A stretch of DNA of 64,000 nucleotides from NCBI RefSeq assembly GCF_030818255.1, contig NZ_JAUTAG010000001.1, positions 2,666,001 through 2,730,000 on the forward strand, given 5' to 3'. This document shows positions 1 to 64,000 of the stretch, piece by piece. The notes beneath the pieces were generated by a model. The model had not been told where the DNA came from, ran no database searches, and saw nothing but the letters and a program-made list of their open reading frames with translations. A program made the translations under genes and the position numbers. Within the stretch, counting starts at the first letter, position 1. Each line of letters starts with the position of its first letter. This DNA is from Microbacterium sp. SORGH_AS_0969. GTDB lineage: Bacteria; Actinomycetota; Actinomycetes; Actinomycetales; Microbacteriaceae.

Positions 1-337
1 GCACCCCACCGAATCGCCCTACGGCAACCCGATCCCCGGTCTCGATCAGCTCGGCGACGTCGCCAGCTCGACGTTCGAAGAGGGCGTCGTCGGCCTGGTG
101 CGCAAGCTCAACGACGCCGGCCAGCCCATCACCGGTACGGTGCGACGTCTCGCCGAACCCGCCCAGGTCGATCCCGAGCTCCTCCAGCAGCTCAAGGCCG
201 CGGGGGTCCTGCCCGGGGCGCGAGGCGACTACCGGTTCAACGAGGGATACGTCCTCGTGCAGATGGAGGGCGCCGACGAGGGGCTCGAACTCCCCGTCGA
301 GGTGGCGTCGCACATCTTCCTCGTCGACGAGGCCTGA
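1..337 (+). CDS. DtxR-family metal-dependent transcriptional regulator (C-terminal part)
   Basis: The reading frame enters from the left edge (codons begin at base 2), so the N-terminal DNA-binding domain lies outside the window. The first residues, HPTESPYGNPIPG, match the end of the dimerization and metal-binding domain of DtxR/IdeR/MntR regulators. The rest, ending at FLVDEA, fits the SH3/FeoA-like third domain. Family members bind Fe(II) or Mn(II) and repress metal-uptake genes. The visible part does not tell whether this one is iron- or manganese-responsive, so no symbol is given. A GTG codon at 98 is internal, not the start. Confidence 0.85.
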   Translation, partial: HPTESPYGNPIPGLDQLGDVASSTFEEGVVGLVRKLNDAGQPITGTVRRLAEPAQVDPELLQQLKAAGVLPGARGDYRFNEGYVLVQMEGADEGLELPVEVASHIFLVDEA

Positions 338-439
338 AGCCCCTTCTTCCGTCGTCGATTCGTCGCGTGGTGTCCCGCGATGTCGTCGCGAGGCCGGGGC
401 GGCCGTGCATCTCCTGTACGCGATGTCCTTTGCGTGACT

Positions 440-605
440 TGTTCGTTATCTTCGGGTAGCCTCTGAGGGTCCACAGGCGAGAAGCCCGCCGTCGGACCCC
501 TCGCGGTTTGCCTCCCCGGCTCGTCGTCCGCAGAGGGTGAAGCCCGCACATCGTGCCCCCAATATCGAGTGCTGACGAGCCAGCGTCTTCACGGACGCAG
601 AGGCG
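440..605 (+). promoter_or_regulatory. structured 5' leader of the M23 peptidase gene; candidate c-di-AMP (ydaO/yuaA) riboswitch
   Basis: About 170 bases upstream of the peptidase start contain several complementary G/C-rich blocks and a GAGGGTGAAGCC segment near 533-545, recalling the GGGUGAAU element of the ydaO/yuaA class. That riboswitch class is known to precede cell-wall hydrolase genes (NlpC/P60, M23, Rpf) in actinobacteria, and this gene is of that kind. The sequence match is by eye and loose, so this is a candidate only. Confidence 0.4.
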
Positions 606-616
606 CCGGAGGAAAT

Positions 617-1531
617 TTGGCTGAACACACCCATCCCGTCGATGACCGACCCGAGGTCTCCTCGACGGGGCTGACCCGGAAGAGCGCGCGCGCAGCGGTT
701 GCCCGACCCTCGCGTCGCACCATTCGACCCACCGCTCCCGCGGCATCCCCGGTTCCCCGGACCGCGCCGCCCGCCCGTTCGCTTCCCGCGGCCCGCCGCG
801 TCGGAAAGCCCCTGCGCAGCGCCGTCATCCTGTCGATGGTGGCCGGTCTGGTCGCCACGGTCGCGATCCCGGCCTATGCGGCGACGGTGCCCCCCTCGAA
901 CACGGTGACCCTGGGTGAGATGTCCGCTCCCGACAACCAGTCGATGGTCGTCGCCTCTGACGTCGCCAGTGAGGCCCTCGATCGCAGCAGCTACTCGGCG
1001 ACCACCGCCGACGAGATCCAGAAGAAGAAGGATCAGGAAGCCGCCGCTGCCGCCGCCGCGGAGCGTGCGCGTCAGCTGGCCGCCAGCGCCGGCGCATCGC
1101 TGTCGAACATCGACCTCAACATGACCGCTCCCGGTTCGGGAGAGGTGCGCTGGCCGCTGACGAGCTACGTGCTCGGTCGTGGTCTGTGGGACTCCGGATA
1201 TCACCAGGGCGTCGACCTGCTCGCTCCCGGTGGGCAGCCGATCTTCGCCGCCGCCGCGGGCGTGGTGAGCACCTCGTCCGAGAGCTTCGGCGGCTACGGC
1301 GTGGGTATCGTCATCGAGCACGTGATCAACGGTCAGAAGGTCTCGACCACGTACGGACACATGACGTACGGCAGCCGTCAGGTCCAGGCGGGCGACACCG
1401 TCGCCGCGGGCCAGCTCATCGGTCTCGTCGGGTCGACCGGAAGCTCGACCGCCAACCACCTCCACTTCGAGGTGCACATCAACGGCCAGGTCGTCGACCC
1501 CTACGCCTGGCTGCAGCAGAACGCGGGCTGA
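617..1531 (+). CDS. secreted M23-family cell-wall metallopeptidase
   Basis: A 304-residue protein with a basic, Pro/Ala-rich N-terminus and one hydrophobic export/anchor segment (about residues 69-88, ending AIPAYA). A Lys/Ala-rich, probably helical stretch follows (about 135-165), then a C-terminal LytM/M23 domain. Zn-site residues are visible: H196 and D200 (HQGVD) and the HLHFE motif at 281-285. M23 enzymes cut peptidoglycan cross-links outside the membrane. The start chosen is TTG 617, because GGAGG lies at 608-612; the spacing of 4 is short. GTG 569 would give a 320-residue form but has no ribosome site and lies in the structured leader. A strong terminator follows. Confidence 0.85.
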   Translation: MAEHTHPVDDRPEVSSTGLTRKSARAAVARPSRRTIRPTAPAASPVPRTAPPARSLPAARRVGKPLRSAVILSMVAGLVATVAIPAYAATVPPSNTVTLGEMSAPDNQSMVVASDVASEALDRSSYSATTADEIQKKKDQEAAAAAAAERARQLAASAGASLSNIDLNMTAPGSGEVRWPLTSYVLGRGLWDSGYHQGVDLLAPGGQPIFAAAAGVVSTSSESFGGYGVGIVIEHVINGQKVSTTYGHMTYGSRQVQAGDTVAAGQLIGLVGSTGSSTANHLHFEVHINGQVVDPYAWLQQNAG

Positions 1532-1575
1532 CCGCTTCTCCTCGAGCGCTGGACCTCGACAGCTCGACCTCGACA

Positions 1576-1620
1576 CGGCGTGTCGGAGACTCCTGTTCTC
1601 CGACACGCCGTTTCTTGTTT
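1576..1620 (+). terminator. intrinsic terminator of the M23 peptidase gene
   Basis: A perfect 14-bp stem (1576-1589 with 1597-1610, 7-base loop) is followed by TTTCTTGTTT. It sits 45 bases after the peptidase stop codon. Confidence 0.9.
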
Positions 1621-1698
1621 CCCGATCTCGCGGACCCGGGCGTGTCGGTGGTGGGTTAGCCTGTCAGCGACGTCGGGAAGAACCGAAGGGAAAAGCCG

Positions 1699-1812
1699 AT
1701 GAACGCCAGGCCACGCATCCGCACCATGGATGCGCTCGGGCTGCTCGTTCTTCGGCATCGTCTGTTCGGATGCCACGGTCTCACCGTGACTCCTCGGGCG
1801 CTGTCTGTCTAG
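1699..1812 (+). CDS. candidate 37-residue leader peptide upstream of the HNH gene
   Basis: A short open frame starts at ATG 1699 with GAAGGG at 1685-1690 as a ribosome site. It encodes a basic, Arg/Leu-rich peptide with one Cys (LVLRHRLFGCHGLTV in its middle) and ends at TAG 1810-1812. The stop codon lies inside the loop and right arm of the intrinsic terminator at 1797-1826. This is the geometry expected of translation-coupled attenuation, as in amino-acid or antibiotic leaders. A TAGCCT -10-like element lies at 1657-1662. No family is recognised. It is the only feature besides two terminators in the roughly 370-base gap between the M23 and HNH genes. It could also be a chance frame. Confidence 0.45.
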   Translation: MNARPRIRTMDALGLLVLRHRLFGCHGLTVTPRALSV

Positions 1813-1826
1813 ACAGCGCCTTTTTT
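1797..1826 (+). terminator. intrinsic terminator / possible attenuator before the HNH gene
   Basis: A perfect 10-bp stem (1797-1806 with 1811-1820, loop GTCT) is followed by six T. It lies 77 bases before the HNH start, on the same strand, and overlaps the stop codon of the short leader frame. It can therefore attenuate transcription into the HNH gene. Smaller hairpins just upstream (about 1764-1774, GGCATC/GATGCC) could compete with it. Confidence 0.8.
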
Positions 1827-1902
1827 CATACGCCTGCGCACCTTCCTCTCGTCGCGAGTCGAACATCCGAGAAGCCGTCTCGGCCATTCGAGAGGAGACC
1901 TC

Positions 1903-2400
1903 ATGCGTACTCTGGTGCTGAACGCGGGCTACGAACCGCTCGCCGTCGTGTCGTTCAAACGAGCGCTCGTGCTCGTGATGAACGAGAAGGCCACCGTCGT
2001 CGAGCGCGTCGACGAAGATCCGGTCTGGGCCGCGGGAGGGACGTACGATCGCCCGGCCGTGATCATCCTCACGCGGTACATCCGGGTGCCCGGGGCGCGT
2101 CAGGTGCCGGTCACCCGGCGAGGGGTGCTCCGCCGCGATGCCCACCGGTGCGGGTACTGCGGCAAGACGGCCTCGACCATCGACCACATCCTGCCGCGTT
2201 CGCGCGGGGGGAAGGACACGTGGGAGAACCTCGTGGCCTGCTGCCTGCGATGCAACAACGTCAAGGGCGACCGCACGCCGCAGGAGATGTCGTGGGAACT
2301 GCGGGTGATCCCCGCCCCGCCGAGGGGGTCGTCGTGGACGGTGCGCGGTGTCGACAAGAGCGACCCGCGGTGGGAGCCGTATCTCGCGCTCGCGGCGTGA
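1903..2400 (+). CDS. HNH endonuclease family protein
   Basis: A 165-residue protein of the actinobacterial HNH family that opens MRTLVLNAGYEPL. The HNH/treble-clef core is at about 81-120: CGYC (C83, C86), the catalytic pair D94-H95 in STIDHILPRSRGG, N109 in WENL, and a second zinc knuckle C114-x2-C117. Such proteins are predicted metal-dependent nucleases acting on DNA; no specific substrate is known for this subfamily. GAGAGGAG gives a clear ribosome site. There is no methyltransferase or restriction partner next to it, so it is probably not part of a restriction system. The upstream leader frame and terminator suggest regulated read-through. Confidence 0.88.
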   Translation: MRTLVLNAGYEPLAVVSFKRALVLVMNEKATVVERVDEDPVWAAGGTYDRPAVIILTRYIRVPGARQVPVTRRGVLRRDAHRCGYCGKTASTIDHILPRSRGGKDTWENLVACCLRCNNVKGDRTPQEMSWELRVIPAPPRGSSWTVRGVDKSDPRWEPYLALAA

Positions 2401-2471
2401 TGGCGCTCGTGCGTCGGTGATCGTCCGCTTCCCGCGGCCCTGGTGTCGGCGGTCGGTGGTGGAATGGGGCC

Positions 2472-3029
2472 ATGACACGTGCTCTGGTCGTCATCGACAT
2501 GCAACGGGGTTTCGACGACCTCGCGTTCTGGGGTCCCACGGCCAATCCCGACTGTGAGGCCAACGTCGCCGCCCTTATCGAGAGGTGGAGCCGCGAGGGC
2601 GAGCCGATCGTGATCGTGCGTCACGATTCCCCGAAGGAAGGCTCGCCGTTGCACCCCGCGGCGCCGGGGAACGCCCTCGTCCCGGCGGTGGCCGCCGTCG
2701 AGCCCGACGTGCTGGTGAGCAAGAGCGTGAACTCGGCGTTCTACGGCGACCCCGACCTGCGGGTATGGCTCGACGAGCGCGGCATCCGGGATCTGGTGAT
2801 CTGCGGAATCCAGACGAACATGTGCGTCGAGACGACCGCGCGGATGGCGGGAAATCTCGGGTACGACGTGACGGTTGCTCTGGATGCCACGCGCACCTTC
2901 GATCTGATGGGCGAGGTCGCGGGCGTCGGGACGGTCAGCCGGACGGCGGCGGAGTTGATGGCCGACACCGCTCTGGTGCTCCAGCAGGGCGGATTCGCGC
3001 GCATCGTGCGGACGGTCGATCTGCTCTGA
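2472..3029 (+). CDS. isochorismatase-family cysteine hydrolase
   Basis: A 185-residue alpha/beta protein with the full isochorismatase-like triad: D9 (VVIDMQ), K84 (VSKSVNSAF) and nucleophile C118 (TNMCVETTAR), with the usual cis-peptide region before the cysteine. Members hydrolyse isochorismate, nicotinamide, ureidoacrylate, N-carbamoyl compounds and others. The sequence does not fix the substrate, and there are no siderophore or pyrimidine genes nearby to help. It ends about 75 bases before the SOS box of the next operon and is probably a single-gene unit. Confidence 0.85.
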   Translation: MTRALVVIDMQRGFDDLAFWGPTANPDCEANVAALIERWSREGEPIVIVRHDSPKEGSPLHPAAPGNALVPAVAAVEPDVLVSKSVNSAFYGDPDLRVWLDERGIRDLVICGIQTNMCVETTARMAGNLGYDVTVALDATRTFDLMGEVAGVGTVSRTAAELMADTALVLQQGGFARIVRTVDLL

Positions 3030-3102
3030 GGGGCGCTGGTCATCGCGCTCGGGACGATGTCGGAGGTAGATCGTATCTTCGAACCACAGGGATTGAGAGT
3101 GT

Positions 3103-3118
3103 AGAACACATGTTCTAA
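3103..3118 (+). promoter_or_regulatory. SOS box (LexA operator) of the imuA'-imuB-dnaE2 cassette
   Basis: A perfect 16-bp palindrome, TAGAACACATGTTCTA, contains the actinobacterial/Gram-positive LexA core GAAC-N4-GTTC. It lies 21 bases upstream of the imuA' start chosen here and only 3 bases before the first in-frame GTG. It puts the translesion cassette under LexA, as in mycobacteria. Confidence 0.92.
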
Positions 3119-3139
3119 CCTGTGGGAGTGAGGGCGATC

Positions 3140-3856
3140 GTGCGAGACCAGGTGCAGGCGGTGCCTGACATCCACGCGCTGCGAGACCGTCTCGAGCGCA
3201 TGCAGGGCCGGCGGATGGACGCCCCCGTGCTGCCGACGCACCCGGCTTTCACCTCGCTCCTTCCCGGCGGGGGACTGCGGTCGGGCTCGGCCTATGCGAT
3301 CGCCCGGTCGTCGTCGCTGCTGCTCGCCCTCATGGCGCGCCCGTCGCAGGACGGAGCCTGGTGCGGAGTCATCGGCATGCCCGAACTGGGGGCGGAGGCC
3401 GCCGAGAAGTATGGGCTCGATCTCGACCGTCTCGTCTTCATCCCCGATCCCGGGCCGCGCTGGTTGGCGGTCACGGCGACGATCGCGGAGGTGCTTCCCG
3501 TCGTCGCCGTGCGCCCTCCCCAGGGCTCGAACGCGGCACGCGGCGGGGCCGAGGCCACGCGATTGGCTGCGCGTCTGCGTGACCGGGGGACCGTTCTGCT
3601 GGTGCAGGGATCGTGGCCGCAGGCGGAGGCCGTCATCGATGTGACCGACCCGCGTTGGACGGGACTGGGGCAGGGGAACGGATACCTGGCCGGTCGCGAG
3701 CTGACGGTGTCGGTGAGCAGCCGACGCTCTCCGAACGCCCGCCGGGCGCGCATGCTGCTGCCCGCGGCCGACGGCACGATCGAGATGCTCGGCGCTCCGA
3801 CCGAGCGTCTCGTCCCGCGCACGCACGAGACGTACCGCACCCGGGCGGTGGGCTGA
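3140..3856 (+). CDS. imuA': ImuA'-type mutasome protein
   Basis: First gene of an SOS cassette followed directly by ImuB and DnaE2. The 238-residue product has the RecA-remnant layout of actinobacterial ImuA' (LPGGGLRSGSAYAI near residue 45; PDPGPRWLAV and MPELGAEAAEKYG further on) but no proper Walker A lysine. ImuA' links ImuB and DnaE2 and is needed for damage-induced mutagenesis in mycobacteria. The start chosen is GTG 3140, which has GAGGG at 3130-3134 with 5-base spacing. GTG 3122 would add six residues but has no ribosome site and lies almost on the SOS box. The stop overlaps the imuB ATG (TGATG). Confidence 0.82.
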   Translation: MRDQVQAVPDIHALRDRLERMQGRRMDAPVLPTHPAFTSLLPGGGLRSGSAYAIARSSSLLLALMARPSQDGAWCGVIGMPELGAEAAEKYGLDLDRLVFIPDPGPRWLAVTATIAEVLPVVAVRPPQGSNAARGGAEATRLAARLRDRGTVLLVQGSWPQAEAVIDVTDPRWTGLGQGNGYLAGRELTVSVSSRRSPNARRARMLLPAADGTIEMLGAPTERLVPRTHETYRTRAVG

Positions 3857-5400
3857 TGCAGGCGCCCACGCGCAGCCTCGTGCTGTGGTTCCCCGACTGG
3901 CCGATCACGGCGTTCGCCCGCGAAGCATCGTCGCCCCCGCGCGATGACGCCCCCGTGGCGGTGTTCGCGAACAACGTCGTCGTCGCCTGTTCGGCTGTCG
4001 CCCGTGCTCACGGGGTCCGGCGCGGGCAGCGTCGACGCGACGCGCAGGCGCTCTGCCCTACCTTGGTGGTGATCGCCGCCGACCCGGTCCGTGACGCGCG
4101 GGTCTTCGGTCCCGTCGTCGCACGCATCGAGGACCATGCGCCGGGCGTGCAGGTCGTCCGGCCCGGACTCTGCGCCCTGCGCGCCCGTGGCCCCGCGCGG
4201 TACTACGGCGGCGAAGCCGAGGCGGCGCGCACGCTCATCGACCTCCTCACCGCCGACGGCTTCTCCGGGGTGCGCGCGAGCGTCGCGGACGGGATCTTCA
4301 CCGCCGGCCATGCGGCGCGCGCGGCGTCTTCCGATGACCCCGTGCGGGTGGTTCCTCCCGGCGACGCCGCGCCCTTCCTCGCGCCGCTGTCGGTGGCGGC
4401 CCTCGACGACGACGAGATGGCGAGTCTGCTCGCGCGACTGGGAGTCCACACCCTCGGCGCCTTCGCCGCGATGCCCGTCGAGCGGGTGCTCGAGAGGTTC
4501 GGGCCGCGGGGAGCGCGACTGCATGCGCTGGCCGGTGGGCGCGACTCCCGACCCGTCGAACCGCGTATCCCTCCTCCCGAACTCCACCGCGACGTCGCGT
4601 TCGAACCCCCGCTCGATCTCGCCGACCAGGTTGCTTTCGGCGTCCGCGTGGCGGCCGATGAGTTCATCGCCCACCTCGGTGCTCAGAATCTCGTCTGCAC
4701 CGAGCTGCGCGTCGTGCTCTCCGGAGAACGGGGAGAGCGCAGCGAGCGTGTCTGGCTGCATCCGGGGTCTTTCGACGCGGCGGCCGTCGTCGACCGTGTG
4801 CGCTGGCAGCTCGCCGAAGACGGGCAGGGCATCTTCGGCAGCGGGGTCGCCGGGGTGCACATCGCACCCGAGGCCGTCGACGACGCCGCGCACCACAGCA
4901 AGGGGCTCTTCGGCGCCGGGCCTGACGAGCGGGTGCATCACGCGCTCTCGCGTGTGCAGGCCATGCTCGGCCATCGCGGGGTGGTGACGCCGACGATCGG
5001 CGGGGGCCGGTGGCTCGCGGAGCGCCAGGTGCTGGTCCCGTGGGGCGATCGCGCGGTGACGGCCAAGGACCGCACCCGCCCCTGGCCGGGCAGTCTGCCG
5101 GATCCCCTGCCGGCGACCGTCTACCCCGAGCCGCGGCTGGTGGAGGTCACCGACATCGCCGGGGCACCCGTCACGGTGGGGGAGCGCGATGCGCTGAGCG
5201 CCCCGCCCGCGGTGCTCGTCACGGGCGAGCAGCGCCGCCGCATCCTCGAGTGGGCCGGACCGTGGCCCATCAGCGAACGGGGATGGGATCCTCTGCGTCG
5301 ACGCCGGGCGCACCGGTTCCAGGTCGTCGACGCCGACGGGGGCGCGTGGCTGCTCGTGGTCGAAGAGGGGGAGTGGCGAGCGGAGGGGCGTTATGACTGA
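3856..5400 (+). CDS. imuB: Y-family DNA polymerase homologue ImuB
   Basis: A 514-residue protein starting MQAPTRSLVLWFPDWPITAF. It has the palm/fingers, helix-hairpin-helix and little-finger layout of Y-family polymerases (the GVHTLGAFAAMPVERVLERFG helical region is around residue 195). ImuB proteins lack the acidic catalytic residues and act as adaptors that recruit DnaE2 to the beta clamp; the first strand here, LVLWFPDWP, is typical of that inactive group. The ATG overlaps the imuA' stop, so the two genes are translationally coupled. The C-terminal part (WAGPWPISERGWDP) is characteristic of ImuB. Confidence 0.9.
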   Translation: MQAPTRSLVLWFPDWPITAFAREASSPPRDDAPVAVFANNVVVACSAVARAHGVRRGQRRRDAQALCPTLVVIAADPVRDARVFGPVVARIEDHAPGVQVVRPGLCALRARGPARYYGGEAEAARTLIDLLTADGFSGVRASVADGIFTAGHAARAASSDDPVRVVPPGDAAPFLAPLSVAALDDDEMASLLARLGVHTLGAFAAMPVERVLERFGPRGARLHALAGGRDSRPVEPRIPPPELHRDVAFEPPLDLADQVAFGVRVAADEFIAHLGAQNLVCTELRVVLSGERGERSERVWLHPGSFDAAAVVDRVRWQLAEDGQGIFGSGVAGVHIAPEAVDDAAHHSKGLFGAGPDERVHHALSRVQAMLGHRGVVTPTIGGGRWLAERQVLVPWGDRAVTAKDRTRPWPGSLPDPLPATVYPEPRLVEVTDIAGAPVTVGERDALSAPPAVLVTGEQRRRILEWAGPWPISERGWDPLRRRRAHRFQVVDADGGAWLLVVEEGEWRAEGRYD

Positions 5401-5404
5401 GCGC

Positions 5405-5528
5405 GTGGCCCCGCGGGGTGTCGCCCCGCGCGGTGTCGCGCCGCGCGGCGTCGTCGCCCAGCCCGTCGAGTGTCCAGAACACGCCGCAATGCGGGGCGGG
5501 GATACGGCGTTTCTTGGACACTCGACGG
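5405..5528. repeat. short tandem repeats and a 24-bp-arm inverted repeat between imuB and dnaE2
   Basis: The 200 bases between imuB and dnaE2 hold three near-identical 15-base units (5405-5449, GTGTCGCCCCGCGCG type). An inverted repeat follows, with arms 5463-5486 and 5505-5528 sharing CCGTCGAGTGTCCA at their outer ends. It could fold into a long hairpin in the polycistronic message. No T-run follows, so it is not a classical terminator. It may be a dispersed palindromic repeat; no second copy was seen in this window. Confidence 0.7.
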
Positions 5529-5601
5529 AGCTTGCGGGGGCGGGGTGGCGCCGGGCGGCGTGGCGCGCGGCGAGGCGGTGCGTGAGGGCGGGGGTGCCCT
5601 G

Positions 5602-8600
5602 ATGGGGTGGAACAACCCGCCGGTGAAGTGGTCGGAGCTCGAGCGCCTGCTCAGCGACGCGCGGCGCCCGACAGGGGCTCCGCCGAACGGCGACGGAGGC
5701 GACAGCCCGGCGTGGTCGCACAAGCGCGGAGCCTATGTCGCCCCGGAGATCGAGCGCCCCGCGGACGCCGTGCCCTATGCCGAACTGCACGCGCATTCGT
5801 CGTACTCGTTCCTCGACGGGGCCTCCTCACCCGAAGAGCTCGTCGAAGAAGCAGAACGCCTAGGTCTTCACGCGCTGGCGGTCACCGATCACGACGGGTT
5901 CTACGGGATCGTGCGTTTCGCCGAGGCGGCTGAGGCGCGAGCGGTGCGGACCGTGTTCGGGGCCGAGCTCTCGCTCGAGCTCCCCGGACCCCAGAACGGC
6001 GAGGCCGACCCCGCGGGATCGCACCTTCTCGTGCTGGCTCGGGGCGAAGAGGGATACCACCGTCTGGCCGCAGCGATCACCCACGCGCAGCTCACCGGGG
6101 CCGAGAAGGGCCGCCCGGTCTACGACCTCGCGGAGCTCGCGGAGCGTTCCGGCGGCCCGAAGGATCCGCACTGGGCGGTGCTCACCGGATGCCGCAAGGG
6201 AGCCGTGCGGCACGCGCTGGCATCCGAAGGTCCGGCGGCGGCCGCTCGCGAGCTCGACACGCTCGTCGACCTCTTCGGCGTCGAGGCCGTGTTCGTCGAG
6301 CTGATGGATCACGGGAACCCACTCGACTCGCGCCACAACGACGTGCTGGCCGCCCTCGCCGCGGAGCGCGGACTGCCGATCCTCGCCACCAACAACGTGC
6401 ACTACGCCGTTCCCCGGAAAGAACTGCTCGCGGCCGCCGTCGCGGCTGTGCGGGCGAACCGCGGTCTCGACGAACTGGACGGGTGGCTCCCGGCCCATGC
6501 CGGTGCGCATCTGCGCTCGGGGGCCGAGATGGCGGCCCGGTTCGCCCGCCACCCCGGCGCGGTGGCACGCACGGTGACGCTCGCCGACGAGCTCGCTTTT
6601 CCCCTGCGTCGCGCCAAGCCTGCGCTGCCGAAGCAGGCGGTGCCCGAGGGACACACGCCCATGTCGTGGCTTCGTCATCTGGTGTGGGAGGCCGTGCCGC
6701 GCAAGTATCCGAACCTCTCCGACGACGATCGCGACCGCATCGAGCGCGAGCTCGGCGTCATCGAGATGAAGGACTTCCCGGGGTACTTCCTCATCGTCTA
6801 CGGCATCGTCGCCGAGGCCCGACGTCGCGGCATCCTGTGTCAGGGACGCGGGTCGGCCGCCAACAGTGCGGTCTGCTTCCTGCTCGACATCACCGCGGTC
6901 GACTCGATCTTCTACCGGCTGCCGTTCGAGCGGTTCCTGTCGAGCCTGCGCGACGAGGAGCCCGACATCGACGTCGACTTCGACTCGGACCGGCGCGAAG
7001 AGATCATCCAGTGGGTGTACGAGACGTACGGGCGCGAGCGTGCGGCGCAGGTGGCGAACGTCATCCAGTACCGCCCGAAGAACGCCGTGCGCGACATGGC
7101 CCGCGCGCTCGGGCATTCGCCCGGGCAGCAGGATGCGTGGTCGAAGCAGGTCGAACGGTGGGGAGCCACGCTCGAGACCGGAGCCGATCACGACATCCCC
7201 GATCAGGTCATCGAGTTCGCGTCCGAGTTGCTGAAGGCCCCTCGGCATCTCGGCATCCACTCCGGGGGCATGGTGCTCACCGACCGTCCGGTGGGCGAGG
7301 TCGTGCCGATCGAGCACGCGCGGATGGAGAATCGCACGGTCATCCAGTGGGACAAAGACGACGCCGCGTGGATGGGGCTGGTCAAGTTCGACCTGCTGGG
7401 TCTCGGCATGCTCGCGGCGCTGCAGTATTGCTTCGACCTGATCCGGGATGCCACGGGCGAGACGTGGGAGCTGTCGACGCTGCCGAAAGAAGAGAAGGCC
7501 GTCTACGACATGCTGTGCCGCGCCGACTCGATCGGGGTCTTCCAGGTGGAGTCGCGGGCGCAGATGGGACTGTTGCCCCGGTTGCAGCCGCGGAAGTTCT
7601 ACGACCTCGTGGTGCAGATCGCGCTCATCCGCCCGGGGCCGATCCAGGGCGGTGCCGTGCACCCTTTCGTGCGGCGGAAGCTCGGTCAGGAGCCGATCAC
7701 GTACGTGCACGAGAAGCTGCGACCCGTGCTCGAGCGCACCATGGGGGTGCCGGTGTTCCAGGAGCAGCTCATGCAGATGGCGGTCGCGATCGGCAACTGC
7801 ACGCCCGAGGATGCCGACCTGCTCCGGCGGGCGATGGGGTCCAAACGCGGGCTGGAGCGGATCGACTCCCTGCGCGAGAAGCTGTACGCGGGTATGGCCG
7901 AGAACGGGCTCGTCGGCCAGGTCGCCGACGACCTCTACGCGAAGATCCAGGCGTTCGCGAACTTCGGTTTCGCGGAGTCGCACTCGCTCTCGTTCGGGCT
8001 TCTGGTGTACGCGAGCTCGTGGATCAAGCTGCACTACCCGGGCGTGTTCCTCGCCGGGCTCCTGCGGGCTCAACCGATGGGGTTCTATTCGCCCGCCACG
8101 TTGACCGCCGACGCGCGGAGGCACGGAGTGCGGGTTCTCCGGCCCGACCTGCTGCGCTCGGGTGTCGAGGCGGAGATGGAACCTCTCGACGAGGCGCGTG
8201 CCCACGGGCCCACGGGGCTCGAGGCCTGCACCGCCGCGCATGCCCACGGGCCCACGGGGCTCGAGGCCTGCACCGACGCGCACCAGCCGCCGACGGGGGA
8301 GTTCGACCGATCGGCACCCGACGAGACCGCCGCACACCGGAGGGACGGAGCGTTCGCGGTACGGCTCGGACTGGCGGGAGTGACCGGGATCGGCGCGAAG
8401 GTGGCGGAGCGGATCGTCGCCGAAAGGGAGCGGAGCGGTCCCTTTCGCGACATGCGCGACCTCGTGCGGCGTACGGGGCTGATCACCTCGCAGCTCGAGG
8501 CGCTCGCGACCGCGGGAGCCTTCGAGAGCCTCGGCCATTCGCGACGAGAAGCGATCTGGCTTTCGGGGTCGGCGGCCCAGGACCGCCCGGAGTTCCTTCC

Positions 8601-9057
8601 TGACTCTCTCGTGGCGGTTCAGCCTCCGCTGTTCACCGACCCGACGAGCTATGAACTGCTCGCGTCCGACCTGTGGGCGACGGGTCTCTCCACCGACGAT
8701 CACCCCCTCACGCACTTCCGATCGGCGCTCGACGCGCGCGGGGTCCTCACCTCTCGCGAACTGCAGACGGCAGAGACCGACCGCCGGATCGAGGTGGCGG
8801 GGCTGGTCACCCACCGCCAGCGTCCGGCGACGGCATCCGGGATCACCTTCCTCAACCTCGAAGACGAACACGGCCTCATGAACATCATCTGCTCGGTCGG
8901 GGTCTGGAATCGCTACCGCCGGATCGCGCGCGAGTCGCCCGCCCTGATCGTCCGGGGCATGCTCGAACGCTCGGTCGAGGGCGTGACGAACGTGGTGGCC
9001 GACGGCTTCACCGACCTCCGCGTGGGCGTCTCGCACGCATCGAGGGATTTCCGGTGA
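5602..9057 (+). CDS. dnaE2: error-prone DNA polymerase III alpha subunit DnaE2
   Basis: An 1151-residue C-family polymerase. A PHP domain opens with ELHAHSSYSFLDG (residues 61-73) and VTDHDG. The polymerase core shows GRGSAANSAVCFLLD and the catalytic acidic motif PDIDVDFDSDRR. The C-terminus has HhH and OB folds (EVAGLVTHRQRP, TFLNLEDEHG). With ImuA' and ImuB it forms the SOS-induced translesion mutasome. The start chosen is ATG 5602, after a purine-rich GAGGGCGGGGG region; the open frame extends upstream through repeat sequence without family similarity. Oddity: a 42-bp in-frame tandem duplication at 8199-8282 doubles a 14-residue linker (GPTGLEACT). Confidence 0.93.
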   Translation: MGWNNPPVKWSELERLLSDARRPTGAPPNGDGGDSPAWSHKRGAYVAPEIERPADAVPYAELHAHSSYSFLDGASSPEELVEEAERLGLHALAVTDHDGFYGIVRFAEAAEARAVRTVFGAELSLELPGPQNGEADPAGSHLLVLARGEEGYHRLAAAITHAQLTGAEKGRPVYDLAELAERSGGPKDPHWAVLTGCRKGAVRHALASEGPAAAARELDTLVDLFGVEAVFVELMDHGNPLDSRHNDVLAALAAERGLPILATNNVHYAVPRKELLAAAVAAVRANRGLDELDGWLPAHAGAHLRSGAEMAARFARHPGAVARTVTLADELAFPLRRAKPALPKQAVPEGHTPMSWLRHLVWEAVPRKYPNLSDDDRDRIERELGVIEMKDFPGYFLIVYGIVAEARRRGILCQGRGSAANSAVCFLLDITAVDSIFYRLPFERFLSSLRDEEPDIDVDFDSDRREEIIQWVYETYGRERAAQVANVIQYRPKNAVRDMARALGHSPGQQDAWSKQVERWGATLETGADHDIPDQVIEFASELLKAPRHLGIHSGGMVLTDRPVGEVVPIEHARMENRTVIQWDKDDAAWMGLVKFDLLGLGMLAALQYCFDLIRDATGETWELSTLPKEEKAVYDMLCRADSIGVFQVESRAQMGLLPRLQPRKFYDLVVQIALIRPGPIQGGAVHPFVRRKLGQEPITYVHEKLRPVLERTMGVPVFQEQLMQMAVAIGNCTPEDADLLRRAMGSKRGLERIDSLREKLYAGMAENGLVGQVADDLYAKIQAFANFGFAESHSLSFGLLVYASSWIKLHYPGVFLAGLLRAQPMGFYSPATLTADARRHGVRVLRPDLLRSGVEAEMEPLDEARAHGPTGLEACTAAHAHGPTGLEACTDAHQPPTGEFDRSAPDETAAHRRDGAFAVRLGLAGVTGIGAKVAERIVAERERSGPFRDMRDLVRRTGLITSQLEALATAGAFESLGHSRREAIWLSGSAAQDRPEFLPDSLVAVQPPLFTDPTSYELLASDLWATGLSTDDHPLTHFRSALDARGVLTSRELQTAETDRRIEVAGLVTHRQRPATASGITFLNLEDEHGLMNIICSVGVWNRYRRIARESPALIVRGMLERSVEGVTNVVADGFTDLRVGVSHASRDFR
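8199..8282 (+). repeat. 42-bp in-frame tandem duplication inside dnaE2
   Basis: Bases 8199-8240 and 8241-8282 are nearly identical and encode two copies of AHGPTGLEACT plus linker. The unit keeps frame (14 codons) and lies in the variable linker before the C-terminal HhH/OB region of DnaE2. Confidence 0.9.
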
Positions 9058-9126
9058 TCGCGAGCCCGCTCACTAGACTCGGGGGACTCGCATGAACCGC
9101 CCGCATCACCATCCAGGGGGACGACC

Positions 9127-10248
9127 ATGACCGACACGCCCACTCCGCCCGAAGGCTGGTACCCCGACCCCGCCGGCAGCGGCGGGACGCGACGCTGGGA
9201 CGGTATCGCGTGGACGGACGAGGTGCGTCCGGCGGTCAGCGAGCACACGGATGGCGCGCAGGTCGATGCGCCGAGCTCCGCCGAGGTCGAGACGACAGCG
9301 GTCGCCACAGCGGGCGAGAGTCGGGATGAAACCGAGGCCGCGGCTCCCGCCGCGTCGACCGCGCACCCCGCGGCGCCCACCGAGTCTGTGCCCTCTCCGG
9401 CCCCGGCTCCCACTGGTCCGTCCCCGGCCGCGTCGGATGTTCCGGCCGAAGCGGCTGCTCCGCCGGCTTCCACGGTGCCCGCGGCGCCCATCACGCCCGC
9501 GGCTCCCTCGGCCACGACCACCCCCGCGGCGCCGACCACCCCCGCGGCTCCCGCGGCCCCCGCCGGCACCCCGGCCTACTCCACCGCGCCGGGCTACCCG
9601 GGTGCGGCCGCCGCCTCAGCTCCGGGATACCCCGCGTCTCCGGGCTACGGCGCCGCGCCGGGGTACCCCGCGGCGCCGGGATACCCGGCCGCCCCGGGCT
9701 ACGCCGGAGCGTCCACCCCTGCGACCCCAGCGAAGAGCGGTGTCCCCACCGACACGGTCTGGGTGTGGCTGATCGTCGCCCTGCCACTGGTGCAGTTGCT
9801 GTCGTTGTTCCTCATCGACTGGCGGTCGATCCTGGAACAGGCGATCTACTCGGCGGCGTTCTCCGAGAGCGGCGGGTACTCGTCTTCCATGCTGAGCGCG
9901 TCGGTCGGAACGACCCTCGCCACCCTGGGGGTGAGCGTCCTCTCCCTCGTGATCGCGGGTCTCAGCATCCTCTTCGCGTTCCTCGACTGGCGTCAGCTCC
10001 GCGCACGCGGAATCCAGAACCCGTTCCACTGGGCCTGGGCGTTCTTCGTCTTCCTCATCTCGTCCGGCGTGTACGTCATCGGCCGCGGGATCGTCCTGCG
10101 CCGGCAGACCGGCAAGGGACTCGGCCCGATCTGGGGTTTCATCGCCGTGACCGTCGTGTCGCTCATCGCGGCGACGATCTGGGCGGTGGTCGTCCTCCGC
10201 GAGGTGTTTGCCCTCATCGAGCAGGTCGCCTACTACTACAGCTACTGA
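9127..10248 (+). CDS. DUF2510 membrane protein with long Ala/Pro/Gly/Tyr-rich linker
   Basis: A 373-residue protein. Residues 8-35 (PEGWYPDPAGSGGTRRWDG) are a DUF2510 domain, a short Trp-rich module common in actinobacterial membrane proteins. A low-complexity linker of about 150 residues follows, Ala/Pro/Thr-rich and then Gly-Tyr-Pro repeats (PGYPAAPGYP). The C-terminal part has four hydrophobic segments (near VWVWLIVALPLVQLLSLFLI, LATLGVSVLSLVIAGLSILF, WAWAFFVFLISSGVYVI and IAVTVVSLIAATIWAVVVL). The function is unknown; it is probably a cytoplasmic-membrane protein. A TAGACT -10-like element at 9073-9078 and AGGGGG before ATG 9127 support expression as its own unit. Confidence 0.82.
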   Translation: MTDTPTPPEGWYPDPAGSGGTRRWDGIAWTDEVRPAVSEHTDGAQVDAPSSAEVETTAVATAGESRDETEAAAPAASTAHPAAPTESVPSPAPAPTGPSPAASDVPAEAAAPPASTVPAAPITPAAPSATTTPAAPTTPAAPAAPAGTPAYSTAPGYPGAAAASAPGYPASPGYGAAPGYPAAPGYPAAPGYAGASTPATPAKSGVPTDTVWVWLIVALPLVQLLSLFLIDWRSILEQAIYSAAFSESGGYSSSMLSASVGTTLATLGVSVLSLVIAGLSILFAFLDWRQLRARGIQNPFHWAWAFFVFLISSGVYVIGRGIVLRRQTGKGLGPIWGFIAVTVVSLIAATIWAVVVLREVFALIEQVAYYYSY

Positions 10249-10261
10249 TCGCACATCGCGG

Positions 10262-11464
10262 TCAGCCCCGTCGGCGGGTGACGATCGCGTCGAGCAGAGC
10301 GTGGGCGGTGTCGTCCTTCGAGCCGGATGCCGCCGCCACGACCTCGCCCTCGCGCTCGACGATCACGAGCGCGTTGTCGGTCGACTCAAACCCTCGCGTC
10401 CAGCCGACCGCGTTCGCCGCCAGCAGGTCGACGCCTTTGCGCGCCGCCTTGGTGCGGGCGCGTTCGAGCAGCTCGTCGTCGTCGCGGACCGTCTCGGCGG
10501 CGAACGCGACGATCGTCTGCCCGTCGCGGCGCGCGGCGACGAGACCGGCCACGATGTCGCGGTTCTCGACGAGCTCGAGAGTGAGTCCTCCGGGGGCGTC
10601 CTGCTTGCGGATCTTGTTCTCCGACACCGAGGCCACGGAGTAGTCGGCGACCGCCGCGGACATGACGACGACGTCGGCGTCGGGGGCCGTGGCATCCATC
10701 GCCCTGCCCAGTTCATCGGCGGTCGCCACGGCGATGACCTCGACCCGTGGATCGGGGACGACGTCGGCGTCGAGGTGCGCGGCGACGAGGGTCACGCGGG
10801 CGCCGCGGTCGGCGGCGGCTCTCGCGATCGCGACGCCCTGTCGACCGCTCGAACGGTTGCCGAGGAAGCGGACCGGGTCGATGGGTTCGCGCGTGCCTCC
10901 GGCGCTGACGACGATCGATACGCCCTCGAGATCGCGGGTGCGCTCGACGAGGGACAGTGCGAAAGCGGCGATGTCCTCGGGCTCCGACATACGGCCCGGA
11001 CCCGAGTCGCCTCCCGTGAGGGCTCCGTCCGCGGGGCCGACGACGTGGACACCGCGTTCCCGCAGCACCCGCATGTTGTGCGTGGTCGCCGGGTGCCGCC
11101 ACATCTCGGTGTGCATCGCCGGGGCGACCACCACCGGCGCGGTTGTCGCGAGAAGGGTCGTGCCGAGGAGATCGGATGCCAGGCCCGCCGTCATCGCGGC
11201 CAGGGTGTTCGCCGTGGCGGGGGCGACGATCACGAGCTCGGCCGATTGCCCGAGCCCGACGTGGCGGACCCGCGCGACATCGTCGTGGACCGAGGTGGTG
11301 ACGGGGTTGCGGCTGATCGCCTCCCACGTCGGGGTCCCGACGAAGCGCAGGGCGTCGTCGGTCGGGATGACGTGCACGTCGTGCCCCGCTTTCACGAGAA
11401 GGCGCACGAGGCCCACGGTCTTGTAGGCGGCGATTCCCCCGGTGACCCCGACGACGATGAACAT
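10262..11464 (-). CDS. coaBC: bifunctional phosphopantothenoylcysteine decarboxylase / phosphopantothenate-cysteine ligase
   Basis: A 400-residue protein of coenzyme A synthesis. The N-terminal flavoprotein (CoaC) half starts MFIVVGVTGGIAAYKTVGLV and shows the His of the decarboxylase (VHDDVARVRHVGLGQ) and the APAMHTEMW motif. The C-terminal CoaB half (from about residue 185, VSAGGTREPIDPVRFLGNRSSG) holds the CTP-dependent ligase. It converts 4'-phosphopantothenate and cysteine to 4'-phosphopantetheine in two steps. Length and order match the family. It faces away from the NRDE gene with about 165 bases between their starts. The open frame runs further upstream but family similarity begins at ATG 11464. 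Confidence 0.93.
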   Translation of the reverse strand: MFIVVGVTGGIAAYKTVGLVRLLVKAGHDVHVIPTDDALRFVGTPTWEAISRNPVTTSVHDDVARVRHVGLGQSAELVIVAPATANTLAAMTAGLASDLLGTTLLATTAPVVVAPAMHTEMWRHPATTHNMRVLRERGVHVVGPADGALTGGDSGPGRMSEPEDIAAFALSLVERTRDLEGVSIVVSAGGTREPIDPVRFLGNRSSGRQGVAIARAAADRGARVTLVAAHLDADVVPDPRVEVIAVATADELGRAMDATAPDADVVVMSAAVADYSVASVSENKIRKQDAPGGLTLELVENRDIVAGLVAARRDGQTIVAFAAETVRDDDELLERARTKAARKGVDLLAANAVGWTRGFESTDNALVIVEREGEVVAAASGSKDDTAHALLDAIVTRRRG

Positions 11465-11629
11465 CGCCCCAGTCTTCCAGGTGGGGGCTCTTCCCGGTGT
11501 TTGGGCTCTTCCGATGCCCTGTTCTTTCGATGCCCTGCTCTTTCGGATGCCGGTCGGGAAGGAGGGAGGGGGAGCGGTTCGGGGGCGCGACGCGACCACC
11601 GTTCGCGTGGCGCGGGTAGCGTGGAGCGG

Positions 11630-12364
11630 GTGTGCACCGTCGTGATCGATGTTCCCGTTGTGGTGGACGAGCCGGTGCGGCTCCTCGCCGTCCGGGACGA
11701 GGATCGTGAGCGCCCCTGGCGCGGCATCGGGCCCTGGTGGCCGGATCGACCGCGTGTTCTCGGCGTGCGCGACGACCGCGCCGGCGGTGCCTGGCTCGCG
11801 GTCGACCCCGACCGCCGTCGGCTGGCGGTGCTGCTCAACCGCGAAGACCTCTCGGGCCGCGGCGACGACGAGGTGGTCAGCCGCGGCGCGATCGCCCTCG
11901 ACGCGCTGGGGGACGGCGTCCCCGAGAATCCGCCGACCCGGGGGTTCAATCTCGTCGAAGTGGATGCCACGGGTGCATACCTCGTCGAGTGGGACGGTCT
12001 GCGGACGCAGCGCACGCGGCTGGAACCCGGGACCCACATGATCGCGCACCACGCGGCGGATGACCCGGGAACGCCACGGATCGCGAGATGGCTCGAGGAG
12101 TTCCGTCGCGCCGGCGTCGGGAACGGATCGAATTGGTTCGAGCCGTGGCTCGCGGTCGTCGAGAACTCGACACACGATCCCGGATCGTCGGTCCTCCGGC
12201 GAGATGCGCATGACGGTCTCGTGCTCGAGTCGCTCCTCGTGTGCGCGGCCCGCATCGGAACCGATGGCGTCGAGGTCCGCGAAGCGGCCCTCCCCGAACC
12301 GGGGCGATGGGACGCGGGTCTGCCGACGCGGCTGTTCTCGGGCGACCCCCTGTCGCGACGGTAG
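11630..12364 (+). CDS. NRDE (TANGO2-like) family protein
   Basis: A 244-residue protein starting with GTG and the sequence MCTVVIDVP. The nearly invariant N-terminal Cys is typical of the NRDE family (Ntn-hydrolase-like fold, related to eukaryotic TANGO2). Further family motifs are LLAVRDEDRERPW (close to the NRDE/NRDER signature) and RGAIALDALGDG. The biochemical function is unsettled; haem or acyl-CoA related roles are proposed for TANGO2. It ends 14 bases before tRNA-Arg. Confidence 0.82.
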   Translation: MCTVVIDVPVVVDEPVRLLAVRDEDRERPWRGIGPWWPDRPRVLGVRDDRAGGAWLAVDPDRRRLAVLLNREDLSGRGDDEVVSRGAIALDALGDGVPENPPTRGFNLVEVDATGAYLVEWDGLRTQRTRLEPGTHMIAHHAADDPGTPRIARWLEEFRRAGVGNGSNWFEPWLAVVENSTHDPGSSVLRRDAHDGLVLESLLVCAARIGTDGVEVREAALPEPGRWDAGLPTRLFSGDPLSRR

Positions 12365-12378
12365 GCTGGTGGCATCCC

Positions 12379-12454
12379 GCCTCCGTAGCTCAGGGGATAG
12401 AGCGCCGCACTCCTAACGCGGGCGTCGCAGGTTCGAATCCTGTCGGGGGCACCA
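12379..12454 (+). tRNA. tRNA-Arg (anticodon CCT)
   Basis: A full cloverleaf with encoded CCA (12452-12454). The acceptor GCCTCCG pairs with CGGGGGC, the D arm is GCTC/GAGC, and the T loop is TTCGAAT. The anticodon loop is CTCCTAA, giving anticodon CCT for AGG. The base pair closing the anticodon loop is an A-C mismatch. No integrase or att-like duplication lies nearby. Confidence 0.95.
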
Positions 12455-12623
12455 CATCGATGACGATGGACGCCGTCGCCCCCGGCTCATGATCTGAGGT
12501 GCCGGTCGGTGCTGACCGTGTGACACGCGTCATCGACGCGTGGCTACCGTGCGTTTGAGCGTGGTCGAGTGGACGGCCGCGCGGAGAGCCGGACATCGCA
12601 CCACGCTCTGCCACACTGACATC

Positions 12624-13487
12624 GTGAGCAGCACAGTGCGGCCTCGGCGCCGGACCCTTCTCGGAGTCGGGGGCATCGTTGTGGCGATCCTCGCCCTGTA
12701 CGTCACGGTCGTCGCGCTGTACGCGAGCGGAAGCGACATCGTTTCGCGGGGTGGCGACGAGCCTCCGGCCGACGCGGTCGCGCTGGTGCTCACGCCGGAG
12801 AAGATGGATGCCGCGACGAGTCGACTCACGGTGTCGCTGTTGCCGAATCAGGCGGGCGAGGGGGAGTACACGAACGGCATCGTGGTGAACAAGCCGTTCT
12901 ACGTGCTGGTGTCGGCCGTCGCGGGTTCGAAGGCGGTGCAGTACGAGCCGAGCCGCCTCGTCGAGCCGGCGGAAGTGTCGTTCGTGATGGACGGCTCCAT
13001 CGCGGAGTGGCCGTTCGATCGATACCGGGTGACGTCGTACATGGTCGCGGGTGTGGACGATGAGAATGCCGAGACCGTTCCCCTCCCGACGGCGATCGAT
13101 GTGAGCGGGCGTGGTGTGACGGGGTGGGACATCACGATGACCGCGCACGACGGCGGGAACGGTCTGATCGCCGTCGACATCGTGGCGTCGCGGTCGGGCG
13201 CGACGGTGGCGTTCGGCATCGTGCTGTTGACGCTCATGATCATCATCCCCACTCTCGTCCTTGTGGTCGCGATCGCCGTGCTGCGGGGGCGACGCAAGGT
13301 CGAGGTCACGGCGCTGGGCTGGATGGGTGCGATGCTCTTCGCGACGATTCCGCTGCGCAACTTCCTCCCCGGATCGCCGCCGATCGGCTCGTGGATCGAC
13401 TACCTCATCGTGCTGTGGGTCCTGGCGGCGCTGGTCGCGGGGCTCGTCGTCTTCGTGATCGCCTGGTGGCGGCGCGGTCCGGCCTGA
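12624..13487 (+). CDS. DUF4436-family membrane protein
   Basis: A 287-residue protein. An N-terminal membrane anchor (about residues 12-35, LLGVGGIVVAILALYVTVVAL) is followed by an extracytoplasmic domain of about 150 residues and three C-terminal membrane segments (FGIVLLTLMIIIPTLVLVVAI; ALGWMGAMLFATIPL; YLIVLWVLAALVAGLVVFVI). The length and layout, including IPLRNFLPGSPPIGSWIDYLI, match DUF4436 proteins of actinobacteria. The function is unknown. The start chosen is GTG 12624; upstream in-frame codons 12540-12623 look non-coding. Confidence 0.8.
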   Translation: MSSTVRPRRRTLLGVGGIVVAILALYVTVVALYASGSDIVSRGGDEPPADAVALVLTPEKMDAATSRLTVSLLPNQAGEGEYTNGIVVNKPFYVLVSAVAGSKAVQYEPSRLVEPAEVSFVMDGSIAEWPFDRYRVTSYMVAGVDDENAETVPLPTAIDVSGRGVTGWDITMTAHDGGNGLIAVDIVASRSGATVAFGIVLLTLMIIIPTLVLVVAIAVLRGRRKVEVTALGWMGAMLFATIPLRNFLPGSPPIGSWIDYLIVLWVLAALVAGLVVFVIAWWRRGPA

Positions 13488-13548
13488 GCCCCGTCGCGGT
13501 TCCTCCCCGTGCCTGCGTGGCGCGGACGCGCGTCGGGCCATGCGCCCC

Positions 13549-13578
13549 GAGGTGACTCGATGTGTGCGAGGTCACCTC
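13549..13578. terminator. possible hairpin terminator after the DUF4436 gene
   Basis: An 8-bp stem GAGGTGAC/GTCACCTC (13549-13556 with 13571-13578, 14-base loop) lies 60 bases after the stop. There is no T-run. The rest of the 278-base gap holds only the paa operator and start region. Confidence 0.3.
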
Positions 13579-13686
13579 CGCTGACGCGATCGGACGGTGT
13601 GGCCTCGACCCGATCATGTGATCTCGGGGGCGCGCCGGCAGAGCGGCGATGCCGCGGCGTTGCCCTCGGCGGCATCCTCTGACATG

Positions 13687-13710
13687 ATTACTGAACGATC
13701 GGTCGGAAAA
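13687..13710 (+). promoter_or_regulatory. PaaR/TetR-type operator upstream of paaJFHZIK
   Basis: The sequence ATTACTGAACGATCGGTCGG is nearly the same as the operator before paaA at 21605-21628 and keeps its palindromic core ACGATCGGT. Two copies in front of the two phenylacetate operons indicate one TetR-family repressor (PaaR-like, probably released by phenylacetyl-CoA). No such repressor gene is adjacent in this window. Confidence 0.75.
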
Positions 13711-13765
13711 CCTCGCGGACGAGGTGGAGACGACCCCGCCAGAGTCGGCGGGGGAGAGGATGGCG

Positions 13766-14956
13766 ATGTCGCAGGCGTTTCTCATCGGCGGTGCGCGCAC
13801 CCCGGTCGGCCGATACGGCGGGGCTCTGGCATCCGTTCGTCCCGACGATCTCGCGGCCCTCGTGGTCGGCGAAGCCGTGGCCCGCGCGGGCGTTCCGGTC
13901 ACCGCGATCGACGAGGTGATCCTCGGAGCGGCGAACCAGGCCGGCGAAGACAACCGGAACGTCGCGCGCATGGCCGTGCTGCTCGCCGGGCTCCCGGATG
14001 CCGTTCCCGCCCTCACCGTGAACCGCTTGTGCGCCTCGGGGATGAGCGCGATCGCGCTTGCGGCCCAGGCGGTGCGCGCGGGCGACGCCGACATCGTCGT
14101 CGCGGGAGGCGTCGAGTCGATGACCCGCGCGCCCTGGGTGCAGGCGAAGCCGTCGAAAGCGTGGGCGAAGCCGGGCGAGGCGTTCGACACCTCGATCGGT
14201 TGGCGGTTCACCAACCCTCGCCTCGCCGTCCGCGACAAGGCCACGTTCACCATGCCCGAGACCGCCGAAGAAGTGGCCCGGGTCGACGGGATTTCCCGTG
14301 CCGACGCCGACGCGTTCGCTCTCCGCAGCCACGAGAGGGCGATCCGGGCTCAGGATGCCGGACGCTTCCGCGACGAGATCGTCGCCGTCGAGACCCCTCG
14401 CGGATCGGTGGACACCGATGAGGGGCCGCGTCGGGACACCTCGCTGGAGGTGCTCGCGGGACTCCGGCCCGTCGTGAAGGGCGGGGAGGTGGTCACCGCG
14501 GGCAACGCGAGCTCCCTCAACGACGGCGCCTCGGCGATCGTGGTGGCGAGCGCCGAGGCGGTCGAGCGGTACGGCTTGCGGCCGCGCGCACGGATCGTCT
14601 CGCACGCCTCGGCCGGAGTGGCTCCCGAGGTCATGGGACTCGGTCCGGTGCCCGCGACCGAGAGAGCGCTCGCGAAGGCCGGGCTCTCGGCATCCGATCT
14701 GGGGGCGGTCGAGCTCAACGAGGCGTTCGCCTCGCAGTCGCTCGCCTGCATGCGCCGGCTCAGCCTCGACCCCGAGATCGTCAACGCCGACGGAGGGGCG
14801 ATCGCGCTCGGGCATCCGCTCGGATCGAGCGGGTCGCGGTTGGTCGTCACTCTGCTCGGCCGGCTCGAGCGGGAGGACGCGCGGTATGGCCTCGCGACGA
14901 TGTGCGTCGGTGTGGGTCAGGGCACCGCGATGATCGTGGAGCGGGTCGATGGCTGA
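13766..14956 (+). CDS. paaJ: acetyl-CoA acyltransferase (thiolase) of phenylacetate degradation
   Basis: A 396-residue thiolase with active-site C89 (NRLCASGMSA), the GHPLG histidine near 350 and the second Cys near 380 in CVGVGQG. It is the first gene of the paaJFHZIK operon. By context it cleaves 3-oxoadipyl-CoA to succinyl-CoA and acetyl-CoA, and also 3-oxo-5,6-dehydrosuberyl-CoA. The start chosen is ATG 13766, six bases after GGGGAGAGG; ATG 13760 directly abuts that site. The stop overlaps the start of the next gene by 8 bases. Confidence 0.9.
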   Translation: MSQAFLIGGARTPVGRYGGALASVRPDDLAALVVGEAVARAGVPVTAIDEVILGAANQAGEDNRNVARMAVLLAGLPDAVPALTVNRLCASGMSAIALAAQAVRAGDADIVVAGGVESMTRAPWVQAKPSKAWAKPGEAFDTSIGWRFTNPRLAVRDKATFTMPETAEEVARVDGISRADADAFALRSHERAIRAQDAGRFRDEIVAVETPRGSVDTDEGPRRDTSLEVLAGLRPVVKGGEVVTAGNASSLNDGASAIVVASAEAVERYGLRPRARIVSHASAGVAPEVMGLGPVPATERALAKAGLSASDLGAVELNEAFASQSLACMRRLSLDPEIVNADGGAIALGHPLGSSGSRLVVTLLGRLEREDARYGLATMCVGVGQGTAMIVERVDG

Positions 14957-15896
14957 GTCGACGACCGGTTCTCGCGCGGGGGCGGTGGCTTCGACAGGCT
15001 CAGCCACCGGCGCGACAGTCACCGGCACGTCCGAGGCCCCTGAGCGGGCCGAGGTCCCTGAGCGGGCCGAGGTCCCTGAGCGGGCCGAGGTCCCTGAGCG
15101 GGCCGAGGTCCCTGAGCGGGCCGAGGTCCCTGAGCTTGTCGAAGGGACCGGTACCCCCGACGCACCCCGCCTGCGCATCGACGCGCACGACGACCGCGTG
15201 GTCGCCACCCTCGACCGCCCCGACCGCCGCAACGCGATCGACCAGGCCATGGTCGACGAGCTGCACGCGCTGTGCGCTGAGCTCGAAGAGCACCCGCGCT
15301 CGCTGATCCTCACCGGCGCGGGCGGCATCTTCGCCGCCGGTGCCGACATCGCGCAACTGCGCGAGCGCACCGGCGATGACGCCCGTCGGGGCATCAACGC
15401 GACCGTCTTCGATCGCATCCGCCATCTGCCCATGCCGGTCATCGCCGCCGTCGACGGGTACGCGCTCGGCGGGGGAGCCGAGCTGGCGTATGCGGCCGAC
15501 ATCCGACTCGGCACCCCGCGTGTGCGTTTCGGCAATCCTGAACCCGGCCTCGGCATCATCGCCGCGGCGGGCGCTGCGTGGCGCCTGCCCGAGATCGTCG
15601 GCCACGCGCGCGCGAGCGAGCTGCTGCTGACCACCCGCGTGATCGACGCCGACGAAGCTCTCGCCTGGGGTCTCGTGTCGAGCATCCACGAGCCGGACGC
15701 CCTGCTCGACGCCGCCCACGCGATCGTCGACCGGATCGCCGCGAACTCCGTGCGGGCGACGATCCTCACCAAGCGTGCGCTGCTCGCCCCGCGCGCGGAG
15801 CATCCCGCGATCGACGGCGAGCTGCAGGCTGAGCTGTTCGACAGCGCCGACAAGCGCGCGCGTATGACCGCGTTCCTCGAGAGGAAGAAGAAGTGA
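14949..15896 (+). CDS. paaF: enoyl-CoA hydratase (2,3-dehydroadipyl-CoA hydratase type) with repeat-derived N-terminal extension
   Basis: A 315-residue crotonase-fold enzyme. Residues from about 75 on are a normal enoyl-CoA hydratase (VVATLDRPDRRNAIDQAM; oxyanion-hole loops GAGGIFAAGADIAQL and DGYALGGGAELAYA; NPEPGLGIIAAAG). In the paa pathway this activity hydrates 2,3-dehydroadipyl-CoA. The first ~70 residues are foreign: a palindromic repeat (14984-15008), five 18-bp units giving repeated EVPERA, and an inverted partner repeat (15125-15149). Typical family members lack this part. ATG 14949 overlaps paaJ; the real family start would be near 15170 but no better start codon or ribosome site was seen there. 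Confidence 0.88.
   Translation: MAESTTGSRAGAVASTGSATGATVTGTSEAPERAEVPERAEVPERAEVPERAEVPERAEVPELVEGTGTPDAPRLRIDAHDDRVVATLDRPDRRNAIDQAMVDELHALCAELEEHPRSLILTGAGGIFAAGADIAQLRERTGDDARRGINATVFDRIRHLPMPVIAAVDGYALGGGAELAYAADIRLGTPRVRFGNPEPGLGIIAAAGAAWRLPEIVGHARASELLLTTRVIDADEALAWGLVSSIHEPDALLDAAHAIVDRIAANSVRATILTKRALLAPRAEHPAIDGELQAELFDSADKRARMTAFLERKKK
14984..15149 (+). repeat. inverted pair of palindromic TTCGACAGGCTCAG repeats with 18-bp tandem array, inside paaF
   Basis: The left element (14984-15008) has arms GGTGGCT/AGCCACC around TCGACAGGCTC. The right element (15125-15149) has arms GGTCCCT/AGGGACC around GAGCTTGTCGA, so it is inverted. Between them are five near-identical 18-bp units (15033-15122, GAGGTCCCTGAGCGGGCC), apparently copied from the right element. 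All lengths keep the paaF frame. Confidence 0.92.
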
Positions 15897-16738
15897 CCAC
15901 GCTCCCCGAAACCGTCGGCGTGCTGGGCGGAGGCCGCATGGGCGCCGGTATCGCCCACGCCTTCCTGATCGCCGGCGCGCGCGTCCACGTCGTCGAGCGT
16001 GACGCCGCCGCGGCCGACGCCGCCCGCGAGCGCGTCGAGGCCGCCGTGGCCCGCTCTGCGCAGAAGGGCATCGAGATCCCGGATGCCGACACCCTCACGA
16101 CCGGCGTCGACACCGCCGCGTTCGCCGACGCGGGCCTCGTGATCGAGGCCGTCCCCGAGGATCGCGCGCTCAAGCTCGACGCCCTCGCGCGGATCGAGGG
16201 AGTCGTCGACCGCGCCGCGGTGGTGGCATCCAACACCTCCTCCATCTCGATCGACGCGCTCGCCGCCGCGCTCCGCCGCCCCGAGCGGTTCCTCGGCCTG
16301 CACTTCTTCAACCCTGTCCCGGCATCGGCGCTGGTCGAGGTCGTCACCGGCTCGCGCAGCGAACCGCAGGTCGTCGGCGCGGCGACCGACTGGGTGGAGG
16401 CCATCGGCAAGACCGCCGTCGTCGTGCGCGACGCCCCCGGCTTCGCCTCCAGCCGTCTCGGTGTCGCGCTCGGGCTCGAAGCCATTCGCATGCTCGAAGA
16501 AGGAGTGGCGAGTGCGCACGACATCGACACGGCGATGGAGCTGGGGTACCGGCATCCGATGGGCCCCCTGCGCACGACCGACGTCGTCGGACTCGACGTG
16601 CGCCTGGGCATCGCTGAAGAACTCGAGCGTGCGTTCGGCGCGCGCTTCACCCCGCCCGCGCTGCTGCGAGAGCTCGTCGCCCAGGGGCACCTGGGCCGCA
16701 AGACCGGCCGCGGATTCTACGAATGGAGCGAACGATGA
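15893..16738 (+). CDS. paaH: 3-hydroxyacyl-CoA dehydrogenase (3-hydroxyadipyl-CoA dehydrogenase)
   Basis: A 281-residue NAD-dependent enzyme. The Rossmann motif is GVLGGGRMGAGIAHAF (residues 8-23). The catalytic histidine lies in LGLHFFNPVPASALVEVV and family motifs NTSSISI and GYRHPMGPLRTTDVVGLD follow. In phenylacetate breakdown it oxidises 3-hydroxyadipyl-CoA to 3-oxoadipyl-CoA. The GTG start overlaps the paaF stop by 4 bases (GTGA) and its own stop overlaps paaZ by 4 bases, so translation is coupled. Confidence 0.9.
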   Translation: MTTLPETVGVLGGGRMGAGIAHAFLIAGARVHVVERDAAAADAARERVEAAVARSAQKGIEIPDADTLTTGVDTAAFADAGLVIEAVPEDRALKLDALARIEGVVDRAAVVASNTSSISIDALAAALRRPERFLGLHFFNPVPASALVEVVTGSRSEPQVVGAATDWVEAIGKTAVVVRDAPGFASSRLGVALGLEAIRMLEEGVASAHDIDTAMELGYRHPMGPLRTTDVVGLDVRLGIAEELERAFGARFTPPALLRELVAQGHLGRKTGRGFYEWSER

Positions 16739-18786
16739 CGTTTCTGCCGAGCTACGTGAACGGCGCGTGGTGGATGCCCCAGGACGATCCCGACGCCGCG
16801 GTCGTGCGCGACGCCTCGACCGGTGACGAGATCGTGCGGGTCAGCACGAAGGGTCTCGATCTCGCCGGAGCGGTCGCCTACGCGCGCCGCGAGGGCCAGA
16901 GAAGCCTCGGTTCCCTCACCTTCCCCCAGCGGGCGATGGTGCTGAAGAACCTCGCGATCGCCCTGAACGAGCGCCGCGAGGAGCTGTACGCCCTCTCGGA
17001 GCGCTCGGGGTCGACCCGGCGCGACTCGCTCAGCGACGTCGACGGTGGCATCGGCGTGCTCTTCACCTTCTCGTCGAAGGCCCGTCGCGAGCTGCCCGCC
17101 GGAAAGGTCGTGCTCGACGGGCCGATCGAGCCGCTGTCGAAGGACGGCTCCTTCCTCGGCCGGCACGTCTACACGCGCCTCCCCGGCGTCGCGGTGCAGA
17201 TCAACGCCTTCAACTTCCCGATGTGGGGAGCGCTCGAGAAGTTCGCGCCGGCGTTCCTCGCCGGGCTGCCCACGATCGTCAAGCCCGCGACCCCGACGGC
17301 GTACATCGCCGAGGCGTGGGTGCGGATGGTCGTCGAGACCGGACTCCTCCCCGAGGGATCGCTGCAGCTGATCAGCGGGAGCGTCCCGGGCCTGTTCGAC
17401 CTGCTCGATCTCGGCGACACCGTCGGTTTCACCGGCAGCGCCTCGACCGCCGAGCGACTGCGCGCCCAGGCGAAGCCCGGCGTGCGCTTCACGAGCGAGA
17501 CCGACTCGATCAACGCCTCGATCCTCGGCCCCGACGCCGCGCCCGGCACCCCCGAGTTCGACGCGTACGTCAAGCAGTTGCTCGTCGAGATGACGACCAA
17601 GGCCGGCCAGAAGTGCACGGCGATCCGTCGCGCGATCGTGCCGGCGGGGATGACGGATGCCGTGGCCGAAGCGTTGCGTGCCAAGATCGCCGAGCGTGTC
17701 GTCATCGGCGACCCGCGCACCGAGGGCGTCACGATGGGCCCGGTCGTCTCGATCGAGCAGCGCGACGAGGTGCGGCGGCAGGTGGCGGCGCTCCAGGCGG
17801 CGGGAGGGCGGTTCGTCGTCGGCTCGGCCGAGGCGCCCGAGGGCACGCCCGTGGAGGGGGCGTTCCTCCAGCCCATGCTGCTGGCCTTCGTGGATGCCGC
17901 GACCCCGGCCGTCAACGACATCGAGGCGTTCGGGCCGGTCGCGAGCATCGTCGAGTACGCCGATGTCGCGGAGGCGGCGGCCATCGTGGCGCGCGGCGGC
18001 GGCTCGCTCGTCACGAGCGTCGCGACCCACGACCCCGACGTCGCGACCGAGCTGCTCACCCGAATGGGAGCGATGAACGGTCGCGTGCTCTTCCTCGACC
18101 GCGACGACGCGCGCACCTCCACCGGGCACGGCGCTCCCGTGCCGCACCTCGTGCACGGCGGGCCCGGTCGCGCCGGCGGTGGGGAGGAGCTCGGCGGCAT
18201 CCGTTCGGTGCTCCATTACATGCAGCGCACGGCGATCCAGGGCTCGCCGCGCATGCTGACCGCGCTCACCGGGGTGTGGCATCCGGGTGCCGAGACCGAC
18301 TCCGCCGGGACGCACCCCTTCCGCAAGCCCCTGTCCGAGCTTCGGATCGGGGATGCCGTGGAGTCGGCCGAACGACAGGTCACCCTCGACGACATCGAGG
18401 TGTTCGCGAGATTCACCGGCGACACGTTCTACGCGCACATGGACGAGGAGTCGGCGGCGGCCAACCCCTTCTTCCCGGGGCGTGTGGCCCACGGCTACCT
18501 GCTCGTGTCATGGGCGGCGGGATTGTTCGTCGACCCCGCGCCCGGCCCGGTGCTCGCGAACTCGGGGCTCGAGAACCTTCGCTTCGTCACCCCCGTCTCA
18601 CCCGGCGACCGCATCCGCGTCGCGCTGACGGCCAAGCAGATCACCCCGCGCGAGACCGACGAGTACGGCGAGGTTCGCTGGGATGCCGTCATCCGCAACC
18701 AGCGCGACGAGATCGTCGCGCAGTACGACGTGCTCACGCTCGTGGCGAAGACGTGGGCGCCCGCGCCTGTGGCGGTGCCCGCATGA
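16735..18786 (+). CDS. paaZ: bifunctional oxepin-CoA hydrolase / semialdehyde dehydrogenase PaaZ
   Basis: A 683-residue fusion. Residues 1 to about 520 are an aldehyde dehydrogenase (NAFNFPMWG, FTGSASTAERL, catalytic C294 in AGQKCTAIRR). Residues from about 540 are a MaoC-type hot-dog hydratase with the D and H of TGDTFYAHMDEESA...FPGRVAHGYL. In E. coli PaaZ the C-terminal domain opens oxepin-CoA and the N-terminal domain oxidises the aldehyde to 3-oxo-5,6-dehydrosuberyl-CoA. Both halves look intact. The start is ATG 16735, in the 4-base overlap with paaH; the four upstream codons of the open frame (MERT) belong to paaH sequence. Confidence 0.93.
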   Translation: MTFLPSYVNGAWWMPQDDPDAAVVRDASTGDEIVRVSTKGLDLAGAVAYARREGQRSLGSLTFPQRAMVLKNLAIALNERREELYALSERSGSTRRDSLSDVDGGIGVLFTFSSKARRELPAGKVVLDGPIEPLSKDGSFLGRHVYTRLPGVAVQINAFNFPMWGALEKFAPAFLAGLPTIVKPATPTAYIAEAWVRMVVETGLLPEGSLQLISGSVPGLFDLLDLGDTVGFTGSASTAERLRAQAKPGVRFTSETDSINASILGPDAAPGTPEFDAYVKQLLVEMTTKAGQKCTAIRRAIVPAGMTDAVAEALRAKIAERVVIGDPRTEGVTMGPVVSIEQRDEVRRQVAALQAAGGRFVVGSAEAPEGTPVEGAFLQPMLLAFVDAATPAVNDIEAFGPVASIVEYADVAEAAAIVARGGGSLVTSVATHDPDVATELLTRMGAMNGRVLFLDRDDARTSTGHGAPVPHLVHGGPGRAGGGEELGGIRSVLHYMQRTAIQGSPRMLTALTGVWHPGAETDSAGTHPFRKPLSELRIGDAVESAERQVTLDDIEVFARFTGDTFYAHMDEESAAANPFFPGRVAHGYLLVSWAAGLFVDPAPGPVLANSGLENLRFVTPVSPGDRIRVALTAKQITPRETDEYGEVRWDAVIRNQRDEIVAQYDVLTLVAKTWAPAPVAVPA

Positions 18787-19493
18787 CCCTGCGCCCGATG
18801 ATGCGGAACGATCGGGCGTCGGCGATGCTCGGCATGGTCGTCGAACACGACGCGCCGGGGGAGTCGCGGGTGTCTATGACCGTGCGCGACGACATGCTCA
18901 ACGGCTTCGCCATCACCCATGGCGGACTCGTCTTCACGCTCGCCGACACCGCGTTCGCGATCGCCTGCAACGAGGACGAGCGGGTGACCGTCGCCGGTGG
19001 TGCCGACATCACGTTCCTGAAGTCCACGACCGCCGGGCAGACGCTCACGGCGACGGCCGCGCGCCGCGCCCGCAGTGGTCGGACGGGCCTGTACGACATC
19101 CGCGTGACGGATGAGACGGGTGACCTCGTCGCCGAGGTGCGCGGCCGCAGCATCACGACCGACCGGCGACCGCCGGCGGCGCCCCCGGTCCCTTCGACGG
19201 GCTCAGGGACCTCCGCCGCGGCAGGGACCTCCGCCGCGGCAGGGACCTCCGTCGCGGCAGGAACCTTCGCCGCGCCGGTGGCTGAGCCTGTCGAAGCCTC
19301 CGGCCCCCGACCCGTGCGGTTCCCGGTCCCTTCGACGGGCTCAGGGACCTCCGCCGCGGCAGGGACCTCCGTCGCGGCAGGAACCTTCGCCGCGCCGGTG
19401 GCTGAGCCTGTCGAAGCCTCCGGCCCCCGACCCGTGCACGACCCCGATCCCGAGCGCAACGCCGCGCTCCCCACCACGGAGGTGTCTCGATGA
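18783..19493 (+). CDS. paaI: hydroxyphenylacetyl-CoA thioesterase PaaI with repeat-derived C-terminal tail
   Basis: A 236-residue protein. The first ~130 residues are a hot-dog thioesterase (MTVRDDMLNGFAITHGGLVFTLADTAFA, containing the catalytic N and D of PaaI). PaaI hydrolyses dead-end CoA thioesters and so frees CoA during phenylacetate catabolism. Ordinary PaaI is about 140 residues. Here about 95 extra residues (from PPVPSTGSGTSAAAG) are encoded by two consecutive palindromic-repeat pairs at 19187-19422. The tail is Ala/Gly/Ser/Pro-rich and probably disordered. The start overlaps paaZ by 4 bases and the end overlaps paaK by 4 bases. Confidence 0.9.
   Translation: MTLRPMMRNDRASAMLGMVVEHDAPGESRVSMTVRDDMLNGFAITHGGLVFTLADTAFAIACNEDERVTVAGGADITFLKSTTAGQTLTATAARRARSGRTGLYDIRVTDETGDLVAEVRGRSITTDRRPPAAPPVPSTGSGTSAAAGTSAAAGTSVAAGTFAAPVAEPVEASGPRPVRFPVPSTGSGTSAAAGTSVAAGTFAAPVAEPVEASGPRPVHDPDPERNAALPTTEVSR
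19187..19422 (+). repeat. two tandem palindromic-repeat pairs at the 3' end of paaI
   Basis: Each unit starts with GGTCCC-TTCGACGGGCTCA-GGGACC (19187-19211 and 19325-19349). It continues with 18-bp AGGGACCTCCG(C/T)CGCGGC units (one more in the first unit) and ends with the inverted GGTGGCTGAGCCTGTCGAAGCC. The two units are otherwise almost identical and stay in frame with paaI. Confidence 0.92.
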
Positions 19494-20800
19494 CCATGAC
19501 CGTTTCCTCGCGCCCCGACTTCCTGGCATCCGTCGATCCGACCGGCATCCCGCTCGAGAGCCTGCGTGCGCTGCAGCTCGAGCGGCTGCGGTGGACCGTG
19601 CGCCACGCCTACGAGAACGTCGCTTTGTATCGGCGCAAGTTCGACGAGGCCGGCGTCGGCCCCGACGACATCCGCAGCCTCGACGACATTCGCCTGCTGC
19701 CCTTCACGACCAAGGCCGACCTGCGCGAGACCTACCCGTTCGGCATGTTCGCCGTCCCGATGCCCGACGTCCGCCGCATCCACGCCTCCTCTGGAACCAC
19801 GGGCCGTCCCACTGTCGTCGGGTACACCGCCGGCGACCTCGATCGCTGGGCCGACCTCGTCGCGCGCTCGCTGAGCGCCGCCGGTATCCGCGCGGGCGAC
19901 CGTGTGCACAACGCGTACGGGTACGGCCTGTTCACCGGCGGTCTCGGTGCGCACGCGGGGATCGAGCGCCTCGGCGCGACGGTCATTCCCATGTCGGGCG
20001 GGCAGACCGCGCGGCAGGCGCAGCTCATCCAGGACTTCGCGCCGGATGCCATCCTCTGCACGCCGAGCTACCTCCTCACAATCGCCGACGCGCTCGAAGC
20101 CGCCGGCGTCGACCCGCGCTCGACGTCGCTCCGCGTCGCGGTGCTCGGAGCCGAGCCGTGGACCAACGAGATGCGCCGCGAGATCGAGCGCCGCCTCGAC
20201 ATCGTCGCCGTCGACATCTACGGCCTGAGCGAGGTGATGGGTCCGGGTGTGGCATCCGAGAGCGCCCTCACCAAGGACGGTCCGCACATCTGGGAGGACC
20301 ACTTCCTCCCCGAGACGATCGACGGCGAGACCGGCGCCCCTGTCGCGGACGGCGAACTCGGCGAACTGGTCTTCACCTCCCTGACCAAGGAGGCGTTCCC
20401 GGTGATCCGCTACCGCACCCGCGACCTCACCCGGCTGCAGCCCGGCACGGCGTTCCCGTCGATGCGGCGCATCGAGAAGATCACCGGCCGCAACGACGAC
20501 ATGATCATCCTCCGCGGCGTGAACCTCTTCCCGACGCAGATCGAGGAGATCGTGCTCGGCATCGAGACTCTCACCCCGCACTTCGTCCTCGAGCTGCGTC
20601 GCGAGGGACGAATGGATGCCATGACCGTCCGCATCGAGAGGCACCCCGCCCTGGAACGAGAGGTGTGCGAGGCGGCGGGCGTCGTCCTGCAGCAGCGCAT
20701 CAAAGTGCACATCGGGACGAGCGTCGACGTCCGTGTCGAGGAGCCCGGCGCGCTCCCGCGCAGCGAGGGCAAGTACAAGCGCGTGTACGACCTGCGCTGA
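19490..20800 (+). CDS. paaK: phenylacetate-CoA ligase
   Basis: A 436-residue AMP-forming ligase that activates phenylacetate to phenylacetyl-CoA, the first step of the pathway. The phosphate-binding loop is ASSGTTGRPTVVGYT (about residue 97), followed by YGLSEVMGPGV and the C-terminal domain motif YRTRDLTRLQPG...RITGRNDDMIILRGVNLFPTQIEEIV, ending with the usual SEGKYKRVYDLR lysine. GGAGGTGTCTCG precedes ATG 19490. It is the last gene of the first paa operon. Confidence 0.94.
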   Translation: MTMTVSSRPDFLASVDPTGIPLESLRALQLERLRWTVRHAYENVALYRRKFDEAGVGPDDIRSLDDIRLLPFTTKADLRETYPFGMFAVPMPDVRRIHASSGTTGRPTVVGYTAGDLDRWADLVARSLSAAGIRAGDRVHNAYGYGLFTGGLGAHAGIERLGATVIPMSGGQTARQAQLIQDFAPDAILCTPSYLLTIADALEAAGVDPRSTSLRVAVLGAEPWTNEMRREIERRLDIVAVDIYGLSEVMGPGVASESALTKDGPHIWEDHFLPETIDGETGAPVADGELGELVFTSLTKEAFPVIRYRTRDLTRLQPGTAFPSMRRIEKITGRNDDMIILRGVNLFPTQIEEIVLGIETLTPHFVLELRREGRMDAMTVRIERHPALEREVCEAAGVVLQQRIKVHIGTSVDVRVEEPGALPRSEGKYKRVYDLR

Positions 20801-20874
20801 CGCTTCTCATGCTCACGCATGACCTCCCCCGGCGTGCGTATGGCGCAAGTCAGCGGGGCTGGCGGCGGCCGCGG

Positions 20875-21535
20875 TCAGGCCGGGCGCGCGAGGGGAGTGT
20901 CGTCGAGGCCGTCGATCAGGTCGCGGAGGCTGTCGAACACGTGCGCGGCGCCGGCGTCCCGCAGTTCCTCGGGTGAGAAGCCGCCGGGTGCGCACCGCGA
21001 TCGTGGGGACCTCCGCGCGGGCGGCGGCGATGGCATCCCACGGGGAATCACCGATCATCACGCCGCTCGATCCGGGCACCCTCTCCAGCGCTGTCTGCAC
21101 GAGGTCGGGCGCGGGTTTGCTGGCCTCGACGTCGTCGGACGAGGTCCATGCGTCGGCGAGGCCGCGCGCATCGACGAGGTCGAGGAAGTGCTCGACGTGT
21201 TCGCTCTTGCCGGAGCTGGCGAGCACGACCTGAAAGCCTCGCCGCTTCACCTCGACGAGAAGGTCGTGCGCCCCGTCGAAGGGGTGCACCTCGTCGATCA
21301 TCGGCTCGAACTCCTCGGTCCACGCCTCGCGCAGGGCGTCGCCGTGCCGGTTCTCGACGTCGTCGCTCGTGAGCGAGGGGACGAGCTGATCGCCGCCCAT
21401 GCCGATCGAGCGATGGATGCGCCAGATGGGCAGAACGATGTCGAAGCGCAGGAACGAGCGGTACCACGCGAGCGCGTGCTGGTAGTTCGTGTCGACGAGG
21501 GTGCCGTCGACGTCGAAGATCGCGGTGTCTGCCAT
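20875..21535 (-). CDS. HAD-superfamily hydrolase, frameshifted near the C-terminus
   Basis: From ATG 21535 the protein reads as a phosphoglycolate-phosphatase-like HAD enzyme: nucleophile motif [22 protein letters not shown], lysine motif ASKPAPDLV and acidic motif [11 protein letters not shown]. After VPTIAVRT (about residue 183) the frame turns into Arg-rich nonsense running to 20813. Removing one G of the GGG at 20986-20988 restores a typical ending ([19 protein letters not shown], then DLIDGL) with a stop at 20875. The given end assumes that corrected frame. It is either a real one-base insertion or a sequencing error. It lies between and opposite to the two paa operons. Confidence 0.75.
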
Positions 21536-21604
21536 GCGCCCACTCCACGCGCTCGCGCCCGAGGCGTCACGCCCGTTGCGGTTGCCCAACCCCTCCGCTA
21601 CAGT

Positions 21605-21628
21605 TTTACTGAACGATCGGTCTGTAAA
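21605..21628 (+). promoter_or_regulatory. PaaR/TetR-type operator upstream of paaABCDEG
   Basis: A near-perfect palindrome with outer arms TTTAC and GTAAA around TGAACGATCGGTCT, ending 10 bases before the paaA start. The copy before paaJ (13687-13710) shares ACTGAACGATCGGTC. The position over or next to the promoter fits a repressor site. Confidence 0.8.
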
Positions 21629-21638
21629 GGAGTCGACG

Positions 21639-22610
21639 ATGACCATGACCGCACCCACCCCGGATGCCCTGGATGGCGAGGCGATGTTCGACGCGCTCAT
21701 CGAGGCCGACGGCCGCATCGAACCGCGCGACTGGATGCCGGACGGCTACCGCCGCACCCTGATCCGCCAGATCTCCCAGCACGCGCACTCCGAGATCATC
21801 GGCATGCAGCCGGAGGGGGCGTGGATCACGCGCGCGCCGAGCCTCAAGCGCAAGTCGATCCTGCTCGCGAAGGTGCAGGACGAAGCAGGGCACGGCCTCT
21901 ACCTCTACTCCGCCGCGCAGACCCTCGGCATCACGCGCGACGAGATGACGCAGCAGCTCGTCGACGGCAAGGCCCGCTACTCGTCGATCTTCAACTACCC
22001 CACCCCGACCTGGGCCGACATGGGCGCCATCGGCTGGCTCGTCGACGGTGCCGCGATCTGCAACCAGGTGCCGCTGTGCCGCGCCTCATACGGGCCCTAC
22101 GGTCGCGCGATGGTGCGCATCTGCAAAGAGGAGTCGTTCCACCAGCGCCAGGGGTTCGAGATCCTGCTCACCCTCATGCAGGGAACCGACGCGCAGCGCG
22201 AGATGGCTCAGGATGCCGTGAACCGCTGGTACTGGCCGAGCTTGATGATGTTCGGGCCCCCGGATGACGACTCGCCCAACTCGGCGCAGTCGACGGCGTG
22301 GAACATCAAGCGCTTCAGCAACGACGTGCTCCGCCAGCGCTTCGTCTCGATGCTCGTGCCGCAGGCCGCTGTGCTCGGCGTGACGCTGCCCGACCCCGAC
22401 CTGCGCTTCAACGAGGAGACGGGTCAGTACGACATGGGCGAGATCGACTGGAGCGAGTTCCACGAGGTGCTCGCCGGGCGTGGACCGCTCAACACGATGC
22501 GGCGTCAGCACCGTCGCGACGCGCACGAAGAGGGCGCCTGGGTGCGGGAAGCCGCCGCGGCGTACGCCGCGAAGAAGAGTGCCGCCCGTACCGAGACGGC
22601 GGCTGCCTGA
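21639..22610 (+). CDS. paaA: 1,2-phenylacetyl-CoA epoxidase, catalytic subunit A
   Basis: A 323-residue ferritin-like di-iron oxygenase subunit. Family motifs are [29 protein letters not shown] (iron ligands E and H) and [12 protein letters not shown] (second E-x-x-H pair). With PaaC it forms the catalytic core that epoxidises the ring of phenylacetyl-CoA. AAAGGAG precedes ATG 21639; a second ATG at 21645 is possible. It is the first gene of the paaABCDEG operon, directly behind the operator. Confidence 0.94.
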
Positions 22611-22915
22611 TGGCGACGCCGGGTGGGAGCCCCACCGAGACGTGGCCCCTCTGGGAAGTGTTCGTGCGCGCGAACCGCGGTCTGAGCCACGTGCACGTCG
22701 GCTCGCTGCACGCCCCCGACGCCGAGCTCGCCGTGCGCAACGCGCGCGACCTCTACACCCGTCGCGGCGAGGGCGTCTCGGTGTGGGTCGTGCCTTCGGA
22801 TGCCGTGACCACGAGCGATCCGGGAGCGAAGGGCGCGTTCTTCGAGTCGCCGGCGGGAAAGAACTACCGTCACGCGGTGTACTACACCGCCTCCGAGGGG
22901 GTGCCGCACCTGTGA
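22610..22915 (+). CDS. paaB: 1,2-phenylacetyl-CoA epoxidase, subunit B
   Basis: A 101-residue PaaB, the small structural subunit that bridges PaaAC heterodimers. Typical motifs are WEVFVRANRGLSHVHVGSLHAPD and ARDLYTRRGEGVSVWVV, with a C-terminal YYTASEGVPHL. ATG 22610 overlaps the paaA stop by 1 base and the stop overlaps paaC by 4 bases. Confidence 0.93.
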   Translation: MATPGGSPTETWPLWEVFVRANRGLSHVHVGSLHAPDAELAVRNARDLYTRRGEGVSVWVVPSDAVTTSDPGAKGAFFESPAGKNYRHAVYYTASEGVPHL

Positions 22916-24039
22916 GCACCTCGACCGATCACGAGTCCCGGTCCCTTCGACAGGCTCAGGGACCTGACGCGGCCCAGGTGGCTGAGCCTGTCGAAGCCCC
23001 CGACGCGGGGGGCCGGTCCCTTCGACAGGCTCAGGGACCTCACGCGGCCCAGGTGGCTGAGCCTGTCGAAGCCCCCGACGCGGGGGGCCGGTCCCTTCGA
23101 CAGGCTCAGGGACCTGACGCGGCCCAGGTGGCTGAGCCTGTCGAAGCCCCCGACGCGGGGGGCCGGTCCCTTCGACAGGCTCAGGGACCTCACGCGGCCC
23201 AGGTGGCTGAGCCTGTCGAAGCCGCCGACCCGCACGGCGACGTCTCTCTCGACGCCCGCGAGCTCGCCGCCGAGCTCGCCGGGGGAGAGGACCGCGCCAC
23301 GGATCCCGACGTCGCCGCCTACGCGCTGCGCCTCGGCGACGACGCGCTGATCCTCGCCCAGAACCTCTGCGGCTGGATCGCCCGCGCCCCCGAGATCGAG
23401 GAGGACGTCGCCCTCGGCAACATCGCCCTCGACCTGCTCGGCCACGCCCGCTCCCTGTTGCGTTACGCGGGCAGCTACGACGGTCGGACCGAAGACGACC
23501 TCGCCTACTGGCGCGACGAGAAGGAGTTCCGCAGCGCCTGGCTCTTCGAACTCCCGAACGGCGACTTCGCCCACACGATCGTCCGCCAGCTCCTGGCATC
23601 CGCGTACCTCGTCGAGCTGTACCGCGACCTCACAGCATCCACCGATCCGGTGCTCTCCGCCGTCGCCGCGAAGGCCGAGAAGGAGGTCGACTACCACCGC
23701 GACCACGCCGTGCAGTGGACACTCCGCCTCGCCGGCGGAACCGACGAGTCGCGGCGCCGCTTCCTCGTCGCCCTCGACGACACCTGGCCGTACCTCGACG
23801 AGCTGTTCCGCGACGAACCGCTCCACGACCGACTCGACGGGGTCGCGGTGCGTCCCTCGACGCTGCGCACGCGGGTCGACGAGGTCGTCGCGACGGTGTT
23901 CGCCGAAGAGGACGTCGAGGTTCCCGGCATCCCGTTCTCGTCCGCCGGAGGTCGCCGTGGCATCCATCACCCGTCGTTCGGACCCCTGATCGCCGAGATG
24001 CAGGTGCTGGCCCGCCGACACCCGGGGGCGACATGGTGA
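22912..24039 (+). CDS. paaC: 1,2-phenylacetyl-CoA epoxidase, structural subunit C, with ~100-residue repeat extension
   Basis: A 375-residue protein. From about residue 110 it is a regular PaaC (YALRLGDDALILAQNLCGWI, NIALDLLGHARSLLRYAG, DEKEFRSAWLFELPNGDFAHTI), the non-catalytic ferritin-like partner of PaaA. Normal PaaC is about 250-270 residues. The N-terminus here carries four 25-residue repeats (SLRQAQGP-AAQVAEPVEAPDAGG type) encoded by a 75-bp palindromic-repeat array at 22940-23232. GTG 22912 overlaps the paaB stop by 4 bases, which makes it the coupled start, so the array is very likely translated unless an internal start is used. Confidence 0.92.
   Translation: MSTSTDHESRSLRQAQGPDAAQVAEPVEAPDAGGRSLRQAQGPHAAQVAEPVEAPDAGGRSLRQAQGPDAAQVAEPVEAPDAGGRSLRQAQGPHAAQVAEPVEAADPHGDVSLDARELAAELAGGEDRATDPDVAAYALRLGDDALILAQNLCGWIARAPEIEEDVALGNIALDLLGHARSLLRYAGSYDGRTEDDLAYWRDEKEFRSAWLFELPNGDFAHTIVRQLLASAYLVELYRDLTASTDPVLSAVAAKAEKEVDYHRDHAVQWTLRLAGGTDESRRRFLVALDDTWPYLDELFRDEPLHDRLDGVAVRPSTLRTRVDEVVATVFAEEDVEVPGIPFSSAGGRRGIHHPSFGPLIAEMQVLARRHPGATW
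22940..23232 (+). repeat. four tandem 75-bp units of the palindromic-repeat pair inside paaC
   Basis: Units start at 22940, 23015, 23090 and 23165 (period exactly 75 bp). Each holds a GGTCCC-TTCGACAGGCTCA-GGGACC element, a short spacer, the inverted GGTGGCTGAGCCTGTCGAAGCC element and a GACGCGGGGGGCC linker. Units 1/3 and 2/4 match each other best (GACCTGACG versus GACCTCACG), suggesting that a pair of units was duplicated. The last unit is cut after GCCGCCGACC. Confidence 0.95.
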
Positions 24040-24518
24040 CCGCGACCGCCGAGTACGCGCGCAAGGTCGCCGCCGCCGTGGTCGACCCCGAAGTCCCGGT
24101 GCTCACGATCGACGACCTCGGCGTGCTCCGCGATGTGCGAGTCGACGGCGACATGGTGACCGTCACGATCACCCCCACGTACTCGGGCTGCCCCGCGGTC
24201 GAGGCGATCCGCGACGACATCGTCCTCGCCCTCACCTCGGCCGGTTTCGACCGTGCGGTCGTGCAGACCACCCTCACCCCGGCCTGGACCACGGAGTGGA
24301 TGAGCGACGAGGGAAGGCGAAAGCTCACCGAGTACGGCATCGCCCCGCCGACCGGGCGTGCTCCCGCCGGCCCCATCCGACTGAAGCTCAGCGTCGCGTG
24401 CCCCCGCTGCGGCTCGCTCGACACCCGCGAGGTCTCGCGCTTCGGCTCCACCTCGTGCAAGTCGCTGTGGGAATGCCGCGCCTGCCTCGAGCCCTTCGAC
24501 CACTTCAAGGCCCTCTGA
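24033..24518 (+). CDS. paaD: phenylacetate degradation protein PaaD (iron-sulfur maturation, DUF59/MIP18 family)
   Basis: A 161-residue protein. The N-terminal MIP18/DUF59 domain shows DPEVPVLTIDDLGVLRDV and TPTYSGCPAVEAI. A C-terminal zinc-ribbon-like part has CPRCGS and a distant CRAC. PaaD is needed for an active epoxidase and is thought to help mature the iron-sulfur centre of PaaE. ATG 24033 overlaps the paaC end by 7 bases; GTG 24036 is an alternative. The stop overlaps paaE by 1 base. Confidence 0.92.
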   Translation: MVTATAEYARKVAAAVVDPEVPVLTIDDLGVLRDVRVDGDMVTVTITPTYSGCPAVEAIRDDIVLALTSAGFDRAVVQTTLTPAWTTEWMSDEGRRKLTEYGIAPPTGRAPAGPIRLKLSVACPRCGSLDTREVSRFGSTSCKSLWECRACLEPFDHFKAL

Positions 24519-25657
24519 TGACGATGACGGATGCCACGCCCTCGCGCGTTCCGACCACTCCCGCCCCGCGCGCCCGCGCGCGCTTCCACACCCTGCGCGT
24601 CGCGGACGTGCGGCCCCTCACCCCGACCGCGATCGAGGTGACGTTCGCGGTTCCCGACGAGATCGCCGACGCCTTCGATTACGCGCCCGGCCAGTACGTC
24701 GCCCTGCGGGCCACGGTCGACGGGGAAGAGCTCCGCCGCTCGTACTCGCTGTGCCGTCCGCCCGCTCGTGGCGCGATCAGTGTCGGCATCAAGCGCGACC
24801 CCGACGGACGCTTCTCGTCGTGGGCGCACGAGGGCCTGCGTCCGGGCGACGAGATCGACGTCATGAGCCCGCAGGGCACATTCGTGTCGAAGGTGTCCAT
24901 CGCCACCGGTCACGTGGTCGCGATCGCCGCGGGGTCGGGCATCACCCCGATCATGGCGCTCGCCGCGGGCGTCCTCGAGCGCTCCGCCGACAGCCGCATG
25001 ACGATCGTCTACGCCAACCGCTCGTCGACCGACGTCATGTTCGTCGACGAGCTCGCCGACCTCAAGGACCGCTACCCGTCCCGCCTCACGCTCCACCACG
25101 TGCTCTCGCGTGAGCAGCGCGCCGCCCCGGTGTTCTCGGGACGACTCGACGAGGAGCGGCTGCGCCTGATCCTGTCGCGACTCATCGACCCGGCATCCGT
25201 CGACGAGTGGTTCCTCTGCGGTCCCTTCGCCCTGGTCGAGGTGTGTCGCGAGACGCTCGCCGAGGCGGGCGTTCCGCGCGACCGCGTGCGGTTCGAGCTG
25301 TTCACCGCCGGTGACGGTGACGCCCCCGCGCAGACCGGGGGAGCGCGCCCCGTGCGCGTCCGCGCGGACGAACCCGTCCGCTCCATCGAGGTCACCCTCG
25401 ACGGTCAGTCCGCGCATGTCGACAGCCCGGTCGCCGCGAATGAGACGATCCTCGCCGCCGCCCTGCGTGTCCGCCCCGACGTGCCGTTCGCGTGCGCGGG
25501 AGGGGTGTGCGGCACGTGCCGCGCGCGGGTCATCGAGGGATCGGTGTCGATGACCGAGAACTACGCGCTCGAGCCCGACGAGATCGAGCGCGGATACGTG
25601 CTGACCTGCCAGTCGCACCCGACCTCCGACGCCGTGCGCGTCGACTACGACGGATGA
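24518..25657 (+). CDS. paaE: 1,2-phenylacetyl-CoA epoxidase, reductase subunit E
   Basis: A 379-residue NADPH-dependent reductase that feeds electrons to PaaA. The order is FAD-binding domain (PGQYVALRATVDGEELRRSYSL), NAD(P)-binding domain (AAGSGITPIMALA, WFLCGPFALVEV) and a plant-type 2Fe-2S ferredoxin domain with C-x4-C-x2-C (CAGGVCGTC) and the distant Cys in VLTCQSHP. All ligands are present and the length is normal. Confidence 0.94.
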   Translation: MTMTDATPSRVPTTPAPRARARFHTLRVADVRPLTPTAIEVTFAVPDEIADAFDYAPGQYVALRATVDGEELRRSYSLCRPPARGAISVGIKRDPDGRFSSWAHEGLRPGDEIDVMSPQGTFVSKVSIATGHVVAIAAGSGITPIMALAAGVLERSADSRMTIVYANRSSTDVMFVDELADLKDRYPSRLTLHHVLSREQRAAPVFSGRLDEERLRLILSRLIDPASVDEWFLCGPFALVEVCRETLAEAGVPRDRVRFELFTAGDGDAPAQTGGARPVRVRADEPVRSIEVTLDGQSAHVDSPVAANETILAAALRVRPDVPFACAGGVCGTCRARVIEGSVSMTENYALEPDEIERGYVLTCQSHPTSDAVRVDYDG

Positions 25658-25664
25658 GGATGCC

Positions 25665-26435
25665 GTGATCGACTACTCCTTCGCCGATGACCTCGCGATC
25701 ATCACGCTGAACGCGCCCGCGCGGCGCAACGCGCTCGGTCTCGAGGCGCTGACTGCGGTCGCCGAGGCGTACGACCGCGCCGAGGCTGACGGCGCCCGCG
25801 CCGTCCTGCTCCGCGGCGAAGGGCCGTCGTTCTGCGCGGGACGCGACATCTCCGGCGTCGACCCGGCGACCGACGACGTCGCCGGATACCTCGACGCCAC
25901 GCTCGCGCCGCTCCTGCGTCGCATGGCGGCTTTTCCCGCGCCGACATTCGCCGCCGCTCAGGGCGCGTGCCTCGGCGTGGGCCTCGGTCTGCTCATCGCC
26001 ACCGACGTCGTCTTCGTCGCCGACGACGCGAGAATCGGCTCGCCCTTCGCCGCCCTCGGCGCGACCCTCGACTCCGGCGGTCACGCCCTGTTCGTCGAGC
26101 GCCTCGGCACCCACGCCACTCTCGACCTCATCTACACGGGCCGGATGCTGACGGGCGACGAGGCCGTGCGCGCCGGGCTCTTCTCACGGGTGGTTCCGGC
26201 ATCCGAGGTCCAGGATGCCACCGAGCTCGCCGCCCGCCGGGCCGCGGCCGGACCGACCGAGGCGTTCCGCGCCAGCAAGCGCATCGTCACGGCGATCCGC
26301 GACGAGCGGCTGGGCCTGTGGGAGGCGATGGCGCTCGAGAACCGCGCGCAGGCCGCCCTCTCCCGGACGGAGGACTACCGCGAGGGCTTCGCCGCGTTCC
26401 AGGCGAAGCGCGCCCCCGAGTTCACGGGGCGCTGA
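25665..26435 (+). CDS. paaG: enoyl-CoA hydratase/isomerase, ring-1,2-epoxyphenylacetyl-CoA isomerase type
   Basis: A 256-residue crotonase-fold protein. Oxyanion loops are GEGPSFCAGRDISGV and AAQGACLGVGLGL. The ALGATLDSGG segment carries the catalytic Asp position used by PaaG isomerases, which convert the epoxide to oxepin-CoA. It starts with GTG 25665, seven bases after paaE, so it closes the second operon. With the other paa genes, all core steps from phenylacetate to succinyl-CoA and acetyl-CoA are present. Its 3' end overlaps the convergent lipoprotein gene by 14 bases. Confidence 0.85.
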   Translation: MIDYSFADDLAIITLNAPARRNALGLEALTAVAEAYDRAEADGARAVLLRGEGPSFCAGRDISGVDPATDDVAGYLDATLAPLLRRMAAFPAPTFAAAQGACLGVGLGLLIATDVVFVADDARIGSPFAALGATLDSGGHALFVERLGTHATLDLIYTGRMLTGDEAVRAGLFSRVVPASEVQDATELAARRAAAGPTEAFRASKRIVTAIRDERLGLWEAMALENRAQAALSRTEDYREGFAAFQAKRAPEFTGR

Positions 26436-26916
26436 CGTCCGCGTCGCTCGCGCGCACGAACGGGAGGCACTGCCCGTCGTCGACGTTGCCGTACTCGAGG
26501 CACAGCCCCGGGCCGGAAGCTCGGAGGTTCACCGAGAAATCGTCTCGCGGATCGTGGACGTGAGGAATCACGGACACGGAGCCGCTGTCGCGCGTGCCGG
26601 TCGGGTCGAAGAAGAGCCACTCACCGTCCAGGTCGACCGTGTCGTTCCTGTCGAGCTCGACGGGCTCCGGTTGCGAGGGATCACTTGTCACCGCCGCGCG
26701 GGGAACATGCTCGAGTCGCACGGTGCCGTCTTCATCGAAACGGAGGATGGCGGAATGCTCGTTCTTCGGCGCTGTCCATTCGCCGATCAGATCGTCGCTC
26801 GTCTGGAGAGGAGGGGGCGAGGCAGCGCACGACCCGCACAGCGCGACGAGCAGAATGGGTGCCACCGTCTTCGCGACGCGCGAGGCCGCGGTGCCGAAGA
26901 GGGGCCGCGCTTCCAT
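26422..26916 (-). CDS. putative lipoprotein of unknown function
   Basis: A 164-residue protein with a short basic N-terminus, a hydrophobic segment (APILLVALC) and a lipobox-like LCGSC that places the lipidated Cys at residue 30. The mature part is small and acidic (SDDLIGEWTAPKNEHSAILRFDEDG); this GEW-plus-strands pattern recalls small beta-barrel domains. No family is recognised. It is convergent with paaG and lies outside that operon. Confidence 0.7.
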   Translation of the reverse strand: MEARPLFGTAASRVAKTVAPILLVALCGSCAASPPPLQTSDDLIGEWTAPKNEHSAILRFDEDGTVRLEHVPRAAVTSDPSQPEPVELDRNDTVDLDGEWLFFDPTGTRDSGSVSVIPHVHDPRDDFSVNLRASGPGLCLEYGNVDDGQCLPFVRASDADVSAP

Positions 26917-26999
26917 GGTCGCAGTATGACATTGCGCCGCGACCGGCCCGTCCGTCCGCGTGCGCCGCTCGCGCAGCCGGCCGGTGATTGAATCGGCTC

Positions 27000-27734
27000 A
27001 TGTCCACCGACGAAGAAGCCGAACTCGCGCAGCTGCGTCACCGGGCGTACTCGCCCTCCGCCGACATCGCGTCGGATCCCGACGCCGTGCGTCGCCTGGT
27101 CGAGCTCGAGGCCCGGGCGGCCGCGGACGAGCGGGTGCCCGAGCCGGCCCCGGCGGCGCCAGACGAGCCCGTCGGCGCTCCCGAGGACGAGATTCCGGAT
27201 GCCATCCCCGAGCTGTCGCGGTTCACGCTGCCGCGTCTGCGTCGGTCGACGGTGATCATGCTGGGTGCGGCTGCGCTCGTGGTGGCGACGCTCGCGACCC
27301 TGCTCGTCGTCGTGCAGCGTGTGCAGACCGATCCCCTCCAGGCCGGAGCGACGCAGATCGCGCGTCTGGCTCCGGACCCCACCTTCGAGGTGCCGAGCTC
27401 GCTCACGACGGGGATCACGGGCAACGTCACGGCCTTCGAGGAGTTCGAGGGTTTCCGCGTGATCTCACAGCCGTCGTACTTCGACGCGGAGGGCGCGGCG
27501 CGCTGCATGACGGTGTGGCAGCCGGAACTGCTCGACAGGGCGGGCGGTGGCGGGTTCTCGTACGACGGTGAGTTCTTCCTGACCACGTGCGGGGCCGGTT
27601 CCTTCCCGGCGAACATGACGATGCTGCTCCGAGAAGAAACCCCCGAGCGCGCGCAGACCGACTTCCCCGCGGGGACCGCCCTGCAGTTCGTCTACGACGC
27701 GACGAACAACGAGATCGTCGTCTTCCGCGGCTGA
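27000..27734 (+). CDS. single-pass membrane protein of unknown function
   Basis: A 244-residue protein with a cytoplasmic acidic/Ala-rich N-terminus (STDEEAELAQLRHRAYSP), one membrane segment at about residues 83-105 (VIMLGAAALVVATLATLLVVV) and a C-terminal extracytoplasmic domain of about 135 residues with paired Cys. No family is recognised. The start chosen is ATG 27000; TTG 26988 would add four residues. It is convergent with the next gene, with a shared terminator between them. Confidence 0.7.
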   Translation: MSTDEEAELAQLRHRAYSPSADIASDPDAVRRLVELEARAAADERVPEPAPAAPDEPVGAPEDEIPDAIPELSRFTLPRLRRSTVIMLGAAALVVATLATLLVVVQRVQTDPLQAGATQIARLAPDPTFEVPSSLTTGITGNVTAFEEFEGFRVISQPSYFDAEGAARCMTVWQPELLDRAGGGGFSYDGEFFLTTCGAGSFPANMTMLLREETPERAQTDFPAGTALQFVYDATNNEIVVFRG

Positions 27735-27743
27735 TCCGAGAAA

Positions 27744-27778
27744 CGACGATGCCCCGGCACGCGGCCGGGGCATCGTCG
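27744..27778. terminator. bidirectional hairpin terminator
   Basis: A perfect 15-bp stem (27744-27758 with 27764-27778, loop ACGCG) lies between the convergent genes ending at 27734 and 27792. The outer sequence is A-rich on the left (GAAACG) and lacks a long T-run. Confidence 0.75.
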
Positions 27779-27791
27779 AGCGGGGCGGTCG

Positions 27792-28076
27792 TCAGGCCGC
27801 GGTGGTCACCGCGAACTGCACCGAGCCCTGGGGGTCGATCTTCGCGTCGAGGACGCGGTCATCGAGCACGGCGGCGGCATCGGTGTCGAGGAAGACCCGC
27901 GCACCGGCGTTCTCGACGACGGCGTCCTGGGGCTCCGGGCCGTCGACGACCGACAGCGTGAACTGCGACTCGGGCGAACCCGCGCCCTCGATGCGCACCC
28001 CGCCCTGAGCGGCGTCGGGGTACTGCGCGGTGATGGTCTTGACGGCGGTCGTGGCCTCTTCGGTGAGCGTCAGCAT
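27792..28076 (-). CDS. HesB/IscA-like protein lacking cysteines
   Basis: A 94-residue protein (MLTLTEEATTAVKTITAQYP, then GVRIEG) with the size and strand pattern of the HesB/IscA/YadR fold. True A-type iron-sulfur carriers have three conserved cysteines; this protein has none, so it cannot bind a cluster in the usual way. In actinobacteria similar cysteine-less proteins are often named as HesB-like. The function is unknown. GGAGAGCC precedes the ATG at 28076. Confidence 0.72.
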   Translation of the reverse strand: MLTLTEEATTAVKTITAQYPDAAQGGVRIEGAGSPESQFTLSVVDGPEPQDAVVENAGARVFLDTDAAAVLDDRVLDAKIDPQGSVQFAVTTAA

Positions 28077-28212
28077 TCGTGGCTCTCCTTCTTTGTCGAC
28101 GACAGGAGCCAGCCACGATGCCGAGAATCCGCGCGGCTCTCAACCCCCGGCATCCATTTCCAGGGGATTCCCACGGAGCGTCCAGAGAGCGCTCACGGCA
28201 CATCCGCCGGGG

Positions 28213-29064
28213 TCAGGGCAGCAGACCCGCGCGCCTCGCCCGTGCGACGGCGGCGTGCCGCGTCGAGGCGTCGAGCTTGGCCATCGCCGACGCGAGATAC
28301 GACTTCACGGTGGTCTCGCGGAGGTGGAGGGATGCCGCGATCTCGCCGTTCGTCGAACCGACGGCCGCGCACGCCAAGACATCGATCTCGCGGCGCGACA
28401 GGTGGATGTCGGCGTCCTCGACGGAGCGGGGAGCGTCGCCGGTGAGCGCGGCCAACCGTGCCTCGAGCTCCTCGAGCCGCCGGCGCACGTCGTCGTCACC
28501 GACCGTCGCGGCGATGCTGCGCAACTGCGCATAGCTCTCGCGGATCTCCTCACGCACGCCGACGCTCAGCCCGGTGTCGCCCACCGGCATGCCCGAGAGG
28601 CGCCGATCCACTTCTTCGCGGACGCGCAGTTCGGTGCCGAGCTCACCGGCGACGTCGAAAGCGGGTCGCGCCTCGAGCTCGCCGACCGGGGCCTGTGCCC
28701 ACGACCCGCAGTACAGCACGCCTCGCGCATGACCGCGGACGAGGACGGGCACGGCGAACAGCGTCGCGATTCCCTCGCCCAGGATGGCCCGGTCGTAATC
28801 GTGGGTGATGGACCGCGCCGTGCGGTAGTCGAGTGTCATGCGCGGTCGTCGTTCGACGAGGGCCCGTCCGCCGAGGCCGCGCTCGGCGCGGACGACCAGG
28901 CCCTCGATGCTGCGCGTGCGCGCACCGACGATCGTCGACACGTGGACGGCTCCGTCGTGCTCCAGACCGCCGAACGCGAGGGGGAAATGGGTGCGGCGCG
29001 CGAGTTCGGTGACAGCGTGCGACACCAGCGTCGCGTCGTCGCGAAGAAGAGTCGGTGCTCCCAC
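28213..29064 (-). CDS. LuxR-type regulator with GAF-like sensor domain (RamA-like)
   Basis: A 283-residue protein. The N-terminal ~150 residues form a GAF-like domain (GLGGRALVERRPRMTLDY, ATLFAVPVLVRGHARGVLYCG). The C-terminal LuxR helix-turn-helix (about residues 218-275) shows LSRREIDVLACAAVGSTNGEIA and TVKSYLASAMAKL. Size and layout match RamA of Corynebacterium glutamicum, a regulator of acetate metabolism. It is divergent from a DUF485/acetate-type symporter pair, and the corynebacterial monocarboxylate transporter gene mctC is a known RamA target, which supports the assignment. The identity as RamA is an inference. Confidence 0.8.
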   Translation of the reverse strand: MGAPTLLRDDATLVSHAVTELARRTHFPLAFGGLEHDGAVHVSTIVGARTRSIEGLVVRAERGLGGRALVERRPRMTLDYRTARSITHDYDRAILGEGIATLFAVPVLVRGHARGVLYCGSWAQAPVGELEARPAFDVAGELGTELRVREEVDRRLSGMPVGDTGLSVGVREEIRESYAQLRSIAATVGDDDVRRRLEELEARLAALTGDAPRSVEDADIHLSRREIDVLACAAVGSTNGEIAASLHLRETTVKSYLASAMAKLDASTRHAAVARARRAGLLP

Positions 29065-29080
29065 GAGAACTACCTACTTC

Positions 29081-29166
29081 CGGGGGTGACGGCTGCGTCG
29101 CCGCCTTTCGTAGCGTCGACCCTACCACCGGGAGCGCTACCACGATCCCGGGTCACCATCCCCCCA
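29081..29166. promoter_or_regulatory. candidate RamA-type sites in the divergent promoter region
   Basis: The 144-base gap between the LuxR/GAF gene and the symporter operon contains a CGGGGGT run (29081-29087) and an ATCCCCCCA run (29158-29166). They match the published style of RamA sites (runs of 4-6 G followed by T/C, or A plus C-runs). This is a by-eye match to a degenerate motif. Confidence 0.3.
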
Positions 29167-29208
29167 TCGGTGCGAGGTTGCACCGGTCCCATGAGGCAAG
29201 GAGGCCAC

Positions 29209-29562
29209 ATGACGGACAGAAGGATCGACCCCGCTCGCGGGGGCGGCGTCGACTACATCACGGTTGAGGAATCGCCCCGCTTCCGCGAGTTGAAGAAGCG
29301 TCAACGCAGCTTCATCTTCCCGCTCGCCGTCGCGTTCCTCGTCTGGTACTTCGTCTACGTGCTGCTGTCGTCGTTCGCTCCGGCGTTCATGGCGCAGCCC
29401 GTATTCGGTGCGGTGACGGTCGGACTGCTGTTCGGCCTCGGGCAGTTCGTCACGACCTTCGCGATCACGATGGGATACGTCGCCTACGCGAACCGGCGGC
29501 TCGACCCCATCGCCGAAGAACTGCGTGACGAGCTCGAGCGCACGGAGCGGGGGTCGAAGTGA
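29209..29562 (+). CDS. DUF485 membrane protein
   Basis: A 117-residue protein with two membrane segments (FPLAVAFLVWYFVYVLLSSF and FGAVTVGLLFGLGQFVTTFAITMGY) and the DUF485 signature SPRFRELKKRQRSFIFP. DUF485 proteins (YjcH in E. coli) are encoded directly before ActP-type symporters and may be an accessory subunit. AAGGAGG lies before ATG 29209. The stop overlaps the symporter GTG by 4 bases. Confidence 0.9.
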   Translation: MTDRRIDPARGGGVDYITVEESPRFRELKKRQRSFIFPLAVAFLVWYFVYVLLSSFAPAFMAQPVFGAVTVGLLFGLGQFVTTFAITMGYVAYANRRLDPIAEELRDELERTERGSK

Positions 29563-31175
29563 ACGAGGTCTTCGGCACCGTCCACGCCGCCGTTCAGACG
29601 GTCGAGAACAACCCGGTTCTGAACATCTCGATCTTCGGAGCCTTCGTCGCGGTGACGCTGTTCATCGTCATCCGTGCCAGCCGCAACAGCAAGACGGCGG
29701 CGGACTACTACGCCGCCGGGCGTTCCTTCACGGGGCCGCAGAACGGCTTCGCCATCGCGGGCGACTACCTGTCGGCGGCCTCCTTCCTGGGAATCGTCGG
29801 CGCGATCGCGATCAACGGGTACGACGGATTCCTCTACTCGATCGGCTTCCTCGTCGCGTGGCTGGTGGCACTGCTGCTGGTCGCGGAACTCATGCGCAAC
29901 ACCGGCAAGTTCACGATGGCCGACGTGCTCTCCTTCCGGCTGCGGGAGCGCCCGGTGCGGATGGCCGCGGCCATCACGACCCTCGCGGTGTGTTTCTTCT
30001 ACCTGCTGGCGCAGATGGCGGGCGCCGGCGGACTCGTCTCGCTGCTCCTCGGCATCACCGAGCGTCTCGGGCAGTCCATCGTCGTCGCGGTCGTGGGCCT
30101 GCTCATGATCGTCTACGTGCTCATCGGCGGGATGAAGGGGACCACGTGGGTGCAGATCGTCAAGGCGTTCCTGCTGATCGGCGGCGCCGTCGTCATGACG
30201 ATCTGGGTGCTCGCGATCAACGGGTTCAACCTCAACACGCTCCTCGAGGCCGCCGTCGCCGCATCGCCGAAGGGTGAGGCGGTGCTCGCTCCCGGTCTGC
30301 AGTACGGCAAGAACCCGTGGGACTTCATCTCCCTCGCGCTGGCGCTCGTGCTCGGCACTGCGGGTCTGCCGCACGTCCTGATGCGCTTCTACACGGTGCC
30401 CACGGCCAAAGAGGCACGCCGCTCGGTGGTCTGGGCCATCTGGCTCATCGGGCTGTTCTACATCCTCACCCTCGTGCTCGGTTACGGTGCGGGTGCCCTC
30501 GTCGGACCGGATGCCATCCTCGCGGCGCCGGGAGGCGTCAACGCGGCTGCTCCGCTGCTCGCCCTCGCCCTCGGCGGACCGATCCTGCTCGGATTCATCT
30601 CGGCCGTGGCTTTCGCGACGATCCTCGCGGTGGTCGCCGGTCTGACCATCACCGCGGCTGCCTCCTTCGCTCACGACATCTACGCGAGCGTCGTGAAGAA
30701 GGGGGACGTTCCGCCCGACGGAGAGGTGAAGGTCGCGCGGCGCACCGTCATCGTCATCGGCGTCCTCGCGATTGTCGGAGGCATCGGGGTGCAGGGGCAG
30801 AACGTCGCCTTCCTGGTCGCCCTGGCCTTCGCCGTCGCGGCGTCCGCGAACCTCCCGACCATCCTCTACTCGCTCTTCTGGCGCCGTTTCACCACGCGCG
30901 GCGCAGTGTGGAGCATGTACGGCGGTCTCGGCTCGGCTCTCGTGCTGATCGTCCTGTCTCCGGTGTTCTGGGGCACGCCCACCAGCGTGTTCGTCAACAC
31001 CGGCGTGGCGGTCTGGCCGCTGAACAACCCGGGCATCGTGTCGATCCCGCTGGGGTTCCTCCTCGGATGGCTCGGGTCGATCACCTCGCGTCGCGCCGAG
31101 GACGCGCGCAAGGCGGCCGAGATGGACGTCCGCTCGCTCACCGGCTTCGGCGCCGAGAAGGCGTCCAGCCACTGA
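29559..31175 (+). CDS. sodium:solute symporter of the ActP/MctC (acetate/monocarboxylate) type
   Basis: A 538-residue membrane protein of the SSS family with about 13 hydrophobic segments. Motifs typical of ActP/MctC are ADYYAAGRSFTGPQNGFAIAGDYLSAASFLG, ELMRNTGKFTMADVLSFRLR and GTAGLPHVLMRFYTVP. It probably imports acetate, pyruvate or propionate with a cation. It is in an operon with DUF485 and divergent from the RamA-like regulator. The symbol is left open because actP and mctC cannot be told apart here. Confidence 0.88.
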   Translation: MNEVFGTVHAAVQTVENNPVLNISIFGAFVAVTLFIVIRASRNSKTAADYYAAGRSFTGPQNGFAIAGDYLSAASFLGIVGAIAINGYDGFLYSIGFLVAWLVALLLVAELMRNTGKFTMADVLSFRLRERPVRMAAAITTLAVCFFYLLAQMAGAGGLVSLLLGITERLGQSIVVAVVGLLMIVYVLIGGMKGTTWVQIVKAFLLIGGAVVMTIWVLAINGFNLNTLLEAAVAASPKGEAVLAPGLQYGKNPWDFISLALALVLGTAGLPHVLMRFYTVPTAKEARRSVVWAIWLIGLFYILTLVLGYGAGALVGPDAILAAPGGVNAAAPLLALALGGPILLGFISAVAFATILAVVAGLTITAAASFAHDIYASVVKKGDVPPDGEVKVARRTVIVIGVLAIVGGIGVQGQNVAFLVALAFAVAASANLPTILYSLFWRRFTTRGAVWSMYGGLGSALVLIVLSPVFWGTPTSVFVNTGVAVWPLNNPGIVSIPLGFLLGWLGSITSRRAEDARKAAEMDVRSLTGFGAEKASSH

Positions 31176-31226
31176 CGATCCCGTTCGGATCGGGAGCACC
31201 CGGTCTCGTCGGCACCAGCCGTCGGG

Positions 31227-31259
31227 CCGGGCGCTTCCCGTTTCGGCGGCAGCGCCCGG
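31227..31259. terminator. hairpin terminator after the symporter gene
   Basis: A 9-bp stem CCGGGCGCT/AGCGCCCGG (31227-31235 with 31251-31259) lies 52 bases after the symporter stop and 61 bases before the end of the convergent MGMT-like gene. No T-run. Confidence 0.5.
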
Positions 31260-31319
31260 GTCCGTCGTGCGTGGCCTCCCTCGTCGCCGCGCCGGTGCAC
31301 CGGGCCGCACGAGAGGACG

Positions 31320-31853
31320 TCACCCACCCCCGCGCAGTCCCTCACGGAGTACGACGTCATTCTCCAGCGACAGCAGGTACTCCTTGACCTCGGGGTGTCC
31401 GCCGTACTCGCCGATCGATCCGTCGGCGCGCACCACGCGGTGAACGGGGACGACGATCGAGAAGGGGCTCTTCGCGCACGCCGTCCCTACGGCCCGCGCT
31501 GCTCCGGGCGCACCCGCCAGGATCGCGACCTCGCCGTACGACGCCATCTCGCCGTAGGGGATCTCGACGGTGGCCTGGAGCGCAGTGCGCGTGAATCCCT
31601 GCACCAGCCTCCAGTCGAGCGCGACGTCGAAGTGTCGGCGTTCGCCCTCGAAGTACTCGTCGAGCTGCGTCCGCAGGTCGACAGCGCCCTCGGGTTCGGG
31701 TTCGGGGAGAACCCCGAGCCGCTGCGCGATCTCCGCCCGAGCGAGGTCCATCCCGTCGTGCGCGACGTCGAGCCGCACCAGGGCCTCGTCGACGAAAGTG
31801 AGCAGGATCGGGCCGACGGGGCTGTCGTATTCCGTGCTGGTGACTGTGTTCAT
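31320..31853 (-). CDS. MGMT/alkyltransferase-like protein with Val in place of the active-site Cys
   Basis: A 177-residue protein with the complete two-domain O6-methylguanine-DNA methyltransferase layout: N-terminal domain, helix-turn-helix with IPYGEMASYGEVA and arginine finger AGAPGAARAVGTA, and the active-site loop FSIVVPVHRVVRADG followed by GEYGGHPEVKEYLL. The acceptor Cys of PCHR is V137 here (codon GTT), so methyl transfer to the protein is not possible. Alkyltransferase-like (ATL) proteins have Trp or Ala there; they bind alkylguanine and flag it for nucleotide excision repair. The start chosen is ATG 31853 after GAGGATGAGCAC. Confidence 0.85.
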   Translation of the reverse strand: MNTVTSTEYDSPVGPILLTFVDEALVRLDVAHDGMDLARAEIAQRLGVLPEPEPEGAVDLRTQLDEYFEGERRHFDVALDWRLVQGFTRTALQATVEIPYGEMASYGEVAILAGAPGAARAVGTACAKSPFSIVVPVHRVVRADGSIGEYGGHPEVKEYLLSLENDVVLREGLRGGG

Positions 31854-32052
31854 GTGCTCATCCTCGTGACGGGGCGGACCGTCCGTCGGGGCGGCATCGC
31901 GAAAGGGGGACAGCCCGGCGATTCGGCATCCTGGGGAGGAAGAGCCGATCCGACGGCGTTTCGCGGATTCCCGCAAAACCCGCCCCGGCTACGCCCCATC
32001 CGGGAATGCCCGGCTTAGTCTGGCAGGTGTGTGGCGAGCTGAGGAGGACACC

Positions 32053-35000
32053 GTGAGCGGTGCCGACGGAGACGTTCCCTCGTCGACCGTCGATCCGGGC
32101 GAGCTGCGACTGTCGGAGCCCGGCATCGTGGTCCGCCACGTCGCCGACCCCGAGCGCGATCGCATCCGCGCCGAGGCGGCCGCCCTGGGTGGCCGATCCA
32201 CGCTGCTGCGGTTCGACGACGCGCTCGACGCCGGCATCGATATCACGAAGGCTCACCCCGGGTCGCTGCCCCAGTTCATCACCGGTCGGGCGACGCTGCT
32301 CTCCAACCTCTTCCGCGACGAGGTGGCACTGCGCACCGCGCGACTGGCGGCCGAGCGCATCACGGCGAAGAACGTCGAGCTGCGCACCGCGCGCGGCCTC
32401 GAGCCCGTCCATCTCGCCGTGGGTCTCGCCGCGTGGAAGATCGGGGGAGTGGAGTGGTCCTCGCCCGTTCTGCTCCGGCCCCTCGCGATCCGTCGCCACA
32501 ACGGCGATTTCGAGCTGAAGCTGCACGGTGCTTTCGTGATGAACCCCGAGCTGGCCCGCGCATTCCGCAGCCACCTCGGTATCCACATCGACAGTGCCGC
32601 TCTCGCCGGCCTCGCCTACGACCAGGGCGTGTTCAAGCCGCAGCCGGTGATCGATCACATCCGTCGCCTGACCACGCACGTCCCGACGTTCGTGGTGCAC
32701 CCGCGCTTGGTCATCTCGTCGTTCGCCGACGTGGGCTCGGGCATGGCCCGCGACACGCAGCATCTCGACGACACGCTCCTGAACGCCCTCGCCGGGCACC
32801 CGGACGACCGTGCGCGGATCACCGTGCGCCGCGAGGACCCCGTCATCGTCAGCCCCGACGAGCGCCCGCCGGCGTCCGACACCCTCCTGCTCGACGCGGA
32901 CGCTGAGCAGGAACGCGTCCTCGCCCGAATCGCCGCAGGCCACTCGCTCGCCGTCCACACGCTCCCCGGCACCGGTGGTACCCAGACCGTGATCAACGCG
33001 GTGGGACAGCTGGTGCACGCCGGAAAGCGCGTCCTCGTCGTCAGCGCCCGCCGCTCCACGCTCGACGGCATCCGTCACCGCCTCGCCGGGGTCGGTCTCA
33101 CGGGGCTCGCGGTCTCGCCGAACCACGTGCGCCGCGACCTGATCCGCGCGATCGGCCGCAACGAGAAGGCCGAACAGCCCAAGGTCGCCGAGATCGACGA
33201 CGCGCTGCTCCGCCTGCGCACCGTCCTTCGCGACTACCGCTCGGCCGTGACGGAGCCGCACCTGGCGCTGGGGGTCTCGGCCCTCGACGTTCTGCGTGCG
33301 CTCACGGCTCTGGCATCCACCTCCCCGCCGCCGTCGACCGCCGCCCGCTTCGATCTGGCGACCATGGAACGACTCGCCGGGCGCCGCGATGCGGCCGCGC
33401 GGGCGCTGGCGATGGCCGCGCGTCTGGGCGAGTTCCGTTTCGGACCCGACGACTCCCCGTGGTACGGCGTGAGCTTCACGCGCACGGAAGACGCGAGAGC
33501 GGCGCACGACCTCGCCGGCAAGCTCCACACGAACGACGTACCGCGCCTCCTCGAGCGCGGATACGAGCTCATCGCGCAGACGCGCATGCGTCCGTTCCAG
33601 ACGGTGTCCGAGCTCGGCGCGTACCTGAAGCTCCTTCAGGGCATCCGCGAGTCGCTCGACCGCTTCAGCCCGAGCGTCTTCGAGCGCCCGCTCGGCGAAC
33701 TCATCGACGCCCACTCACCGCGTCGCGACGCGTCGCCGATGAGCGGCCCGAACCGCCGTCGCCTCAAGCGCCTGTCGAAGGAGTACGTGCGCCCCGGCGT
33801 CCACGTCACCGACATGTACGAAGCGCTCGTGCGGATCCAGCAGCAACGCACCGAGTGGCAGCGCGTCGTCGAGGCCGGCGTCACGCCCGAAGTGCCCCTG
33901 GGCCTCGCTGATGTGCACGTCGCCTGGCAGCGCGTCGACGCCCTGCTCGGCGAACTCGATCAGATCCTCGGCCGTCAGGGGTCGGAGCGCCTCGCGACCC
34001 TGCCGGTGCACGAGCTCGTGCGCACGCTCGCGGGTCTCGCCGCCGAGTCGACGTTCTTCGACAATCTCGTCGAACGTGCGCAGCTGCGCTCCGAGCTCGC
34101 CCGCCTCGGGCTCGAGCCGCTGCTGGTCGAGCTGTCGGTCCGCCACGTTCCCGAAGAGCGCGTGGGCAACGAACTCGAGTTCGCGTGGTGGCAGTCGGCG
34201 CTGGAGCACCTCTTGCGCACCGACCGCGCGCTGCTCGGCGCGAACACCGCCGTGGTCGATCGTCTCGAGCGCGACTTCCGTCTCGTCGACGAGGCGCACG
34301 CTGCCGCCGCGGGTCCGCTGCTGGCTGCCGAGCTGGCGAAGCAGTGGCGCATCGGCATCGTCGATCACCCCGACGAGGCCGCGGCGCTCAAGCGTTCTCT
34401 GAAGGACGGGTTGCACACGGCGACCGAGATCTCGGATGCCGCGCCGACCCTGCTGCGTACCCTCGCTCCCGTGTGGCTCGCTTCGCCGTACGAGGTTCCG
34501 GACGTGCCGACCGACCTCGCCTTCGACGTCGTCATCATCGCGGACGCCGCGGCCCTGTGCCTCGCCGAGGCCGCCCCTGCTCTGCGCCGTGCCCGCCAGG
34601 TCGTGCTCTTCGGTGACCCGGTGGTGCAGAAGCCCACCCCCTTCCGCGTGAGCGCGTCGATCACGCCGGCGCCCGACGAGGCGGACGACGTGCCTTTCGA
34701 CGAGGTCTCGGTCTTCGAGCGCATCGCCGAGCTCCTCCCCGTCGAGACGCTGACCCGCAGCTATCGCGCGGGCGGCGAAGATCTGGCGCAGCTCGTGAAC
34801 GACGCGTTCTACGGCGGCGAGATCGTCTCCCTCCCGTGGGCCGGCTCCTACCTCGGACGCGGCAGCCTCAGCGTCGACTACGTCGAGAACGGCGTGGGAG
34901 CCCCTCACCCGGTGAGCGGCGCCGTCGAGAGTCCGGATGCCGAGGTCGCCCGCGTCGTCAGCATCGTCATCGAGCACGCGGTCAACCGCGCGTCCGAATC

Positions 35001-35751
35001 GCTCATGGTCGTCACCGCGAGCCGCACCCACGCGGAGCGCGTGCGCGCCTCCGTCGAGGCGGCGCTCGCGGGCCGTTCCGACGTCGCGGCCTTCGTGTCT
35101 CGGGATGCCGCCGAGCCCTTCGCCGTGCTCACTCTCGAGGAGTCCGTGGCCGAGAGCCGCGACCGCGTGGTGTTCTCGCTCGGTTTCGGTCTCACCCGCC
35201 ACGGGCGTGTGCTGAGCGACTTCGGTGACCTGTCGACCCCCGACGGCGAACGCCTCTTGACGGTCGGCATGACCCGCGCGCGGCGCTCGATGGTCATCGT
35301 GTCGTCGATCCGCCCCTCGGCCTTCGACGACGGGCGCCTTGAGCACGGGGCCGCGACGCTCATGGGCATCCTCGGGTCGGTTGCGTCGCGCGGCCGCGAG
35401 AGCCGCCTCGAAGACCTCGCCGATCCGCTCACTCGCGCTTTGGCACGGGAGTTGCGCGCGCTCGGCGTCGAGGTCGACCTCGACTACCGGGGACTCCTCC
35501 CGCTCGTGGCCCGCCACGGAGGAAAGGCCGTCGTCGCCGAGAGCGACCCCGAGACCATCGGCGAGTCCCTGCGCGAGACGCTCCGGCTGCGTCCGCAGAT
35601 CCTGCGTCGTCTCGGTTGGCACTACGTGCGCGTGCACGCGTTCGATCTGTACAGCGACCCCGCGGGAGTGGCATCCCGGATCGCCGAACTGCTCGGCGTC
35701 GCACCCGACGACCCCGGGACGACCACCGAGCCCCTCGACCTGCCTGGTTGA
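32053..35751 (+). CDS. large superfamily-1 helicase-like protein with degenerate ATPase motifs
   Basis: A 1232-residue protein with the order of DNA2/NAM7-type helicases found in many actinobacteria. An N-terminal domain includes TARLAAERITAKNVELRTARGLEPVHLAVGLA. A Walker A-like loop at about 303-313 reads LPGTGGTQTVI, with Gln where Lys is required. A Walker B-like strand near 825-835 (VVIIADAAA) lacks the DE pair. LTRSYRAGG and LTVGMTRARRSMVIVSS correspond to helicase motifs IV-VI. The last ~90 residues (RRLGWHYVRVHAFDLYSDP) resemble the restriction-endonuclease-fold tail (MTES_1575/Vsr-like) of such helicases. The start is GTG 32053, five bases after GAGGAGG. The function is unknown. Confidence 0.78.
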   Translation: MSGADGDVPSSTVDPGELRLSEPGIVVRHVADPERDRIRAEAAALGGRSTLLRFDDALDAGIDITKAHPGSLPQFITGRATLLSNLFRDEVALRTARLAAERITAKNVELRTARGLEPVHLAVGLAAWKIGGVEWSSPVLLRPLAIRRHNGDFELKLHGAFVMNPELARAFRSHLGIHIDSAALAGLAYDQGVFKPQPVIDHIRRLTTHVPTFVVHPRLVISSFADVGSGMARDTQHLDDTLLNALAGHPDDRARITVRREDPVIVSPDERPPASDTLLLDADAEQERVLARIAAGHSLAVHTLPGTGGTQTVINAVGQLVHAGKRVLVVSARRSTLDGIRHRLAGVGLTGLAVSPNHVRRDLIRAIGRNEKAEQPKVAEIDDALLRLRTVLRDYRSAVTEPHLALGVSALDVLRALTALASTSPPPSTAARFDLATMERLAGRRDAAARALAMAARLGEFRFGPDDSPWYGVSFTRTEDARAAHDLAGKLHTNDVPRLLERGYELIAQTRMRPFQTVSELGAYLKLLQGIRESLDRFSPSVFERPLGELIDAHSPRRDASPMSGPNRRRLKRLSKEYVRPGVHVTDMYEALVRIQQQRTEWQRVVEAGVTPEVPLGLADVHVAWQRVDALLGELDQILGRQGSERLATLPVHELVRTLAGLAAESTFFDNLVERAQLRSELARLGLEPLLVELSVRHVPEERVGNELEFAWWQSALEHLLRTDRALLGANTAVVDRLERDFRLVDEAHAAAAGPLLAAELAKQWRIGIVDHPDEAAALKRSLKDGLHTATEISDAAPTLLRTLAPVWLASPYEVPDVPTDLAFDVVIIADAAALCLAEAAPALRRARQVVLFGDPVVQKPTPFRVSASITPAPDEADDVPFDEVSVFERIAELLPVETLTRSYRAGGEDLAQLVNDAFYGGEIVSLPWAGSYLGRGSLSVDYVENGVGAPHPVSGAVESPDAEVARVVSIVIEHAVNRASESLMVVTASRTHAERVRASVEAALAGRSDVAAFVSRDAAEPFAVLTLEESVAESRDRVVFSLGFGLTRHGRVLSDFGDLSTPDGERLLTVGMTRARRSMVIVSSIRPSAFDDGRLEHGAATLMGILGSVASRGRESRLEDLADPLTRALARELRALGVEVDLDYRGLLPLVARHGGKAVVAESDPETIGESLRETLRLRPQILRRLGWHYVRVHAFDLYSDPAGVASRIAELLGVAPDDPGTTTEPLDLPG

Positions 35752-35756
35752 GCGCG

Positions 35757-36014
35757 ATGAGCACGACCCCGGATGCCATGGGTACCGCGGGCGATCCGGA
35801 CCCGGAGCTCCCGCGCGACGACGCTGCATCGCACGAGGAACGTCAGCCGGTGATCCGGATCCGCGGCGCGCGCCGTGCGCGGCTGCTGCCCGCGCCGGGC
35901 ACGACGGCGGAACCCGCCCCCGCGGACGACCCGCACCGGGGTGGAGGGCCGGGGCCGGTGGCATCCGGTCCGAATGATGACCGCATGCTCCGCGACGTTC
36001 CCCCGCACTACTGA
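35757..36014 (+). CDS. short Pro/Arg-rich protein of unknown function
   Basis: An 85-residue protein (MSTTPDAMGTAGDPDPELPR), acidic at the start, then basic (IRIRGARRARLLPAPG), probably mostly disordered. It begins 5 bases after the helicase-like gene, so the two are likely co-transcribed and perhaps translationally coupled. No family is recognised. A strong terminator follows directly. Confidence 0.65.
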   Translation: MSTTPDAMGTAGDPDPELPRDDAASHEERQPVIRIRGARRARLLPAPGTTAEPAPADDPHRGGGPGPVASGPNDDRMLRDVPPHY

Positions 36015-36015
36015 C

Positions 36016-36051
36016 GAACGGGCCCGCGCTGACGCCAGCGCGAGCCCGTTC
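36016..36051. terminator. bidirectional hairpin terminator
   Basis: A long stem with outer arms GAACGGGC/GCCCGTTC and inner arms CGCGCTG/CAGCGCG around ACGC starts 2 bases after the upstream stop and ends 10 bases before the convergent mscL stop. It serves both genes. Confidence 0.8.
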
Positions 36052-36061
36052 ATCGAGGCGG

Positions 36062-36481
36062 TCAGGCCTTGTTCTGACGCTCCAGGAGGTCGCGGATCTG
36101 CACGAGGAGCTCCTGTTCGGTGGGAAGCTTGGGCTCTTCGGATGCCGCGTCGGTCACGCCGGCGCGGGCGGCGGCGCGCTCCTTCCAGCGGTTCATCGGG
36201 AAGACGAACACGAAGTACACGATCGCGGCGACCGCGAGGAAGTTGATGACGGCGACGAGGATCGACCCGAACTCGAATGTCGCGATGCCGCCGAAGATCG
36301 TCGGAACCGAGAGGTTGAGGTTCGTCAGATCACCGATCTGGAACACGAATCCGATGAGGGGATTGATGAAGCCCTGGACGATCGCGTTGACGATCGCCGT
36401 GAAGGCTGCACCGATGACGACGGCGACCGCGAGATCGATCACGTTGCCGCGGAGGATGAACTCTTTGAATCCCTTGATCAC
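36062..36481 (-). CDS. mscL: large-conductance mechanosensitive channel
   Basis: A 139-residue MscL that opens under membrane tension as an osmotic safety valve. The N-terminus VIKGFKEFILRGNVIDLAVAVVIGAAFT is the signature amphipathic helix plus TM1. TM2 is ILVAVINFLAVAAIVYFVFVFP. The C-terminal helical bundle ends QELLVQIRDLLER. Start is GTG 36481 after AGGAGACCAAC. Confidence 0.95.
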   Translation of the reverse strand: MIKGFKEFILRGNVIDLAVAVVIGAAFTAIVNAIVQGFINPLIGFVFQIGDLTNLNLSVPTIFGGIATFEFGSILVAVINFLAVAAIVYFVFVFPMNRWKERAAARAGVTDAASEEPKLPTEQELLVQIRDLLERQNKA

Positions 36482-36527
36482 GTTGGTCTCCTGGGGGGTC
36501 GAGGGTCTGCTGGCGAGGGGCGACGCG

Positions 36528-36827
36528 TCAGGACGACGACGAAGCCGTCGAAGTCGATGATGACGACGTCGACGACGATCCGCCACCGCTTGCGCCGGCC
36601 GAGCTCGACGACCCGCTCGACGACCCGCTGCTGGACGAGCTGCTCGACGAGCTCCGGGAGTCGGTGCGGTAGAAGCCCGACCCGTTGAACGTCACGCCGA
36701 TCGACCCGTACTGCTTGCGGAGGTCTCCGCCGCACTCGGGGCATTCGGTGAGGGCCGCGTCGGAGAACGACTGGACGGCGTCGAAACGGTGTCCGCACTG
36801 CTTGCAGGCATACGAGTAGGTGGGCAT
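36528..36827 (-). CDS. FmdB-family zinc-ribbon protein with Ser/Gly-rich tail
   Basis: A 99-residue protein. MPTYSYACKQCGHRFDAVQSF and LTECPECGG form the FmdB/CxxC_CxxC zinc ribbon (four Cys). The last ~40 residues are almost pure Ser with Gly, Ala and Thr. Such tails are common on FmdB proteins of actinobacteria. The role is unknown, with regulatory functions proposed. It starts 17 bases after the 5-formyl-THF cyclo-ligase gene, so the two form an operon with mscL possibly as third member. Confidence 0.88.
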   Translation of the reverse strand: MPTYSYACKQCGHRFDAVQSFSDAALTECPECGGDLRKQYGSIGVTFNGSGFYRTDSRSSSSSSSSSGSSSGSSSSAGASGGGSSSTSSSSTSTASSSS

Positions 36828-36844
36828 GGTGCTTCTTTCGGGTG

Positions 36845-37441
36845 TCAGGCGGGGGAGGCGGCGATGCGCACCGTGCGCGTCGGGGTCACGATGCCCGAGA
36901 CGGGCTGGTCGTGCACGTCGCGCGGAACGTCGTCGACGAATTCGGAGTCGAAGATGACGGCGTAGACGGGAGGGCACTTCTCCATCGAGCCGAGGGTCTT
37001 GTCGAAGTAGCCGCGGCCCCAGCCGAGGCGCATCCCTCGCCGGTCGACCGCCGCCGCGGGGATGACGAGCAGATCGACGTCGTTCACGGCGATCGGTCCG
37101 AGCACGTCGCCGACGGGTTCGGGGAGGCCGAACAGTCCCTCGGCGATGTCGGCGTCGGGCGTGGCGACCGCCCAATCGAGCAGCCCGTCTTCGCGCGTGA
37201 TCGGAAGAAGGACCCGGATGCCGCGCGCCACCGCACCGGCGACGAAGGCGTGCGTGCCGGGTTCGGTGGTCGTGGACAGAAAACACGAAATGCTGCGTGC
37301 GCCGAGCCTTTCGACCAGGGCGTCGAGCTGTTCTTTGACGCCGTCCTCGGCGATTTCGCGCGCGTGCGAAGAAATGATCTGGCGTCGTTCGCGAAGATCG
37401 GCGCGTAATGCGCGCTTGGCCTGCTCGATGCTGTCGGGCAT
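36845..37441 (-). CDS. 5-formyltetrahydrofolate cyclo-ligase
   Basis: A 198-residue enzyme of folate metabolism that uses ATP to turn 5-formyl-THF into 5,10-methenyl-THF. The signature MRLGWGRGYFDKTL (near residue 140) and the early KRALRADLRERRQ helix are clear. Starts at ATG 37441, divergent from galU with 56 bases between starts. Confidence 0.92.
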   Translation of the reverse strand: MPDSIEQAKRALRADLRERRQIISSHAREIAEDGVKEQLDALVERLGARSISCFLSTTTEPGTHAFVAGAVARGIRVLLPITREDGLLDWAVATPDADIAEGLFGLPEPVGDVLGPIAVNDVDLLVIPAAAVDRRGMRLGWGRGYFDKTLGSMEKCPPVYAVIFDSEFVDDVPRDVHDQPVSGIVTPTRTVRIAASPA

Positions 37442-37497
37442 GCAGTAAGTGTAAGTGCGCGTCCCGTCACGCCGCCGTCACAGGAGACCAGTAGGGT

Positions 37498-38394
37498 ATG
37501 CCCATGCCTCATAAGCCCTTCAAGGCCGTCATTCCGGCCGCAGGACTCGGTACGCGCTTCCTCCCGGCCACCAAGGCCATGCCGAAGGAGATGTTGCCGG
37601 TCGTCGACAAGCCGGCCATTCAGTACGTCGTCGAAGAGGCCACCGGTGCCGGCATCGACGATGTCCTGATCATCATCGGCCGCAACAAGAACAACATCGC
37701 CAATCACTTCGACTCGATGCCCGAGCTCGAGGCGAAGCTCCGCGAAAAGGGCGACAGCGACAAGCTCGCCAAGGTCGAGCACTCCTCCGACCTCGCCGAC
37801 GTGCACATGGTGCGCCAGGGCGAGCCCAAGGGCCTCGGTCACGCCGTTCTCCGCGCGCGCAGCCACGTCGGCGACCACCCCTTCGCGGTTCTCCTCGGCG
37901 ACGACCTCATCGACGAGCGCGACCCGCTGCTCACGACGATGATGGAGCAGTACGACAAGCGCAACGCGACCGTCATCGCTCTGATGGAGGTCGACCCCGA
38001 GCACATCCACCTCTACGGCGTCGCCGCGGTCGAGCCCACCGAAGAGGACGGTGTGGTCAAGGTCACCCAGCTCGTCGAGAAGCCGAAGGCCGAGGACGCT
38101 CCCTCCAACCTGGCCATCATCGGCCGCTACGTGCTCGGACCCGACGTGTTCGGCATCCTGGAGCACACCGAACCCGGCAAGGGTGGCGAGATCCAGCTGA
38201 CCGACGCGCTCGAAGAGCTCGCCAACGGCGGTGGCGACGGTGGGGGCGTGTACGGCGTGGTGTTCCGCGGCCGTCGCTACGACACCGGCGACCGCGTCGA
38301 CTACATCAAGGCGATCGTCCAGCTCGCCGCGGACCGCGACGACCTGGGCCCGGCGCTGCGTCCGTGGTTCAAGGAGTTCGCGGCGGGTCTCTGA
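37498..38394 (+). CDS. galU: UTP-glucose-1-phosphate uridylyltransferase
   Basis: A 298-residue nucleotidyltransferase making UDP-glucose. The N-terminal signature AVIPAAGLGTRFLPATKAMPKEMLPVVDKP is exact for GalU, followed by GLGHAVLRARSHVGDHPFAVLLGDDLI and FRGRRYDTGDRVDYIKA. Two start codons are possible: ATG 37498 or ATG 37504, the latter having AGGG at 7-base spacing. The GNAT gene begins 5 bases after its stop. Confidence 0.95.
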   Translation: MPMPHKPFKAVIPAAGLGTRFLPATKAMPKEMLPVVDKPAIQYVVEEATGAGIDDVLIIIGRNKNNIANHFDSMPELEAKLREKGDSDKLAKVEHSSDLADVHMVRQGEPKGLGHAVLRARSHVGDHPFAVLLGDDLIDERDPLLTTMMEQYDKRNATVIALMEVDPEHIHLYGVAAVEPTEEDGVVKVTQLVEKPKAEDAPSNLAIIGRYVLGPDVFGILEHTEPGKGGEIQLTDALEELANGGGDGGGVYGVVFRGRRYDTGDRVDYIKAIVQLAADRDDLGPALRPWFKEFAAGL

Positions 38395-38398
38395 CCCC

Positions 38399-39022
38399 AT
38401 GGATCTCTCCGTCCCACGACGGCACGGCGAGGTGTCGATCCGTCTCATCCGCAACCGCGATGCGCGCGTCCTTCAGCAGCAGCTGATCGACAACCGCTCG
38501 TGGTTGCGGCCGTGGGAGGCCACGAGCCCCGATGGTCCGGTGTCGTTCGACATGCGCCTCGGAATCCGGCGTCTCCTGCAGCAGTACCGCGACGGCGTCG
38601 GCGTTCCCTTCGTCATGGAGTGGGACGACGAGGTCGCCGGTCAGCTGAACGTGTGGGGCGTCTCGCGGGGCTCGCTCGCCTCGGCGACCATCGGGTACTG
38701 GGTGGCCGAGGCCTATGCGGGGCGCAACATCACCACGATCAGCGTCGCGATGGCCACTGACATCTGCTTCACCTCGCTGAACCTGCACCGCGTCGAGATC
38801 TGCATCCGTCCCGAGAATCACGCGAGCTTGCGGGTCGTCGAGAAGCTCGGCTTCCGGTACGAGGGGCTGCGCCGTCGATACATCCACATCGACGGTGACT
38901 GGCGTGACCACTACGCCTTCGCTCTCGTGCGCGAGGAGGTCCCGCACGGCGTGCTCGACCGCTACGAGCGCGGCCAGGTGCCGCCGGACGCCGCTCGCGT
39001 CCCGCCCGCCGACCGGCTCTAG
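38399..39022 (+). CDS. GNAT-family acetyltransferase (RimJ/RimL type)
   Basis: A 207-residue protein. The acetyl-CoA binding region is GYWVAEAYAGRNITTISVAMATDICF, and HRVEICIRPENHASLRVVEKLGFRYEGLRRRYIHIDGDWRDHYAFAL is typical of ribosomal-protein N-acetyltransferases (RimJ). The substrate is not determinable. It is probably co-transcribed with galU (5-base gap). Confidence 0.9.
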   Translation: MDLSVPRRHGEVSIRLIRNRDARVLQQQLIDNRSWLRPWEATSPDGPVSFDMRLGIRRLLQQYRDGVGVPFVMEWDDEVAGQLNVWGVSRGSLASATIGYWVAEAYAGRNITTISVAMATDICFTSLNLHRVEICIRPENHASLRVVEKLGFRYEGLRRRYIHIDGDWRDHYAFALVREEVPHGVLDRYERGQVPPDAARVPPADRL

Positions 39023-39067
39023 TCTTTCGGTCGCTCCCGACCACTCGCGCCCGCGCCCGCGTGGCGA

Positions 39068-39128
39068 GACTGCATCGCGCTGACATTCCCACTGCAGGCT
39101 GCAATGGAGATGTCAGCTGGATGCAGTC
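39068..39128. repeat. 61-base near-perfect palindrome (long hairpin) between the GNAT and membrane-protein genes
   Basis: Outer arms GACTGCAT/ATGCAGTC (39068-39075, 39121-39128), then CTGACAT/ATGTCAG, then CATTCCCACTGCA against TGCAATGGAGATG around a GGC loop. About 29 bases per arm pair with few mismatches. No T-run follows, so it is more likely a dispersed palindromic element or RNA structure than a plain terminator. The rest of the 192-base gap shows nothing else clear. Confidence 0.85.
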
Positions 39129-39214
39129 TGGGCTGGTCAGGGGAGATCGCGCGGTCAGCGACGACACGCGCGGGGATGCCGAGCTGTGACCGTCCCGTGA
39201 CCTACCGTGTTCAC

Positions 39215-40264
39215 ATGGGTGGACAGGTTCTCGGTGGCGGGGTGATCGTCTTCGTCGCGGTCGCGCTGTGGCTCGTCTATCTTCTGCCGTCATGGCAGAG
39301 CCGACACCGGTTCACCTCGGCCGAGCGCAACGCCGTCCGCCTCAACCAGGCGCTCCGCGTACTCGCCGAGACGGCGGAGACGCCCCGTGAGGTCCACCTC
39401 GAGCTCACCGCGCGGACGGCGCACCAGCAGCAGAAGATCGCGCGTCAGGTGCAGGCCAAGAAGGCCGAGATCGAGCTCGCCGAGGCGAAGGCCCGACTCG
39501 AGGTCGCCCGCCTCGAGAACGCCCGCGACCGTGATCTCGTGAAAGAGCAGCGCGCTGCCGCCCTCGAACTCGCGCGGGCGGAACGCGCCGCCGCCGTGCA
39601 CGTCGCTCGTGCCGAGCGCGCCGCGGCTCTCGAGAAGGCCCGTGCCGAACGCGAGGTGGCCATCGAGCGGGCCCGCGCCGAGCGCGCCGCGGCGGTTGCC
39701 CACCCCGAAGCGCGTCGTGCCAAGGCTCGTCGCCGCTTCCGTCTCGGCACCTCCGTCTTCGCGCTCGCGGGCGTGATCGCGGCCGTTGCCGGAACCGTGA
39801 TGGCCGTCGCCGGTGGGGGACCTGTTCTCCTCATCGCGGGTTCGACCGGGGTCGTGGCATCCGTTCTCCTTCTCCGTCGTCTCGCGGTCGTGGCCTCTCG
39901 CGGCGTCGCTCGCCCGGCGGTCGTCGCCGAGGAGCGCGTGGCAGCGGTGGTGCAGGACTTCGCTCCGGCGGCTCCTGCTCCGCGTCAGACCTGGACGCCG
40001 CGCGAGCTCCCGCGGCCGCTCGTCGCCTCGGCCGGCTCGCGCGCTGCGGCTGTCGTCGACGAACAGCTCGCCCGCGAGGCCCTGCGTGCCGCCGCCCGCG
40101 AAGAGGCCGCCCGCGAGATCGCCGCTGCCCAGGCTCCGACCCCGATCGAGACCGCGCGTCCGGCGGCTGCTCCCTCGCCGTACGCGGCGATGGGATACGT
40201 CGACGACACCGAGATCGAGGACCACGTTCGCCGACTGCTCGAGCGTCGCGCGTCGGGTCAGTGA
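39215..40264 (+). CDS. membrane protein with long coiled coil, unknown function
   Basis: A 349-residue protein. One N-terminal membrane segment (GGGVIVFVAVALWLVYLLPSW), then about 110 residues of charged Ala/Glu/Arg heptads (LARAERAAAVHVARAERAA) that should form a coiled coil. Two membrane segments follow near residues 170-215 (FALAGVIAAVAGTVMAVAG and VLLIAGSTGVVASVLLL), then an Ala/Pro-rich tail ending YVDDTEIEDHVRRLLERR. Homologues in actinobacteria are often called large exoproteins; no function is known. The start chosen is ATG 39215; upstream in-frame codons cross the palindrome and are unlikely to be coding. Confidence 0.78.
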   Translation: MGGQVLGGGVIVFVAVALWLVYLLPSWQSRHRFTSAERNAVRLNQALRVLAETAETPREVHLELTARTAHQQQKIARQVQAKKAEIELAEAKARLEVARLENARDRDLVKEQRAAALELARAERAAAVHVARAERAAALEKARAEREVAIERARAERAAAVAHPEARRAKARRRFRLGTSVFALAGVIAAVAGTVMAVAGGGPVLLIAGSTGVVASVLLLRRLAVVASRGVARPAVVAEERVAAVVQDFAPAAPAPRQTWTPRELPRPLVASAGSRAAAVVDEQLAREALRAAAREEAAREIAAAQAPTPIETARPAAAPSPYAAMGYVDDTEIEDHVRRLLERRASGQ

Positions 40265-40356
40265 CAGGCCGCATGCCGCCCTCGGCATGACGCGCCCGGG
40301 CGGTCGGCTCCGCGCGGGCGTCGGGCTCGCGGCGTGATAGTGTTGTGGAGTTGTCC

Positions 40357-40432
40357 GGGCCTGTGGCGCAGTTGGTAGCGCGCCTCGTTCGCATCGAGGA
40401 GGTCAGGGGTTCGAATCCCCTCAGGTCCACCA
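40357..40432 (+). tRNA. tRNA-Ala (anticodon CGC)
   Basis: A full cloverleaf with encoded CCA (40430-40432). Acceptor GGGCCTG pairs with CAGGTCC, the anticodon stem CCTCG/CGAGG encloses loop TTCGCAT (anticodon CGC for GCG), and the T arm is AGGGG TTCGAAT CCCCT. A GATAGTGT -10-like element lies about 20 bases upstream. Confidence 0.96.
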
Positions 40433-40446
40433 GATAGCCAAGAAGA

Positions 40447-40471
40447 ACCCCGCTCCGGCGGGGGTCTTTCT
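40447..40471 (+). terminator. intrinsic terminator of tRNA-Ala
   Basis: Stem CCCCGC/GCGGGG with loop TCCG, followed by GTCTTTCTC, 15 bases after the tRNA. Confidence 0.75.
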
Positions 40472-40505
40472 CGTTGCGAGGAACGCGGCTGCCGGCCTTC
40501 GTGTC

Positions 40506-40940
40506 TCAGGCTCTGTTGCCTTCCGCCCACCCACCCGGCGCCGCGATGTTGAACATCCACGCCACGCCCCACGGGTCGATGATCTCGCCGTAGAGGTCGC
40601 CCCAGACCTGCTTCTCGAGCGGCTGGGTGACCTGGGCGCCGCGCTCGACGAAGCGGTCGTAAAAGCCCCGGACACGGTCCGTCTCGTCGCTCATGAAAGC
40701 GGCGTGCACGCGGCTCTTGCCCCATCCCTCGGCGGGTTCCTCGAAGCCGTCGGCGCCCATGATCGTGAAGCCGTCGGCCGAGAGCTCGGAGTGCATGACT
40801 CCGTCGGCCGGAGCGTCGGGGATGCCGAAGTCGGAGAACGTGTGAATCGACAGCTCGCCGCCAAACACCGACTGGTAGAAGGTCATCGCCTCGCGGGCGG
40901 CACCGGCGAACGAGACGTAGACAACGAGGGAGGTCGACAT
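40506..40940 (-). CDS. VOC-family (PhnB-like glyoxalase-fold) protein
   Basis: A 144-residue protein with the PhnB/3-demethylubiquinone-like VOC layout: VYVSFAGAAREAMTFYQSVFGGELSIHTFSDFG, HSELSADGFTIMGAD, VTQPLEKQVWGDLYGEIIDPWGVAWMFNI. VOC proteins bind metal or small ligands; the specific role is unknown. GAGAGAAGGATGCC precedes ATG 40940. Confidence 0.88.
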   Translation of the reverse strand: MSTSLVVYVSFAGAAREAMTFYQSVFGGELSIHTFSDFGIPDAPADGVMHSELSADGFTIMGADGFEEPAEGWGKSRVHAAFMSDETDRVRGFYDRFVERGAQVTQPLEKQVWGDLYGEIIDPWGVAWMFNIAAPGGWAEGNRA

Positions 40941-41051
40941 CGAGGCATCCTTCTCTCTGGGTATTTGCCCTCACGATAGACCGGCCACGTTCGCCGCGGG
41001 AAGACCCGGATATGCTCGGGAAAAGCCCGCTCACCCTCCGAGGGAGAAGCC

Positions 41052-41807
41052 ATGATCCTCGCCCACGACGTGTCGGGTTCCGGCCCGCTGCTGGTCCTCC
41101 TGCACGGCATCACCGAGGATCGGCGCAGCTGGGATCCGGTCGATCTGACGCGGAGCTTCACGGTGGTCCGGGTCGACATGCGGGGGCACGGTGCGTCGGC
41201 GGCTGAGGAGCCGTACGACATCCCGACGCTCGCGGCCGACGTGCACGAGACGCTCGTGCAGCTCGCCGAGAGCGACGCCGTCCCCGCGGAGCCGCCGGTG
41301 GTCGTCGGGCACTCGATGGGGGGCATCGTGGCGACGGCCTACGGGGCGCTCTTCCCCGCCCGCGCGGTGGTCAACGTCGACCAGCCCCTGCAGCTCGCGG
41401 GGATGCAGGGGCAGGTGCAGCAGGCGGAGGGAATGCTGCGCGGCGCGGACTTCCCGCTGTTCATCCACGGGATGTTCGCGCAGATGGCGGGCGGCCTGGA
41501 TGCCGATGAGATGGCGCGGGTCGATGGCATCCGGTCTCCGAAGCAGGACGTGGTTCTCGGGATGTGGCGGCCGCTGCTCGAAGACTCACCCGAGAAGCTT
41601 TCGGAACTCGTGAGCAGTCTGACCGCGATCCCCGCCGACGTTCGGTACCTCGTCATCACCGGGCTCGATGCGGGTCCCGAGTACGCGGCGTGGCTGCAGC
41701 AGGAGATCCCGCACACCGTGCACGAGGTATGGCAGCCGCCCACCCACTACCCGCACCTCGTGGACCCGCAGCGCTTCGTGGCACGGGTCGAAGAGTTCGT
41801 CAGCTGA
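41052..41807 (+). CDS. alpha/beta-hydrolase
   Basis: A 251-residue alpha/beta-hydrolase. The oxyanion region is [13 protein letters not shown] and the nucleophile elbow GHSMGG has its Ser at about residue 87. An acid (TGLDAGP region) and His (THYPHLVDP) complete the triad. Members include esterases and haloperoxidase-like enzymes; the substrate is unknown. GAGGGAGAAGCC precedes ATG 41052. Confidence 0.88.
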
Positions 41808-41810
41808 GAG

Positions 41811-41846
41811 CGGCGGGCCCGCCCCCGAGAGGGTGCGGGCCCGCCG
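41811..41846. terminator. bidirectional hairpin between convergent hydrolase and MFS genes
   Basis: A 12-bp perfect stem CGGCGGGCCCGC/GCGGGCCCGCCG (41811-41822 with 41835-41846) starts 4 bases after the hydrolase stop. No T-run. Confidence 0.65.
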
Positions 41847-41873
41847 TGTGGGGCGTTGCGTGCCTGCGGGGAG

Positions 41874-43376
41874 TCAGTGCGCCACGACGGGCTCGGCGGC
41901 TCCATCGGTCGGGGTCGGGCGCTCCGCGAGCAACGCCGCCGTCTCTGAGCGGGTGCGGAACAGCAGTCCCGCCACGACGGCGCCGACGGCGAAGATCCCT
42001 GTGGCCCACCAGTACACGGTGGAGTAACTGGCCACCGCCGCACTTGCGATGACCTCGGGCGAGGCAGGTGCGTGGGCGGCGATGTAGTCGGTCGCGGCGG
42101 CGGCGGCGATCGTGTTCAACATCGCCGTGCCCATCGAGCCGCCGACCTGCTGGCTCGTGTTCACGAGTGCCGACGCGACGCCCGCGAAGTGCCGGTCGAC
42201 CCCGAGCGTGGCGGTCTGCATGGAACCGGGCATGATCGTGCCCATCGCGGTCCCCATGACGACGAGCGCCGGTAGCACGTTCGCGACATACGAGCTGTCC
42301 AGGTCGAGCCGCGTGAGGAGGAGCATGCCGAGCACCCCGAGCGTCATCCCGATCGTCACCATGATCTTCGGCCCGAAGCGGGGCAGGAAGATGTTGGTCG
42401 ACAGCTGGGCGGCGAGAACGAGCATCATGATCATGGGCAGGAACGCGAGACCGGTCTGGATCGGGCTGAACGCGAGCGACACCTGCAGGAAGTAGGTGAC
42501 GAAGAGAAAGATGCCGAACATCCCCGCACCGGCCACCAGGATCGAGATGTAGGCCGCCGCCCGGTTGCGATCGCGCAGCACCTGCAGCGGCAGGAGGGGA
42601 TGAGCGGCCCGGCTCTGCCACGCGACGAATCCTCCCAGCAGGACGGCGGCGGCGATCAGAGTGCCCCAGGCCAGGGGAGACTCCCACCCGTCGGTCTCGG
42701 CGTTCGCGAAGCCGAACACGACCCCGAACAGGCAGGCCGAGACGAGCAGCGTGCCGGGCACGTCGAGCCGCGGTCGCGGCCCGTGACGCTCGATGCGCGG
42801 GACGAAGACCAGCACGCCGATCACCGCCACGGCGGCGATGACGACGTTGATGTAGAGGTTCCAGCGCCAGTCGAGCTTCTCGGTCAGCACGCCGCCGAGC
42901 AGGAGACCGACGGCACCGCCGGCGCCGGCGATCGCCCCGAACACGCCGAACGCGCGGGCGCGCTCCTTCGGCACGGTGAATGTCGTCGTGAGGACAGCCA
43001 GCGCGGTCGGGGCCAGCAGTGCCCCGAAGGCCCCTTGAAGAGCCCGGGCGGCGACCAGCGTGGCGAAGTCGGGTGCCGCTCCGGCCCACGCCGACGCCAC
43101 CGCGAAACCGATGAGGCCGACGACGAAGGTGAGCTTGCGCCCGATCAGGTCGGAGAGCCGGCCACCGAGCAGCAGCAGGCTGCCGAAGGCGAGCGAGTAG
43201 GCCGTTATGACCCACTGCCGATCGCCGTTCGAGAATTCGAGATCGGCTTGGGCGGCGGGCAGCGCGATGTTCACGATGGTCGCGTCGAGGACGACCATGA
43301 GCTGGGCGAGGCCGACGATGACGAGCGTCAGCCAACGGCGGCGCGAGGGCGGCACCGAGGTCGAGGAGGAGGTCAT
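41874..43376 (-). CDS. MFS drug/proton antiporter (DHA2, 14-TM EmrB/QacA type)
   Basis: A 500-residue transporter with about 14 membrane segments. DHA2 motifs are LMVVLDATIVNIALPAAQADL (motif D1), GGRLSDLIGRKLTF (motif A) and GVFGAIAGAGGAVGLLLGGVLT (motif C). It probably exports toxic compounds. It is divergent from a TetR repressor gene with an operator palindrome overlapping its promoter, a typical pump-repressor pair. Start assumed at ATG 43376; ATG 43388 is an alternative. Neither has a clear ribosome site, so the message may be leaderless. Confidence 0.9.
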   Translation of the reverse strand: MTSSSTSVPPSRRRWLTLVIVGLAQLMVVLDATIVNIALPAAQADLEFSNGDRQWVITAYSLAFGSLLLLGGRLSDLIGRKLTFVVGLIGFAVASAWAGAAPDFATLVAARALQGAFGALLAPTALAVLTTTFTVPKERARAFGVFGAIAGAGGAVGLLLGGVLTEKLDWRWNLYINVVIAAVAVIGVLVFVPRIERHGPRPRLDVPGTLLVSACLFGVVFGFANAETDGWESPLAWGTLIAAAVLLGGFVAWQSRAAHPLLPLQVLRDRNRAAAYISILVAGAGMFGIFLFVTYFLQVSLAFSPIQTGLAFLPMIMMLVLAAQLSTNIFLPRFGPKIMVTIGMTLGVLGMLLLTRLDLDSSYVANVLPALVVMGTAMGTIMPGSMQTATLGVDRHFAGVASALVNTSQQVGGSMGTAMLNTIAAAAATDYIAAHAPASPEVIASAAVASYSTVYWWATGIFAVGAVVAGLLFRTRSETAALLAERPTPTDGAAEPVVAH

Positions 43377-43391
43377 GGGCGACACCATATA

Positions 43392-43425
43392 CGGAACTGA
43401 GCAGTTCCGGAAACAGCCAGTTCCG
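43392..43425. promoter_or_regulatory. TetR operator between MFS pump and repressor genes
   Basis: A perfect 18-bp palindrome CGGAACTGAGCAGTTCCG (43392-43409) is followed by another half-site CAGTTCCG (43418-43425). It sits immediately upstream of the MFS start and 90 bases before the divergent TetR gene, so the repressor can control both. Confidence 0.8.
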
Positions 43426-43498
43426 AAATTCATCCGGTCCGCTTAGACTGAGGGCTCGGCGGGATCGCCGGAAGAGACGAAGAAGGGGGTCGGCTGCG

Positions 43499-44146
43499 AT
43501 GACGCCGCTGGATCTCATCGACGCAGAAGCCGTCGACACTGCCGACGAGCAGTCCGGACCGGGGCGCAAGCGCGATCGATCACGGGATGCCGAGATCCTC
43601 GACGCCGCGCTCGACGTCCTCGCCGAGGCGGGGTACGACGGAATGACCATCGACATGGTCGCCGCCCGCGCGCGAGCGGGGAAGGCCACCGTCTATCGTC
43701 GCTGGGCGTCCAAGGAGGAGCTCGTCCTCGACGCCGTGGCGTGCATGAAGCGCGATGATCTCCGTGCGCGCGACGTGCCCGACACGGGAACGCTCCGCGG
43801 AGATCTCGTCGCGATGGTCAAGCCGCTCTCGATCGAGGAGGGGGAGAAGAAGCTCCAGGTCATGGCGGGCATCGTGTCGATGCTCTCGCGCTCGCCCGAG
43901 CTCGCCGATGCGGCGCAGACGGCGCTCGTCGCGCCTCGTCTGGAGCTCAACAAGATGCTCATCCGTCGCGCGATCGAGCGCGGCGAGGTCCCGGCCGACC
44001 GGGACGTCGACATGATCGCCTCCGTCGGCTCGGCGATGATCTGCTATCGCACTCTCATGCAACGCACGCCGATCACCCCGGAGTACGTGATCTCGGTCAT
44101 CGACGACGTCATCCTGCCCGCTCTGGGCGTGACTCGCGCGACCTGA
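43499..44146 (+). CDS. TetR-family repressor of the adjacent MFS pump
   Basis: A 215-residue protein. An N-terminal arm of about 28 residues precedes the TetR helix-turn-helix (RDAEILDAALDVLAEAGYDGMTIDMVAARARAGKATVYRRWASKEELVLDAV, about residues 29-80). The C-terminal ligand domain is of the TetR_C_11 style (LQVMAGIVSMLSRSPELADA). It probably binds the palindrome in the divergent promoter and releases it when a pump substrate binds. Confidence 0.9.
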   Translation: MTPLDLIDAEAVDTADEQSGPGRKRDRSRDAEILDAALDVLAEAGYDGMTIDMVAARARAGKATVYRRWASKEELVLDAVACMKRDDLRARDVPDTGTLRGDLVAMVKPLSIEEGEKKLQVMAGIVSMLSRSPELADAAQTALVAPRLELNKMLIRRAIERGEVPADRDVDMIASVGSAMICYRTLMQRTPITPEYVISVIDDVILPALGVTRAT

Positions 44147-44237
44147 GCAGGCGTCGGGGCGACGGCCGTCGTGTCGTGACGTCCGCCGCCCCCGTCCGGT
44201 CAGCTGGCGCAGCCGCGGATGCCGGTGCGCACGATGG

Positions 44238-45332
44238 TCACGCCTTCGCGCGGAACTCCTCTTCCAGGCGACGCGCGCTGGTGATCAGATCCACACCGTC
44301 CGGGCCCCAGAGCAGCTTCATGATGCGGGCCTCGCTGTCCGGGCTCTGGATGGCGCGGATGTCGCCTTCACGCGCGCGGATCGCGTCGCCGGAGGCGTCG
44401 ACCTGCTCGCGCGTCCGGCCGGCCGCCAGCTGCAGTTTCTCGGGGAGGATGGCCGGCATGACGTCGTGCCAGTCGTTGTAGGTCTCGGCGAGGACGTCCG
44501 TGGCGAGTGCGTGGCTCGGATGCCAGTTCGTTTCCGCCACCTGACGGTACTGCAGCATCATGTCGACGCCCGTTTCGAGATCACGGAAAACGCTCTCGCG
44601 GTGGCCGAAGTAGGGCGAGTACTTCTCGTAGAGCGCGTCGAGGTCGGCCATGCTGTGCGGGATCTCCGACTCCTCGGCGCCCACGAGCCGGAGGTACGGC
44701 GCCATCTCGGCGACGTACTGGTCACGCTCTTCCGGTGAGAGCGGGCGCGGCGGTTCGTCTCCGTGCCAGGCGAGACTTTCGTACGCGAGGAGCATCGCGT
44801 GCATCTCCGTGATCGCGGCCCACATGGCGTCGCGGGGTTCGGCTGCGGCATACCCGCCGAGCGACGCGTCGTCGGGATCGATCACCGGACCCTGCACGTG
44901 GCCGTGGATACGGTGCAGGTGGGTCGCCATCCGCGTCGCGGTCTCGGTGTCGCCCAGCCACATCGGTGCGTGCATCCCCGAATTGCGCTGGAACCGCTCG
45001 AAGAAGTCGAACCAGGTGAACTTGCCGGAGCGCGCGCGCCGGGAGATGGGGTCCGCGTCTCGGATCCCCGCGGTGATGGGCTTGTAGAGGAACTGCAGGA
45101 CGGCTTGGGCGGGACTCTCGAACACGATGATCGCGGGATGCAGAACCACCTTCCACGTGACCGACCCCGGGCCGAACAGCCCATAGTCCACGGATCCGTC
45201 GAGCGCGAGAGAGTGGGCCGCCGGCACGACGTCGCCGAACCGTCGCCATCTCGCGATGTCGCCCCACAGAAGCTCCTCGGTGAGGACGAACGGTGCGTTC
45301 GCTGAGCCTGCCGGCGGGAGGGTGGTGGTCAT
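44238..45332 (-). CDS. MpaB-family (DUF2236) oxygenase
   Basis: A 364-residue protein of the ER/MpaB/Lcp-like DUF2236 family. The family comprises b-type haem or related oxygenases (rubber oxygenase Lcp, mycophenolate-pathway MpaB). Motifs seen are EELLWGDIARWRRFGDV, GPGSVTWKVVLHPAIIVFESPAQAVLQ, RMATHLHRIHGHVQG and WAAITEMHAMLLAYE. The substrate is unknown. Start is ATG 45332 with GAAGGAG at 6-base spacing, preferred over ATG 45350. It is divergent from a TetR gene with a strong operator between them. Confidence 0.85.
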   Translation of the reverse strand: MTTTLPPAGSANAPFVLTEELLWGDIARWRRFGDVVPAAHSLALDGSVDYGLFGPGSVTWKVVLHPAIIVFESPAQAVLQFLYKPITAGIRDADPISRRARSGKFTWFDFFERFQRNSGMHAPMWLGDTETATRMATHLHRIHGHVQGPVIDPDDASLGGYAAAEPRDAMWAAITEMHAMLLAYESLAWHGDEPPRPLSPEERDQYVAEMAPYLRLVGAEESEIPHSMADLDALYEKYSPYFGHRESVFRDLETGVDMMLQYRQVAETNWHPSHALATDVLAETYNDWHDVMPAILPEKLQLAAGRTREQVDASGDAIRAREGDIRAIQSPDSEARIMKLLWGPDGVDLITSARRLEEEFRAKA

Positions 45333-45344
45333 CTGGGACTCCTT

Positions 45345-45379
45345 CGTCACTTACGTACGGATATCGTACGTAAGTGACG
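45345..45379. promoter_or_regulatory. TetR operator between MpaB-family and TetR genes
   Basis: Two perfect 14-bp arms CGTCACTTACGTAC (45345-45358) and its complement (45366-45379) flank GGATATC. The palindrome overlaps the region just upstream of the oxygenase ribosome site, a good repressor site for the divergent TetR protein. Confidence 0.85.
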
Positions 45380-45439
45380 TTAGACCCATCCCCTCGTCCA
45401 TGCAACGGTCGGCCCGTCCCCGGGATCGCCGTCGGTATC

Positions 45440-46060
45440 GTGGACCGCGTGGCGGAGACTCGACAGCGAACCGGCCGCCCTCGTGACCCCGAGATCAACG
45501 CGAGGGTGTTGATGGCGGCGCAGCGCGTCTATGCCGCATCGGGTCGAGCGGGTCTCACGTTCGACGCCGTCGCCCGCGAGTCAGGCGTCGGTAAACCCGC
45601 GATCTACCGCCGATGGTCCTCGGCGGACGAGCTGCTGGACGAAGCTCTGCGTTCGCACGTGCTCGAGCCCGCCCAGACGGACGGGACGGACATCCGCGGT
45701 CACCTTCGCGAGATCGCTCTCTCGGTGCTGCGACTCATGTTTTCCGACCAGGGCAGTTTCGTCCTGCGCGTGAGCGCTGAACGCGCCTCGCAGCCCGCCG
45801 TCTTCGACCAGTACTTCGAACGACTGCGTACGGTCATCCACGTCGGCAATCGCGGCCTGGTGCAGGCGGCCATTGAGCGAGGCGAACTGTCGGATCGATG
45901 CGACGCCGACGTGCTGCTGCAGGCGATCACGGGTTCGGCGCTGGTGGGAACCCTGATGGGCTTCGCGCCGTCTCCGTTCGACGACCCGCTCGCCGCCGAG
46001 AGCTACTGCGAGCGCGTCGTCGATCAGGCCCTTCGCGGAGCCGGCCCCTCGTCGGCCTGA
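45440..46060 (+). CDS. TetR-family regulator of the adjacent oxygenase gene
   Basis: A 206-residue TetR protein. The helix-turn-helix region is LMAAQRVYAASGRAGLTFDAVARESGVGKPAIYRRWSSADELLDEAL (about residues 22-68). The C-terminal domain is of the TetR_C_16/AcrR type (FVLRVSAERASQPAVFDQYFERLR). Start assumed at GTG 45440 (GTG 45449 also possible); codons further upstream would begin inside the operator. It most likely represses the MpaB-family gene and itself. Confidence 0.85.
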   Translation: MDRVAETRQRTGRPRDPEINARVLMAAQRVYAASGRAGLTFDAVARESGVGKPAIYRRWSSADELLDEALRSHVLEPAQTDGTDIRGHLREIALSVLRLMFSDQGSFVLRVSAERASQPAVFDQYFERLRTVIHVGNRGLVQAAIERGELSDRCDADVLLQAITGSALVGTLMGFAPSPFDDPLAAESYCERVVDQALRGAGPSSA

Positions 46061-46118
46061 CGTCGGCACTGAGATCGCCCGGCCCCGACCCGGCGCCGGG
46101 CGAACGGCATCCGCCCCT

Positions 46119-47705
46119 CTACGCCCCCTGGAACGACCGCAACTGCGCGAGCAGGCCCGGCGCGTTGACATCGAAGCGCTTGCCGCCGAGCACGACGCCG
46201 GCCGCCAGCACCGCGACGCCGAGCACCGGCCCGACGACGAACCCGATCCACCCCGCGAGACTCGACCCGGCGAACGTGGCGATCATGGCGGGGATCACCG
46301 TCGGCAGCCCGATGACCGCGACGAGGGCCCAGCACAGGAAGAACGTCAGGAACATCGAGAACGACGAGCCCGGCACCCGCTTGAACGGCGAATCACCGGG
46401 CGCAGGGGTCGGGACGACGAGGAACGCCGAGCTCACCGCGCTGATGCCGAAGCCGATGAGCGTCAAGCCGAGCGAGGCGCCGAGCACCGGCGGCAGGAGA
46501 TCCCACCGCCCCGAGATCGCGAGAGTGACGATGTCGGCGGCGACGACGAGCGGAACAGCGACGCTTGCGGTGCCCAGCGTGCGCCCGAGTCGATCCGCGC
46601 GGCCGCGGATCCCGGTCTGCATGACGGTCGCGAAAGCCGTGCCGTCGTACGAGATGTCGGAGTAGGGGAGCACCCCCGCGAAGAACCCGACCAGCAGGCC
46701 CGAGAGGGCGAAGAACGGTCCGCTGACGTCCCACTGCGAGTAGATGAGCACGAGGATCGGCGCGAACGGGATGAGCAGCAGCTGCCGGATGTAGCGCAGA
46801 TCGCGGGTCCAGGACGTGAGCGAGCGGGCCCAGGTCGCGCCGACCGGGTTCGACGGCATGATGCCGAACCAGCCGAGCGAGCCGGTCTTGCGCTTCGTCG
46901 TCGACCGCGCGGGCGGGGCGATGACGGACGCCGACAGGTTGCGGAACCACAGCACCCACAGCACGGCCAGAGTCGCGACGGCGATCACGAACTTCAGGAT
47001 CGCGGTCAGCCACGAGCCGGTCGCGAGGTCTCCCGGCACGGCCCAGGCGGCGCCGATCGGCGTCCAGGAGATCGCGCCCACGAGGGACTGCAGCTGCAGG
47101 CCCTGCGCGGTGGCGGACTGCACCGCGTTCAGGATGCCGATGAGGATCGGGCTCGCGAAGATCACCAGCGCGAAAGCGACGAGGCCGATCAGCTCCTTGG
47201 TGCGCCGTCCGCCGCCGATTCCGGATGCCAGCGCCGTCACGGCGCGCGAGGCGACGACGCAGATCAGCACGCCGATCGGGACGCACACGATCGCGGCGAT
47301 CGCGGCGACCGGCTCATGCACCCACACGAGGAAGGTGAGCAGACTCGCGACGACGGTCGCGAGGCCACCGACGCCGGTGAGCCCGCCCGCGGTGATCGCG
47401 ATCATCATCTGCGTGGTGGTCATCGGGAAGGGGGCGAGCTTCGCGGGATCCAGCGTCGTGTCGACGCCGGTCGCGAAGATCGGACCGACGACCCACCCGA
47501 GGATCAGCACGGCCCCCGCTCCCGTGACGGCCGCTCGGGCCGTGTCGAAGTCGAGCGTGCCGACGAAGAACAACCCGACCGCCGCGAACAGCAGCATCCA
47601 GAGCGCGCCGAGCACGCCGAAGATGAACCCGACCAACTGCATCGGGCTGCGCGCGAGGGTGTTGCCGAGGACGCGGAAACGGATCTTCAGGACTGTCGCA
47701 ACCAC
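46119..47705 (-). CDS. ABC exporter permease subunit, multi-spanning
   Basis: A 528-residue membrane protein with about 12 hydrophobic segments (MQLVGFIFGVLGALWMLLFA; LIVASLLTFLVWV-like stretches; LTFFLCWALVAVIGLPTVIPAMIATF). It has the size and ABC-transporter context of PF06182/ABC-2-like exporter permeases of actinobacteria. GTG 47705 lies inside the 3' end of the ATPase gene (19-base overlap), so the two subunits are translationally coupled. The substrate is unknown. Confidence 0.82.
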   Translation of the reverse strand: MVATVLKIRFRVLGNTLARSPMQLVGFIFGVLGALWMLLFAAVGLFFVGTLDFDTARAAVTGAGAVLILGWVVGPIFATGVDTTLDPAKLAPFPMTTTQMMIAITAGGLTGVGGLATVVASLLTFLVWVHEPVAAIAAIVCVPIGVLICVVASRAVTALASGIGGGRRTKELIGLVAFALVIFASPILIGILNAVQSATAQGLQLQSLVGAISWTPIGAAWAVPGDLATGSWLTAILKFVIAVATLAVLWVLWFRNLSASVIAPPARSTTKRKTGSLGWFGIMPSNPVGATWARSLTSWTRDLRYIRQLLLIPFAPILVLIYSQWDVSGPFFALSGLLVGFFAGVLPYSDISYDGTAFATVMQTGIRGRADRLGRTLGTASVAVPLVVAADIVTLAISGRWDLLPPVLGASLGLTLIGFGISAVSSAFLVVPTPAPGDSPFKRVPGSSFSMFLTFFLCWALVAVIGLPTVIPAMIATFAGSSLAGWIGFVVGPVLGVAVLAAGVVLGGKRFDVNAPGLLAQLRSFQGA

Positions 47706-48517
47706 TGCGGCCCCTCCGCGTGGTGGCGGCCGCCGACGAGCTCGACGAACCGGTCCTGAAGCGTCTTCCCGGCGCGCACCTCGTCGACGGTTCCGGATGC
47801 CAGCAGCCGGCCCTGAGCGATGACGGCGACGTGGTCGCACATGCGCTGCACGAGGTCCATCGAGTGACTCGAGACGATGACCGTGCCTCCCGAGGCGGTG
47901 TAGCCGCGGAGGATGTCCTCGATGTTGGCGGCCGACACGGGGTCCACCGACTCGAAGGGCTCGTCGAGCACCAGCAGGCGCGGTGCGTGCACGAGAGCGC
48001 AGGCGAGGGCCACCTTCTTGGTCATGCCCGCGGAGTAGTCGACGACGGGAGTACCGGCGGCCTCGGTCAGGTCCATGATGCGCAGGAGGTCGGCCGTGCG
48101 CGTGGCGACCTCGTCGCGCGTGAGGCCGAACATCATGCCCGTGTAGGTCACGAGCTGTTCGCCGGTGAGGCGGTCGAAGAGCCGCACCCCGTCGGCGAGG
48201 TTGCCGATCAGCTTCTTGGCTTCGACCGGCTGCGCCCACACGTCGACGCCGTGGATGTGAACCGTTCCGGCGTCGGGGCGCAGCAGTCCCGTCGCCATCG
48301 ACAGCGTCGTCGTCTTCCCGGCGCCGTTCGGACCGACCAGGCCGTAGAACGACCCCGCGGGGACGCGGAGGTCGAGACCGGCGACGGCGACCTTCTCGCC
48401 GAACCGCTTCACGAGGCCCGTGATGTCCATCGCGGGGAGCGAATCGGTGGGCGTCGGGGGAGCGACCCCGTCGGGCAGGGCGGAGGGCGGCGGCACGGCG
48501 CTCGAGGAGTCGGTCAC
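47687..48517 (-). CDS. ABC transporter ATP-binding protein (exporter type)
   Basis: A 276-residue ATPase. Walker A is GPNGAGKTT (about residue 62), signature YSAGMTKKVALACAL (variant of LSGGQ), Walker B LLVLDEPFESVDP and switch His in SSHSMD. It is partnered with the overlapping permease gene downstream. An N-terminal Pro-rich stretch of about 28 residues precedes the domain; an internal ATG (MDITGLVKRFG) could be the true start. Confidence 0.92.
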   Translation of the reverse strand: MTDSSSAVPPPSALPDGVAPPTPTDSLPAMDITGLVKRFGEKVAVAGLDLRVPAGSFYGLVGPNGAGKTTTLSMATGLLRPDAGTVHIHGVDVWAQPVEAKKLIGNLADGVRLFDRLTGEQLVTYTGMMFGLTRDEVATRTADLLRIMDLTEAAGTPVVDYSAGMTKKVALACALVHAPRLLVLDEPFESVDPVSAANIEDILRGYTASGGTVIVSSHSMDLVQRMCDHVAVIAQGRLLASGTVDEVRAGKTLQDRFVELVGGRHHAEGPQWLRQS

Positions 48518-48568
48518 GTTCCGAACCTATCGGGCGCTCCGCCGCGCCGCGAGGCTCCGGCGCGGACG

Positions 48569-49861
48569 TCAGTAGCGGATCGCGTCGATCACCTTGACCC
48601 GCACCGCGACGAGGGCCGGCAGCAGGCCCGCCAACGCCCCCACCGCGGTGGCCGCGACGAGACCGACGATCGCGGCATCCACGGGGAAGGGCGGGAAGTC
48701 ACTGACCATGCCCTGACCGACGAGGTCGCGCATCGCCGGTGACTGCACGATCAGGATCGCCGCCACCACGCCGAGGGCGCCCGCGACGACCGTGGCGACC
48801 ACGCTCTCCATCATCACGGCGAAGAAGACCCGACCCGCCGTCGCTCCGAAGCTGCGTCGGATACCGATCTCGCGCACCCGCTGCTTGACCGTGACCAGGG
48901 CGATGTTGACCAGGCCCAGCGCGCCGAGCAGGAGGACGAGCACCGCGATCCCGATCACCACGAGCTTCGTCACCAGGAACGGGTCGTTGCCGTATTGCGC
49001 CCAGTCCTGCCGCGACACGTTCACCTCGGTGCCGTCGCCGAGGGCCGCCTGCAGGTCGCGCGTGACGGCCGCCGTGAGGGCATCCGCGAGCTCGGGCGGC
49101 ACCCACATCTCGTACTGGCTCTGCGGTGCTCCGCCGCCGCCGTACGGGTCCGCGGCCGCGGCGGCCGACCCGCGTTCACCGGTGGCGGCCTTCTGCATCG
49201 CCTCCGCGTGCCGCGCGAGCATGATCATCGTCGGCTCGGTCTCCCACGTGCTGGCGGGAGTCACTCCGACGACCACCGCGAGCGTGCCTCCGGCGGGGAT
49301 TCCGGATGCCGCGCCCGGGACGCCGTCGCCGCCGAGGGCCACCACGGGGTGGCTTTCGAGCGGTGGCCGGCCCATGCGGTCCCAGAAGACCTCGTTCACG
49401 ATGATCCGCGGCGCGAGCTGTTGCTCGTCGGTCGGCGAGAACCACGAGCCCTCGGTGAGTTGGACGCGGTGCATCTCTCCGAAAGGCTGGTCGACGGCCT
49501 GCGTTCCGACCTGGACCGCGCCCGTCGCGAACGGGACCATCTGGACGGTGTTCTGCACACGCGACGCGTAGGAGATCTCATAGCGCTCGAGGACCTTGCT
49601 CCACGCGGCATCCATGTCCGCCGGGTCGATCGCCCCGTCCAGACGGAACGCCGAGACGTAGAGGGTGGCGGGCCTGCCGCCCTGACGTTCGCTGAGCTCC
49701 TGGTTCGCCTGCTGCACGATCGCGCCGAGGGCGACCACCGTGGTCAGCGAGCACACGGCCACGGCGACGCCGATGAGCGAAAGGAGCACGCGCGTGCGGT
49801 GCACGCGTACCTCCTGCCAGGCCTCGAGCAGAGCGCCGACGAAGCCGGTGAGCCCGCGCAT
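48569..49861 (-). CDS. MacB/FtsX-type ABC transporter permease
   Basis: A 430-residue permease with the MacB layout. TM1 is near residues 24-50 (RVLLSLIGVAVAVCSLTTVVALGAIV), followed by a large extracytoplasmic MacB core domain of about 230 residues and three C-terminal TMs (LVVIGIAVLVLLLGALGLVNIALVTV; VVATVVAGALGVVAAILIV; IVGLVAATAVGALAGLLPAL). GIRRSFGAT is the conserved cytoplasmic coupling loop. The Ala/Gly-rich insert GSAAAAADPYGGGGAP lies in the periplasmic-like domain. Last gene of the adaptor-ATPase-permease operon. Confidence 0.9.
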   Translation of the reverse strand: MRGLTGFVGALLEAWQEVRVHRTRVLLSLIGVAVAVCSLTTVVALGAIVQQANQELSERQGGRPATLYVSAFRLDGAIDPADMDAAWSKVLERYEISYASRVQNTVQMVPFATGAVQVGTQAVDQPFGEMHRVQLTEGSWFSPTDEQQLAPRIIVNEVFWDRMGRPPLESHPVVALGGDGVPGAASGIPAGGTLAVVVGVTPASTWETEPTMIMLARHAEAMQKAATGERGSAAAAADPYGGGGAPQSQYEMWVPPELADALTAAVTRDLQAALGDGTEVNVSRQDWAQYGNDPFLVTKLVVIGIAVLVLLLGALGLVNIALVTVKQRVREIGIRRSFGATAGRVFFAVMMESVVATVVAGALGVVAAILIVQSPAMRDLVGQGMVSDFPPFPVDAAIVGLVAATAVGALAGLLPALVAVRVKVIDAIRY

Positions 49862-50670
49862 CAGACGTCCTTCCGATCATCGGCGAACAGGTCGAGCATG
49901 TCGGCGTCGTCCTCCGCCGCCTCACCGCTCGGCTCGACCGGCGCCATCTCGCGGATCTCGCGGCGCGTGAGCGGCTCGAAGGCGGGATCATCGACGGGCG
50001 TCAGGATGCCGCGATCCAGGCGGAAGTGCCGGCGCGCGCGCCGAGCGATCATCGGGTCGTGCGTGATGACGACCTGCGCCGCGCCGGTGCGCTCGGCGAC
50101 GTCGTCGATCAGCTCCATGACGCTCTGGCCGGTGTCGAGGTCGAGGGCACCCGTGGGCTCGTCGGCGAGGATCAGGCGCGGCCCGCGTACGAGGGAACGG
50201 GCGATCGCGACGCGCTGCTGCTCTCCGCCGGACAGGCGGTCGGGCATGCTGTTCAGCCGGTGCCCGAGACCGACCAGCTCGAGCATCTCGGCCGCGATCC
50301 GTTTGCGCTGCCAGAACGTCCGTCCCGACGAGTAGAGCAACGGCATCGTGACGTTCTCGAGTGCCGTGCGTCCCGCGAGGAGGTTGAACTGCTGGAAGAC
50401 GAAGCCGATCGACGCGCCGCGCAGTCGATCGCGTCGGGCGCTCGAGTAGCTCTTCACCGGGCGGTCGTCGAAGCTGATCACGCCGCTGGTCGGAAGGTCG
50501 AGCAGACCGAGCAGGTTCAGCAGAGTGGACTTCCCCGAGCCGGAACGGCCGACGATCGACACGTGGTCGCCCGGCTCGATGGTGAGGTTCACCCCGGAGA
50601 GGATCGTGAGGGCGGGTTGATCCGGGGGGATGACCGTGCGGGTGACGTCTTCGAGTCGGAGGAGGCTCAC
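49861..50670 (-). CDS. MacB-type ABC transporter ATP-binding protein
   Basis: A 269-residue ATPase with Walker A VGRSGSGKSTLLNLLG (about residue 38), signature RLSGGEQQRVAIARSL, Walker B LILADEPTGALD and switch THDP. This LolD/MacB subfamily works with FtsX-like permeases. Its C-terminus extends by about 40 acidic residues (ending DLFADDRKDV). GTG 50670 overlaps the adaptor stop by 4 bases and the stop overlaps the permease ATG by 1 base, so all three genes are coupled. Confidence 0.93.
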   Translation of the reverse strand: MSLLRLEDVTRTVIPPDQPALTILSGVNLTIEPGDHVSIVGRSGSGKSTLLNLLGLLDLPTSGVISFDDRPVKSYSSARRDRLRGASIGFVFQQFNLLAGRTALENVTMPLLYSSGRTFWQRKRIAAEMLELVGLGHRLNSMPDRLSGGEQQRVAIARSLVRGPRLILADEPTGALDLDTGQSVMELIDDVAERTGAAQVVITHDPMIARRARRHFRLDRGILTPVDDPAFEPLTRREIREMAPVEPSGEAAEDDADMLDLFADDRKDV

Positions 50671-51713
50671 GACGCCGGTACCGACTCGCAGAACATCGTG
50701 CCGTCGGGGTACGTGGTGCAGTTGTCTCCCGCACCCGATCCCGCCATCGCCCCGGGAGCGAACTCGAGCACCTCTTCGCCCTCGGTCAATCCCTGCGTGA
50801 TCTCGACCTGGGTCCCGTCCGTCAGGCCGAGGGCGACGGGGCGCTCCTCGGTCGCGCCGTCGGCCGTCGACACCCAGACCGTGCCGCTCTGGGCGGCGCC
50901 CCGGACGGCGGTGGTCGGGACGACGAGCACGTTCTCGGCCTTGCCGCCGGCGATGGTCATCTCGGCGGCGAGGCCCGCGAACACGGTGACCTCGCTCGGG
51001 ACGGCGCACGTCACGGTCGTGCCGGAGCCGCCCGCCGAGGAGGAAGTGCCGCTACCGCCCGTCGACTCCCCGTCACCGGAGCTTCCCGCGAGAGGCGTGA
51101 CCAGGCGCAGGTTCGTGCACGTGAAGGGTGCGGGTCCGCCGGTGATGGCGACGGATGCCTCGGTCGGACGGTTGAGGAGGCGGTACTGCTGCGCCGCTTC
51201 GAGCGTGCCCGTCACCGAGAAGCTCGGGGGCGCGACGTTCCCCGCCGCCATCCCGACGGTGACCTCCTGGCCCTCGATGACGGCGAGCGAGCTGAGCGTG
51301 CCGCCTGCCGGGGCGGTGACGTCTTCGTAACGGAAAATCGCGGGCTTGGGCTTGCCCTCGGCATCCACGCTGTCGGCCGGATCTCGTTCGATCGTGACTT
51401 TGACGTTGAAGATCACGTCGCCCTGGTTCACACCCGACCCCTGGGTGATGAAGATCTTGTTCACCACGCCGCCGGCGGTGGACTTCACCGGCACGGCCGG
51501 GTCGGCGGCCACGGTTGCGGCGACGACGACATCGTTCGTGATGGTCCCCAGGGTGGCCGCGACGCGCGGCTCGACGATCGCGCCCGTGGGTTCCGCCGGA
51601 AAGGTGTCCGCTGGTCGGTCAGGGAAGAACGCCAGTTTGATCAGAGCGGCCGCGACGAGCGCGACCAGAAGCAGACGCAGAATCGGAAAGACCCACGTGC
51701 GTGCGATCCCCAT
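50667..51713 (-). CDS. efflux adaptor (MacA/HlyD-like) subunit
   Basis: A 348-residue protein. An N-terminal membrane anchor (FPILRLLLVALVAAALIKLAFF, residues 9-30) is followed by a lipoyl/barrel-sandwich region (KSTAGGVVNKIFITQGSGVNQGDVIF, VTAPAGGTLSSLAVIEGQEVTVG) and a beta-barrel with PTTAVRGAAQSGTVWV, as in MacA. A Ser/Gly-rich linker (GESTGGSGTSSSAGGSG) and a C-terminal disulfide-type pair (CTTYPDGTMFC) are unusual. It starts the operon with the MacB-like ATPase and permease; the exported substrate is unknown. Confidence 0.85.
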   Translation of the reverse strand: MGIARTWVFPILRLLLVALVAAALIKLAFFPDRPADTFPAEPTGAIVEPRVAATLGTITNDVVVAATVAADPAVPVKSTAGGVVNKIFITQGSGVNQGDVIFNVKVTIERDPADSVDAEGKPKPAIFRYEDVTAPAGGTLSSLAVIEGQEVTVGMAAGNVAPPSFSVTGTLEAAQQYRLLNRPTEASVAITGGPAPFTCTNLRLVTPLAGSSGDGESTGGSGTSSSAGGSGTTVTCAVPSEVTVFAGLAAEMTIAGGKAENVLVVPTTAVRGAAQSGTVWVSTADGATEERPVALGLTDGTQVEITQGLTEGEEVLEFAPGAMAGSGAGDNCTTYPDGTMFCESVPAS

Positions 51714-51826
51714 GAAACCCCCCGGAGTGGTGATCGTCGGTGACAGACGCTTCTCACCCTAGGGGGAAGGACATATCGCGCACGTATCGCGGATAGCTCT
51801 TCGTGATGGGGCCCGCAGACACCGAC

Positions 51827-51874
51827 GGATGCCAGGGCTCCGGCGGAGTCGCATCCGCCGGGGCCCTGGCATCC
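51827..51874 (-). terminator. hairpin terminator of the APC permease gene
   Basis: A 21-bp stem with one G-T wobble (51827-51847 with 51854-51874, 6-base loop) sits 9 bases beyond the frame-corrected stop of the permease. Its arms contain the common genomic word GGATGCC/GGCATCC. Confidence 0.75.
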
Positions 51875-51882
51875 GGAATCGA

Positions 51883-53371
51883 TCAGTCCTTCGGCCGCGC
51901 GATGACCTGAGGCGTCACGTCCTGCATGCCGACGCGCGCGTGCCGGCGCGAGTACGCGAAGTAGATCGCGAACCCGATCGCCACGCCAGATGAGGAAGCG
52001 CAACCACGTCTCGACCGACAGGTTGAGCATCAGGTAGGTGCAGATCGCCGCCGACAGGATCGGAAGCACCGGGCTCAGGGGGACGCGGAATCCGCGCTTG
52101 AGATCGGGCCGCGTCCGGCGCAGCACCACCACGCCGATCGAGACGAGCACGAAGGCCGAGAGGGTGCCGATGTTGACCATCTCTTCGAGGATGCCGACCG
52201 GCGTGAGGCCGGCCACGATCGCCACCACCGCGGTGACGATGATCGAGATGACCCACGGGGTGCGGAAGCGGGGGTGGACCTTCGCCAGAGCGCCCGGCAG
52301 CAGTCGGTCGCGCGACATGGCGAAGATGATGCGCGTGGCGCCGATGAGCAGCGTGAGCACAACGGTGGTGAGGCCCGCGACGGCGCCCGCCGCGATGACG
52401 GTGGCCATCCAGGTCTGGCCGTGGAAGGCGAAGGCCTCGGCCAGCGCGGCCTTCGGGTTGAGCTGGTCGTAGGGGACCATTCCCGTCACGACGATGGCGA
52501 CCGCGCAGTACAGGATCGTGCAGATGACGAGCGAGGCGATGATGCCGATCGGCAGGTCGCGCTGCGGCTTCTTCGTCTCTTCGGCGGTCGTCGCGACCAC
52601 GTCGAAGCCGATGTAGGCGAAGAAGACCAGCGCCGCACCCGCGAGGATGCCGCCGACGCCGAACGTCGCCGGTTGCAATCCGGAGAGGAATTGCAGCAGA
52701 GGCTGCGTCAGGCCCGAGGTCGACTCGGTGGGGACGGATGCCGGGATGAACGGGTCGTAGTTCGCCGGGGCGATGAACATGATGCCCGCGATGATGACGA
52801 ACAGCACGATGAACAACTTCACCGCGACGAGGACGAGATTCACCCGTAGCGATTCCTTGATGCCGATCGTCATCAGGCCACCCAAGACGAGCACCAGGAG
52901 AATGGCCGGGATGTCGACGACGCCTCCCGAGCTGATGGCCGCGGGCAGGGCGACGCCGAGCTGCTGCAGGAAAGCCGAGAGGTAGGCGCTCCACCCCTGC
53001 GCGACGACGCTCGCGCCGAGGAACATCTCGAGGATGAGGTCCCACCCGATGATCCAGGCGAAGAGCTCGCCCAGCGAGGCGTACGAGAACGTGTAGGCCG
53101 AGCCCGAGACGGGCACCGTGGACGCGAACTCGGCGTAGCACATCGCCGCGAGGCCGCAGGCGATCGCCGCGATGACGAAGCTGATCACGACGGCGGGACC
53201 GGCGACGTCGTGGGCCGCGCGCCCGGTGAGGGTGAAGATACCGGCGCCGATGACCACGCCGACGCCGAAGACGGTCAAGTCGACGGCGCTGAGGGACTTC
53301 TTCAGCCGGAACTCCGGCGCGTCGGTGTCGGCGATCGACTGCTCGACCGACTTCGTGCGGAATAGGCTCAC
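51883..53371 (-). CDS. APC-family amino-acid permease, frameshifted near the C-terminus
   Basis: From GTG 53371 (TAGGAGAG upstream) the protein is a 12-TM APC transporter: SAVDLTVFGVGVVIGAGIFTLTG, EFASTVPVSGSAYTFSYASLGE, FFAYIGFDVVATTAEETKKPQRDLP and LLIGATRIIFAMSRD. It resembles cationic amino-acid transporters (CAT/YfnA). At about residue 460 (WLRFLIW) the frame shifts into Arg-rich sequence that stays open to 51641, overlapping the next gene. Removing one base at 51985-51987 restores LAIGFAIYFAYSRRHARVG and a stop at 51883, just before the terminator. The coordinates use that corrected frame. Either a mutation or a sequencing error. Confidence 0.82.
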
Positions 53372-53530
53372 GCGCAACTCTCCTAACGGGCGCTCTCCGT
53401 GCGGACGCCACGGGGGAGGATAGCGCTTCTCGTCGCTCGTGCCTATCGCCCCCTGAACGCGCGCGAGAGGGTGTATCACATTCTCGAATGTCGCTGTCAA
53501 TTGCGTAAAAGGTGTAGCGTTTTATGCATC

Positions 53531-53878
53531 ATGGCAATCAAGCACATCACTCACCTTGTTGACGATCTCGACGGCTCCGTCCTCGAAGAGGGAGAAGGAA
53601 AGCAGATCACCTTCTCCGTTGAAGGCCGTGCCTACGAAATCGACTTGTCGAACCGCAATGCGGATAAGTTCTACAACGCCATCGCTCCTTTCGTCGATGC
53701 CGCGCGCTCGGTGTCGCGGACGACGACCACGTCGCGTCGCCCTCGTGCCGCACGCCGCGACAACGACCTGGATCTCGGCGCGGTGCGCGAGTGGGCGCGG
53801 GCGAACGGGCACACGGTGAGCGATCGCGGTCGCGTTCCCGCCGCGGTGCTCGAAGCGTATTCGGCCGCTCAGTCCTGA
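53531..53878 (+). CDS. lsr2: Lsr2-family nucleoid-associated protein (copy 1)
   Basis: A 115-residue Lsr2. The N-terminal oligomerisation domain is HITHLVDDLDGSVLEEGEGKQITFSVEGRAYEIDLS. The C-terminal DNA-binding domain is DLGAVREWARANGHTVSDRGRVPAAVLEAY with the AT-hook-like RGR motif. Lsr2 silences AT-rich, often horizontally acquired DNA in actinobacteria, like H-NS. The upstream region (about 53470-53530) is clearly AT-richer than its surroundings, as expected for autoregulation. The next gene (alsD) starts 2 bases after its stop. Confidence 0.95.
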   Translation: MAIKHITHLVDDLDGSVLEEGEGKQITFSVEGRAYEIDLSNRNADKFYNAIAPFVDAARSVSRTTTTSRRPRAARRDNDLDLGAVREWARANGHTVSDRGRVPAAVLEAYSAAQS

Positions 53879-53880
53879 TC

Positions 53881-54636
53881 GTGGCGGGGGACATTCGCCC
53901 CGCAGCAGTGATCGACCCGGGTGTCGTCACGCAATTCGCCGCTCTCGACGCCCTTCTGGGTGGGTTGTATTCCACCGGTATCACCGTGGACGACGCGCGC
54001 GCCCTCGGTGATACCGGCATCGGATGCTGTGAGCGATTCGGCGGCGAAGTCATCGTGCTCGATGGTGAATTCTTCGCGTGCACCACGGACGGGCCTCCCC
54101 GTCGAATGAGTGACGACGAGACCATGCCGTTCCTCGACATGTGCTCTTTCGGGGAACCGCTCTCCCGCACCGTCCGCGACCTCGACGGACCGGCTCTGGC
54201 GGCGGAGATCGACGGCGTCCTCGTCAGTCGGAACCTGTTCCACGCGATCCGCCTGGACGGCGTCGTGGCGCGGGTTCGCACGCGCCTCACGCCGCGCGAA
54301 CAACCGCCGTTCCGACGTCTCGCCGAGGTCACCGCGGAGCAGATCGAGACGGTATCCCACGACGTGCGCGGAACGGTCGTGGGGTTCTGGATGCCGGGCC
54401 TCTATCAGGGCATCACCGTCGCGGGTCTTCACCTGCATTTCCTCAGCGAGGACCGTGCGCTCGGCGGCCACGTTCTGGAGATCTCCGTCCGTGAGGCGGT
54501 TCTGCGGGTATCCGCGTATGCGCGATTCGCGCTTCACCTGCCCACCGACCCCGAATTCCTCTCGAACGAACTCACGCACGATGAGGATCGCCGGATCGGT
54601 GCGATTGAGGGCGGTGCTTCTCGCTCTGAGGGGTGA
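53881..54636 (+). CDS. alsD: alpha-acetolactate decarboxylase
   Basis: A 251-residue enzyme that turns 2-acetolactate into acetoin. Family motifs are VTQFAALDALLGGLYSTG, RFGGEVIVLDGEFFA and GFWMPGLYQGITVAGLHLHFLSEDRALGGHVLE. The three zinc ligands are at H184, H186 and H197, the spacing (2 and 11) of the characterised Brevibacillus enzyme. GTG 53881 follows the first lsr2 gene by 2 bases, so the two are probably co-transcribed. There is no acetolactate synthase in the window. The combination with two lsr2 genes is unusual. Confidence 0.88.
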   Translation: MAGDIRPAAVIDPGVVTQFAALDALLGGLYSTGITVDDARALGDTGIGCCERFGGEVIVLDGEFFACTTDGPPRRMSDDETMPFLDMCSFGEPLSRTVRDLDGPALAAEIDGVLVSRNLFHAIRLDGVVARVRTRLTPREQPPFRRLAEVTAEQIETVSHDVRGTVVGFWMPGLYQGITVAGLHLHFLSEDRALGGHVLEISVREAVLRVSAYARFALHLPTDPEFLSNELTHDEDRRIGAIEGGASRSEG

Positions 54637-54693
54637 GGAACGGTGTTCCGATCGGCGGGTTAGTCGAGGGGTGAATTACCATTCTTTCGCCCC

Positions 54694-54720
54694 GTGACGC
54701 CATATCGCCGGTCTTATGAT
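54694..54720 (+). promoter_or_regulatory. promoter of the second lsr2 gene (probably leaderless)
   Basis: A TATGAT -10 (54715-54720) and a GTGACG -35-like element (54694-54699, 15-base spacing) place the expected transcript start on or next to ATG 54727. No ribosome site lies in between, so the message would be leaderless. Confidence 0.5.
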
Positions 54721-54726
54721 CGCGGC

Positions 54727-55065
54727 ATGGCCAAGAAGCACATCACGCAGTTGATCGACGATCTCGACGGTTCCGTCCTCGAAAGCGGATCGACGATCAC
54801 ATTCTCTCTCGAGGGTCGCGCCTACGAGATCGATCTCTCCGAAAAGAATGCCGCGAAGCTGCGGGAGGCATTCGAACCGTTCACGACGGCGGCGCGCTCG
54901 ATCGGCTCATCGAACCATGCCGCACATCGCGCGTCGCGCGGCCGTGTTCCTTCTTCTCGAGACCTCGCGGATGTGCGTGCCTGGGCGGAGAAGAACGGGC
55001 ACTCGATCAATCCGCGCGGTCGCATTTCCTCCGCTGTTCTCTCGGCGTACGACGCCGCACACTGA
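54727..55065 (+). CDS. lsr2: Lsr2-family nucleoid-associated protein (copy 2)
   Basis: A 112-residue Lsr2, clearly paralogous to copy 1. The dimerisation domain is HITQLIDDLDGSVLESGSTITFSLEGRAYEIDLS and the DNA-binding domain is DLADVRAWAEKNGHSINPRGRISSAVLSAY with the RGR motif. It is 848 bases downstream of copy 1's stop with alsD in between, own promoter and a strong terminator. Two lsr2 genes are common in some actinobacteria, but close linkage around a metabolic gene is not. Confidence 0.95.
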   Translation: MAKKHITQLIDDLDGSVLESGSTITFSLEGRAYEIDLSEKNAAKLREAFEPFTTAARSIGSSNHAAHRASRGRVPSSRDLADVRAWAEKNGHSINPRGRISSAVLSAYDAAH

Positions 55066-55070
55066 CCGAA

Positions 55071-55117
55071 AAGAATCCGGATGCCGCGAGAGCGCGGCAT
55101 CCGGATTCTTCGTGTTC
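55071..55117 (+). terminator. intrinsic terminator of lsr2 copy 2
   Basis: A perfect 18-bp stem (55071-55088 with 55093-55110, loop AGAG) is followed by CGTGTTC. Outer bases are AAG/CTT, so it also works for the convergent dehydrogenase gene. Confidence 0.9.
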
Positions 55118-56189
55118 AGACCAGAGCGTCCGAACGGGCGCCTTCGCGCAGGCGCTCCGCGGCGACGCCCTCGGCGGCCGCAAGCGGCGTGACCCCGCGC
55201 GACTCGGCTTCATCGAAGATCCGGCGAAGCGTGTCGCCGATACCCGCCACGCGCGCCATGATCTCGTCGCGGGTTCCGCGCTGCTTGGCCTCGAGGTCGA
55301 GGTAGATGACCCCGCCGGCGTTCACGACGAAGTCGGGCGCGTACAGGATGCCGCGCTGCGCCAGCCGGTCGGCCCCGGATCGGTCCGCGAGCGGGTTGTT
55401 GGCGGGTCCGCAGACCGCGCGGGCGTCCAGCGCGTCGATGACCTCGTCGGTCAGCACGCCGCCGATCCCGGCGGGGACGAAGACGTCCGCGGCGACCAGG
55501 TGCGCCTCGTGCGGCTCGACCCACGCTGCCCCGAGCTCAGCGGCGAGCGCGCGCTTGGCGGGATTCACGTCGGTGACCGTGAGCACGGCGCCCTCGGAGG
55601 CAAGTCGGGCGGCGAGTCGGCTGCCGACCTGGCCGAGTCCGGCCACAGTGATGCGGCGCCCGGCGACGTCGCGGACGCCCGCACTCCGCTCGAGGGTGGC
55701 GATGAGCGAGGCGTACACGCCGAGGCTCGTCGGCCCGGCGGGCTCACCGGAACCGCCGCCCGCCTCGGGCAGGCCCACGACGTGGGAGGTCCGCTCGCTC
55801 ACCACGAGCATGTCGTCGGTGGTCGAGCCGACGTCTTCGGCGGTGCGGTACAGGCCGCCGAGGCTTTCGACGGCGTCACCGAGATCGAGGAACGCGGCGC
55901 GGCGTCGGTCGGGGTCGAGCACCGTGCCCGGCGGCAGACCGATCACCGACTTCCCGCCCCCGGCATCGAGGCCCGCGGAGGCGTTCTTGAGCGTCATCGC
56001 CGCCGAGAGGCGGAGAGCGTCGCCGAGAGCGTCGCTCCAGGTGGGATAGGTCCACAGGCGGGCACCGCCGAGAGCGGAGCCCAGCACCGATGAGTGCAGG
56101 GCGACGGCGATGAAGAGGCCGCTGCGGCTTCCCGTCACCACCTCCACGCGCTCGTGGGAGAAATCGGGCAGGGGCAGGGCGTGGGTCAT
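55116..56189 (-). CDS. Glu/Leu/Phe/Val dehydrogenase (leucine dehydrogenase-like)
   Basis: A 357-residue NAD-dependent amino-acid dehydrogenase. The substrate domain has LSAAMTLKNASAGLDAGGGKSVIG, with the catalytic Lys of GGGK. The Rossmann domain has VAGLGQVGSRLAARLASEGA. CGPANNPLAD and LYAPDFVVNAGGVI are typical of leucine/phenylalanine/valine dehydrogenases. It interconverts branched-chain or aromatic amino acids and 2-oxo acids. ATG 56189 is preceded by AAGGATCGCG; the open frame upstream shows no similarity. Confidence 0.9.
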   Translation of the reverse strand: MTHALPLPDFSHERVEVVTGSRSGLFIAVALHSSVLGSALGGARLWTYPTWSDALGDALRLSAAMTLKNASAGLDAGGGKSVIGLPPGTVLDPDRRRAAFLDLGDAVESLGGLYRTAEDVGSTTDDMLVVSERTSHVVGLPEAGGGSGEPAGPTSLGVYASLIATLERSAGVRDVAGRRITVAGLGQVGSRLAARLASEGAVLTVTDVNPAKRALAAELGAAWVEPHEAHLVAADVFVPAGIGGVLTDEVIDALDARAVCGPANNPLADRSGADRLAQRGILYAPDFVVNAGGVIYLDLEAKQRGTRDEIMARVAGIGDTLRRIFDEAESRGVTPLAAAEGVAAERLREGARSDALV

Positions 56190-56424
56190 CGCGATCCTTG
56201 TCGTCGGCCACCTTGTGGGTGGCGCTTTCCGGGTGCCGCGGCTTTGCGGCATCCGTCCTCCATTCTGACTCGCGCGTGCTCCGGGCGCGAGGGCGGCGCG
56301 CCTGTCGGTGTGCCGTCAGGCGGAGATGGCGGGCGACACGCCGTTTCGGAGGCGCCGCGGCGGGCGTGTCGGGGGAGAACTCCGCCGCACGGACCGCGGC
56401 GCGCGTGGCTCTAGGCTGTCGGGC

Positions 56425-56901
56425 ATGACCGACGCCCTCCCCACTCGCAGCCGTCTCGTCGCCGCTTCGGTGGAGTCCGCGGGCATCGCGGGCAAGATCA
56501 TCGTCCTTCCGGATGCCGCATCCACGGCGGCCCTGGCCGCTGCGGCCCTCGACGTCGAAGCGGGCGCGATCGCGAACAGCCTCGTGTTCTGGAGCGACGA
56601 CGAGCCCCTCCTCGTGATGACCAGCGGAGCGCACCGGGTCGATACGAAAGGCCTCGCCGAGCGTCTGGGGCGCGGGGCGATCCGCCGAGCGACGCCCGAA
56701 CAGGTTCTCGCGGCGACGGGTCAGCCGATCGGCGGTGTCGCCCCGACGGGGCACCCCGCTCCGCTCACCACGATCGTCGACGAGGCGCTGGCCGCCTTCC
56801 CCGAGATCTGGGCGGCCGGCGGCACTCCGCACACGGTGTTCCCGCTGACGTTCGACGAGCTCGTGCGATTGACGGGCGGAACGGTCGCGAAGGTCGACTG
56901 A
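56425..56901 (+). CDS. YbaK/EbsC-family aminoacyl-tRNA deacylase
   Basis: A 158-residue protein with the YbaK/ProX fold: SVESAGIAGKIIVLPDAASTAALAAAALDVEAGAIANSLVF, the conserved Lys position replaced within DTKGLAERLG, then QPIGGVAPTGHPAPLTTIVDEAL. Members clear mischarged tRNA (such as Cys-tRNA-Pro or Ala-tRNA-Pro) in trans. Which tRNA it edits is not known. The start ATG 56425 follows CTAGGCTGTCGGGC, with no strong ribosome site. Confidence 0.88.
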   Translation: MTDALPTRSRLVAASVESAGIAGKIIVLPDAASTAALAAAALDVEAGAIANSLVFWSDDEPLLVMTSGAHRVDTKGLAERLGRGAIRRATPEQVLAATGQPIGGVAPTGHPAPLTTIVDEALAAFPEIWAAGGTPHTVFPLTFDELVRLTGGTVAKVD

Positions 56902-56912
56902 GCCCGGCCCCG

Positions 56913-56982
56913 GGTTTGGGGCGCGTTTTTCCGTTTGGGGCGTGGAATGTCGCGCCCCAAACGGAATCGCGCGCCCCGAACC
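56913..56982. repeat. 70-bp nested palindromic repeat, copy 1
   Basis: Outer arms GGTTTGGGGCGCG/CGCGCCCCGAACC and inner arms CCGTTTGGGGCG/CGCGCCCCAAACGG nested around a short centre. A second copy at 63474-63543 has the same length and layout. Both sit just after a plus-strand gene and before the end of a convergent gene, where they could act as bidirectional terminators or REP-like elements. Confidence 0.88.
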
Positions 56983-57022
56983 GAGCCGTGCCCCGGACCA
57001 GAGGGGCGGAGGCGGCGCGGGG

Positions 57023-58969
57023 TCAGGCGCGGGGCGCGAGCGCGGTCAGGCAGACCACCGCGGCGGCGGCCGACCAGGCCTGGGGGCGGCAGGCCGCGGG
57101 GTAGGGGGTCGGCACCGACGAGTGGCTCCGCGGGTCGCCCGCGTGCAGCTCGGGAACCCGGTAGGCGAAGCCCTCCGCGGCATTCAGCAGCCCTTCGACC
57201 ACCGCGCGGGCGTCGTCGCTGAGCCCGGCCCGCAGCATCCCATGGGCGGCGATCGCGGTGTCGTGCACCCATACACCGCCGCCGTGGTACGACAGCGGCC
57301 AGTAGCCGGCGGCATTCGTCGACATGGTCCGGATGCCGTACCCCGTCGACATGCTCTCGCCGAGCAGCAGCGCGGCGACGTGCTCTTCCTCTTCGGGCTC
57401 GAGGATGCCGGTGCCGATCAGGTGGCCGATGTTGCTGGTGAGCGTGTCCACCGGACGCTTCGCGCGGTCGAGGGCGACAGCCGGGTAGCGCCCCTCGGGG
57501 GTCTCGACCCAGTACGCCTCGGCGAAGCGCGCCTTAAGGTCAGCGGCCCAGGATCGCCAGAACGCCGCGTCGGCGGCATCCGGTCCTTCCCCGAACTCCT
57601 CGAGGAGCGCAGCGCCGTCGAGAGCGGCCTCGTACGCATAGGCCTGCACCTCGCACAGGGCGATGGGTCCCTCGGCGAGGCGACCGTCGCGCCACTGGAT
57701 CGAGTCACCGGAGTCTTTCCACCCCTGGTTCGACAGGCCGGTGCCGAGGCGATCGATGTAGTCGAGGAAGCCGTCGCCGTCGCTGTCGCCGTGGTCGCGG
57801 ATCCAGCCGAGCGCGGCGCGCAGCGCCGGCAGCAGTTCGCGCACCTCGGCTTCGGGCATGCCCGCACGCCACGCGTCGCCGAGCAGGCAGATCCACAGCG
57901 GTGTCGAGTCGACGCTCCCGTAGTACTTCGGGGGCAGCACGATGCCCTCACCGGGCATCTCGAGCGCGGACGCCCGCAGCTCGTGCAGAATCTTGCCGGG
58001 CTCCTGCGCCGTCTGCGCGTCGTCGTCGGTGCCCTGCAGGCGCGCGAGCACGCGGAGAGTGGATGCCGCGATCTCGCGGTCGAGTGGGAGGGCGAGGCGC
58101 GCGGCCCAGATCGAATCGCGGCCGAACAGGGTGAAGAACCACGGGGCGCCGGCGGCGAAGAACTCGTCGTCGGGGTGCTCGGGCAGCACGAGGCGGAGGG
58201 CGTCGAGATCGTCGAGGGCGGTGCGCACCCAGCGGCCGAGGCGAGGATCGGGCGAGCTCGCCGCGACCGCCGCCGCGTCCCACAGGGCGGGCGTGGTCGC
58301 CGCACCCACGACGAGGGTGTCGTCGCGGAGGGTGATCGTCCACGCCACCTCGGCGGTGCCGAACGCGGGAAGGTCCACGTGCCAGCGCGCCTCGACCCCC
58401 TCGGGACCGGATGCCACGCGGCCCCCCGGAGCGACGAGCTCGAGGCCCTGCGCGCCGGCGTCGATCGTGGCGCGGTCTCCGTCGATGTCGACGACCGCGG
58501 TGCGGGCGTGCGCGTGCCCGGACTTGACCTCGTGCAGCTGGGCGAACTCGGGCGAGAGCGCGAGGTGCAGTGCCGTCGAGATCGGCCGGTCGACGCGCGA
58601 ATGCAGGGTCCAGGTCTCGCTCAGCCGTCCGTCGGCGACGCGGCGGTCGCGGAGCAGACGCACCTTGGGGTCGGGGGTCGTGTCGTCGAGCCCGCGGAGC
58701 AGACCGCCGAGGACGAGACGCGAGGCGCCGTCGGGGGCGGCCGAGATCCATTCGACGGGGGAGTCGTCGCACGTCAGCGAGAGCGAGCGGACGTGCCGCA
58801 CGTCGCCGTGGTAGACCCCGTGCACGGGGGCGGCACCCATGTCACCCATGGTGTCGGACCACACCTGGGTGGGGGCTCGCAGCACGATCACCGCGTCGTC
58901 GAGCAGCGGTTGCAGGGGAGTGGTCTCGGTGGTCGTCCCGGCCGGTGAGGTGGTGGGGGCGGCGGTCAT
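57023..58969 (-). CDS. glycogen-debranching-type glycoside hydrolase (amylo-alpha-1,6-glucosidase family)
   Basis: A 648-residue protein. The N-terminal domain of about 220 residues has the GDE_N_bis pattern (GAAPVHGVYHGDVRHVRSLSL). The C-terminal six-hairpin (alpha/alpha)6 domain has GAPWFFTLFGRDSIWAARLALPL, STPLWICLLGDAW, GFLDYIDRLGTGLSNQGWKDSGDSIQWRDG and YGIRTMSTNAAGYWPLSYHGGGVWVHDTAI. It probably hydrolyses sugars delivered by the linked ABC importer. The start ATG 58969 overlaps the upstream permease stop by 4 bases. Substrate unknown. Confidence 0.88.
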   Translation of the reverse strand: MTAAPTTSPAGTTTETTPLQPLLDDAVIVLRAPTQVWSDTMGDMGAAPVHGVYHGDVRHVRSLSLTCDDSPVEWISAAPDGASRLVLGGLLRGLDDTTPDPKVRLLRDRRVADGRLSETWTLHSRVDRPISTALHLALSPEFAQLHEVKSGHAHARTAVVDIDGDRATIDAGAQGLELVAPGGRVASGPEGVEARWHVDLPAFGTAEVAWTITLRDDTLVVGAATTPALWDAAAVAASSPDPRLGRWVRTALDDLDALRLVLPEHPDDEFFAAGAPWFFTLFGRDSIWAARLALPLDREIAASTLRVLARLQGTDDDAQTAQEPGKILHELRASALEMPGEGIVLPPKYYGSVDSTPLWICLLGDAWRAGMPEAEVRELLPALRAALGWIRDHGDSDGDGFLDYIDRLGTGLSNQGWKDSGDSIQWRDGRLAEGPIALCEVQAYAYEAALDGAALLEEFGEGPDAADAAFWRSWAADLKARFAEAYWVETPEGRYPAVALDRAKRPVDTLTSNIGHLIGTGILEPEEEEHVAALLLGESMSTGYGIRTMSTNAAGYWPLSYHGGGVWVHDTAIAAHGMLRAGLSDDARAVVEGLLNAAEGFAYRVPELHAGDPRSHSSVPTPYPAACRPQAWSAAAAVVCLTALAPRA

Positions 58970-59880
58970 TCTTTGACGGCTCCTTCGCTGGCGTTCATGA
59001 TGCGGCGCTGGAAGATGAAGAACACCACGGCGACGGGGATCGTCATGATGGCGGCGGCCGCGAGCTTGAGGGGGAATTGGCTGCCCTGACTGAGCTGGCC
59101 GCTCGCGAGCGAGGCGACGCCCTTGGTCAGGGTGGTGAGTTCGGGGGACTGGGTGGAGATGACGAAGTGGCTGAGCTCGTTCCAGGAGCCCTGGAACGAC
59201 AGGATCACGATCGTGATCAGAGCGGGTCGTGCCATCGGCAGCACGACCGACCAGAAGATGCGGAACGTGCCGGCCCCGTCGATGCGCGCCTGCTCCTCGA
59301 CGGACGGCGGGATCGACTCGAAGAAGTTCTTCATGATGAAGACACCGGCGGCATCCACGAGGAGCGGGAGGATCATGCCGGCGTACGAGTCGTAGATGCC
59401 GAGCTGGTTGATGACGAGGAACTTCGGGATCAGCAGCACGACGGTCGGGACCGCCATGACGGCGACGAGCCCCGCGAACACGAGACCGCGTCCGCGGAAC
59501 TGCAGACGGGCGAGCGCGTAGCCGGCGAGCGAGTTGAAGAACACCCGACCCGTGGTGACGAACACGGTCACCACGACGGAGTTGCCGAACCACACGGGGA
59601 AGTCGGAGTTCAGGAACAGCCGTTCGTAGGCCGCCCACGTGAAGGGCTGCGGCGTCAGCGAGATCGGATCGGCCGCGGCCGCGGCATCCGTCTTGAACGA
59701 CGTCGCGACCTGGACGAGGAACGGACAGATGTAGATGAGGGCGAGGACGATGAGCAACGCGTAGAGGCCGACCTGCCAGCCCAGGGCCCTGCGCGACAGG
59801 CGGTGCTTCGCGGGGCGCGGCGGGCCGTCGAGGCGCTGCTCGGCGAGCACCGTCGTCTGCGGGGTTGCGGTGGCGGTCAT
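58966..59880 (-). CDS. carbohydrate ABC importer permease (MalG type)
   Basis: A 304-residue permease with six membrane segments. The ATPase-coupling EAA loop reads EEQARIDGAGTFRIFWSVVLPMARPAL (about residue 200), typical of CUT1 sugar importers. The N-terminus (LLIVLALIYICPFLVQVATSFK) fits MalG. ATG 59880 overlaps the MalF-type gene by 4 bases. No ATPase gene is in the operon, as is usual when a shared MsmK/MalK-type ATPase is used. Confidence 0.93.
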   Translation of the reverse strand: MTATATPQTTVLAEQRLDGPPRPAKHRLSRRALGWQVGLYALLIVLALIYICPFLVQVATSFKTDAAAAADPISLTPQPFTWAAYERLFLNSDFPVWFGNSVVVTVFVTTGRVFFNSLAGYALARLQFRGRGLVFAGLVAVMAVPTVVLLIPKFLVINQLGIYDSYAGMILPLLVDAAGVFIMKNFFESIPPSVEEQARIDGAGTFRIFWSVVLPMARPALITIVILSFQGSWNELSHFVISTQSPELTTLTKGVASLASGQLSQGSQFPLKLAAAAIMTIPVAVVFFIFQRRIMNASEGAVKE

Positions 59881-61010
59881 CGCCGGGCTCCCTTGGCCGT
59901 TGCGGGGGCTTTCCGGGCGGCCGCCCGCACCTCGTACCGCCGGATACGCCGGCGAGACACCGGGCGGTCGCGCAGCACGAACCGCTGGAGGATCGTCAGC
60001 GCGACGATGATCACGAAGAGCACGAAGGCGATCGCCGCGCCCTGCCCCCACTGCTGCGACAGGAACGCCGAGGAGTAGCTGAGGTAGGCGGGGGTCAGCG
60101 TCGTCTTGCCGGGACCGCCCTGCGTGCCGGTGTAGATCTGGTCGAACACCTGCCAGGTGCCGATGAGGCCCAGGGTGAGCACGGTGAACAGCACGGGCTT
60201 GAGTTGAGGGAGCGTCACCCGCCAGAAGCGCTGCCACCCGTTCGCTCCGTCCATCATCGCCGCTTCCTGCACGTCGCCGCCGATGTTCTGCAGGCCCGCG
60301 ATGAACAGCAGCATGAAGGTTCCCGAGGTCGTGAACACGGCCATGAGGATGAAGGCCGACATCGCCACCGAGGGGCCGGCGAGCCAGTCCCACCAGGAGA
60401 CGCCGAGCAGCGTGTTGTCGGTGAGGAAGGCCGGGCCGCTCGTGACGCCCACGGCGCCGAGCAGGTTGTGCACGACTCCCGAGGGGTCGCTGAACCAGTT
60501 CGGCCCGTTGATGCCGAGCCACGACAGGACCTCGTTGATGGCTCCGGACGACGAGAAGAGGAACAGCCAGAGCACGGTGATCGCGACGGAGCTCGTCACC
60601 GAGGGGAAGTAGAAAGCGGTGCGGAAGAAGCCGCGACCGCGCAGGATCGCGCGGTTGACCAGCACGGCGAGGAAGAGCGAGAGCGCCGTCTGCAGCGGAA
60701 CGACCAGGAGGACGTACCAGGCGTTGTTGCGCAGTGCCGTTCCGAAGTCGCGTTCGGCCAGGCCGCCCCCGGTGGTGACGGCGGCGTAGTTGTCGAGACC
60801 GACGAAGCCCACGTTCGACGAGAAGGGGCTGCCGCGCCCGGTCCAGTCCGAGAAGCTCACCCACAGGGCCATGACGACCGGCACCAGCAGGAAGACTCCG
60901 AGGATGATCAGCACAGGGGCGGTGAAGAGCCAGCCGGCGGCGGCCTCGCCGCGCCGGATCCCCGGGGAGGGAGATCCGGCGCGACGCGGCGCTGAGGTGA
61001 GAGCACTCAT
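59877..61010 (-). CDS. carbohydrate ABC importer permease (MalF type)
   Basis: A 377-residue permease. It has a cytoplasmic N-terminus, six or more membrane segments (AAGWLFTAPVLIILGVFLLVPVVMALWVSF; YVLLVVPLQTALSLFLAVLV; AIAFVLFVIIVALTIL) and the EAA loop DVQEAAMMDGANGWQRFWRVTLPQLKPVL. A larger-than-usual extracytoplasmic loop lies between membrane segments 3 and 4 (LSWLGINGPNWFSDPSG). It pairs with the MalG-type subunit. ATG 61010 starts 2 bases after the binding-protein stop. Confidence 0.92.
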   Translation of the reverse strand: MSALTSAPRRAGSPSPGIRRGEAAAGWLFTAPVLIILGVFLLVPVVMALWVSFSDWTGRGSPFSSNVGFVGLDNYAAVTTGGGLAERDFGTALRNNAWYVLLVVPLQTALSLFLAVLVNRAILRGRGFFRTAFYFPSVTSSVAITVLWLFLFSSSGAINEVLSWLGINGPNWFSDPSGVVHNLLGAVGVTSGPAFLTDNTLLGVSWWDWLAGPSVAMSAFILMAVFTTSGTFMLLFIAGLQNIGGDVQEAAMMDGANGWQRFWRVTLPQLKPVLFTVLTLGLIGTWQVFDQIYTGTQGGPGKTTLTPAYLSYSSAFLSQQWGQGAAIAFVLFVIIVALTILQRFVLRDRPVSRRRIRRYEVRAAARKAPATAKGARR

Positions 61011-61012
61011 GG

Positions 61013-62251
61013 CTACTTGGTGATGGCCTCGAGGTTGGACTGCGCCGTCTTCAGCAGCGCCTGCGGGTCGCCGGTCCTCAGAGACTCGAGCTGCGCGTTG
61101 AAGTCGGTGATGACGTCGGCGGCTCCGGCCATGTTCGGCGGGAACTGCGCGTACTCGGCGCCCGCGAGGAAGGCGGTCTGGTCGGGGTTGGCGCTCGACC
61201 ACGCGTCGGCCGCCGACTGGATCGACGGCATCGGGCCGAAGGCCTTCGAGAACGCGAGCTGCTGGTCGGTACTCGTCAGGTACTGGACGAGGTCGCGCGC
61301 CTGCTCCTGGTTGCCGCTGTCGGCGGCGAGCCCCCAGCAGTTGGTGAACTGCAGCGTGCCCTTGCCGCCGGGGCCGGCGGGGAGCTCGGCGACCTTGTAC
61401 TTCACGTCGGGGTAGTCGGCCTTCATGGCACCGGTGATCCAGTTGCCCTCGATGACCATCGCCGCCTTCTGCGTACCGAGGGCTTCGCCGCCCCAACCGG
61501 CTCCCACGTCGGAGGCGAAGGCGAAGCTGCCGTCGTTCAGGTGGGTCTTCACGTAGGTCAGCGCCTCGACGTTCGCGGAACTGTCGGCCGTGGCCTTGCC
61601 GTCGGTGACGAGGCCACCGCCCGCCTGCGCCATGAACGCGCCCACGCGCTGGTACTCGGCGCCGAAGGCCAGGCCGACGCGCCCGTCCGCGGTGAGCTTC
61701 TGGGCGACGGATGCCAACTGGTCCCAGGTCGTGGGGATGTCGGCATCCGTGAGCCCGGCGGCCGACCACAGGTCGGTGTTGATGATGAGCGCCAGGGTCG
61801 AGAAGTCCTTGGGGGCGCAGGAGAAGCTGCCGTCGATGGTGAAGTTGTCGACGAGCGAGGGGTAGAAGTCGCTCTTGTTCTCGAGGTCGTCGCCGTACGC
61901 CGCGATCGATCCGTTCGCGGCGTAGCCGGCGAGGGCCTCGGGCGCGAGGTAGAAGAGGTCCGGCGGGGAGCCGGCCGCGAAGCCCTGCGAGAGCTGCTGG
62001 GGGAGGTCGTTGGCGGTCTGGACCTCGGCCTGGACGCCGGACTTCTCGCTCCACGCCGCGACGGCGTCGGTGACGGCCTTGGTCTCGGCATCGCCGGAGG
62101 AGCCGATGAGGATGCTGAGCTTTCCGCTTCCGGAGGCCTGCCCTTCACCGGGGGTGTCGTTGAAGCCCGAGCCGCAGGCGGTGAGCGTGAGCGCTCCGGT
62201 GGCGAGCAGGGCGCCCGCGGTGAGCCAGAGGCGGGCTGGATGCCGTGTCAT
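61013..62251 (-). CDS. sugar ABC transporter substrate-binding lipoprotein
   Basis: A 412-residue lipoprotein. The signal peptide ends with the lipobox TLTAC (lipidated C26). The mature part is a cluster-B sugar-binding protein: KLSILIGSSGDAETKAVTDAVAAWSEKSG, PPDLFYLAPEALAGYAANG, LIINTDLWSAAGLTDADIPTTWDQL and KAAMVIEGNWITGAM. It delivers sugar or oligosaccharide to the two permeases. First gene of the importer-hydrolase operon, with a LacI operator 53 bases upstream of its start and GAGAGAGACAC as ribosome site. Confidence 0.93.
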   Translation of the reverse strand: MTRHPARLWLTAGALLATGALTLTACGSGFNDTPGEGQASGSGKLSILIGSSGDAETKAVTDAVAAWSEKSGVQAEVQTANDLPQQLSQGFAAGSPPDLFYLAPEALAGYAANGSIAAYGDDLENKSDFYPSLVDNFTIDGSFSCAPKDFSTLALIINTDLWSAAGLTDADIPTTWDQLASVAQKLTADGRVGLAFGAEYQRVGAFMAQAGGGLVTDGKATADSSANVEALTYVKTHLNDGSFAFASDVGAGWGGEALGTQKAAMVIEGNWITGAMKADYPDVKYKVAELPAGPGGKGTLQFTNCWGLAADSGNQEQARDLVQYLTSTDQQLAFSKAFGPMPSIQSAADAWSSANPDQTAFLAGAEYAQFPPNMAGAADVITDFNAQLESLRTGDPQALLKTAQSNLEAITK

Positions 62252-62303
62252 GTGTCTCTCTCCTTCGATGAGGCATGCGACCCCTCCGCATGTGGTCGGA
62301 GGG

Positions 62304-62329
62304 TCAAAGTTTGAACGTTCAAACTTTGA
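62304..62329. promoter_or_regulatory. LacI-type operator of the sugar importer operon
   Basis: A perfect 26-base palindrome with arms TCAAAGTTTGAAC and its complement, and a central CG as in LacI/GalR-family operators. It lies between the importer operon and the divergent LacI gene. Confidence 0.92.
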
Positions 62330-62439
62330 TGCGACCACCGTACGAAAGGCCGGTCGCGCCTGTCAAGTGGTTGTCGTGCGCCTTAGGCTGACGGTCTGGT
62401 GGCGCGCGCCGCCGGCGTCGACGAGCGAGGGGGGACTGC

Positions 62440-63438
62440 GTGGCGAAAGCGCCCACCGTCGACGATGTCGCCCGTGTCGCCGGCGTCTCGCGGCAGACGG
62501 TGTCGAACGTCGTGAACACGCCCGACATCGTGAAGGAAGCGACGCGCCTGCGCGTGGAGGCGGCCATCGCCGAGCTGGGATACCGACCCCACGCCGCCGC
62601 GCGGCGCCTGCGGACCCGCCGTAGCTCGACCATCGGCATCCATCTCGATCCCTATGCGGGCGGGATCTCGGGTGTCGTCCTCGACCGATTCGTGCACGCC
62701 CTCACGGAGCGCGCCGGCGACCGCGACATGCGCGTGCTCCTGTACGCGGCGCGCACGCCCGAGGAGGAGATCGCGCGGCTCGGCGATCTGCTCGAAGGGG
62801 GAGAGGTGGATGCCGTCGTCGTCACCGGTACCTTCCACGGCGACCCCCGAACCGGCTGGCTGACCGCGCGCAACCTTCCGTTCGTCTCGTTCGGGCGCCC
62901 GTGGGGCGAGGACGACGTCGAGGCCCCGGCGCACCTGTGGGTCGACGTCGACGGTGCCGCGGGTACCAAAGCCGCGACGGCGCACGCCCTCGCGCGCGGC
63001 GGCGGTCGCGTGGCTTTCCTCGGCTGGCCCGCGGGGTCGGGAACGGGGGACGAGCGCGAACGCGGCTGGCGCGAGACGGTGGCCGACGGACCACGGTGGG
63101 TCGTCGAAGAGAACGTCGGGGCCGCACGCGATGTCGTGGCCGCGGGCCTCGCCGCCGACCCCGGCGTGACCGGCATCGTCTGCGCGAGCGACTCCCTCGC
63201 GATCGGCGCCCACCTCGCGGTCACGCTCGCGGGACGCGACGACGTCACGATCGTCGGCTTCGACAACACCCCCGCGGCCGAGGCGCTCGGACTCTCGAGC
63301 GTCGAGCAGTTGCCCGAGCGCGTGGCATCCGGGGCCCTCGATCTGCTCATGGGTGAGAACGGGACGGTGGTCGCCCCGCGCGCCGCCGTCGCGGGCGGTG
63401 CCCACGTGCTGGTGGAACCGCGTCTGGTGGTGCGCTGA
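62440..63438 (+). CDS. LacI-family transcriptional regulator
   Basis: A 332-residue regulator. The helix-turn-helix PTVDDVARVAGVSRQTVSNVVN (residues 5-26) is followed by the hinge helix (YRPHAAARRLRTRRS) and a periplasmic-binding-protein-like ligand domain (GIVCASDSLAIGAHLAV, VGFDNTPAAEALGLSSVEQ). It almost certainly controls the divergent sugar importer/debranching operon through the 26-base palindrome. Starts with GTG 62440 after GAGGGGGGACTGC. Confidence 0.93.
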   Translation: MAKAPTVDDVARVAGVSRQTVSNVVNTPDIVKEATRLRVEAAIAELGYRPHAAARRLRTRRSSTIGIHLDPYAGGISGVVLDRFVHALTERAGDRDMRVLLYAARTPEEEIARLGDLLEGGEVDAVVVTGTFHGDPRTGWLTARNLPFVSFGRPWGEDDVEAPAHLWVDVDGAAGTKAATAHALARGGGRVAFLGWPAGSGTGDERERGWRETVADGPRWVVEENVGAARDVVAAGLAADPGVTGIVCASDSLAIGAHLAVTLAGRDDVTIVGFDNTPAAEALGLSSVEQLPERVASGALDLLMGENGTVVAPRAAVAGGAHVLVEPRLVVR

Positions 63439-63473
63439 CGGGAGCCCGCTCCTTCCCGCGGGTCGGGCCGGGT

Positions 63474-63543
63474 GGTTTGGGGCGGGATCTTCCGTTTGAG
63501 GCGCGGAATATCGCGCCCCGAGCGAAATTACGCGCCCCAAACC
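63474..63543. repeat. 70-bp nested palindromic repeat, copy 2
   Basis: Same architecture as 56913-56982: outer arms GGTTTGGGGCG/CGCCCCAAACC and inner CCGTTTGAGGCGCG/CGCGCCCCGAGCG, with about a dozen differences from copy 1, mostly in the spacers or compensating in stems. Located between the LacI gene and the convergent IclR gene. Confidence 0.88.
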
Positions 63544-63559
63544 TGCGCTGCGCCAGGGC

Positions 63560-64000
63560 TCAGGCGTGCCGGCCGATACGGCGGGCGAGCTCGGCGGCGG
63601 TTCCGGATGCCGCTGAGGCCAGCGCCTCGGCATCGTGGGCGGGTCCGTCGGCGGGCCACGTGATCGCCACCGCCGCGGCCGGCCACCCGGCGTGGTCGAG
63701 CACCGCGGCGGCGACGGACCGGAATCCGGGCGTGATCTCGCCGTTCTCGCTCGCGTAGCCGTCGGCTCGCACGAGTCGGAGCACCTCGCGCAGTTCACGC
63801 GGGGTCGCGGGGCCTGTGCCGTGACGCTGGGTGAGGGCCGTGGCATCCGGGAACAACGCCCGCACCTGCTCGCGGGGGAGCGCCGCGAGCATCGCGCGGC
63901 CCGTCGCGGTGAGGTGTGCGGGCAGTCGTACGCCCACGTCGGTGACGAGCGTGGGGCGGCGCGGAGCGCGCTCCTCGACGATGTACAGCACGTCGCGTCC
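63560..64000 (-). CDS. IclR-family transcriptional regulator (C-terminal part)
   Basis: The frame leaves the window at the right edge; only the last ~146 codons are present. RPTLVTDVGVRLPAHLTATGRAMLAALP is the start of the IclR effector-binding domain, and GYASENGEITPGFRSVAAAVLDHAGWPAAAVAIT is its conserved C-terminal part with the usual ENGE and AAV motifs. The helix-turn-helix lies outside. The target genes are not in view. Confidence 0.88.
   Translation of the reverse strand, partial: GRDVLYIVEERAPRRPTLVTDVGVRLPAHLTATGRAMLAALPREQVRALFPDATALTQRHGTGPATPRELREVLRLVRADGYASENGEITPGFRSVAAAVLDHAGWPAAAVAITWPADGPAHDAEALASAASGTAAELARRIGRHA

Follow-up and report, generated by a model that had tools for sequence, protein, structure and literature searches.

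REPs are usually explained by RAYT transposases. One described arrangement is the REPIN, in which an inverted pair of short palindromes is the apparent unit and most copies are extragenic (Bertels and Rainey 2011, PMC3116915); in both respects, as far as the accessible part of that paper describes them, REPINs resemble the element treated here. The closest known system is the CGTC super-family (Di Nocera et al. 2013, PMC3733652). In the part of its description available, the members are short hairpins that often form dimers of unlike members, occur in several phyla, include some intragenic copies and have no adjoining transposase, and our element is similar on each point. The same source describes the palindromic elements of Rickettsia, which lie in frame in many unrelated proteins, and by that published description the likeness to Rickettsia coding palindromes drawn in an earlier note on this DNA is apt. 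We hold with moderate confidence that the three insertions found in paa genes belong to a REP-like palindromic element dispersed over the whole genome. The element likely multiplies in the form of inverted pairs, each made of two unlike hairpins, with no transposase linked to it, and its translation is predicted wherever it is in frame in the ends and linkers of proteins.

The window, that is, the whole stretch of 64,000 nucleotides of Microbacterium DNA that was analyzed, contains 15 matches to the 14-base core of the palindrome with up to two mismatches, compared with 0.44 expected from shuffles; the palindromes that had been reported are thus real, in frame, and far above chance. Fourteen of the matches fall at three paa sites (in the leaders of PaaF and PaaC and in the tail of PaaI), which bears out the claim that one repeat lies inside three proteins of one pathway; the fifteenth, at 20924-20937 with two mismatches, is within chance expectation. 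The PaaF-like enoyl-CoA hydratase/isomerase gene (14949..15896, + strand; Pfam ECH_1 at residues 85-314) starts with an ATG at 14949 that overlaps the upstream TGA, and its frame is open throughout the array in its N-terminal leader. Between 14984 and 15149 the layout is as first described. A 25-bp hairpin, GGTGGCTTCGACAGGCTCAGCCACC (14984..15008, +), with G-type arms (GGTGGC/GCCACC) that match fully over 7 bases, and its inverted 25-bp partner, GGTCCCTGAGCTTGTCGAAGGGACC (15125..15149, -), with C-type arms (GGTCCC/GGGACC) and a core with A, both recognized from their letters and the core scan, stand around an 18-bp tandem (15031..15135, +), which TRF reports in 5.8 copies with 98% matches and whose open frame encodes EVPERA repeats. 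Since each 18-bp unit consists of one palindrome half and a spacer, we take these units for secondary slippage products. The estimate of about 70 extra N-terminal residues in PaaF agrees with the 72 predicted residues that precede the conserved core.

The second gene, called PaaI-like after the earlier note (18783..19493, +; open frame), carries two inverted pairs in its C-terminal tail and reaches its stop codon only across the hairpin array. C-type hairpins at 19187..19211 and 19325..19349 (both +) alternate with G-type hairpins, each with one arm mismatch, at 19277..19301 and 19397..19421 (both -; all four from letters and core scan), and TRF finds 18-bp tandems together with a 120-bp duplication of the inverted pair at 19204..19437 (+). 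The PaaC-like gene (22912..24039, +; open frame, Pfam PaaA_PaaC), whose GTG start overlaps the PaaB stop, has eight hairpins after its first codons (core scan: 22940-22964, 22977-23001, 23015-23039, 23052-23076, 23090-23114, 23127-23151, 23165-23189, and 23202-23226); in this leader, a C-type/G-type inverted pair is repeated as a 75-bp tandem of 3.9 copies (22938..23229, +; TRF and core scan). The 18-bp and 75-bp tandems and the 120-bp duplication support the secondary tandem growth that had been suggested, and the inverted pairs have the REPIN/BIME-like architecture recognized earlier. Translation of the element residues, also proposed at the outset, is predicted from open frames and conserved flanks. 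The available text of PMC3733652 cautions that N-terminal REP copies may be untranslated; the PaaI-like gene escapes this caution because its frame crosses the array to reach the stop, as do interior insertions. Elsewhere in the window, a frame at 20813-21718 (-), presumably of a HAD-family hydrolase-like protein, loses its expected C-terminal part and continues in a different frame near 20990-21000, a change that suggests a frameshift or an assembly error.

The restriction of the repeat to paa genes had led to the idea of a paa-specific protein-extending element or a local recombination hotspot. The observation that the repeat occurs nowhere else in 64 kb is correct for the window but not for the genome: the exact core, TTCGACARGCTCAG, is present in 97 + 126 = 223 copies in the whole 3.94-Mb genome to which the window belongs (G000), compared with a single copy of the reversed-pattern control. 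An even sample of 40 x 20 kb, or 20% of this genome, contains 49 cores in 24 clusters, of which 19 are intergenic and five are in genes (two of the five share one gene). With a simple hexamer gene caller of our own, which assigns 82% of bases to coding regions and supplied the gene calls other than the Pfam hosts, clusters are far rarer in genes than chance predicts (P = 8.5e-11). Four of the five genic clusters lie near protein ends (three begin 9, 33, and 47 bases past the predicted start, and one ends 55 bases before the stop), and the remaining one is interior. Given the 24 clusters per 800 kb of the sample, finding three within 64 kb is not unusual (P = 0.30), which leaves no paa enrichment to account for. 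On the one hand, all 14 real copies of the window are in three paa genes, relatives use the same paa sites, and within the syntenic 120 kb the paa clusters are all of those in G000 (three), all of those in G127 (two), and three of the four in G093. On the other hand, copies are spread everywhere in the genome, mostly between genes, and recurrence at the same sites is explained by vertical sharing. We therefore reject a paa-specific hotspot and give it next to no probability.

Among 198 genomes of the genus, including the window's own, 118 carry the core, with 0 to 565 copies. Across the phylum, 46 of 396 genomes match it, mostly in one or a few copies and with a maximum of 29 outside the genus; within its own phylum the core is rare outside the genus, and its spread is patchy. 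The genome with 29 copies (G504) belongs to the same class and another family, and its sampled kin have none or few. Through PaaC orthologues we located 20 paa operons, 14 from close relatives and six from more distant ones, one of them cut short by its contig. Exact cores occupy at least one of the three paa sites in 10 of the 14 close relatives and in two of the six distant ones; G116, G173, and G020 have no cores at these sites, and in G096 there is a single degenerate match. The count is without the PaaF site of G024 and G016 and the PaaI site of G095, whose positions could not be assigned. Because the three sites are shared with close relatives, their occupancy is not recent, which contradicts the proposed recent invasion of the paa locus; the sites are old ones, common to these relatives, at which units have turned over. 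The stretches that host the elements are variable linkers. For the PaaF leader, the distance from the previous stop to the conserved core is 77 codons here versus 7 to 31 in five relatives without an exact core there, a comparison that leaves out G006 and G095, whose upstream frames are open for 220 and 191 codons. For PaaI, the tail past the conserved core measures 27 to 108 residues in 14 clade members, counting the window, as against 5 to 9 residues in four distant relatives; it is also long in some members without elements, and such tails thus seem to accept elements rather than be made by them. Gains also occur, as another gene of G086 has an N-terminal insertion that is absent from G000, G127, and G093. 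Furthermore, G127, the closest relative by PaaC, is empty at the RlmN and carboxyltransferase sites treated below, where more distant species share the insertions of G000; this points to a contribution of horizontal exchange or of repeated insertion.

The element forms a hairpin in each copy, roughly GG-nnn-CTTCGACRRGCTCAG-n'n'n'-CC. In the 79 unique cores of the window's own genome, two stem positions swap C-G and G-C jointly, with paired fractions of 0.99 and 0.95 versus 0.50 and 0.49 when partners are shuffled, and a third position covaries weakly (0.66 versus 0.52); in 116 cores from named genomes, the same two positions are paired in 0.95 and 0.85 versus 0.41 and 0.34. The outer two stem pairs are G-C in 73/79 and 70/79 of the own cores. 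As single-stranded DNA, all four typed strands fold better than the shuffle mean (z -2.0 to -3.0) into a 7-bp stem with an 11-base loop; a 5-base loop would need G.A pairing, which does not arise in the model. The inner mismatches of the CTGAGC strand are G.A pairs in tandem and in Y-GA-R context, which would be a stable motif. Such hairpins might be retained for a host function, as terminators, for mRNA stability, or as nucleoid or uptake sites. Their folding points in this direction, as does the presence of only one of 19 intergenic clusters between divergent genes versus 106 of 434 gaps (one-sided P = 0.04); however, species of a single genus carry none or hundreds of copies, enzymes are interrupted by them, and they form tandem arrays, all of which makes a retained host function improbable.

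The own loci contain 30 inverted neighbor pairs with starts 26-105 bases apart. In all 33 own clusters with typed pairs, a count that leaves out hairpins with other arms, inverted neighbors combine a CC-armed with a GG-armed hairpin. The same rule of unlike arms applies to 32/32 clusters in five other members of the genus (M. mangrovi, 12/12; G086, 7/7; G005, 6/6; G029, 4/4; G093, 3/3), not all of them independent, since some clusters of G086 and G093 are the shared paa sites. The partner of the CC arm is mostly GG in the G000 clade and mostly CG in G029 and G005, and both occur in M. mangrovi. Outside the genus, unlike arms were found in 14 of 23 cases (6/8 in Plantibacter and 8/15 in named genomes outside the family). 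In Plantibacter (G637; L450-L452 and L463-L470), CC arms are often paired with CA arms. Same-strand neighbors have equal arms in 9/9 and 15/15 typed pairs, as expected from tandem duplication.

Copies within genes follow the reading frame. In G000, array periods are divisible by three at all six coding loci (18, from TRF, 120/138, 75, 123, 21, and 54) versus 7 of 19 intergenic ones (Fisher one-sided P = 0.0097), with periods read by hand; many of the arrays tested come from the first 100 core places genome-wide rather than from the even sample. One locus (L393, periods 117/118), where the predicted gene ends inside the array, is left out of this test; counted as coding, it gives 6/7 and P = 0.037. 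Hosts recognized by Pfam comprise an iron-sulfur protein, which we take to be SdhB, an E1-E2 ATPase, presumably KdpB (KdpA and KdpC are among the proteins flanking G000 clusters), a circularly permuted ATP-grasp protein, ScpA, an Lhr-type helicase, an acetamidase, a carboxyltransferase, and a radical SAM protein, assumed here to be RlmN. Peptides such as PSTGSGT, AEPVEA, and LRQAQG in these proteins are explained as predicted products of the repeat, which is useful for annotation.

Alignment with MAFFT at the G086 sites revealed no clean insertion borders in variable linkers, and we therefore used conserved enzymes for empty sites. Of 20 genomes, 18 have an empty carboxyltransferase site (IVDAGEF-like); the two exceptions, G000 and G086, are longer by 18 nt and read IVDPSTGSGTGEF, and by our reading short matches such as GGAC and CCGG lie at the borders. 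Among 11 aligned genomes, G000 and G093 carry the element at the RlmN site, which is empty in the nine others; the SdhB site is occupied in G000 alone among 11; and the Lhr linker, again in 11 genomes, is doubly occupied in G000, carries degenerate copies in G081 and G086, and is empty in the other eight. In-frame insertion, a feature of the Rickettsia elements, is thus seen both in Pfam-recognized hosts and against empty sites. None of these four comparisons shows a plain target duplication; in our own reading of the four junctions, about 3 to 24 host bases appear to have been replaced per event. The junctions may have been altered after insertion, and replacement without duplication is a reading of four events. 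In G127, the RlmN and carboxyltransferase sites (L421 and L403) are empty, and the G000 insertions are shared by the more distant G093 (L420) and G086 (L401), a pattern that may reflect exchange by homologous recombination or insertion more than once at a single place.

The element reaches far beyond the genus. The 14-base core was found in at least 117 stretches of a sequence collection, and the record titles among the matches listed include Sphingomonads, other Proteobacteria, Bacteroidetes, Chloroflexi, Cyanobacteria, Fibrobacter, Myxococcales, Zixibacteria, Neomarinimicrobiota, and others. In 50 genomes, all chosen for having the core, copies were counted; 48 of them, which span ten phyla as read from their titles, have at least five copies (up to 522, in Plantibacter), and the reversed pattern occurs 0 or 1 times. 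The tags of the counted copies are YGTCA in 13/27 from Bacteroidota, CCGYTC in 28/41 from Proteobacteria, and GGT in 7/17 from Actinomycetota, the rest being mostly untyped. Some Bacteroidota stretches (L144, L160, L175, L157, and L185) have GGACC/CCACC-type tails as in Microbacterium beside a TGAC-tagged form. That the core is conserved across phyla while arms and tags change counts against copying as the sole mechanism and suggests that a conserved protein recognizes it.

A RAYT-type transposase, which the REPIN-like layout had brought to mind, is not in evidence: G000 has no match to the Y1 domain (PF01797), and the sole genus genome with a match (1/198) carries a single core, while the same search matched 5 of 14 control genomes. 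A classical REPIN mobilized by a RAYT transposase that has since been lost would account for the inverted pairs, the short spacers, and the intergenic preference, and of the 50 named genomes that carry the core, 29 do have Y1 matches. However, the other 21, including Plantibacter with its 522 copies, have none, the core lies within the fetched flanks of only 3 of 31 Y1 loci, and 197 of the 198 genus genomes do without Y1. Mobilization by RAYT is thus largely refuted, and we reject it for this genus; the chance of a lost transposase of this kind is slim.

Searches for another carrier or partner gave little. No Pfam family recurs in more than two of 77 proteins (40 to 700 residues) beside G000 clusters, or in more than two of 96 ORFs, chosen by a crude procedure, that adjoin copies elsewhere, so that an association with transposase genes is absent, as in the CGTC super-family. 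DUF559, a speculative pick as mobilizer, is present in 195 of 198 genus genomes, which is uninformative on copy number and cannot explain it. In a search of Rfam, the tandem matched a single miRNA family below threshold (32.7 bits versus a cut-off of 128). In plasmid and phage collections, the core is present in two Microbacterium plasmid records and one uncultured phage record; there is thus no obvious carrier in those collections. One copy on a Microbacterium plasmid record (NZ_CP072877.1; L399, 3001-3057) lies inside an annotated uvrC gene, which may be compared with a published remark that repair genes carry REPs. IMG/VR contigs contain the core 14-mer in at least 120 stretches. Some of these viral contigs (L247, L260, L263, and L284) have inverted neighboring cores, so that the element may be riding on phage or misbinned host DNA.

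A transposase or nuclease other than Y1, unlinked and acting in trans, might recognize the hairpin core and move the pair as a miniature transposon. We regard this as a tentative but real possibility: it would fit the core that is invariant in many phyla while arms and tags change, the rule of unlike arms in the genus, as though two different ends were required, and the big swings in copy number among species of one genus. Yet no family recurs beside the copies, here or across phyla, the four empty sites lack a plain target duplication, and the sole candidate tried is nearly ubiquitous in the genus.

We read the element as REP/BIME-like, without a known transposase, and filtered by reading frame; it has likely spread without the enzyme that usually moves such repeats. 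From the four junctions and the negative searches, we infer movement by template switching or by an enzyme other than those searched for. Dispersal would begin with hairpins exposed as single strands in replication and copied elsewhere by template switching at short homologies, a mode suggested by the four best-resolved coding events, which replace host bases with no plain target duplication. Tandem arrays would form afterwards through slippage or unequal recombination. Copies that are out of frame or in folded domains would be lost, and the survivors would be those between genes and those that keep the frame in linkers, loops, and termini. A broader joint reading is that a single hairpin with a fixed 14-base core, present in tens or hundreds of copies in at least ten phyla and without a transposase of its own, is copied by host replication and repair through template switching at microhomology, with obligate unlike arms in Microbacterium and ongoing insertion of linker peptides into essential enzymes. 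As a whole, we consider this rather unlikely; if true, it would describe a transposase-free selfish sequence that also generates protein novelty.

How does the element compare with described families? The letters of the 14-base core were not found in open-licence full text (figures lay outside the search), and its 12-mers matched, among the matches listed, only works with unrelated-looking titles. With its high copy number (223), mostly extragenic position (19/24), and inverted dimers with a short spacer, the element is a form of REP; its membership in the CGTC super-family is not proven. The super-family is tagged with CGTC (or TGTC/CCTC), and about half of the Bacteroidota copies of the core have such a tag (YGTCA, 13/27). 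In Microbacterium, by contrast, the arms are GGT/ACC and the CGTC tag is missing (YGTCA in 0/17 from Actinomycetota, CCTC being left uncounted). According to the available part of PMC3733652, whose text does not contain the word Actinobacteria, the CGTC stem begins with A-T pairs and arrays are rare; in contrast, our outer stem pairs are mostly G-C, and the Microbacterium element forms large arrays. The CGTC loop has 4-5 bases; the model folds our DNA with an 11-base loop, and a 5-base loop would arise if the G.A pairs formed. Unlike the RAYT-linked REPINs of PMC3116915, as its accessible text presents them, it has no RAYT match in its genome and pairs unlike hairpins, and unlike GTAG REPs it has no GTAG tag, its arms and flanks being mostly CGGT...ACCT. 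It differs from the Rickettsia elements, compared by description only, in its tandem growth inside proteins and its Actinobacterial host. The BIMEs of E. coli, built of Y and Z units (PMC2817692, PMC6006769), likewise combine unlike hairpins in alternating orientation, but, in the portions of these papers available, they differ in sequence and their units go with RAYT; in addition, every Microbacterium cluster examined pairs unlike arms, and which second arm is used varies by lineage. With copy numbers from 0 to 565, hardly any RAYT, exact empty sites, a lineage-varying second arm, and in-frame copies in enzymes, this genus would make the spread of transposase-less REPs of the CGTC type directly testable. 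It also provides a natural series in which the tolerance of proteins for inserted linkers can be studied.
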